Below are positions 1 to 27,158 of a DNA stretch of 27,158 nt, in pieces (position 1 is the first letter of the stretch; each line of letters begins with the position of its first letter). The notes under the pieces are model-generated. The model saw only the letters and a list, made by a program, of their open reading frames with translations, did no database searches and was not told the origin of the DNA. Origin of the DNA: a virus; IMG/VR virus record IMGVR_UViG_3300035162_001273, positions 1 to 27,158 of that record. One strand, given 5' to 3'. The position numbers and the translations under genes were made by a program.

Positions 1-987
1 AACAGACGTAATTGAGTTAATAGTGTCGGTAGGTTTAAACGTTGCAAATACTGCGAAGGTAGATTGAAAGTTATAAAGCCCAGAATCTGGGCAAGTCCAA
101 GTACCATTAGACGGGTTATAAGTTCCACCAACGTCATAAACTTCGTTAGAGAATTTAATAATATCATTCGCACTAAATGAACCCTTAGTTAAGTTGTTAG
201 ACGTTATTGTGCCAGTACTTGTTAATAGTGGAGTGTTAGCGCCAAACACTCTTAACTCTATTTCGCTAGAATCTAGTAGAAACGACTGAGGACTCGCTGG
301 GATAATTAAGCGTTTAAAGTGGTCGGCGAAGTCGGTATCTGTAAACTCATAAGTAAACCCACTATCTGCCCAAACTCTATCCCAATACTCTTGGGCGTAT
401 ATTGAGCAACCTATATCTGTAACGTTAAAAGTTGTGCCGTCAGTACTAAACCCATAATCTACTAAAGCGTAAATATATCCTTTACCTAGTTCTGCTGGTA
501 CTAAAGCACCGCCCTCTATTATTTGGTACGGTTCGCCGTTATTACCGCTAGACATATTTTGGATATCTCTAAAGAGAATATGGTCGTAAGTTTCTAAGCC
601 CGTTATTTCGTCTAGTCTCTTGCCTTCTATCTCTTTAAAGAAGTTGGCAAAACTTCCGAATAAAACCGCTTTATATTCTACGTCGTAGTTATTAGTCTTT
701 ACGACTTCCTTTAATTGCATATAACCGTTAAGCACTTCAGCACCGTCCACTAAGTATAATACGTCAGCTTTGACCGTAGGGTTAAAAGAACTGCTAACCG
801 TATTTATTTCGAATATCATACCTAGCACCTTAGCCGCTTCCTTAGAGTTTGGAATAGTAACGCTTTTAGTATACTCAGACTTTCGGCTTTTAGGGTCTCT
901 AATGTCTGCTATCTCTTTTGTTATAGACGGGTTTAAAGACTTGCTTAACGGAATCTCAACGCCTTTTATAAATAGTTGCTCTCTCAT
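1..987 (-). CDS. Tail/baseplate-associated structural protein with C1q-like domain (partial, C-terminus off left edge)
   Basis: An open frame starts at ATG 987 and runs to base 1 without a stop, giving 329 visible residues. It begins MREQLFIKGVEIPLSKSLNP and its first ~130 residues resemble a structural protein that recurs in Bacteroidota phages (features: IADI near residue 27, VTIPNSKEAAK, a VDG turn). I recognise that family from memory, not from a search. Around residues 265-315 the text FSNEVYDVGGTYNPSNGTW followed by CPDSGLYNFQSTFAV has the layout of a C1q/TNF-like jelly-roll (NxxxGxFxxPxxGxYxF). The start lies one base after the stop of the upstream 423-aa gene, so the two are probably translationally coupled. 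The likely role is at the tail tip or in host-surface binding; the exact part is unknown. Confidence 0.75.
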   Translation of the reverse strand, partial: MREQLFIKGVEIPLSKSLNPSITKEIADIRDPKSRKSEYTKSVTIPNSKEAAKVLGMIFEINTVSSSFNPTVKADVLYLVDGAEVLNGYMQLKEVVKTNNYDVEYKAVLFGSFANFFKEIEGKRLDEITGLETYDHILFRDIQNMSSGNNGEPYQIIEGGALVPAELGKGYIYALVDYGFSTDGTTFNVTDIGCSIYAQEYWDRVWADSGFTYEFTDTDFADHFKRLIIPASPQSFLLDSSEIELRVFGANTPLLTSTGTITSNNLTKGSFSANDIIKFSNEVYDVGGTYNPSNGTWTCPDSGLYNFQSTFAVFATFKPTDTINSITSV

Positions 988-988
988 A

Positions 989-2260
989 TTAAGTGCGTTG
1001 TTTAAAGTTGTCGGCTAGTTCTATCTCTACTTCAAAATTAAACGCTTTATCTATAGCGTCTATGGATTCACTCCAAGAAGTAGATAGTACTTTACAAGGT
1101 TTGAAATTCTTAACTCCAGACGAGTCTGTAAACTCTAAAAAAGCCCTATTTGTGAACGCCATTTCTTTGAGCCAGTTATTAGTTTGAGTATCTATTAAGT
1201 CACTTACCAAAGAAATATTATCGGTATTCATGCCGAAGTAATCCACCTTGTTTTCTGTTGAGTGCTTATAGCTTATCCCACTAGTTGACAAGGTAGGTGA
1301 ATTAGTTACGTAAGACTTACGGCTACCCTTAGACGAGCGCTTACTATTTTTAGTAAAATTAAAAGAGTCAAACGCTCCGTACTCATTCTCAAAGTGGATT
1401 CTATACACCTCATAAAAACAAGGAGTATCGACGGTAAAAGTTAACACCTCGCCAACTGAAAAACCACCAGTCTTAAAGCATTGAATAGTATAAGTAGCTA
1501 CGGAAGAAGTTATAACGGGTTGCGCACCTACTAAAAAAGCGCCAGTAATATTATTTAAACTTTGCGGAGCAGTTGCCACGCTATTCATTCGAGAGTTGTC
1601 TACCGCCGTATTAGCGTTGTTTGGAATGTCGAACGTATCTATTAACGCTCCGCTAACGTCGTAAGTTAATACTCGCATAAAGTCTACGTTAACTGGGTCT
1701 TCTGTTAAGTACCAATGCCACCCCAAATCGGTTATAAAGTTAGTAGGCGTTTTGTAGTTAGTTAAGAACTCGCCTTGGTTATTAGTGTCAAATAGATAGC
1801 TAGTATATTCGATTAAGTTATAAAAGTCAATCCATCTGTGAGTCTCTAAACTTGAACCCCAAGCCCATTTAATAGTACCCGTTAATTGGTTTTGATATTC
1901 GACTATTGGGTCGGCGGTTGTTAATCTATACTCTTCGCCATATTCAACAAAATAAGATATAATAGCGTTCTCTGTGTTTGCTATTGCGTCAGTACTATTA
2001 TAAGGCACTATGTGTTCTTTAACGTATTGCTCTACAAAGCCTTGAACGTCTTGAACTCCTAAAGCGTTTGAAGGGTCGGGACTTACTTTCGTTCTGACTA
2101 ATATAGTAGAACCGCTAATGTAATCGGATATTTTAATATCGAATAAATAACGATAGTCGGGTTTAGTTCTTATAGATGCGTCGTCTTGGAATATGCAATG
2201 CTCGTTCTTATTGTAGACTGGGCTGAACGTTCTCGGACTTGTTTTTAATATTATTGCCAT
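989..2260 (-). CDS. Phage structural protein of unknown role (423 aa)
   Basis: The protein begins MAIILKTSPRTFSPVYNKNE and is predicted to be mostly beta strand. No enzymatic motif is visible. The opening, in which a short strand is followed by a YLFDI segment and then a V.P.P....GV.DV..FVEQYV stretch at residues ~38-80, is a layout I associate with tail or structural genes that follow HK97 gp10-like genes in flavobacterial phages. It lies between the gp10-like gene (9 bp upstream) and the C1q-containing tail protein (1 bp downstream), which supports a tail role. Direct evidence of function is lacking; a tail-terminator or baseplate component is possible. Confidence 0.7.
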   Translation of the reverse strand: MAIILKTSPRTFSPVYNKNEHCIFQDDASIRTKPDYRYLFDIKISDYISGSTILVRTKVSPDPSNALGVQDVQGFVEQYVKEHIVPYNSTDAIANTENAIISYFVEYGEEYRLTTADPIVEYQNQLTGTIKWAWGSSLETHRWIDFYNLIEYTSYLFDTNNQGEFLTNYKTPTNFITDLGWHWYLTEDPVNVDFMRVLTYDVSGALIDTFDIPNNANTAVDNSRMNSVATAPQSLNNITGAFLVGAQPVITSSVATYTIQCFKTGGFSVGEVLTFTVDTPCFYEVYRIHFENEYGAFDSFNFTKNSKRSSKGSRKSYVTNSPTLSTSGISYKHSTENKVDYFGMNTDNISLVSDLIDTQTNNWLKEMAFTNRAFLEFTDSSGVKNFKPCKVLSTSWSESIDAIDKAFNFEVEIELADNFKQRT

Positions 2261-2269
2261 TTGTTTTAA

Positions 2270-2806
2270 TTATATTATTTCGCCTCCTACCTCTTGTATA
2301 TCAGCGTAAAGGTCGTTTAATAGTTTTTGATTCACTACGTCACTATAAAAGTTAGTCGCTTTAATCCCCCTATGAAATACGCTATTTTGAACTGCGAACG
2401 GGTTAACATTATTCCAAGTAGACCAATTTTTTAAAGCGGATAAAGGTGGCTTCTTGTCTTCGAATGAAAATCGGCTAGTAGTGTTCTTTTTAACATAACC
2501 TAAAGTACCAGCTTTATTCATACCTCCTACACCTTGAACACCCTCGTCTACAAACTCATAGTAGTCGTTAATTAGCAATTCAAATTTAACCTCTTCTTTA
2601 GATATAAACTTAACGGTAAACTCAATAGATTGCTCTAGCGATTTAGACGTTACCGTAGTAATAGAGTTTTGTAAGTTCTTTTTTAACTTTGTCGTAAGGT
2701 CGTTACCGAAGTCTTGCAAGACAGAAACAAGAGTACCGCCTTTATTCTTGTCAGACAACAAGCTATCTGGTATTCCAGTATCTTCTATGTTAAATTTATC
2801 TGCCAT
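2270..2806 (-). CDS. HK97 gp10-like tail completion/connector protein
   Basis: This 178-aa protein has the hallmarks of the HK97-gp10-like family: an alpha-helical N-terminus (VLQDFGNDLTTKLKKNLQNS), a central beta segment ending in YYEFVDEGVQGVGG near residues 82-95, and a C-terminal region with a PPLSALKNW motif and FHRGIKATNFYSDVV. The family bridges head and tail, or completes the tail end, in siphophages. The ATG overlaps the end of the -1 frame extension of the upstream chaperone gene, so its translation may be coupled to frameshifting there. The family call is by motif reading. Confidence 0.7.
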   Translation of the reverse strand: MADKFNIEDTGIPDSLLSDKNKGGTLVSVLQDFGNDLTTKLKKNLQNSITTVTSKSLEQSIEFTVKFISKEEVKFELLINDYYEFVDEGVQGVGGMNKAGTLGYVKKNTTSRFSFEDKKPPLSALKNWSTWNNVNPFAVQNSVFHRGIKATNFYSDVVNQKLLNDLYADIQEVGGEII

Positions 2807-3562
2807 GTCTTGCTCTCATAAGTTCCATTTCCATTTGCTTTTCCTCTGCTTCTATCATTAGGTATTGCAACTTACTTAAAAAGTCTATCACGTTTCTATT
2901 AGCGGTATCGTCCCAGTTCTCTTTTAGTTGTTCGCTTACGTCTTTTATTGTTTTAAACCATCCGTATCCTTTAGTAAGTCGGCTTGGGCTTTTAGTATTT
3001 CCTCCTTCATCTGCGTCATCTTTGCTTTTGAATAGGTAAGGGAATAGTCGGTGTATTCCTTTAAGAGCGTCAAAAAAAAAACTGCGATAGGGTAAGATAT
3101 AGTTATAGGTAAGTCGTTAAAGCTCTCTATTATTTTTGGTATGTCGCCTTCTTTATGCTCGTAATACTTTCTACCGAATACACCCTTTTTAAACGGCTTA
3201 CATAAATAGAATAACGTTTTAGCTATTCCTTGTATTGGGTCAACTTTAGATGCCTCCATTACCCCAGCGTATCGCTCAGAAGTTAAGTCGTTAGGGTTAA
3301 GGATGACCTCGTACCAAACGCCATTCAATTGGAAGGACTTGTATATCTTACTTTTAATGCCTTGCTCTGCTAGTTTCTTTATATTGGATAGTTCGCTTAT
3401 TGGTATCTTCTCAGCTTCGTACATATCTAAACCGCTAAGAATAGCCGCCTTCTGGATTAGTATATTCATTGAATCTTTAGCGTCTTTGCCTTTAACTTTG
3501 TTTAAAGCGTTAAATTTCATGAATTGCTGAGTACTGATTTTATCCCAAGTGTTAGGTATCAT
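2796..3562 (-). CDS. Tail assembly chaperone -1 frameshift product (gpGT-like, 255 aa)
   Basis: If ribosomes slip -1 at the heptamer (bases 2957 down to 2951), translation continues after residue 204 with TIKDVSEQLKENWDDTANRN and on for 51 codons to a TAA at 2798-2796. The extension is highly charged and helical, ending in EEKQMEMELMRARHGR. It fills what would otherwise be a 138-bp non-coding gap in a tightly packed operon and ends inside the first codons of the gp10-like gene. An internal ATG in the extension could alternatively start a tiny separate protein. The frameshift is inferred from sequence only. Confidence 0.55.
2945..3562 (-). CDS. Tail assembly chaperone (0-frame product, gpG-like)
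   Basis: This 205-aa protein opens MIPNTWDKISTQQFMKFNAL, an opening I associate with Bacteroidota phage tail assembly chaperones (aromatic plus 'W..IS..QF', then helices). Its C-terminus is helical (YSKAKMTQMKEEILKAQADL). The strongest evidence is its 3' end. The codons TTA AAA just before the stop form the slippery heptamer T TTA AAA, and the -1 frame stays open for 51 more codons. This is the G/GT arrangement of siphophage tail chaperones, which bind the tape measure during tail assembly. It sits 14 bp downstream of the large terminase. In most siphophages the tape measure follows immediately; here a gp10-like gene and others follow instead. Confidence 0.7.
   Translation of the reverse strand: MIPNTWDKISTQQFMKFNALNKVKGKDAKDSMNILIQKAAILSGLDMYEAEKIPISELSNIKKLAEQGIKSKIYKSFQLNGVWYEVILNPNDLTSERYAGVMEASKVDPIQGIAKTLFYLCKPFKKGVFGRKYYEHKEGDIPKIIESFNDLPITISYPIAVFFLTLLKEYTDYSLTYSKAKMTQMKEEILKAQADLLKDTDGLKQ
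2951..2957 (-). other. Slippery heptamer T TTA AAA for -1 programmed frameshifting
   Basis: On the minus strand the sequence is TTTAAAA, in phase as GG-T TTA AAA CAA TAA. It fits the X XXY YYZ rule with X=T, Y=A and Z=A, and lies one codon before the 0-frame stop. A-site and P-site tRNAs could re-pair on TTT AAA in the -1 frame. Confidence 0.6.
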
Positions 3563-3576
3563 AATTATAATATATT

Positions 3577-4872
3577 TTAAAATTGACTTATGTTATAACG
3601 ACCGCTACTTTTCATTGTTTTACGGGCGTGGTTCGATATGGCTCGGCTCATTACGTAATCGTCGTGTAAGCCACTCGGAGCGGTATACTTAATCGCTCTA
3701 GTTTTAAGGTTATATTTATAGGTAAAAATCTCAAGTTCGTGTATCTGAAAGTCTAAGCCTAGTATCTTAATATCAAACTCCTCAAACGCTACTATCAAAT
3801 CTTCAATTATTACTTGCTTACTTTTAGACGTTGTGACGAACGGTTTTACTTTGGACTTAGAGAATGTTACCTTATCTCTTATCTGTTCGTAGATAGCGTC
3901 TTGCGCTCCGTTAGTCTCAACTAACGTATGAGGTTTATAGTTGTTTAACGCTTTTACTATATTGTCGATAATCTTACTCCATTCCATGTGCCGCCAACGT
4001 TCGCAGTATACCTCTTCGTTCTTGTCGTTCACAATAGTTAAAACGGTGTAATCGTCTGCCCTTCCTAAATCTATACCAGCGAATAGGTTAGAGGTTTGGC
4101 TACCCATAGCGATTGACTCGGTTATATTCTTAAATACGCTTGACGAGTTGTCTAAGAACTCGGCTAAATACTCTTGTCTAAAGATATGGTCGGGAAGTGA
4201 ACGCCTAGCGTCGTTTATTTCTTCGGGGTCTATAAAAGGATTATCGTATGACGTACCTTTAAAGGACTTGTATTGTGGGTTATCTTGGGCTAGTTTAAAG
4301 AGGTTATAAAATTGATTCTTACCCTTTGGCGTGGATAGTATTAATACCTTTTTGCCTTTGACTAGTACGGTAGCCTTTAACACCTCGTTCCATGCTTCGG
4401 GTTTAAAGAAGGCAAACTCGTCACAAACTAAAGCGTCGAAGGTTTCGCCTCTAATCGTATCGTAAGCCTCAGCAGAGTAAAACATTATAACACTACCCGT
4501 ATCTATCTCAATTACTAAATCTGAGTTGTTTATACGCACTACAAAAGGACAATTCCCTAAAGCCTTTACTATCTCTTTAAATACCTTTTTACATTGCTTA
4601 TAAGTAGGCGAAACCCAACCTATTTTCCAGTTGTTTTCGATTCCCCACTTGAGGACTTGATTCTCTGCGAATAAGGTCTTGCCAAACTGACGACCAATGG
4701 AAACGATAAAATACTTGCCGTCTTCATTAATCGCCTTATGTATATCCGCTTGTTTTGGATGAGGTTTATATAGTTTTAATTTTCCGATATTAGTTATTTG
4801 ATATAAAGAAAGCGTATACTGCTGGATGACCGTAAAAGGCGTGTTCGTTTGGTTTGTATATTCTTTTACCTT
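3577..4872 (-). CDS. terL: Terminase large subunit (ATPase-nuclease); start codon unresolved
   Basis: The frame encodes a complete large terminase of up to 431 residues, the usual size. It has an N-terminal segment with KLYKPHPKQADIHKAI, a Walker-A-type motif GRQFGKT (bases 4695-4675), an adenine-region VSPTYKQ, Walker B ALVCDEFAFF, coupling motif STPKGK, and a RNase-H-type nuclease with AGIDLGRADDY, VETNGAQDAI and GLHDDYVMS. It packages DNA into proheads. The first standard start in this frame is GTG at 4539, which would delete Walker A and so cannot be the true start. Between the stop at 4875-4873 and 4539 there is no ATG, GTG, TTG or CTG in frame. Either a near-cognate start, a +1 frameshift from ATG 4894 in another frame, or a sequence error must explain this. 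The end is certain; the coordinate 4872 is simply where the open frame begins. Confidence 0.85.
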   Translation of the reverse strand, partial: KVKEYTNQTNTPFTVIQQYTLSLYQITNIGKLKLYKPHPKQADIHKAINEDGKYFIVSIGRQFGKTLFAENQVLKWGIENNWKIGWVSPTYKQCKKVFKEIVKALGNCPFVVRINNSDLVIEIDTGSVIMFYSAEAYDTIRGETFDALVCDEFAFFKPEAWNEVLKATVLVKGKKVLILSTPKGKNQFYNLFKLAQDNPQYKSFKGTSYDNPFIDPEEINDARRSLPDHIFRQEYLAEFLDNSSSVFKNITESIAMGSQTSNLFAGIDLGRADDYTVLTIVNDKNEEVYCERWRHMEWSKIIDNIVKALNNYKPHTLVETNGAQDAIYEQIRDKVTFSKSKVKPFVTTSKSKQVIIEDLIVAFEEFDIKILGLDFQIHELEIFTYKYNLKTRAIKYTAPSGLHDDYVMSRAISNHARKTMKSSGRYNISQF

Positions 4873-4884
4873 TCAATTTTACCC

Positions 4885-5238
4885 TTAACCCCATTCCGTC
4901 GTATGGCTTGTGTCTTTTAACTCTACTTGACTATCTATGGTTTCTCTAGGTTTACCGAAGACTCTATCCATTAACGTTTCCATTGAATATAACGAGCCTT
5001 TAGTAATACTCTTTCTAATTGCACCAGCTACCGTCTTTTCTAAAGCGGTTGCGTTCTTGTTTTCAAAAGCGTCTTTTAACTCGTCCATTGTCATTGCCAT
5101 CATAACTAAAATACAATCTCTAACCTCAGACATTTTATAGCCCGAATCTTTTAAAGTGCTTACCCACTTCTTAGGTCTGCCTTTTGGGTTTCCAGACTTC
5201 CCTTTTTTAAAAGGTATTAAATTGTCTTCCTTCGCCAT
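4885..5238 (-). CDS. terS: Terminase small subunit-like protein (DUF5681 N-terminus)
   Basis: This 117-aa basic protein carries FKKGKSGNPKGRPKKW at residues 10-25, the signature of the DUF5681/GNPKGRP family often found directly upstream of phage large terminases. The remainder is helical, with a DRVFGKP motif near residue 90. It lies between the methyltransferase and the large terminase in the same direction, which fits a DNA-recognition role in packaging. An 11-bp tandem duplication lies directly before its start codon. The assignment as TerS rests on position and motif and has not been tested by structure. Confidence 0.65.
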   Translation of the reverse strand: MAKEDNLIPFKKGKSGNPKGRPKKWVSTLKDSGYKMSEVRDCILVMMAMTMDELKDAFENKNATALEKTVAGAIRKSITKGSLYSMETLMDRVFGKPRETIDSQVELKDTSHTTEWG

Positions 5239-5259
5239 TTTATCTCTGTTTTATCTCTG
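5238..5259. repeat. Tandem 11-bp duplication before the small terminase start
   Basis: TTTTATCTCTG occurs twice head to tail (5238-5248, 5249-5259). The distal copy contains the methyltransferase stop codon, and the proximal copy abuts the small-terminase ATG, so the duplication forms the whole leader of that gene. Confidence 0.8.
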
Positions 5260-6483
5260 TTTATTAATACTCTTATTGTAATATGCTTGTCCGTTTATTT
5301 TAACGTCTATAAGCGGCTCTAGGTTCATCATTCTATCAATTATAACTTGACAATACTTAGGGTCTAGTTCCATTCCGTAGCATTTGCGTTTGAGTTGGTG
5401 TGCTGCCACCATTGTAGAACCTGAGCCTAAAAATAAATCTAAAATATTCATTCCTTCTTTACTTGAATAATTTAACGCATTTTCAATTAATGGTATTGGT
5501 TTCATTGTTGGGTGTAAATCGTTTTTTTGTGTTCTTGCAAATTGCCAAATGTCTTCTTCATTAAATCTTGCACCATTAAAAAAATCATTAAACCTACCAT
5601 ACACAATTGGCTCGTATCTACTTTTAAAATCTTTACCGCTAAAAATTGCTTGGTTTTTCATCCAAATAATAATCGATTTATATTCAATTCCTAAATCTAA
5701 AAGCGGTTGTAATAATTGGTTTAATGTTTGACTTCCGAAACAAATATAAAAAGCGCCTAAACAATTAATTTTAATTTCTTTTAAAATATCAGAAATAAAA
5801 TTATAAAATTGTTCTTCAGACATTTTATCATTCTTAATTACATCGTGTCTTTGGTTTGCACTATCAGCAGGTGCTTTTTTACCATTTACCATTTTATTTG
5901 ACATTGAACCTTTAAACCCAATGTTATACGGTGGGTCAGTAAATACCATATCAGCCTTCTCTCCGTTCATTAACTTAGCCACTTGGTCGCTATCCGTACT
6001 ATCTCCACAAAGTAATCTATGTTCGCCTATCTCTATTAAATCACCAAAAACAATGTTCGTTTTTATTTCGTCTGGCACTTCGTAGTCATCTTCTTCCGCT
6101 TCAAGTTCTACACCCCATAAGTCGGGAGTATCAATACCCCAATCATTAAGCTGGTCGGCATCCCATTCGTTAGCCATTATATCCCAATCCCATTCCCCAA
6201 AACCAGCGTTATCTTTTATAATAAACTCTCTTTGTTTTTCTTCTGTTAATTCCTCTGCTTTAATAATATGCACTTCTTTTAGTCCAGCTTCTTTACAAGC
6301 CTTTAAACGCATATTTCCACCGAGCACAATCATATCTTCGTTAACTACAATAGGTCGTATCTTTAGCATCTCTGGAAACTCCTTAATTGACTTAACAAGT
6401 TTGTGAAACTTATCGTCTTTAATCAATCTTGGATTGTCTTTATTTGCTTTTACTTTGCTTATTTTTACTAACTCAATATTCAT
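5251..6483 (-). CDS. ParB-like domain fused to DNA adenine/cytosine-N4 methyltransferase
   Basis: Residues 1-~120 form a ParB/Srx-type nuclease-like domain (NPRL, then RPIVVNEDMIVLGGNMRLKA near 42-62). Residues ~150-390 form an N6-adenine or N4-cytosine methyltransferase with catalytic DPPYN at 183-187, HPTMKP at 324-329 and SAM-binding DLFLGSGST at 349-357. The order, catalytic motif before SAM motif, is that of the beta class. Such fusions are common in phages beside terminase genes and probably protect phage DNA from host restriction. The start overlaps the preceding gene by 4 nt. The central part (~5440-5930) is clearly more AT-rich than the ends, which suggests a replaced target-recognition region. 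The recognition sequence cannot be read from the protein. Confidence 0.9.
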   Translation of the reverse strand: MNIELVKISKVKANKDNPRLIKDDKFHKLVKSIKEFPEMLKIRPIVVNEDMIVLGGNMRLKACKEAGLKEVHIIKAEELTEEKQREFIIKDNAGFGEWDWDIMANEWDADQLNDWGIDTPDLWGVELEAEEDDYEVPDEIKTNIVFGDLIEIGEHRLLCGDSTDSDQVAKLMNGEKADMVFTDPPYNIGFKGSMSNKMVNGKKAPADSANQRHDVIKNDKMSEEQFYNFISDILKEIKINCLGAFYICFGSQTLNQLLQPLLDLGIEYKSIIIWMKNQAIFSGKDFKSRYEPIVYGRFNDFFNGARFNEEDIWQFARTQKNDLHPTMKPIPLIENALNYSSKEGMNILDLFLGSGSTMVAAHQLKRKCYGMELDPKYCQVIIDRMMNLEPLIDVKINGQAYYNKSINKQR

Positions 6484-6863
6484 AGTTCTCTTAATTCGTT
6501 TTCTAAGTCTACTCGCTTCTTCTTGTTAACGTTTAAGCCTTGCTCTTTACAATACGTTTTAAACTCTCCCCACTTTTGTGGCACTCCTTTAAACTCGGTT
6601 AGTTTTTCTTGCGCTAAGTCTGTCTCTAACTTAATCCAGTTACGCAAGTCAACCATCATTCTTTTTATACATGGGGAGCAACCTTGTTCAATTGGTCTAA
6701 TATCGTGGTCGGCAGTACCGTAAATTTGTACTCGCTTATCCTTTCTTAGGTCGTCGTATACCTTGCTCATTTTTAACCTAACAGAATAGGACGGCATACA
6801 GTTTTTGTTGAGGTATAAGTCTACGTATTCTTTGTACGGCTCAATCTCTTTTAAAAAGTCCAT
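6480..6863 (-). CDS. Hypothetical protein with SAP/HeH-like C-terminus
   Basis: This 127-aa protein has an unrecognised N-terminal part with a CSPCIKRMM motif near residues 62-70. Its C-terminus, FKTYCKEQGLNVNKKKRVDL, reads like a SAP or HeH helix-extended-loop-helix DNA-binding motif. It overlaps the ParB-methyltransferase start by 4 nt (ATGA), so the two are probably made together. A DNA-binding partner or targeting factor for the modification or packaging machinery is possible but unproven. Confidence 0.6.
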   Translation of the reverse strand: MDFLKEIEPYKEYVDLYLNKNCMPSYSVRLKMSKVYDDLRKDKRVQIYGTADHDIRPIEQGCSPCIKRMMVDLRNWIKLETDLAQEKLTEFKGVPQKWGEFKTYCKEQGLNVNKKKRVDLENELREL

Positions 6864-7105
6864 TATCTTAGTAGTTTAGTTTGCGTAATACCGTAAAACA
6901 ATGGTAACGATAAAAGGTAAATATAATGAAAGTCGAACCCCTTTATACTTATAACCACTAGGAAGGTAATTAAGCCTATCCAGTAGGATAAACAAAAGAC
7001 GCAATTAAAAGGCTTATAATCTAATTTAGTGCCATGTATTAACTCAATCGCTACACGTTCGTAAATGTAAAGGAATGTAATCTGTATTAAAATTATTGGT
7101 ATCAT
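6863..7105 (-). CDS. Small membrane protein with CxFCLSYW motif
   Basis: This 80-aa protein has three hydrophobic stretches (about residues 2-15, 38-54 and 60-75) and a conserved-looking FNCVFCLSYWIG motif at residues 33-44. The motif resembles small DUF1360-like membrane proteins seen in phages and bacteria. It shares a base with the next gene and lies one base from the sigma-like gene. Function is unknown; a membrane-acting accessory protein is the most that can be said. Confidence 0.6.
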   Translation of the reverse strand: MIPIILIQITFLYIYERVAIELIHGTKLDYKPFNCVFCLSYWIGLITFLVVISIKGFDFHYIYLLSLPLFYGITQTKLLR

Positions 7106-7106
7106 G

Positions 7107-7550
7107 TTAGTTTATTTTTAGTTTATTTAGTACTTTATTAAATCTTCTTTTTGCACACGCTCGGCTTACTCCTATTCGACTTTCTACCCAAGAGGCATTT
7201 AAGTCCATTTCTAGGAAAGCATCTAGCCAGAGTTTATCGGTGTGACTTATATTAGCCTCTTCTATAATATCATTGAGAAGTTTAATATAGTCGTTTTGTG
7301 GCTCAATTGCGAAATCTTTATCGTCTATGTATATCTGAGATTTTTGTTTATTGTGTATCGCTCTGGATTGATTTAGGGCTATAACAAAAATGTAACTTAT
7401 TATTTGCTTCTTAGACGATTTTTTTAATTTGAAGCGGTTTTTGTGTAGTTTTAAAACAACGTCATGAGCCAAATCTTCGTGTTCCCTTTGGCAAATGCTA
7501 CGACTTATTCTCAGAATATCTGGGTAGTATGTCTCTATTAAGTCGTTCAT
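7107..7550 (-). CDS. Sigma-70-like (ECF-type) transcription factor
   Basis: This 147-aa protein has the two-part layout of a minimal sigma factor. A region-2-like segment (EDLAHDVVLKLHKNRF, ~25-40, then helices to ~65) is followed by a variable linker and a C-terminal helix-turn-helix (~118-142: SWVESRIGVSRACAKRRFNK). It is shorter than most ECF factors (~170-190 aa). It lies directly downstream of a strong terminator and upstream of the modification, packaging and tail genes, so it could switch host RNA polymerase to late promoters. It could also be an HTH regulator that has lost polymerase binding. Confidence 0.6.
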   Translation of the reverse strand: MNDLIETYYPDILRISRSICQREHEDLAHDVVLKLHKNRFKLKKSSKKQIISYIFVIALNQSRAIHNKQKSQIYIDDKDFAIEPQNDYIKLLNDIIEEANISHTDKLWLDAFLEMDLNASWVESRIGVSRACAKRRFNKVLNKLKIN

Positions 7551-7585
7551 TTAATTTACTGTGTGTTTGCGGTCAATCTAAGCAT

Positions 7586-7618
7586 AAAAAAAACCCTAAG
7601 CAATTAAGCAAAGGGTTT
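7586..7618 (-). terminator. Rho-independent terminator after the recombination cassette
   Basis: On the minus strand, AAACCCT and AGGGTTT form a 7-bp stem around a 14-nt loop that has a further GC/GC pairing, followed by eight T. It lies 25 nt after the stop of the DUF3127 gene and ends the ERF-exonuclease-SSB transcript before the sigma-like gene. Confidence 0.8.
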
Positions 7619-7643
7619 CTTATCAACATTAAATTAACAATAG

Positions 7644-7973
7644 TTAGAACGGCAAGTCGTCCGCTTGTGGTTCTGCTACCGTTTCTTGGGTTTGTTCTTT
7701 GCTACACTTCCAAGATGTTAGGCTTGTATAGTATTTACCTTGATACTCGTTAGTCCTTACGTTAAACTCAACCTCTGCGCTATCTCCTACTTTGTTATAT
7801 TTTAAGAAGTTGTCGAGGTGTTCTAAGTGGTCAGCACCTTTATACATCTCAAAAGAATAAAAGTTATTATATTGCTCTGCGCTCGTTAATTGATAGCTGA
7901 GAGATTTAGCACCGTTATCGTGTTCTTTAACTTCGCTTATGCTAGTTATTTTTCCTTTTACTTTGTAACTCAT
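7644..7973 (-). CDS. DUF3127-type OB-fold ssDNA-binding protein
   Basis: This 109-aa protein begins MSYKVKGKITSISEVKEHDN, the typical first strands of a DUF3127 OB-fold, and ends in an acidic tail closing with DDLPF. That tail closely matches the DDxxPF C-terminal tip of bacterial SSB, which recruits other replication proteins. It follows the exonuclease and ERF genes, as expected for the SSB partner in a phage single-strand annealing system. The strong terminator just after it marks the end of this transcription unit. Confidence 0.75.
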   Translation of the reverse strand: MSYKVKGKITSISEVKEHDNGAKSLSYQLTSAEQYNNFYSFEMYKGADHLEHLDNFLKYNKVGDSAEVEFNVRTNEYQGKYYTSLTSWKCSKEQTQETVAEPQADDLPF

Positions 7974-7976
7974 AAT

Positions 7977-8603
7977 TTACTTGTTTTTATTTATTATTTT
8001 ATTTGTATATTCTTGTTCGTATTCGTTGCATAGTTCAATACGCTCTATTATTTGGTTCTCTAGTTCTAAGTCACGTTCAAACTTTTTAACCGTTACTCTT
8101 AACTCAGCGTCAATACCCTCGACTAGATGAGGCGTTAAGTTGGTCTCGTATTGGAGTAACTCGTCTGGAGTCTCTACCAGGCAATAAGCTAACTCTGCAA
8201 AAGGCTTATCGTAAAGCATCATGTAACCTCTTAACTGCCATTCGTAGTCCTTGTTATTTATTTCTTCCTCGGTTGCTGGGAATGTCTCCGCAGACCAAGA
8301 GGTTTTAATATCTATTATAAGGTCGTCTGCGTTAATATCGCACTCTCCAGTTATCCAGTCGTTAGAAAGTCGAACGTCATTCTTTATATGGTTAGTAAAA
8401 AAGACTTCGTTGTATAGTTCGATAGACTTATCTTCTAGCTGAATCCCTTTACTTAGATACTTTGAACTTATGTAAGTGTTATATCCGTATAGCTTTTGCT
8501 TAACTAGGCTCTCTATTTCGCTCTTGCAGGTCTTAGAGAGTAGGTCTGTTTTACTTCGTGAGTTGGTCATTATTTTACCCAGCGAAGAACATCTAATTAT
8601 CAT
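7977..8603 (-). CDS. YqaJ-type phage recombination exonuclease
   Basis: The 208-aa protein matches the YqaJ/lambda-exonuclease PD-(D/E)XK fold. RCSSLGKIMT lies at the N-terminus, GIQLEDKSIE holds the first acidic residue (~57), ITGECDINADDLIIDIKTS carries the catalytic D/E-D.K core (E87, D98, K100), and YEWQLRGYMMLY holds the conserved Q123. It would degrade 5' strands at DNA ends to create 3' single strands for annealing by the ERF protein encoded immediately upstream, with a 4-nt overlap. Confidence 0.85.
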   Translation of the reverse strand: MIIRCSSLGKIMTNSRSKTDLLSKTCKSEIESLVKQKLYGYNTYISSKYLSKGIQLEDKSIELYNEVFFTNHIKNDVRLSNDWITGECDINADDLIIDIKTSWSAETFPATEEEINNKDYEWQLRGYMMLYDKPFAELAYCLVETPDELLQYETNLTPHLVEGIDAELRVTVKKFERDLELENQIIERIELCNEYEQEYTNKIINKNK

Positions 8604-9136
8604 AACTTAGAAAGTTCTTGCGTTTGCTCGTCAGTTAATTTAAAAGTGGAAATAAGTAAGTCGATAGAAGTATTACCGCTTTTAATCGATTCTAAAGCTT
8701 TAATAAATCTGTCGTCGCTTAATACCTTCTTTGTGGGTTTAGATGGTTTAGATGGGTTACTAGCTAGGTTAGCGTCATTATCTATGTCAGTTACTAAGCG
8801 AAGCGCACAAGATAAAGAATAGCGGCGGTAATAAGTAACGCCAGAGCCATAGGCTTGGTATTCGTTCATCCCTTTTAAAGTTGCTTTTGGTATTCTAGTA
8901 ATTGACTCTAACGTTTCGCCAGAATCGATATGGAAAATAATGGTTTTAATCTCGTCGCCCTCTTCGCACGAGTTTAATAGTTGCGTTACTCCTAAGCCAT
9001 GCTTGTCTAGTAGTGGGTTAATTACTCCAAAGATAGTAGGAAGGTCAGCGTAAGAGTAGCCATAACCTTTGGTAGCTTTGTGAATAGTTGGTACTTCGTT
9101 TTGAAATTTGGCTAACGCCTTAAATAGATGTTTCAT
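8600..9136 (-). CDS. erf: ERF family single-strand annealing protein
   Basis: The 178-aa protein carries both ERF hallmarks: GYGYSYADLPTIFGVINPLL (residues ~24-43) and QAYGSGVTYYRRYSLSCALR (~94-113), followed by a TDIDNDAN segment. ERF proteins anneal complementary single strands and mediate phage recombination or circularisation. The C-terminus has a P/S/K-rich hinge (residues ~130-138) and a short helical tail. Length is slightly below the usual ~200 aa. It is coupled to the exonuclease downstream by a 4-nt overlap. Confidence 0.9.
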   Translation of the reverse strand: MKHLFKALAKFQNEVPTIHKATKGYGYSYADLPTIFGVINPLLDKHGLGVTQLLNSCEEGDEIKTIIFHIDSGETLESITRIPKATLKGMNEYQAYGSGVTYYRRYSLSCALRLVTDIDNDANLASNPSKPSKPTKKVLSDDRFIKALESIKSGNTSIDLLISTFKLTDEQTQELSKL

Positions 9137-9138
9137 AA

Positions 9139-9312
9139 TTATTTATTTTTTGTTAAGTTGTAAATTTGATTCTTTAGTTTTTCGATTGAGTCGGTTAAGT
9201 CGATTAAGTCAGATTTAGCGGCTATGGCTTTTTGCTTCCAGTAGTTACGCTCTCTAAGCATTAAATCGAATTTATGCTCCCATTGTTCGATAATTGATTC
9301 TTCTGTTTTCAT
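9139..9312 (-). CDS. Small coiled-coil protein heading the recombination cassette (57 aa)
   Basis: The frame begins MKTEESIIEQWEHKF, passes through RERNYWKQKAIAAKSD and ends at TAA 2 nt before the ERF start. The sequence is almost wholly helical with heptad-like leucine and isoleucine spacing. Evidence that it is real: an A-rich leader before its ATG, a -7 promoter match 16 nt upstream, and exact packing against the ERF gene. Function is unknown; it could be an accessory factor for the annealase. Confidence 0.7.
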   Translation of the reverse strand: MKTEESIIEQWEHKFDLMLRERNYWKQKAIAAKSDLIDLTDSIEKLKNQIYNLTKNK

Positions 9313-9327
9313 AATTTATTTTTTTAG

Positions 9328-9335
9328 CAAATATA
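9328..9335 (-). promoter_or_regulatory. -7 element TATATTTG, candidate promoter of the recombination cassette
   Basis: On the minus strand, TATATTTG matches the Bacteroidota -7 consensus TAnnTTTG exactly, 16 nt before the ATG of the 57-aa gene and just after the stop of the gene before it. A clear TTTG -33 element is absent; ATTAAATAAA stands near that place. Confidence 0.5.
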
Positions 9336-9346
9336 AGGTTTTTTAT

Positions 9347-9706
9347 TTAATCACTCGGTATTTGTTCGGTTATATGTTTAATAAATTTCTCCATATAGAC
9401 AGAATAGAACTCTTCCTTAGTCTGTAATGTAGACGTCTTTTTCCATAGCACAAATAGACTATTTCTTAATCTTTGGCTCTTGGTCTTGCCGTTTACTTCT
9501 ATGTCAACTGCGTCTAGTTCTTTAATCTCTGCCGTTGTTAGTTCTCCAAAAGCTTTAAAATATAATAGACCATTGTTAGAAAGTGCTTTATCTATCTCCA
9601 TAAACTCTTCAGAGGTTTGTTCTAGTTCGGTAACAAAAGTTAAAGAAACGCTTTTATCTGCTTTTCTATTCGCTCTTGTTAATATACATTGTCTTAGTAG
9701 TTTCAT
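9347..9706 (-). CDS. Conserved phage hypothetical protein (119 aa)
   Basis: The protein begins MKLLRQCILTRANRKADKSV and contains the segment LTTAEIKELDAVDIEVNGKT followed by KSQRLRNSLFVLWKK. It has no motif I can tie to an activity. Its position, between small early genes and the ERF cassette, recurs in my memory of flavobacterial phages, which suggests a replication- or recombination-linked role. It ends just before the putative promoter of the next unit and lies 4 bp after the upstream gene. Confidence 0.65.
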   Translation of the reverse strand: MKLLRQCILTRANRKADKSVSLTFVTELEQTSEEFMEIDKALSNNGLLYFKAFGELTTAEIKELDAVDIEVNGKTKSQRLRNSLFVLWKKTSTLQTKEEFYSVYMEKFIKHITEQIPSD

Positions 9707-9710
9707 ATCC

Positions 9711-10118
9711 TTAATTCATCTCGTTATAGCCTTCAATTAATAAGTGCTTTACTCTTTCCTCTTGACTAACTGTTAATTCAATTTCGTAGCCATCACCATA
9801 ATCAATAAAATGTAGTTTAAAATCATCTATATAATTGCCACCGCTTTCTTTTTCGTAGCTATCTTCCCAAACTAGGTAGTAACAAAATCTAGCCGAGAAA
9901 GTCATACCGTTATCTAGCGTAAATTGCTCGTCAAAGTAAAACTTGTCTAAGCCATCTACGTCTATTTTATTAACCTTCGTGTGAGGGTTTAGTAGAATCT
10001 CTAAATTGTTTTGCAGTTGTTTCTGGTTCATAATATTCGGTTTAGGTATTGGTGTTCCAAATGCGTGTTCAAAATCTTCGTTTATTCCTTTAAAAAATGT
10101 GTTTCCTAGTAGTGACAT
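9711..10118 (-). CDS. Hypothetical protein (135 aa)
   Basis: The protein is acidic and rich in aromatic residues, with a middle stretch FSARFCYYLVWEDSY and a C-terminal FKLHFIDYGDGYEIELTVSQ that reads as alternating beta strands. No signal peptide, membrane segment or known motif is visible. Tight packing (4 bp to the next gene, 3 bp after the upstream small gene) argues that it is real. Function is unknown. Confidence 0.6.
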   Translation of the reverse strand: MSLLGNTFFKGINEDFEHAFGTPIPKPNIMNQKQLQNNLEILLNPHTKVNKIDVDGLDKFYFDEQFTLDNGMTFSARFCYYLVWEDSYEKESGGNYIDDFKLHFIDYGDGYEIELTVSQEERVKHLLIEGYNEMN

Positions 10119-10121
10119 AAC

Positions 10122-10298
10122 TTATTTTTTTACTTCGTAATAACTACCGCTTTGCGTTCTTAGAAAATCTTTCCAATCTTCATTTGTGTTATTGTCGCAT
10201 TCGTTAAATTCGTTTTGACTCATTTGTAATGTTCTGAATTTTGCGCTTTCTTTTATGATAGTGAAAGTTCTTTTTGATTTATTTGAAGTTATTTTCAT
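10122..10298 (-). CDS. Small hypothetical protein (58 aa)
   Basis: The frame begins MKITSNKSKRTFTIIKESAK and ends SGSYYEVKK. It has a basic N-terminus and a polar C-terminus rich in Asn and Asp. Its start is preceded by the same ~30-nt A-rich leader as the next gene upstream, which strongly supports translation here. The short single-domain composition resembles small phage DNA- or protein-binding accessory factors, but no family is recognised. Confidence 0.6.
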   Translation of the reverse strand: MKITSNKSKRTFTIIKESAKFRTLQMSQNEFNECDNNTNEDWKDFLRTQSGSYYEVKK

Positions 10299-10322
10299 TT
10301 GTCTATTTTTTTAATTGTTTTT
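10292..10322 (-). repeat. Repeated start-codon leader, copy 1
   Basis: On the minus strand an A-rich stretch ending AAAAAAATAGACAAATG plus the first codons (ATGAAAAT) is identical to copy 2 at 10500-10530. It spans the ribosome-binding region of the 58-aa gene. Confidence 0.75.
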
Positions 10323-10344
10323 GCTTGTTATTATTTTAATCGTT

Positions 10345-10506
10345 CTACTCTCCACATTCAAACAAATAAATATAAGCCTCGTCAATTTCTTTTGATGTCA
10401 TTTCTAATAAGTCTTTTTTATCTTGTTCATTGTGGGTATCTTCAACGTAATTTAAAATATACGCTAACTTTTGATTTGTTGATAATTCATTTAATTTGAT
10501 TTTCAT
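10345..10506 (-). CDS. Small acidic hypothetical protein (53 aa)
   Basis: The frame begins MKIKLNELSTNQKLAYILNY and ends AYIYLFECGE. It is acidic and helical. The leader before its ATG is identical over about 30 nt to that of the 58-aa gene downstream. A GC-rich hairpin lies ~28 nt upstream, between it and the 90-aa gene. No family is recognised. Confidence 0.6.
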   Translation of the reverse strand: MKIKLNELSTNQKLAYILNYVEDTHNEQDKKDLLEMTSKEIDEAYIYLFECGE

Positions 10507-10530
10507 TTGTCTATTTTTTTAATTGTTTTA
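10500..10530 (-). repeat. Repeated start-codon leader, copy 2
   Basis: This is identical to copy 1 (10292-10322) over about 30 nt and spans the start of the 53-aa gene. A third, shorter copy of about 18 nt (TAAAAAAATAGACAAATG) precedes the 90-aa gene at 10832-10849. Confidence 0.75.
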
Positions 10531-10534
10531 AAAT

Positions 10535-10560
10535 GGGGGAATCTCACCCCCTTGTTTTTT
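10535..10560. terminator. GC-rich hairpin, possible terminator or processing site
   Basis: GGGGG (10535-10539) and CCCCC (10547-10551) pair around a 7-nt loop. On the plus strand a TTGTTTTTT run follows; on the minus strand, the direction of the genes here, only about four T follow. It may attenuate leftward transcription between the 90-aa and 53-aa genes and block rightward transcription. Confidence 0.5.
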
Positions 10561-10561
10561 A

Positions 10562-10834
10562 TTATATTCTTTGCATTGTTGCCTTAATTTTTAATGTTGA
10601 ATTGTCTGTTAATTCATAAACGTGTTTGTTTTTGAAAAACTTTTTAAGGTTGTCTTCAGTATAGCTACCAATATAAGCAATACCAATTTGATAAAACAAA
10701 GTAAAAGATTGTTCGTCTGATGTCAACCTTATTGATTGCATTCTATTGCTTTTATTTGGTTTGAAAGTTTTAATTTTTTCTTTTGCAAGTTTTAATAATT
10801 CGATACTTGGTTTTAATCTTGATAAATTTTCCAT
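10562..10834 (-). CDS. Hypothetical protein (90 aa)
   Basis: The protein begins MENLSRLKPSIELLKLAKEK, is basic (pI clearly high by inspection), and has a strand-like middle (SFTLFYQIGIAYIGSY) flanked by helices. It has its own candidate promoter (TAGATTTG at 10879-10872) and the shortened repeated leader. It starts a short group of small early genes. No family is recognised. Confidence 0.6.
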   Translation of the reverse strand: MENLSRLKPSIELLKLAKEKIKTFKPNKSNRMQSIRLTSDEQSFTLFYQIGIAYIGSYTEDNLKKFFKNKHVYELTDNSTLKIKATMQRI

Positions 10835-10871
10835 TTGTCTATTTTTTTATTTTTAAAAATTAATTTATACA

Positions 10872-10879
10872 CAAATCTA
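10872..10879 (-). promoter_or_regulatory. -7 element TAGATTTG, candidate promoter of the small-gene group
   Basis: On the minus strand, TAGATTTG fits TAnnTTTG exactly, 38 nt before the ATG of the 90-aa gene and in the only sizeable gap (69 bp) of this neighbourhood. No TTTG -33 box is seen; GTTATTAA lies at that distance. Confidence 0.5.
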
Positions 10880-10903
10880 ATATAATTTTGTTAATAACTA
10901 CTA

Positions 10904-11446
10904 TTATTTTAACTTTTTTATTTTTTCTTTATAAATTACTTTGAGTTCAATTAGTTCTAGAACGCTATAATGACGCTCGATTAAACGGTCTTTTATAAGT
11001 TGGTTAAACTTATCCTCGCCTATTCTTATGGGTAGGTTAATAGTGTACTCGTTTAGGTTTCCATGCTTATGCTGGTTACAATGAACGCATTGACCGAAAA
11101 CGTTTTGTTCTGAGAATCTTAGATTTTTATAACTACCTACGGGGAAATAATGCCCAGCGTCAAACTTACCCGTCAAAGGTCGGTTACAACTTATGCAAGG
11201 CTTATCTTTATCTCTGAGACGAATGAAAGTATTAAAAACTTTTTGCAGTTCCTTCTCATAGTCTTGTTTAGTCTTTTGCTTTTCTTTGGCTGCCTTTTTT
11301 CTTTGCTTCCACTCCTTCGCTTCTTTCTTTTCCCTCTCTTTTTTAGCGTTTTGCCAGGCGCACTTTGGAGAGCATAGATACTGGAGAGGTCTTAACTTTT
11401 GGAAAACCTCTCCGCATTCTTTGCACTTTCTTTTGTTTAGCTTCAT
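10904..11446 (-). CDS. ninG: NinG/Rap-like recombination endonuclease
   Basis: This 180-aa protein has the NinG layout. An N-terminal zinc ribbon (CKECGEVF at 8-15 and CSPKCAW at 26-32) is followed by a long basic coiled coil (residues ~34-75). The C-terminal HNH-like domain has CISCNRPLTGKFDAGHYFPV and QCVHCNQHKHGN. NinG of lambda (Rap) is a structure-specific nuclease acting on recombination intermediates. Its start overlaps the 76-aa gene by 4 nt. The family call is strong. Confidence 0.85.
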   Translation of the reverse strand: MKLNKRKCKECGEVFQKLRPLQYLCSPKCAWQNAKKEREKKEAKEWKQRKKAAKEKQKTKQDYEKELQKVFNTFIRLRDKDKPCISCNRPLTGKFDAGHYFPVGSYKNLRFSEQNVFGQCVHCNQHKHGNLNEYTINLPIRIGEDKFNQLIKDRLIERHYSVLELIELKVIYKEKIKKLK

Positions 11447-11673
11447 TTGTCCATAAGCAACAAAAAAGACGAGCCTAAGTCGTTATCAATTTCTTTTATT
11501 GCTCTGTATATTTTTCGGCTATTCTTTTTACCTTCTTCTATTTCTGCCTTTGTTGAATCTGAGCCTTGGTGAGCGTATATTTTCGCATCTATTCGTAATA
11601 GTTCGTCTATCTTTTTCTTGTCGTCCCACGTTTTAAAGTTTAGAATCTTCTCAATATCTTTTAAATCGTACAT
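11443..11673 (-). CDS. Hypothetical protein (76 aa)
   Basis: The protein begins MYDLKDIEKILNFKTWDDKK and continues with DELLRIDAKIYAHQGSDSTK, then a helical C-terminus. It is charged and soluble, with no motif I can name. It is packed 3 bp after the MazG-like gene and overlaps the NinG gene by 4 nt, so it belongs to the early operon. Confidence 0.6.
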   Translation of the reverse strand: MYDLKDIEKILNFKTWDDKKKIDELLRIDAKIYAHQGSDSTKAEIEEGKKNSRKIYRAIKEIDNDLGSSFLLLMDK

Positions 11674-11676
11674 AAT

Positions 11677-11865
11677 TTATTTATTTGTTTCTGTTTTTAG
11701 TTTCTCTATGTATAAAGTGGCATCCATTAACTCTTCTTGAAGATGCGTTAACCACTCGTTTAAGCTGAGGTCGTCTCTTTCCATTGTCTTATTATACTTT
11801 TTAATCCCAACCTCTGACCTTTGTTGGTATTTGTCAATGACTGATTTAACTATCTTATCTTTCAT
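11677..11865 (-). CDS. MazG-like helical protein (62 aa)
   Basis: The text RSEVGIKKYNKTMERDDLSL, then EWLTHLQEELMDATLYIEKL, matches the helical EEL.DA..Y core of phage MazG-like/DUF550-type proteins, related to all-alpha NTP pyrophosphohydrolases. The metal-binding pattern is incomplete in 62 residues: only one EExxDA helix is clear. It could therefore be a minimal enzyme, a subunit, or a non-catalytic relative. It overlaps the upstream gene by 4 nt. Confidence 0.6.
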   Translation of the reverse strand: MKDKIVKSVIDKYQQRSEVGIKKYNKTMERDDLSLNEWLTHLQEELMDATLYIEKLKTETNK

Positions 11866-12332
11866 CTTTGCTTTGGCTTTAATTCACTAGACCCATAAGC
11901 CGTATAATTAGGCTTCAAGATTTTAACATCCTCACAAACGCCCAGCTTCGGCTTGTTGTTTACTGGGTCAATCAAGAAATCAATAGAGTTTTTGTACCTC
12001 TTATTCATTGTATCGTGTATTGTCCACATTCCGTTAATTTGTGGACAAGTTTTCGATAGAACCAGTATTGTATCTCCGAACTCGTAAAGCCCTCTGAAAC
12101 CTTCTGGATGAATTCCTTGTCTGTACTCGTCCCATATTAAGTCTCTTGACAAAGCACACCATCTTATTTCCTTGTTTTTCAATTTAACTGGGTCAATAAC
12201 AGAGCCGTCGGCGGTTGTGAACGGGTCGTTGTCGCATTGCTTTGCTTCGCAGTAGTAAGTAGTAGCTCTGTCTAGCTCAATAAACGGTGTTGGCTTAACG
12301 TTAGCCAATAATATAATTAGTAAGTATTTCAT
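11862..12332 (-). CDS. Secreted 3D-domain (MltA-type double-psi barrel) protein
   Basis: A short basic-hydrophobic N-terminus (MKYLLIILLANVKPTP) suggests a signal peptide or anchor. Residues ~24-122 read as a 3D domain: TTYYCEAKQCDNDPFTTADG, then WCALSRDLI, YEFGDTILVL, and MWTIHDTMNKRYKNSIDFLI. Candidate conserved aspartates are D42, D107 and D118. The fold is shared with MltA lytic transglycosylases and Sps/RpfB-type wall proteins, so action on peptidoglycan is likely. Its placement among replication genes rather than beside the amidase and holin is unusual. Overlaps of 4 nt on both sides tie it into the early operon. Confidence 0.65.
   Translation of the reverse strand: MKYLLIILLANVKPTPFIELDRATTYYCEAKQCDNDPFTTADGSVIDPVKLKNKEIRWCALSRDLIWDEYRQGIHPEGFRGLYEFGDTILVLSKTCPQINGMWTIHDTMNKRYKNSIDFLIDPVNNKPKLGVCEDVKILKPNYTAYGSSELKPKQR
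12020..12048. repeat. 9-bp inverted repeat resembling paired DnaA boxes
   Basis: TTGTCCACA (12020-12028) and TGTGGACAA (12040-12048) are perfect inverted copies 11 nt apart, each one base from the DnaA box TTATCCACA. They lie inside the 3D-domain gene, so chance is not excluded. Confidence 0.4.
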
Positions 12333-12628
12333 TTTTCTTTTTTATTAGGTACAACTTCAAACAAATCCTCGAACATCTTGGAAGCCATTTCTTTAGAATA
12401 ATAAGTCACCACTCTGTCCATTGTCTCGAAGGTCTCCTCATCCGTTTCAAAGGCTTCGTTTATTAAATCGTATGTCTTATTCTTTAAGGCTTTAATATAC
12501 TTATTCGTCGCTCTTTTAAATTCCCTCACATAAAGGTTTTGGACGCTTATATCGTCTAGGGTATCGTGAAGGGCTGACGCTTGGAATAAAGCGAATAGTA
12601 ATTTAGACTCGTCTTTTAAATCTTTCAT
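12329..12628 (-). CDS. Hypothetical helical protein (99 aa)
   Basis: The protein begins MKDLKDESKLLFALFQASAL and is almost wholly helical, with a charged middle (FKRATNKYIKALKNKTYDLI) and an acidic FETDEETFETMD segment. No known motif is visible. It overlaps both neighbours by 4 nt, between the cytosine methyltransferase and the 3D-domain gene. Confidence 0.6.
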   Translation of the reverse strand: MKDLKDESKLLFALFQASALHDTLDDISVQNLYVREFKRATNKYIKALKNKTYDLINEAFETDEETFETMDRVVTYYSKEMASKMFEDLFEVVPNKKEK

Positions 12629-13281
12629 AGTTCTAAAGTTGTTTGATGTGAATTATTTGATTTGTGTATACCTTTGGCGGTGTTAAATATTGTAAGCCCA
12701 GCTTCGTAGTCTACTAGATTTCTAGCAATTTTCTGCTTGGTTTGGTTTCCTTTGTAACTTGATAAATCTATTTGATGGAATTTTAATAAGTCTAAATACT
12801 CATTCCCTTTTTTTGAAATTTCAATTGGCTTTCTTTCTGATAGCTTATTAGGTAAGTTAAAGTTTGACCAATACAAATGTCGTCCTCTCTTATTAGCGGG
12901 AATTAAAGGCTTATAGTAAGGTATAACATTTTCAACCACATATTTACCTTTAAAATAATGCTTTAGTAAAATTATTTCTTGATATAGCTTCATATCAGAA
13001 TATACTACATTATAATTAACTTCTGTGTTTTGGTGGTAATGGGCTTTTTGATGTCTGATTTGTGAATGTGTTGGGCAAGGAGGACTACTCCAGATAAAGT
13101 CGAACTCTTGGTAGTGGTCTAGTAAGTATTGGTGTGCATCTGCCACAATTACCGTATCATTTGGGAATCGTTCCTGGTATAGTCTAGCTAGTTCTGGGTC
13201 AAGTTCTACGGCGGTCACTTCGCAGTCAGTCCACTTTAGTCGGTTGCCTCCTAAACACGCATAAAGATTCAGTACTTTCAT
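12625..13281 (-). CDS. C5-cytosine DNA methyltransferase-like protein (short)
   Basis: Motif I is NLYACLGGNRL (residues 5-15), the motif IV catalytic loop is SSPPCPTHS (65-73, Cys69) and motif VI is VVENV (116-120). These identify a C5-cytosine methyltransferase. At 218 aa it is much shorter than the usual ~300-400. The target-recognition region and the late motifs are reduced to KQKIARNLVDYEAGLTIFNT. Short forms are common in Bacteroidota phages and may methylate a short site or hydroxymethylate-like substrates; which is unknown. It probably protects phage DNA from restriction. Confidence 0.8.
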   Translation of the reverse strand: MKVLNLYACLGGNRLKWTDCEVTAVELDPELARLYQERFPNDTVIVADAHQYLLDHYQEFDFIWSSPPCPTHSQIRHQKAHYHQNTEVNYNVVYSDMKLYQEIILLKHYFKGKYVVENVIPYYKPLIPANKRGRHLYWSNFNLPNKLSERKPIEISKKGNEYLDLLKFHQIDLSSYKGNQTKQKIARNLVDYEAGLTIFNTAKGIHKSNNSHQTTLEL

Positions 13282-13319
13282 AATGATTTTTTTGTTAAAG
13301 TTAATATAATTATTTAATG

Positions 13320-13709
13320 TTAAAATCTATTTTGTTCGTTTTCTTTAATTAGTTCTATCTCTGCCGTAAGTTGTGCCACCTCTTTACGCAGTTGTCTACA
13401 TTCGTTGTTTACGTTATTGTAAGAGACTTTTAAATTGTATAAACTACTTAGGTTAGTTTCTTCTAGTTCGCTCTTTTTAAATAACGCATCTAGCAATTTC
13501 TTTTTAACTTCTAATGTAGAATCAACTTGTAATTTGCTTTTTTTTAGGTCTGCGGTTAATTCTAAGCCGCTTTTAACTACTTTCTGTAGTAACTTACTAC
13601 TGAACACAAAACAGTCCATTAAATCGCTTGTACTTAATTTATGCCTATCGTTAAAATGTGCGAGGACTTTTTCGTTGTAAATTATTAATTTCTGAGTTTC
13701 AACGTTCAT
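13320..13709 (-). CDS. Coiled-coil hypothetical protein (129 aa)
   Basis: The protein begins MNVETQKLIIYNEKVLAHFN. From residue ~45 it is nearly continuous charged helix, ending in a coiled coil (ECRQLRKEVAQLTAEIELIK, residues ~103-122). It lies 13 bp downstream of the helicase gene. The position suggests a replication accessory or helicase partner, but no family is recognised. Confidence 0.65.
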   Translation of the reverse strand: MNVETQKLIIYNEKVLAHFNDRHKLSTSDLMDCFVFSSKLLQKVVKSGLELTADLKKSKLQVDSTLEVKKKLLDALFKKSELEETNLSSLYNLKVSYNNVNNECRQLRKEVAQLTAEIELIKENEQNRF

Positions 13710-13722
13710 AACTTTGTTTTTT

Positions 13723-14748
13723 TTAAAATGGTGCTTTGTTTTCTGTATAAAAATCTTTATTTAAAGGCAGAGGCTTTTCAACTCTTACGTCTGTTTTTAT
13801 ATTTTCTCCGCTTAAAGGGTCAGACCACTCTAGCGGCTCTGCGAATGCTTCTTTTCTAACGTAAATTCTAAAGCCTAAAAGATTCGCTTTCGCCTCTAAG
13901 ATAATAGGATTTTCTTTAAAACTTGGTTTTCCTCCAGTTTTTGTGGTTTTTACTTTGTTTATATGCCACTCGGTCTTCATCCACTCGGTAGGGTGTTGAG
14001 TGTATCTGTGTATCGTAATAAACTGGTCGCAACGGTTAACAAATTTACCGCCTCCCTCTATGTCAGCAGATAGCAAAGGGATAGAATAGTTTTCGTAATT
14101 ATGTCCTCTTGGATGGGTTTTTCTTAGTGCTTCAGTTACTCCATGCGCCAGAATATAAGTAGAGATAAAATTCTTTTTGCACCATATTCGAAGCTCAGAC
14201 ATTACTTGATAGTCGTATTCGTGCCTATTTCCAGTTATTGACTCGTCACGCCCTAAAGAGTTGTAAGGGTCAATTACTAAAGCGTTAGGCTTAAAGTCGT
14301 GAGTAGCAAATAGATTCTCGGTAACGCTTAGTATGTCTCTATGGTTCATTAATCGCTTATTTTCTTCGAAGAACTTATCCGAATCAAAGAATTTAAAATG
14401 TTCGTTTAGCCAGTAGTTAGCATAGTTAAAATCTAAATCGCTTAAATCTATAACTTTTTTAGCGGTGTATAAAGATATAATGTCGTCTTTAATTGAGCCT
14501 ATGTCATTCTCACTTGAAAATATAGCAAACTTTAAGTCGTGTTTAATAGCTAGGCAGGTAAAATAGTAAAGTATAGATAAAGTTTTACCGACGTTTGCAT
14601 GACCAGCCATTACAACTAAATCGGTATTCTTAAATCTTAAATACTCGTCTATTGGTGCGTCTATTCCTAAACCTAGTTTAAAAGTACCGTTTCTTATTTT
14701 TTCTAAGTGGTTAAGTCCAGCGGTTTCTTTGTATATCATTTTAGTCAA
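13723..14748 (-). CDS. DnaB/RecA-like replicative helicase (single ATPase domain)
   Basis: The 341-aa protein has a RecA-type ATPase core: Walker A GHANVGKT (49-56), a FAIFSSEND strand (75-82) characteristic of DnaB-type helicases, Walker B ALVIDPYN (156-163), a sensor-like YILAHGVTEALRK (198-210) and a C-terminal KTTKTG stretch like the DnaB arginine/lysine-finger region. The N-terminal DnaB domain is missing, as in many phage helicases. It overlaps the initiator/loader gene by 8 nt, forming a two-gene replication module. Confidence 0.8.
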   Translation of the reverse strand: MTKMIYKETAGLNHLEKIRNGTFKLGLGIDAPIDEYLRFKNTDLVVMAGHANVGKTLSILYYFTCLAIKHDLKFAIFSSENDIGSIKDDIISLYTAKKVIDLSDLDFNYANYWLNEHFKFFDSDKFFEENKRLMNHRDILSVTENLFATHDFKPNALVIDPYNSLGRDESITGNRHEYDYQVMSELRIWCKKNFISTYILAHGVTEALRKTHPRGHNYENYSIPLLSADIEGGGKFVNRCDQFITIHRYTQHPTEWMKTEWHINKVKTTKTGGKPSFKENPIILEAKANLLGFRIYVRKEAFAEPLEWSDPLSGENIKTDVRVEKPLPLNKDFYTENKAPF

Positions 14749-15400
14749 ATAGTTTTGTAAAAGGTATGTAAGATTTTTTTGGTCTTTTAGATTCTTTTTT
14801 TAGCCAGTTCTTAGCGGTTAAATATAGCGATTTATATTTTTTGTTCTGAGCAAAGTTTTCAATACTATCTAAAATTCTGTCAATTGTCTCTTTTTCATAT
14901 TCAACTTCTAACTTTTTAAAGTCGTTCATTGATAATTTTAAATGCAAAAACTCACGATATAAATTCTCTTTACTTTCTTTTCTATTTACTTTCTTTTCTT
15001 TTGCTTCGCTATAGGCTTCGGGTAAGGCTTCGGGTAAGGCTTTGCTATAGGCTTTGGGTAAGGCTTTCAATAGGCTTGTTTTTGGTTTGCTTTTTTTACC
15101 TCCACTTCTACCGCCTCTAGCTAACTTGAGCCTAGCTTCGCAACTAGGAATAAATAAAATATTTTCCTTAATTTCGATTAGCTTTAAATCGGTTAAAGTT
15201 GCTAAAATTGTTTCCAGTTCGTCTTGAGTAGTCGCAAACTTTCTAGCCCATAGTCTATAATTTATTTCGGTTGTATTATCGTTCATCATAGACATATCTA
15301 TTAACTCTCGATATAGCCCCCTTTCAATTAATGTTAATTCGAATACTGCGTCACTATTTCCCCAATCTTTAGGATACCACGTGTAACCAAGTTTAGCCAT
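14741..15400 (-). CDS. Phage replication initiator/helicase loader (DUF1376-like plus DnaD-like)
   Basis: The N-terminus (KLGYTWYPKDWGNSDAVFEL, then ERGLYRELIDMSM, residues 1-40) is a DUF1376-like winged helix typical of phage replication proteins. The C-terminus (~170-205: KYKSLYLTAKNWLKKE) resembles the DnaD/YxxxIxxW-type helicase-loading domain. Between them is a repeat linker of six four-residue units (LLKA LPKA YSKA LPEA LPEA YSEA) encoded by 12-bp tandem repeats at 15002-15073. The layout recalls lambda O, in which the origin iterons lie between the two protein domains. The helicase gene follows with an 8-nt overlap. Confidence 0.75.
   Translation of the reverse strand: MAKLGYTWYPKDWGNSDAVFELTLIERGLYRELIDMSMMNDNTTEINYRLWARKFATTQDELETILATLTDLKLIEIKENILFIPSCEARLKLARGGRSGGKKSKPKTSLLKALPKAYSKALPEALPEAYSEAKEKKVNRKESKENLYREFLHLKLSMNDFKKLEVEYEKETIDRILDSIENFAQNKKYKSLYLTAKNWLKKESKRPKKSYIPFTKLFD
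15002..15073. repeat. Six 12-bp tandem repeats inside the initiator gene (candidate origin iterons)
   Basis: On the plus strand six units are read: TGCTTCGCTATA, GGCTTCGGGTAA twice, GGCTTTGCTATA, GGCTTTGGGTAA and GGCTTTCAATAG. They encode tetrapeptides of the form [K/E]A preceded by LP or YS. Pyrimidine-rich A/T-rich DNA lies next to them (14960-15001). Confidence 0.75.
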
Positions 15401-15416
15401 AATATTATTTTTTTAA

Positions 15417-15498
15417 GTGGCAAAAGCCCTACTCCCCTAGCCACGTCGAAAGGCGTTAGAGAGTAGAGCTTTTAATAATTTTCTTGTAAGTTCGACGT
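15417..15498 (-). ncRNA. Structured 5' leader of the replication operon (hairpin with pseudoknot potential)
   Basis: Plus-strand arms 15422-15434 and 15461-15473 pair over 12 of 13 positions (AAAAGC-CTACTC with GAGTAG-GCTTTT). The loop contains ACGTCGAA (15443-15450), which is perfectly complementary to TTCGACGT at 15491-15498. The latter falls near the 5' end of the transcript expected from the promoter at 15518. A second, competing 5-bp pairing joins 15417-15421 with 15440-15444. This could be a regulatory RNA switch, an autogenous binding site or an origin structure. It has not been matched to any known RNA family. Confidence 0.55.
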
Positions 15499-15510
15499 TA
15501 CTTAGAATTG

Positions 15511-15518
15511 CAAATATA
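15511..15518 (-). promoter_or_regulatory. -7 element TATATTTG, candidate promoter of the leftward early operon
   Basis: On the minus strand this is an exact TAnnTTTG match in the 198-bp divergent gap. It would start transcription near 15504, giving a leader of about 104 nt before the initiator gene. No TTTG -33 box is obvious; GTTAAAATAATA lies upstream. Confidence 0.5.
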
Positions 15519-15561
15519 ACGTATTATTTTAACTTATAATAAATTAATAAGATTATTTTCG

Positions 15562-15569
15562 TATATTTA
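15562..15569 (+). promoter_or_regulatory. Near-consensus -7 element TATATTTA, candidate promoter of the lysis operon
   Basis: On the plus strand, TATATTTA matches seven of eight bases of the TATATTTG form, 30 nt before the ATG of the phosphoesterase gene and divergent from the leftward promoter. Confidence 0.35.
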
Positions 15570-15598
15570 AAAAAAAGAGTATTAATTAATTTTCTAAG

Positions 15599-16759
15599 AT
15601 GGATAAAAATAGGGTGCAAGAACTTTATAAGGAGTTAAACAACCTTACTCAAGTAGCGAAAAAGATAGCCGAAGAAGAGGGTATAACTTATACCGATTCA
15701 ATGCGGCGAAACGTGTCTCGTATTATGTCTAAAATAAACAACAGAGGTATATTTGAAGAGTGCGAAGACGTAGGAATAGACCCTAACCAAGTAAAGCATT
15801 ATTGGTATAAAGGAAAGCACTACTCTATTAACGTAAAAGGCGAAGATAATAGCAAAGAGTTAAACTTTGATAGTGTTATTTCTGAGTGTATGGAAAGCTA
15901 TACGCCTATTGATAAGTCTTATTTATCAGAGGACGACGAGGTTATAGACCGCTTAGTCTGGACCGACGTTCATACTGGAATGGATGCCTCTCGTAAAGGT
16001 CTCGCTCTTTACCCTACCGAATGGAATAGCGATATGTTATTCGATAATATTCGTTTAATGGCTGAGTTTGTTTTAAAGAATAAACAAAGTAATATACTTT
16101 ACATTGACGAACTAGGAGACTTTATGGACGGTTGGGACGGAGAAACAACTAGGAAAGGTCATAAGCTACCGCAGAATATGACTAACGAGGAGTCTTTTGA
16201 TAACGGTTTAAAGGGTAAGATATTACTTATAGATTTGCTTTGTAATCATTTCGATAAGATTGTTTGTAATAATATTTGCGAAGATAACCACGCTGGTGCA
16301 TTTGGCTACGTTGTTAACTCAGCTTTTAAACAAATAGTCGACCATAAATACACAAACGTCGAGGTAATAAACCATAAAAAGTTTATCAACTTCTATCAGA
16401 TTAAAAACAGAATGATTGTTTTAACTCATGGCAAAGACGCACGAAATTTGCGCTTTGGTTTTAAGCCTCATTTAGATAATAAGCAAATAGAAAAGATAGA
16501 CCAGTTCTTTAAGAACTACGATATTTATAAGAAGTGCAAATATATAACCTTTTCAAAAGGAGATAGTCACCAAGCACTTTTCGACTTTGCAAGTTCTGAC
16601 GACTTCGACTATAATAACTATCCAGCTTTTAGCCCGTCTAGTGAATGGGTGCAAACTAATTTTAAACGAGGTCGTCGTGGCTTCGTATTAGAACACATTA
16701 AAGACAACGGCTCTAGAGTTGTTTATGAAACGTATTTTTTTGAAAAACTTAAATATTAA
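15599..16759 (+). CDS. HTH-domain calcineurin-like metallophosphoesterase
   Basis: Residues ~5-45 look like a helix-turn-helix (LTQVAKKIAEEEGI, then SMRRNVSRIM). The rest has the ordered metal-ligand motifs of calcineurin-type phosphoesterases: TDVHTG (D123, H125), LGDFMDGW (D175, D178), CEDNHAG (N230, H231 in place of GNH[D/E]), THGKD (H277) and KGDSHQ (H324). It could act on DNA ends, nucleotides or a signalling molecule; the HTH suggests nucleic acid. It heads the rightward operon and is followed 2 bp later by the amidase gene, so it is expressed with the lysis genes. Confidence 0.75.
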   Translation: MDKNRVQELYKELNNLTQVAKKIAEEEGITYTDSMRRNVSRIMSKINNRGIFEECEDVGIDPNQVKHYWYKGKHYSINVKGEDNSKELNFDSVISECMESYTPIDKSYLSEDDEVIDRLVWTDVHTGMDASRKGLALYPTEWNSDMLFDNIRLMAEFVLKNKQSNILYIDELGDFMDGWDGETTRKGHKLPQNMTNEESFDNGLKGKILLIDLLCNHFDKIVCNNICEDNHAGAFGYVVNSAFKQIVDHKYTNVEVINHKKFINFYQIKNRMIVLTHGKDARNLRFGFKPHLDNKQIEKIDQFFKNYDIYKKCKYITFSKGDSHQALFDFASSDDFDYNNYPAFSPSSEWVQTNFKRGRRGFVLEHIKDNGSRVVYETYFFEKLKY

Positions 16760-16761
16760 TT

Positions 16762-17175
16762 ATGAGAGATATAGATTACATTGTTATCCATTGCGCCGCA
16801 ACTATGCCGTCTATGGACGTACCAATCGAACGAGTAAAGAAGTGGCACTTAGATAGAGGCTGGTCTGACATTGGTTACCATTACTACATTACTAGAGACG
16901 GCGAGATACACAAAGGGAGAAAGTTGTCTACCATTGGAGCGCACGTTAGAGGGTATAATAGTAAAAGCATAGGGATTTGTTATGAGGGCGGTATTAATGA
17001 AAGTGGAGAGCCAGAAGATAATAGAACAAAAGCGCAAAAGAAGTCTTTATTAAAGGTTGTTCAGATTTTAAAGTTTGTATTTTCGGGCGCAATTGTGCAA
17101 GGTCATAGAGACTTTCCAAACGTTAACAAGGCGTGTCCAAGTTTTGATGCAAAAAACGAATATAGAAAGATATGA
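16762..17175 (+). CDS. N-acetylmuramoyl-L-alanine amidase endolysin (T7 lysozyme type)
   Basis: The 137-aa protein is a single Amidase_2 domain. The zinc ligands are visible: H10 in IVIHCAAT, H115 in GHRDF and C125 in NKACPSFD. The T7-lysozyme catalytic pair is Y39 (GYHYYI) and K123. It cleaves the amide bond between N-acetylmuramate and L-alanine in peptidoglycan. Length is close to T7 lysozyme (151 aa). There is no signal peptide, so it needs a holin, and the next gene, overlapping by 4 nt, encodes one. Confidence 0.9.
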   Translation: MRDIDYIVIHCAATMPSMDVPIERVKKWHLDRGWSDIGYHYYITRDGEIHKGRKLSTIGAHVRGYNSKSIGICYEGGINESGEPEDNRTKAQKKSLLKVVQILKFVFSGAIVQGHRDFPNVNKACPSFDAKNEYRKI

Positions 17176-17651
17176 AAAAAGGAAAAGGAAGATTAAAGAA
17201 ATGGCTAAAGGAGAACGGTAAGAACGCCTTAGGTGGCATCTTAGATACTATCGGAGAAAATACTAGTATACCTATTGCTAGTAAATTAATAGAGGGTATA
17301 GGCGAGTCTTTAATGGACGACAAAGAAATAACCGAAGAAGATAAAAAAGAGTTAGCCGAGATTATTAAACTAGAACTACAAGAACTAGAAATAATCGAAA
17401 GCAATTTAACCGATAGGTGGGTAGCCGACGTTTCAAGCGATAACAAACTAGCAAAAACTGCAAGACCGTTAACGCTTCATTTTATTAGTTTATTATTATT
17501 ATCTTATTTTGTTACGGGTTATTTTGGCATTCATTTACCTAGTGAATATACCAGCTTATTAATCGTGATAGTTCCAACGGTTTACGGCGGTTATTTTGCG
17601 CTTAGAGAATTTGGTAAACATTCGCAAAGAAAAAACAACGGTATTAAATAA
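17172..17651 (+). CDS. Holin, 3TM-holin-like family
   Basis: The 159-aa protein has a charged helical N-terminal half, a DRWVADVSSDNKLAKTARPL motif (81-100) and two hydrophobic segments at about 101-118 and 125-143. The 'RWV.D..SD..L....RPL' signature followed by membrane segments is that of the holin family with up to three TMs. It overlaps the amidase by 4 nt (ATGA), the classic holin-endolysin pairing, though holin comes second here. It would form inner-membrane holes for endolysin release. Confidence 0.8.
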   Translation: MKKGKGRLKKWLKENGKNALGGILDTIGENTSIPIASKLIEGIGESLMDDKEITEEDKKELAEIIKLELQELEIIESNLTDRWVADVSSDNKLAKTARPLTLHFISLLLLSYFVTGYFGIHLPSEYTSLLIVIVPTVYGGYFALREFGKHSQRKNNGIK

Positions 17652-17658
17652 ATAAAGT

Positions 17659-17666
17659 TATATTTG
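17659..17666 (+). promoter_or_regulatory. -7 element TATATTTG upstream of a terminator (candidate short-RNA promoter)
   Basis: This is an exact TAnnTTTG match 8 nt after the holin stop. Transcription would begin near 17673 and meet the strong terminator at 17710-17745. No TTTG -33 element is seen. Confidence 0.4.
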
Positions 17667-17672
17667 CATTGC

Positions 17673-17745
17673 GTAATCTGATTCATTGCGCTTTTCATAA
17701 CTATTTTTTCCTCTCTACGATTGATTTTGTAGGGAGGTTTTTTTT
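17673..17745 (+). ncRNA. Possible ~73-nt small RNA between holin and DnaA-like genes
   Basis: A -7 match just upstream and a strong intrinsic terminator at the end define a short non-coding unit. It contains CATTGCG twice (17667-17673 and 17684-17690). Alternatively the stretch is only the 3' end of the lysis mRNA. Confidence 0.3.
17710..17745 (+). terminator. Rho-independent terminator of the lysis operon
   Basis: CCTCTCTAC (17710-17718) and GTAGGGAGG (17729-17737) form a 9-bp stem with one G-T pair around a 10-nt loop, followed by eight T. The end of the T-run supplies the TTTG -33 box of the next promoter. Confidence 0.9.
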
Positions 17746-17772
17746 GTTAATTACTTTTAATTCTTATATTTG
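17743..17772 (+). promoter_or_regulatory. Bacteroidota promoter TTTG-N18-TATATTTG
   Basis: TTTG (17743-17746) and TATATTTG (17765-17772) are separated by 18 nt, matching both consensus elements. Transcription would start near 17779, about 8 nt before the ATG of the DnaA-like gene, giving a very short leader. Confidence 0.75.
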
Positions 17773-17786
17773 TTCAAAAGTAAATT

Positions 17787-18209
17787 ATGACAAAAAGTAA
17801 AATGATTCAAAACGTAGTCGCAGAACTACAAAAAAAAGAAGATATAAGCGAGGTAATTGTCTTAGGTTTTATTAATGAGTATAAAGCATTTTACGAAATG
17901 AAAAACGAATACGGCGAGGCTTTATTCACTCGAATTGATTTTGAAGACAGAGTTAAAAGAGTTTTAGGTTTGCAAGGAGTTGACCTATCCGAAAAAAATA
18001 GAGAGCCAGACAGAGTTTTAGCCCGTGCAATTATGTATCTTTATTATAGGTCTAAAGGTTTAACCCTTACGAAAATTGGAGATAAGTATAACTGTTGTCA
18101 CGCTACCGTCTTGCATGGTATGCAAATGGTTAAAAATCTACAAGAGGTTAAAGACAAAGTCCTTATTAATTTACTATCAGAGGACGAAACTATTTTAGAT
18201 GGACTATAA
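17787..18209 (+). CDS. DnaA domain-IV-like DNA-binding protein
   Basis: The 140-aa protein has an N-terminal helical part (1-75) and a C-terminal segment EPDRVLARAIMYLYYRSKGL, then LTKIGDKYNCCHATVLHGM (about 83-125). This matches DnaA domain IV: the basic helix, the L..IG...  turn and the H.TV..... recognition helix. No AAA+ ATPase domain is present. It could bind DnaA-box-like sites in phage DNA to start or regulate replication or transcription, or block host DnaA. It has its own strong promoter and overlaps the next gene by 11 nt. Confidence 0.7.
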   Translation: MTKSKMIQNVVAELQKKEDISEVIVLGFINEYKAFYEMKNEYGEALFTRIDFEDRVKRVLGLQGVDLSEKNREPDRVLARAIMYLYYRSKGLTLTKIGDKYNCCHATVLHGMQMVKNLQEVKDKVLINLLSEDETILDGL

Positions 18210-18546
18210 CAACGACTTCAAATATGATTTAAAAGTAGGTCAAGCCAAAGAAGAAGAGCTCGGCAAAATATTTGATTCTAAAAAAATAGAAGTAAAATAC
18301 GATTTAAAAGCCTTAAAGACTGGCAACGTTTTTGTGGAATACGAAAGTAGAAATAAACCTAGCGGAATATCCACGACTCAATCAGACTACTATTGCTTTT
18401 GCTTTGGCAAAACTTACCATATAATCGAAACAAGCGATTTAAAAGACCTTTGTAGAAAGTACGTTAATACGAATAGAGATGTAAGGGGAGGCGATAATGA
18501 TACGTCTAAAGGCGTTCTACTCCCAATAAAAGAATTGTTTAATTAA
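18199..18546 (+). CDS. PD-(D/E)XK nuclease-like protein
   Basis: The 115-aa protein has a helix with acidic residues (AKEEELGKIF, 16-25), a strand with EVKYD (31-35) and VEYES (46-50), then SGISTTQSDYYCF (55-67). The E.K core followed by a second acidic strand and the 'SGI.TT.AD' motif resemble small phage restriction-like nucleases or resolvases. A C-terminal VRGGDNDTSKGVLLP segment closes the fold. The active-site assignment is tentative. It overlaps the DnaA-like gene by 11 nt and the convergent holin-like gene by 8 nt. Confidence 0.5.
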   Translation: MDYNNDFKYDLKVGQAKEEELGKIFDSKKIEVKYDLKALKTGNVFVEYESRNKPSGISTTQSDYYCFCFGKTYHIIETSDLKDLCRKYVNTNRDVRGGDNDTSKGVLLPIKELFN

Positions 18547-18808
18547 CCCTCTCTAAAGAAGTAAGCCTAACGTCGAACCGCTCTATTAAAATAGTGAGTT
18601 TTTGATTTGATTCTATTAACGACTTTTGATTTTCTTCAAACTCTTTTATACGAATTTCGGAGAATTTTCTATCTCTTTTGTAAAGCGAAAGCAATAAGAA
18701 AATAATAAGCGACAATAACCCAGCAACTATTGACGCTGGAAACCAACCGCCGTTATCGCTTACTTGATTTATTAACTCTATCCCTTCTGTTACGTGTTCT
18801 GGTTTCAT
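18539..18808 (-). CDS. Single-TM coiled-coil protein, holin/BhlA-like
   Basis: The 89-aa protein has a short outside part, one membrane segment (about 24-43, SIVAGLLSLIIFLLLSLYKR) and a cytoplasmic coiled coil (48-86, FEENQKSLIESNQKLTILIE). Its shape and size match BhlA/UviB-like holin-related proteins, often found at the end of late operons. It is the last gene of the rightmost leftward block and converges on the nuclease-like gene with an 8-nt overlap. Whether it is a true second holin, an antiholin or a tail-associated factor is open. Confidence 0.6.
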   Translation of the reverse strand: MKPEHVTEGIELINQVSDNGGWFPASIVAGLLSLIIFLLLSLYKRDRKFSEIRIKEFEENQKSLIESNQKLTILIERFDVRLTSLERVN

Positions 18809-18818
18809 TGTTGTAAAA

Positions 18819-19007
18819 TTAGATTTCGTTATCGCTTACTAAATAAGTACCACCAGCTAAAGAAATAGAAATATTAGAAAAATCGGAAGCGTCAACTTGC
18901 CCGTAAATATAGTCTACACCGTCAACAGATTTTTCGACTTTGTTAGTTATCAAATCGCTTAATTCGTTTGCTTTGGTAAACTCGTCTACTCTTATTTTTA
19001 TATACAT
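18819..19007 (-). CDS. Small hypothetical protein (62 aa)
   Basis: The protein begins MYIKIRVDEFTKANELSDLI, includes VDGVDYIYGQVDASDFSN and ends LVSDNEI. It looks like a small alpha/beta fold. It lies 8 bp after the display-like protein and 10 bp before the holin-like gene, in a late operon. No family is recognised. Confidence 0.6.
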   Translation of the reverse strand: MYIKIRVDEFTKANELSDLITNKVEKSVDGVDYIYGQVDASDFSNISISLAGGTYLVSDNEI

Positions 19008-19015
19008 ATATTTTT

Positions 19016-20464
19016 TTATAAACCTAGTTCAGCTAATGTAAACGTTCGACAAACTATCGCCTTATATGAACTACCTTGCGAAGCTAGAGAAGTACCCGTA
19101 TTAAGAAAGTATAAACCTACCGTAGCACTATCCGAAGTACTACACCACATTCTGTCTGAGGTAGTTAAATAAGCAATATTAAGCGGAGCGTAGTTAAAGA
19201 AATCTCTATTGATTCCTAAGTTTTGAATGTTATTCATTTGCTTATAGTTGCAAATATACCAATCACTATAAGAGCCTCTAGTATAAGGTTGCCCAGCTAG
19301 TTGAGTTGTTAGATTCGCATTTGCATTTGGAACTCGATAATAACCTAAAACCGTCTCGGCTACTTGATTCCAGGTAGACCAGTCTATAACTTCGTCAGAG
19401 GCGTAAACTTGCGTCCCTAGGCTATCCGTAAATCTATTAGCATCTACTCCAAAACCGTTATTAAAATCTAGCGTTGAAAAGTCAACACCTCGACCAAAAG
19501 CTAAAGTACCGTCGTCTCCAGTTCTTAAAGAGGTTGCGCCCGTTTTAAATATGTCAGCCGTATTCAAAGGCGTTACTGGGACAATTGGGTTAGGTATCTC
19601 AACAATACCGCCAACGATAGTGCCAACGGGAGTACCGTTTTCGTATTCTACTGGAACGTCTAAAGTACCACCACTAGCAACAGAGTTAAAAGCTGAACTA
19701 TTAACTGTAACATCTGCGTCTGCGCATGGCGTATTCGGTACTACTATTTTTTTAATATTCGCCGTATCTATTGTTAGCGTACCAGTAGGCGCGTCTAGTT
19801 CGGTTACTACTTGAATATTTAACGTTTCTCCGCTAGGCGTTACTATCGCAGTTGGCGCACCTTGAAATTGCGTGTTAACTGGGTCGTCGGTCGTAGTATA
19901 TCTATACTCACCGCCACTTGCAACGTCTTCGACAAAGACCTCATCTTCATAAATAGATACGGGAGCGCAAGAAGTAGGAGTCGGAGGCGTTACGCCCGAC
20001 ATTGGAATAGCGCATTTATTATAGCGAAAACCTTGATTTAATCTAAGGTCTACAAAGCAACCCGTAACTCTATCCGAAAGTTCGTCTTCTATCGGTTGAA
20101 TTGAACTAGACTTAACCAAGTTAATACTATAATAGTCAACGTCTTTCTCCCAAAACGAAAGCAAGTCTAAAGCGCATTGAATCATATCGCTCTTAACCTC
20201 GTTTAAATTCGTCTCAATCTTATCGCCTTCTCTATCTTTTAACGTTGCTACTTGGTTAATAAAATAAACTCTAAACGAAAAAGTCATTTCGTTCTCGCTT
20301 ACGTTTATCGGTAAGTCTTCCATCCACATTAAAGGATAAGAGAACCAGTCTTGTTTATCGTGTAAAACTATGTCGGAGTTCTTACCGTTCCCGAACGTTT
20401 TTATCTGAAAGTGATTGTCGGCAAAGTCCTTGTTTAGTTTTATTATCTGGTTGTAGCTTTGCAT
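19016..20464 (-). CDS. Structural protein with neck-type N-terminus and DUF1566-like display domain
   Basis: Residues 1-~150 (MQSYNQIIKLNKDFADNHFQ, then IKTFGNGKNSDI, YPLMWME) belong to a group I associate with Bacteroidota phage neck or head-tail genes. Residues ~150-300 are beta repeats containing VEDVASGGEY and NSVASGGTLDVPVEY. Residues ~310-482 read as a DUF1566/FGE-like lectin-type fold (DWYICNYKQMNNIQNLGINR, then LTTSDRMWCSTSDS, SYKAIVCRTF). A structural attachment part followed by a display domain suggests a capsid- or neck-mounted adhesin. It lies directly downstream of the DUF6712 adaptor. Confidence 0.65.
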   Translation of the reverse strand: MQSYNQIIKLNKDFADNHFQIKTFGNGKNSDIVLHDKQDWFSYPLMWMEDLPINVSENEMTFSFRVYFINQVATLKDREGDKIETNLNEVKSDMIQCALDLLSFWEKDVDYYSINLVKSSSIQPIEDELSDRVTGCFVDLRLNQGFRYNKCAIPMSGVTPPTPTSCAPVSIYEDEVFVEDVASGGEYRYTTTDDPVNTQFQGAPTAIVTPSGETLNIQVVTELDAPTGTLTIDTANIKKIVVPNTPCADADVTVNSSAFNSVASGGTLDVPVEYENGTPVGTIVGGIVEIPNPIVPVTPLNTADIFKTGATSLRTGDDGTLAFGRGVDFSTLDFNNGFGVDANRFTDSLGTQVYASDEVIDWSTWNQVAETVLGYYRVPNANANLTTQLAGQPYTRGSYSDWYICNYKQMNNIQNLGINRDFFNYAPLNIAYLTTSDRMWCSTSDSATVGLYFLNTGTSLASQGSSYKAIVCRTFTLAELGL

Positions 20465-20499
20465 AGTATTTCTTTATCTTCTTGTCAATTGTTTTGAAA

Positions 20500-21051
20500 C
20501 TACCCTTCATTCGAATATAAAAATTTATTGCACTTTCTATATGGCTGACCTAAGTAAACCGATACGCTAGGATTTAAACTGTCTGCCATTAAGTCGTCGC
20601 TATCAATCACTTGTAAAAACTTAGGAAATAGCGTTTGATTAGCTAACAAATAAGAAGTAAGTCTCCCAGAGAAAAACTCCGCTTTTGCCTTCATTCTATT
20701 CTCTATTCTTGCTAGTTCTTTTGTCCCTATTGGCTGAGAAAATGTAGAGTTATTAGTAGCGGTTGACTTGTTTCTAAAGTTAAATAATAAAGGTATTTGT
20801 AACTCGTATAAACACCAATACATTAAAGTATCGGCAATGTAATCATTCACTAAAATTAAGTCGTTTCCAGCTATTGTCCCAGCTTCTATTTTTGCGGTTA
20901 AATCTTCATACAATAAAGTACCTAAAAGCGTTTGAATGTATTGAGTTTGACTCTGCCAAATAGTAGGGAGTATTTTCTTCATATCGACGTTGTCGTCAAT
21001 TTGGCTATTTTCTTTTATAAACTTCTCAGATATAAATAAAACTCTACTCAT
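20500..21051 (-). CDS. Head-tail adaptor-like protein (DUF6712-type)
   Basis: The 183-aa protein is helical with IWQSQTQYIQTLLGTLLYED (31-50), a pattern like the small head-completion proteins of Bacteroidota phages in which '..Q..IQ..LG..LY..L' follows a short N-terminal strand. The middle YIADTLMYWCLYELQIPLLF and the C-terminal FYSGRL-like helix fit the same family. It lies 5 bp downstream of the portal gene, where head-tail connectors usually lie. The call is from motif and position. Confidence 0.65.
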   Translation of the reverse strand: MSRVLFISEKFIKENSQIDDNVDMKKILPTIWQSQTQYIQTLLGTLLYEDLTAKIEAGTIAGNDLILVNDYIADTLMYWCLYELQIPLLFNFRNKSTATNNSTFSQPIGTKELARIENRMKAKAEFFSGRLTSYLLANQTLFPKFLQVIDSDDLMADSLNPSVSVYLGQPYRKCNKFLYSNEG

Positions 21052-21056
21052 TTTCC

Positions 21057-23060
21057 TTATTGTTTTTTTCTAGTTACTAAACGTTGCTCCCAAATATGAC
21101 GACAGAACGGCGTGTGTATAGCTGGTTCAGAACCTTTAATAGTTTTCCAGCCTCCACGACTTCTAAAAACATCTAAGCCCATACCGTTATTCATTGCGTT
21201 AATGTCTTCAATCGTCCAAGATTTAAAATTACTTTGACCTATTAATCGAACGCAGAACGGGCGACTCGTTGGTAATAAACTACCGCCAGAAGCTTCGTCA
21301 GAGCGAACCACGTATTTATACACTACAAAGAGTTCGTCTTCTTTTGAGTCTACTTTGCCCTTTTCAGTTGGTGCGCCTTCTTCGTTTAGTAATCCTTCTA
21401 CCTTTAATTCTGCGATTGCTTCGTTATAATCTTCTTGACTTATGTTTAACGACTTCCAAATGTCACTAGCTGGTACTCCCGTTATAATCATTCTCAGAAT
21501 GTTAATAGACAACTTAGATGCGAATTGCTCAACGTATTCCTTTGCTTTACTAAAAGCGTCCTCTGTGCTTAGAATTGCACTTTGTCGGGAATCTACAACG
21601 AATAACTCGTCGTCGTTAATACCGCAATTTTCAAACATCTGTATAAGTTGTTCGTCGTCGCTCTTGCTCATTACTTCGATAACCTCTGGAGTAGGTGCAA
21701 TCTCTTTAGCCGCATCTAAGTTAATTAATTCTCTAATCTCGTTCTTAGTCATTGTATCTAGTACCTTAGTAGCCAACAACGGCGACAAGCTAGACAACGC
21801 ATCCGCTACTATATTCTTCTCAAGTGAACTACTTCCAAGTCCAGCCATCTTTCGTAACTCGTCAGTAGTCGCAATTTGTAGTAACGTCTGTTCCGACATT
21901 TGAGCCTTAATAGGTTCTTTTTGTAGAATCTCGACTTTGCCCGTTATGCCGTTTTGAAGTAAAAGACTAGAAAAATAATCCTCAAATATCTGTTGTTTTC
22001 CTTTTACGTAGTCGTGCGTCCAGCCTTCAATAGCTACCCGTTTCTCGTCGGCGTTATTAGAAAAACCGTTATCGCCTTTCAAGCCTACTATAACTGGGTC
22101 AACCCCATGACCCGTATAAATCTCATCTCGTATAGAGTTGTTAAGGTTTAAGAATCTGTCGTCTTGACCGTTAGGACTTATTGGCGTTATTTCAACTCCG
22201 CTCTCTTTATCTTCGTTAAAAGATATCATTGATTTACCAGCCGAATCCGTCCCATGAAATGTATCTTTATACATTCTAGTAATCTCGGCTTTCTGTTGCT
22301 CTGACGGTTGACCACTATTGAAGTTCACTAAAAATCCAGACGAAAAACCAGACTTTACATTGTTATAAGTAAAGTTTGAGATTTGATAATCGGAAGCAAT
22401 ATAAGGTACTGCGGCGACGTATTCGGGCAAAGGATAAACGCCTAAATCTGGTCTATATTCTTTATAATAAAGTAAATATCTCTTATCTTTTTCACCTTCT
22501 TCGCCGTATTTAAACGGGTAAAAGATTGTAAAGTCTGGATTGTTTCGTGGCTTTCTAGCCGACCAGTCGCAAGTATAATAGTATACTGGGTCTTTATACC
22601 TGCCTTCTTCTTCGTTCCATTCTTGTTTTGATACTCTAATTTTTGAGAAGTCAATATGGTAAGGAGTTACTCCTTCGTTACCTCTATTGTATATAATTTC
22701 ATTGGCGAAGCCACCTTGTAAAACTAAGTCTTTCGCAGTCTTTTCGAGTACCCTAGAATCTTCTAATTTTGCTACAAAAGTAGTACCTTTAATATAGTCG
22801 GAAGTTACGCTATTCGTTCTTGAATCGTATCGCAATCCACGACCAACAATGTAAGACGATTTCTTATTTACAATTGTGTTGTGCTTTGCGCTTGAATTGT
22901 AGAGGTGAATTAAATAGTCTGGATATAAATTTCTCCAGTCTATATCGTCACCATAAAGCACCCAATCGACATTGTTTTTCTCCTTAAAGATTGGAGTTTT
23001 GTGTGCGTCGAATTTGGTTAGCTTTCCCTTCCCGTCTAAAAAGTAGTTAAATCGGCTCAT
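21057..23060 (-). CDS. Portal protein with C-terminal winged-helix-like and MuF-like extension
   Basis: The N-terminal ~450 residues form a portal: VDWVLYGDDIDWRNLYPDYL, NKKSSYIVGRGLRY, YHIDFSKIRV, GHGVDPVIVGLKGDNGFSNN and the helical stem that follows. Beyond residue ~490 the protein extends past usual portal length (400-500). Residues ~525-570 read as a winged helix (GVPASDIWKSLNISQEDYNE, then KVEGLLNEEG). Residues ~575-667 carry RPFC, DVFRSRGGW and TPFCRHIWEQRLV, resembling the Cys/His-rich MuF minor-head motif. Portals form the dodecameric DNA gate. It overlaps the upstream gene by 14 nt. Confidence 0.85.
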   Translation of the reverse strand: MSRFNYFLDGKGKLTKFDAHKTPIFKEKNNVDWVLYGDDIDWRNLYPDYLIHLYNSSAKHNTIVNKKSSYIVGRGLRYDSRTNSVTSDYIKGTTFVAKLEDSRVLEKTAKDLVLQGGFANEIIYNRGNEGVTPYHIDFSKIRVSKQEWNEEEGRYKDPVYYYTCDWSARKPRNNPDFTIFYPFKYGEEGEKDKRYLLYYKEYRPDLGVYPLPEYVAAVPYIASDYQISNFTYNNVKSGFSSGFLVNFNSGQPSEQQKAEITRMYKDTFHGTDSAGKSMISFNEDKESGVEITPISPNGQDDRFLNLNNSIRDEIYTGHGVDPVIVGLKGDNGFSNNADEKRVAIEGWTHDYVKGKQQIFEDYFSSLLLQNGITGKVEILQKEPIKAQMSEQTLLQIATTDELRKMAGLGSSSLEKNIVADALSSLSPLLATKVLDTMTKNEIRELINLDAAKEIAPTPEVIEVMSKSDDEQLIQMFENCGINDDELFVVDSRQSAILSTEDAFSKAKEYVEQFASKLSINILRMIITGVPASDIWKSLNISQEDYNEAIAELKVEGLLNEEGAPTEKGKVDSKEDELFVVYKYVVRSDEASGGSLLPTSRPFCVRLIGQSNFKSWTIEDINAMNNGMGLDVFRSRGGWKTIKGSEPAIHTPFCRHIWEQRLVTRKKQ

Positions 23061-23451
23061 GTACTTTATATGTTATTGTGTTTTCGTGCTGAATATACTG
23101 GCTAGTCTCGAAGTCTGCGAGTAACATTATACCTCTCTCTACGATATTACCGCTCAAAGAAGTATCTAAGTTTGTGGTGCTTGTTTGTTGTCTTATAATA
23201 TAGTGATAACGCCCAGCGTTAAAAAGGATAAGAGAACTATTTAAACGGTCATCCGTACCCTCAGTAATATTGAACAAATTAGACCTATCTCTAGCCGCTC
23301 CAATAGTACTAACGTCTTGACAGATACAAGTATTTGACTGCTTAGTACTATCAGAGATAAACTCAAATAGATAAATAGGGCTACTTATCGTTGTTTTCTC
23401 CTTTAGTGTTAGGCTTACGTTTTGGTTTAGCTGACTCTTTTTTAGCTTCAT
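23047..23451 (-). CDS. Structural neck/tail protein, conserved type (134 aa)
   Basis: The protein starts MKLKKSQLNQNVSLTLKEKT and contains SPIYLFEF, RSNLFNITEG, AGRYHYIIRQQ and NIVERGIMLLA. This beta-rich series recurs in flavobacterial phages as a small structural protein. It overlaps the upstream 62-aa gene by 71 nt in another frame and the portal by 14 nt. The core TL.EKTTI..P.YLFEF is reached only from the ATG at 23451, so the overlap is probably real. The exact role is unknown. Confidence 0.7.
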   Translation of the reverse strand: MKLKKSQLNQNVSLTLKEKTTISSPIYLFEFISDSTKQSNTCICQDVSTIGAARDRSNLFNITEGTDDRLNSSLILFNAGRYHYIIRQQTSTTNLDTSLSGNIVERGIMLLADFETSQYIQHENTITYKVHEPI

Positions 23452-23569
23452 CTTCGAATATATCTAGTCCTATTTTTTTATACAACTTTTCGTTCCCTTC
23501 TTTTATTACAAAAGTACCGTATCTTTTAACAAAACAAGTTGCACCTATAAATTCCTTTTTGATTTTCAT
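23381..23569 (-). CDS. Small basic hypothetical protein (62 aa)
   Basis: The protein begins MKIKKEFIGATCFVKRYGTF with a strand-rich first half (FVIKEGNEKLYKKIGLDIFE) and a very basic disordered tail (KKESAKPKRKPNTKGENNDK). It lies just after the terminator that follows the tail-tube-like gene. In related phages a small protein of this shape ('...LYKKIG') sits beside the capsid or neck genes. Its 3' end overlaps the 134-aa gene by 71 nt. Confidence 0.65.
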   Translation of the reverse strand: MKIKKEFIGATCFVKRYGTFVIKEGNEKLYKKIGLDIFEDEAKKESAKPKRKPNTKGENNDK

Positions 23570-23573
23570 ACGT

Positions 23574-23615
23574 AAAAAAAATTATAAGAGAGGCGACTAT
23601 TAATCAACCTCTCTT
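23574..23615 (-). terminator. Rho-independent terminator after the tail-tube-like gene
   Basis: On the minus strand, AAGAGAGG and CCTCTCTT form a perfect 8-bp stem around a 14-nt loop, followed by ATAA and eight T. It lies 10 nt after the stop of the 171-aa gene and would reduce transcription into the neck and portal genes. Confidence 0.85.
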
Positions 23616-23624
23616 AAAGGTTTA

Positions 23625-24140
23625 TTATCCTATACTCAATCCAGCGACTACTGTAGAGTCGATAGAGTAAGGAGCGTTTCCAGAACGAGCCGTAAACGTC
23701 AAAGTATAGCCGTTTGAATCGTTCATAGTTGCGCCCGTTTGAGCGACTCTAGAATTAAGGTCTGCGCCTTTTTCAAGTCCAGCAATAAAGTAAACTCCGT
23801 TGTTATCTTTATAGATAATCACGTTAGGCTTTCCAGCTAAAAGTTTGAACTCTGTATTTTTAGTATTTGATAGTTTCTGAATCATTGCAGTAATTACCGC
23901 CTCAGAGATTTGGTTTCCGTTTTCTACTGTTGTAGTTATAACCGCATTAGCAGTTTCTTTCTTCATCCAATAGCGGTAGAAGTCAGTAGCCGCAACTTGC
24001 GCTAAAGCAGTAACCTCTCCAGCTACTACGGTATAGGTATCTATTTCGTCAAGTCGTCCAACTAAGAACTCACCTGCTTGTATTCCTCCCAATCCATCAG
24101 AGCATTCCTCTAGAAACGAGGTTGTTAATACACATGGCAT
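23625..24140 (-). CDS. Major tail tube-like or other abundant structural protein (171 aa)
   Basis: The protein begins MPCVLTTSFLEECSDGLGGI and ends YSIDSTVVAGLSIG. It has beta-sandwich character, with KLLAGKPNVIIYKDNNGVYF, a long central helix and GYTLTFTARSGNAPYSI. The opening 'MPCVLT....CSDG.GGI' is one I associate with tail-tube-like or decoration-like proteins of Bacteroidota phages. It has its own terminators on both sides, as expected of a protein needed in quantity. A capsid cement protein is the main alternative. Confidence 0.55.
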   Translation of the reverse strand: MPCVLTTSFLEECSDGLGGIQAGEFLVGRLDEIDTYTVVAGEVTALAQVAATDFYRYWMKKETANAVITTTVENGNQISEAVITAMIQKLSNTKNTEFKLLAGKPNVIIYKDNNGVYFIAGLEKGADLNSRVAQTGATMNDSNGYTLTFTARSGNAPYSIDSTVVAGLSIG

Positions 24141-24154
24141 ATTTTAAAAGTTTT

Positions 24155-24182
24155 AAAAAGGAAGGAGCGTCAACCCCTTCCT
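24155..24182 (-). terminator. Rho-independent terminator after the major capsid gene
   Basis: On the minus strand, AGGAAGG and CCTTCCT form a 7-bp stem around a 10-nt loop, followed by TTTTAAAAC. The T-run is short, so partial read-through into the 171-aa gene is likely. Confidence 0.65.
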
Positions 24183-24196
24183 AAATGATTAAATAA

Positions 24197-25135
24197 TTAT
24201 ACTAAAGTGAACTCTACCACTTGGTCAGTGAAGAAAACTTGACATCCTCTAGTCCATTCAGCATCTACTAAGATTTTCTTATTAGTTACTGGGTCTAATC
24301 TAAAGTCAAAATCAGAATCATTCTCTCCGTCCATACCGATTACTAGGTTAGAAGGGTAAGTTAAGATAATTCTGTCTGTTCCTCTTAAACCGTAAGTTGG
24401 ACGGATTTTAACGTCTGTCCCGTAATACAAAGTATCACCATCTTGGCTTACATAGTGGAATAAGTTAGCCGCTTTTAAAGCTGAGATATAAAGGTCATAA
24501 ACTGATTTAGGCACGTAAATTACTGCGTCTTCTCTTTCAGAAAGTTCTTCGGGTCTTGATAACCAAATTCCCTCTAAAATAGCTAATACGTTTCCAGCAG
24601 TAATTCCAGTTCCAGAAGTTACACCGCCAGTGTTACCGTCAACTGCGTCAGCAGATGCGTCGATTATTTTTAACCAACCGTCGTATTTGTTTTTGTTTGC
24701 AGAACCAGAACCAGTATCTCCAGTCCAATCTGCAACGTCAGTAGCTTGTAACCACTTAGCGTTCTTCTCTGCAAAGTATACCGCCGCAATTTCTTCGGGC
24801 ATTACTTGTTTACCTTCTAAAGTTCCTTGCTTCAATAAGATTTGAGTCCACTTGTTACGAAGGTCAGAAAGACATAAGTCTTCGCTAACTGCGATAGGCG
24901 CTACTGTGATAGTTTTGTCTGTGAATGCAGTTGCTCCACTTGCAGTTCTAGAACAGTTGTCGCCGTCTTGGAATACAACGTTTGTACTCATAAAGTGCAA
25001 GTTGCTAGAACCTTTAAGTCCTACTTGCATTGTTGCCTCTGAGGCAGTTAATTCTGGTGCTACTTGTAGTGCGCCAATTAATGGGAAATCTCTATCCTCA
25101 ATATATGCCGATAAGGCTGATACGTCAAATGCCAT
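24197..25135 (-). CDS. Major capsid protein
   Basis: The 312-aa protein starts MAFDVSALSAYIEDRDFPLI. Its first part reads as a helical arm and its rest as an HK97-like core: ASGATAFTDKTITVAPIAVS, the YDGWLKIID motif near residue 155, AILEGIWLSRPEEL, VIYVPKSVYDLYISAL, YYGTDVKIRPTYG and a C-terminal FFTDQVVEFT. It follows the protease/scaffold gene by 2 bp, the classic order, and it has a terminator behind it, as befits a highly made protein. No database match was run, but position, size and core layout agree. Confidence 0.8.
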   Translation of the reverse strand: MAFDVSALSAYIEDRDFPLIGALQVAPELTASEATMQVGLKGSSNLHFMSTNVVFQDGDNCSRTASGATAFTDKTITVAPIAVSEDLCLSDLRNKWTQILLKQGTLEGKQVMPEEIAAVYFAEKNAKWLQATDVADWTGDTGSGSANKNKYDGWLKIIDASADAVDGNTGGVTSGTGITAGNVLAILEGIWLSRPEELSEREDAVIYVPKSVYDLYISALKAANLFHYVSQDGDTLYYGTDVKIRPTYGLRGTDRIILTYPSNLVIGMDGENDSDFDFRLDPVTNKKILVDAEWTRGCQVFFTDQVVEFTLV

Positions 25136-25137
25136 GT

Positions 25138-26370
25138 TTATTTGTTTTTAGATTTTAAAAATATATTTGTTTTTGCCTCTGATTTAAACGGGTTAACCGC
25201 TTTTTCGATAGGCTCTTTTGTTGGCTCGTCTGCCAACTTCTCAAAAATCTCCTTAGAGAAGTTTTTAAGTTCGTCGAATTGCTCAGTCATCATAGACTTG
25301 AACGCTTCGTTTAGTTCGATTAGTTCCGCTTTAGAATCTACTAACTGCGCTTTTAAAACTTCGTTTTCTTCTTTTAAAAATTTAACCGTTTCAAAAGTTT
25401 TTTCTGTTTCGATTCGCTCGATAATCTTTTTTACTCGTTGTTCTGGAGTTGCTTCATCTGCCATTTCTTCTTCTTCAATTGGCTCGACTACTTCTTCCTC
25501 GATAACTTCGGGTAATACAATTTCGTTAATTAATCCGATAGCATCTTCAACGACAACTAAAACTCTACCGTCTTCTATTTCGTAAGAACCAGCGGGAGCG
25601 GGAATTGCTTCCTCATCTTGGATAGTTACGGTAATAGCAGCACCAACTTCAATAGCTGGTTCGGCATCAATTTTAGTCTCTCCGTCAACCAATACAGCAG
25701 ACTCAAAAACTTCTTTATTTAAAACTTCTTTTACCTCTTCTTTAACCTCTGGGTTAGCAGAAAAGAAATCGGAAATCTTTGTCTTTAGATTTGTTTTTTC
25801 CATTTTTACATTATTAAATATACGCTTGAAATCATCCAAAATAGATGATGCTTTTAATTCTTTTTCTTGAAAACGTCCCTCAATAGAAAATCCGTTATAA
25901 TCGCCTTTTAAAACTTGCTCCCATATCTCGTCGTTTTCTACTTTCATTGAAATGAACCACGAGCCGTCCGCTTCTTGTTTAAACCCTTCGGGTGCTTTAA
26001 TACCTCTCTCGGAATCTATAATAAAAGACTCACATAAAAAAACGCCGTCGGCTAGTTTGCCCGTTTGGTGGTCTAAGTTTGTATTTTGGCTTAATGAGTT
26101 TCTATGGAAGTTTAACCAAATCTTCTCAATATTTTCTTTTTTAAAGACAACGTTATAAGCGCCTCGCTCGTCGTCTATTCTTAGAATCTCTTTGTCGGCT
26201 ATCATTGCATAACCAGAGACAATACGCTTATGTTCTGACTGAACAATGAAAGATTGCTTTGTCTCTTTACTAAACGCTATCCAGTCGCTTTCTGTCGCTG
26301 GTTCGTCAACTAAGGCAATTTGGAAATCTACTTGTTCTCCGTCGGGAATGTCTAAAACGAATAAGTCCAT
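25138..26370 (-). CDS. XkdF-like prohead protease fused to scaffold
   Basis: Residues 1-~170 match the XkdF-like serine protease family: VDEPA (21-25), SGYAMIADKEILRI (52-65), TNLDHQTGK with H101, GVFLCESFIID, GSWFISMKVEND and YNGFSIEG with S162. After a glutamate-rich linker come a small beta domain (~225-275, VDGETKIDAEPAIEVGAAIT) and a coiled coil (~310-385). The C-terminus thus looks like a scaffolding protein fused to the protease, which would guide capsid assembly and then be degraded. An internal ATG at codon 190 (25803) with an A-rich leader could make the scaffold alone. It lies 38 bp after the tape-measure-like gene. Confidence 0.85.
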   Translation of the reverse strand: MDLFVLDIPDGEQVDFQIALVDEPATESDWIAFSKETKQSFIVQSEHKRIVSGYAMIADKEILRIDDERGAYNVVFKKENIEKIWLNFHRNSLSQNTNLDHQTGKLADGVFLCESFIIDSERGIKAPEGFKQEADGSWFISMKVENDEIWEQVLKGDYNGFSIEGRFQEKELKASSILDDFKRIFNNVKMEKTNLKTKISDFFSANPEVKEEVKEVLNKEVFESAVLVDGETKIDAEPAIEVGAAITVTIQDEEAIPAPAGSYEIEDGRVLVVVEDAIGLINEIVLPEVIEEEVVEPIEEEEMADEATPEQRVKKIIERIETEKTFETVKFLKEENEVLKAQLVDSKAELIELNEAFKSMMTEQFDELKNFSKEIFEKLADEPTKEPIEKAVNPFKSEAKTNIFLKSKNK

Positions 26371-26408
26371 ATCTATATAATGTTTGAGTTTTTAATTATG
26401 TTATTTTT

Positions 26409-27158
26409 TTATCCGAAAGTTGCTTGGTCTTTAATACTCGCTATGTTGTTTTGCGTGTCTGTTATGTCTTGCTCTAAGACGTATACTTTGCCCATACCTT
26501 CATTGAGTAACGTCGAACCCGTATTAAATAGGTCGGTGTCTGGAGCGTCTAAATCTTCGCCCTCGTCTCTGTCTTCATCTGGAGAAGTAGATGCTGGAGT
26601 TTGAAAGTCTGGCATAGGTGCGCTCAGTATCTTAGATGCACTCGCCATACTTCCTAGTACGGTAGCAATTCCCGAAGCAATATAACCAGCCAAAACAAAT
26701 GGAGCGGCTGGACCAGTAGTCGCGGCGGCAGAAGTTGCACCAGCTATAACCGCCGCAATAGACGTAGCGGTATCAATTGCGATTTGAGAAACTGCTAACG
26801 CACGTTTTGTTTTCTCCGCTTTTATTAATAGTTTAATCTCGTCTTTGCTTAGTTTTTCTCCAGCGTCTTGCTTCTTTTTTATTCGGTTGAGTTCTTTTGA
26901 ATTAGCTAACTCGCTTATGGTAGATGCTATATCGTGGAAGGATTGAGCAATACCGATTAAGGCTTGGGCTTGTTCTTGAGCGTCTGATAGTTTTTTCTGT
27001 CTATCTTCTTCTGCTTTTGCGTCGTCCGCTTCACTCGCTTCTAGTTCTATCTCTGCCCTCTTTGTTCTATACTCTTCTTCTAGTAAAAGTTGCGCCTCTT
27101 CATTGTCTATAAATAGTAACCTCTCCTCTTCATATTGGGCGGATAATTCGTCTAGTTT
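26409..27158 (-). CDS. Tail tape-measure-like protein, C-terminal part (N-terminus off right edge)
   Basis: The frame is open at the right edge and gives 249 visible C-terminal residues. First comes a charged coiled coil (FIDNEEAQLLLEEEYRTKRA, then KAEEDRQKKLSDAQEQAQAL), then ALAVSQIAIDTATSIAAVIA with an alanine/glycine hydrophobic stretch and SGIATVLGSMASASKILSAP. It ends with a PDEDRDEGEDLDAPD acidic patch and GMGKVYVLEQDITDTQNNIA. This succession is the usual end of Bacteroidota phage tape measures, which set tail length. It lies directly upstream of the prohead protease, an unusual neighbour for a tape measure, so a head-associated protein remains possible. Confidence 0.6.
   Translation of the reverse strand, partial: KLDELSAQYEEERLLFIDNEEAQLLLEEEYRTKRAEIELEASEADDAKAEEDRQKKLSDAQEQAQALIGIAQSFHDIASTISELANSKELNRIKKKQDAGEKLSKDEIKLLIKAEKTKRALAVSQIAIDTATSIAAVIAGATSAAATTGPAAPFVLAGYIASGIATVLGSMASASKILSAPMPDFQTPASTSPDEDRDEGEDLDAPDTDLFNTGSTLLNEGMGKVYVLEQDITDTQNNIASIKDQATFG

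Follow-up and report, generated by a model that had tools for sequence, protein, structure and literature searches.

Kissing loops and pseudoknots control replication genes in plasmids: in ColIb-P9 repZ and in attenuators of the pT181 type, the pairing of a loop picks the outcome, and the output is either a terminator or the start region of the gene. In bacteriophage T4, the gene 32 operator is an autogenous, gene-specific pseudoknot located near the 5′ end of the mRNA, from which an unstructured A/U-rich run leads to the AUG. A further phage system is putL: about 70 nt long, it forms two stem-loops immediately after an early phage promoter, and its effect extends over 10 kb and needs no phage protein (PMC9378689).

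Here we describe a leader RNA found in a viral genome, IMG/VR record IMGVR_UViG_3300035162_001273, analyzed as a stretch of 27,158 bases (hereafter, the window). In setting, its closest counterpart is the HK022 putRNA of lambdoid phages: both are leaders of early operons that follow the promoter, contain two hairpins in ~70–85 nt, are present more than once per genome and precede a long operon. Like put, the window carries two stem-loops (P1 and P2) directly downstream of an early phage promoter, in this case a predicted box at 15511–15518. However, putRNA as judged by its published fold is made of two stem-loops with a minor-groove triplex and does not show loop–loop kissing (PMC9378689). Furthermore, the kissing core described here varies; relatives repeat it at start codons or have U-runs after it. 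In logic, the closest counterparts are ColIb-P9 repZ and the pT181-type attenuators, which are likewise replication-gene leaders where loop pairing decides between outcomes. Unlike them, the leader has both kissing partners in one molecule and serves many unrelated genes, and no antisense RNA was found. The T4 gene 32 operator shares with it the pseudoknot near the 5′ end and the A/U-rich run to the AUG, and differs in that our leader is common to unrelated genes.

Results

Genomic context of the leader

The gene behind the leader encodes a replisome organizer whose ATG lies at 15400 and, according to the list of open reading frames, heads a long co-directional gene run on the minus strand. 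Genes for a DNA methylase, NinG, an Erf-type annealing protein, an exonuclease and terminase are also part of the run. A candidate sigma factor gene is found in it as well (7107–7550, minus strand; weak match to phage RNA polymerase sigma factor, phrog_1740, E 7e-5). The features of the region are the following:

14741–15400, minus strand: replisome organizer, 219 aa (PHROG 13246, E 7e-8), first gene behind the leader
13723–14748, minus strand: DnaB-like helicase, second gene of the run that starts with the replisome organizer
15599–16759, plus strand: divergent upstream gene, matching phage DNA repair exonucleases (PHROG 704)
15511–15518, minus strand: predicted Bacteroidota −7 promoter element TATATTTG, a sequence match to the Flavobacterium primary sigma consensus

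The consensus of F. johnsoniae and F. psychrophilum is TANNTTTG, with G at −5 (PMC6847099, PMC9723704). Because the G of TATATTTG was placed at −5 as in F. johnsoniae, transcription is predicted to start around 15506, just before P1. A first-pass annotation had proposed a structured leader RNA adjoining the promoter, a proposal that a transcription start downstream of 15491 would contradict; the predicted start is upstream of that position. An exact TAnnTTTG is also present 5–12 nt ahead of AAGTAACG in 26 of 31 relatives. As read from the sequence, the element would thus be a leader placed between a predicted promoter box, with its predicted start, and the replisome organizer gene.

Fold of the leader RNA

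Two kinds of repeat are apparent in the DNA: an inverted repeat of 13 nt with one mismatch (92%; 15422–15434/15461–15473) and an 8-nt stretch of 100% complementarity between ACGTCGAA (15443–15450) and TTCGACGT (15491–15498). As minus-strand RNA, they give rise to the following elements, named from the 5′ end:

15487–15504, minus strand: P1, 5′-terminal hairpin UAAGU(AACGUCGA)ACUUA, which holds kissing strand A1 (from folding)
15491–15498, minus strand: A1, kissing strand ACGUCGAA, 8-nt perfect complement of B
15458–15474, minus strand: P2a 5′ arm, 17-bp helix with 15421–15437
15452–15454, minus strand: P2b 5′ arm GCC, pairing with GGC at 15440–15442 (from folding)
15443–15450, minus strand: B, loop strand UUCGACGU, which kisses A1 (from complementarity and six-core conservation)
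15440–15442, minus strand: P2b 3′ arm GGC (from folding)
15421–15437, minus strand: P2a 3′ arm, which ends in GGGCUUUUG and has no long U-run here (from folding and covariation)
15417–15421, minus strand: GCCAC, one side of a competitor pairing judged not functional (in plus-strand letters, GTGGC at 15417–15421 with GCCAC at 15440–15444)

The long stem had been described as 12 pairs out of 13. It actually comprises 17 pairs since mismatches of the plus strand become G-U pairs on the minus strand, and P2 of the minus-strand RNA is completed by a GCC/GGC cap and a nine-base loop. The perfect 8-nt match between this loop and a sequence near the predicted 5′ end was likewise confirmed; it is a pairing of kissing loops and hence a pseudoknot, with a predicted duplex energy of about −10 kcal/mol for A1:B. 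P1 starts a few bases from the predicted 5′ end of the transcript. The minimum free energy of the minus-strand RNA is −29.4 kcal/mol (z = −4.6), and only 1 of 200 dinucleotide shuffles folded equally well; RNA of the plus strand folds less well (z = −2.4). P2 is followed in the window by GGGCUUUUGCC, with UUUU only and then GCC, and no terminator was called in 14800–16200. It is nearly certain that minus-strand positions 15418–15506 specify a 5′ leader RNA that acts in cis and is made of P1, an A-rich linker and P2, the capped loop of which kisses the P1 loop through 8 bp.

The first-pass annotation also contained a competing 5-bp pairing that would open the long stem. Such a pairing (GCCAC/GUGGC) can be drawn; however, forcing it costs 14 kcal/mol (−18.9 vs. 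−33.1), and among the 31 leaders described below it is found only in the window and in its near-twin L001 (= L256). We do not consider it a credible alternative state.

Conservation of the kissing core

When relatives of the replisome organizer (in IMG/VR) and of the divergent gene were inspected, the same layout was found in other letters upstream of the first genes of operons: TAnnTTTG, a small hairpin, a linker, a long hairpin whose loop is complementary to that of the first hairpin, and an ATG. To avoid circularity, places were collected blind to the pseudoknot, as combinations of promoter box, hairpin and ATG, and each loop was scored against its own and against swapped 5′ regions. Matches of loops with their own 5′ region that scored at least 18 were detected in 21 of 107 nonredundant places, compared with 2.8 predicted by the swaps. 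A covariance model (A5, R2) was trained, with the pseudoknot left out, on the window plus three relatives; at E values up to 5, it retrieved mostly places where the descriptor had found kissing before. The promoter-blind descriptor was noisy below a score of ~68. In four window-class sequences, the kissing core changes jointly on both sides, and ten pairs of the structure are changed on both sides.

A search pattern was then used that fixed only AAGTAACG, GCC, CGTGGCTA and two single letters, leaving the kissing core and P2a free. It yielded 44 viral contigs with 31 distinct leaders, and all 31 keep the eight A1:B pairs (8/8), while swapped cores give 6.0/8. Six kissing cores are represented: ACGACCAA, ACGTCGAA, ACGGTCAA, ACGTAGGA, ACGTGGAA and ACGGCTAA. 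P2a varies freely, yet only six cores occur among the 31 leaders, and two leaders in one contig differ in their core; this looks like a limited specificity set.

Certain constancies must be read with the pattern in mind. The letters AAGUAACG are common to the window class but were demanded by the search, and the invariance of GCC and GGC in P2b reflects selection of the matches. The letters of P1 were also demanded, and support for P1 comes from folding and from covariation in a sister class rather than from the 31-leader set. In that sister class, pairs of P1 and of the P2b cap (helix 4) do covary.

The replication protein had no relative in the annotated phage collection. Among host chromosomes, represented by 299 genomes of the family of an Aestuariibaculum genome, the only match was weak (34 bits) and corresponded to an ordinary hairpin without kissing.

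Covariation and strand of selection

Covariation in P2 was measured on a model-fitted alignment of 32 distinct rows, which leans towards its model. Double-sided changes are present in 16 of the 24 model pairs, and the covariation value is 0.538, compared with 0.203 upon shuffling and at most 0.14 upon sliding. Double-sided cells in P2 number 136 (45 in shuffles). Compensatory changes in homologues, the check named by the first-pass annotation, are thus abundant. The cells of P2a contain 90 G-U pairs and 2 A-C pairs (75 and 0, respectively, at internal positions flanked by pairs). RNA of the minus strand is therefore what is selected; a constraint acting on DNA is unlikely because it would yield A-C about as often as G-U.

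A second copy of the kissing strand at the start codon

In 14 of the 31 window-class leaders, the gene that follows has a copy of A1, hereafter A2, at its start codon (7/8 or 8/8 identity; 8 exact). A2 typically appears as [ACGNNNNA]ATG and matches the core of its own leader, as illustrated by AACGTCGAATG (L240), AACGGCTAATG (L259), AACGGTCAATG (L271) and AACGACCAAAATG (L278). In 20,000 permutations of the cores, the maxima were 11 copies and 7 exact copies (14 and 8 observed), and A2 spans five of the six cores. Two loci, L241 and L281, have the same leader ahead of unrelated first genes, and A2 is found in both. A2 repeats A1, and loop B can therefore pair either with A1 or with the start region. 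The idea of mutually exclusive pairings, not supported in its original 5-bp version, reappears in a different form in these relatives. The window itself does not carry A2, its best start-region match being 5/8, and in the other (non-window) leader classes A2 was not found beyond chance.

The stretch UAACG is common to A1 and A2, and part of it lies outside the pairing with B. For B to pair with A2 while P2 remains intact, about 10–13 nt must span about 18 bp. Structure close to the start codon is known to lower initiation in Flavobacterium (PMC6847099).

Two additional possibilities were considered and discarded. A2 and the U-run described below are not strict alternatives: a tendency was seen at one threshold (p = 0.03) and not at others. 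Targets of the loop in trans were not supported either: 32 exact copies of A1 were counted in addition to each leader's own A1 and A2, 31 of which are the leaders' own B on the other strand, leaving about one compared with 4.5 expected. The window contains ACGTCGAA 4 times (0.89 expected): as A1, as B, and at 18570 and 26510.

Genes behind the leader and sister classes

The genes found behind the leader class are diverse: replisome organizers, initiators of the Lin1244 and DUF6291 types, primase-helicases, a DEAD helicase, NUMOD4-HNH endonucleases and small proteins of unknown function. Because the leader stands ahead of unrelated genes, it is unlikely to be an autogenous repressor site of the replication operon alone, as had been suggested at first. 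A second leader, from another class and with another core, is present in some contigs (L249, with ACGTCGAA and GGTCTGAC; L258, L270 and L243). Together, the second leaders and the unrelated downstream genes point to a modular leader of early genes and speak against the replication protein as sole autogenous regulator.

Looser relatives are found at the start of other early operons, and a U-run of at least four U's follows the long hairpin in 70–85% of the best-scoring places. Several structural variants were also seen:

(i). In L130, L177, L092, L217 and L173, the internal loop between P2a and P2b reads AGUA/GAA, a bulged-G (sarcin-ricin) module, and in L072, L076 and L055 it resembles tandem G-A pairs (UGA/UGA). 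Judging from their sequences, these motifs suggest real tertiary modules in sister classes.

(ii). Upstream of the replisome organizer in L009, L022 and L035, a variant leader has the order 1-2-1′-2′, a pseudoknot without the P1 hairpin (in L009: AAGTGAGG, AAGTAGTT, CCTCACTT, AACTACTT).

(iii). A small hairpin of the form GGUUAUCUUAAAACC recurs between P2 and the ATG in L173, L180, L181, L177, L195, L246 and L262. The genes behind it encode a set of ~75-aa proteins (MEKTKIVF / MANVKLVF / MAKFELKF).

(iv). The plus strand of the window contains, at 17659–17789, a second promoter box, a hairpin (CCTCTCTAC/GTAGGGAGG) and a T8 run before a DnaA_C-like gene at 17787. Its kissing match is of 4 bp only (AATC/GATT), and the element is perhaps a plain attenuator or a decayed leader.

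Comparison with known RNA families

The impression that no named RNA family fits the leader was borne out. Rfam 15 gave no match in the window, where the best sub-threshold scores were far below the cut-offs, and none at the leaders of 27 related loci; a tRNA and two DUF805b RNAs were its only matches elsewhere in those loci. DUF805b RNA (RF02914) is a small cis-regulatory motif found in two leader-bearing contigs (L271:4576–4608 and L278:577–611); it is a 35-nt motif located away from the leaders, differs from them in sequence and fold, and does not match the window or any leader. Searches of the literature found no description of the element. A metabolite riboswitch was discarded: core and stems vary freely across classes, and the downstream genes are for replication and mobile nucleases. 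The element should be treated as a new, previously uncatalogued family of cis-acting phage leader RNA.

Discussion

The kissing-hairpin leader is a real, conserved RNA and not a chance match, as seen in its fold, its compensatory changes, the strand under selection, its placement and its reuse before unrelated early genes. What the leader does is a matter of interpretation. We give about an even chance to the view that it is a cis-acting 5′ RNA that switches the operon behind it on and off. A1, which is made first, would capture loop B as B leaves the polymerase; this kissed state would be the ON state, where the kiss with the 5′ hairpin leaves the start codon free. If A1 were unavailable, B or the free P2 hairpin would act on a downstream expression signal, and the operon would be OFF. 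The OFF output would differ among leaders: where A2 is present, B would mask the start codon, and where P2 carries a U-run, P2 would be an intrinsic terminator. Both signals are seen in relatives. Points against the switch are the lack of A2 in the other leader classes, the threshold-dependent nature of the tendency of A2 and the U-run to replace one another, the short span open to B:A2 pairing with P2 intact, and the bases that A1 and A2 share outside their pairing with B. The window has no A2 and only UUUU after P2; with neither signal strong, a protein or RNA polymerase may instead recognize its kissed fold. In the case of the window, an on/off switch is only slightly more likely than recognition by a protein or an action on RNA polymerase in the manner of put.

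Overall, put-like action is rather unlikely. The kissed RNA would remain bound to RNA polymerase and render the enzyme resistant to pauses and terminators throughout the long replication operon. A leader of ~85 nt with two hairpins from the 5′ end, found in early operons with many co-directional genes behind it and more than once in some contigs, is what one would expect, and the window, without U-run and A2, fits too. However, kissing loops are unlike the separate stem-loops with a triplex found in put, many relatives have a terminator-like U-run at the leader itself, and a copy at the start codon is not needed by put.

Repression of translation by a phage- or host-encoded RNA-binding protein, acting on all leader-bearing genes in the manner of the T4 gene 32 operator, seems doubtful to us. 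A binding site might be seen in the fixed letters AAGUAACG, GCC and CGUGGCUA that surround the variable core and in the pseudoknot near the 5′ end with A/U-rich sequence ahead of the AUG. The fixed letters, however, were demanded by the search pattern, no candidate protein was identified, and simple autogenous control by the product of the operon is at odds with the unrelated downstream genes.

That the kissed rod shields the end of the transcript from decay, without switching, is improbable. Such a stabilizer would explain a very stable fold that begins a few bases from the predicted start and serves many different genes, but it leaves unexplained the start-codon copies of A1, the U-runs and the exact loop match in every leader.

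Far less probable is a DNA operator in which a repressor half-site is present three times, as A1, B and A2, and the RNA fold is a mere by-product. The arrangement is suggestive, as B is an exact inverted copy of A1, A2 is a direct copy, all lie between promoter and start codon, and core types are few, as in immunity operators. Nevertheless, the excess of G-U over A-C in the arms of P2 (90 vs. 2) is a property that only RNA of the minus strand shows and largely refutes this explanation, and the kissing strands sit in hairpin loops. Chance complementarity in an A/T-rich spacer can be dismissed: a single 8-nt match is weak evidence on its own, but 31 of 31 relatives keep the match with six cores, and P2 covaries.

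Returning to the on/off switch, an attractive speculation, which we hold only tentatively, is that it belongs to a phage-wide system in Bacteroidota phages. A kissing-hairpin leader with a pairing code of its own would open early transcripts, and its loop would toggle between the 5′ hairpin (ON) and an identical start-codon sequence or a terminator outcome (OFF), so that one fold would provide separately addressable switches for each operon. Regulation in Bacteroidota phages is poorly known, and their early genes have to be timed in a phylum without Shine-Dalgarno control. The leader is compact, widespread and hitherto unnamed; its covariation is clean, its 5′ end can be predicted, and its pairing rules, with six cores and single compensatory swaps, can be tested.
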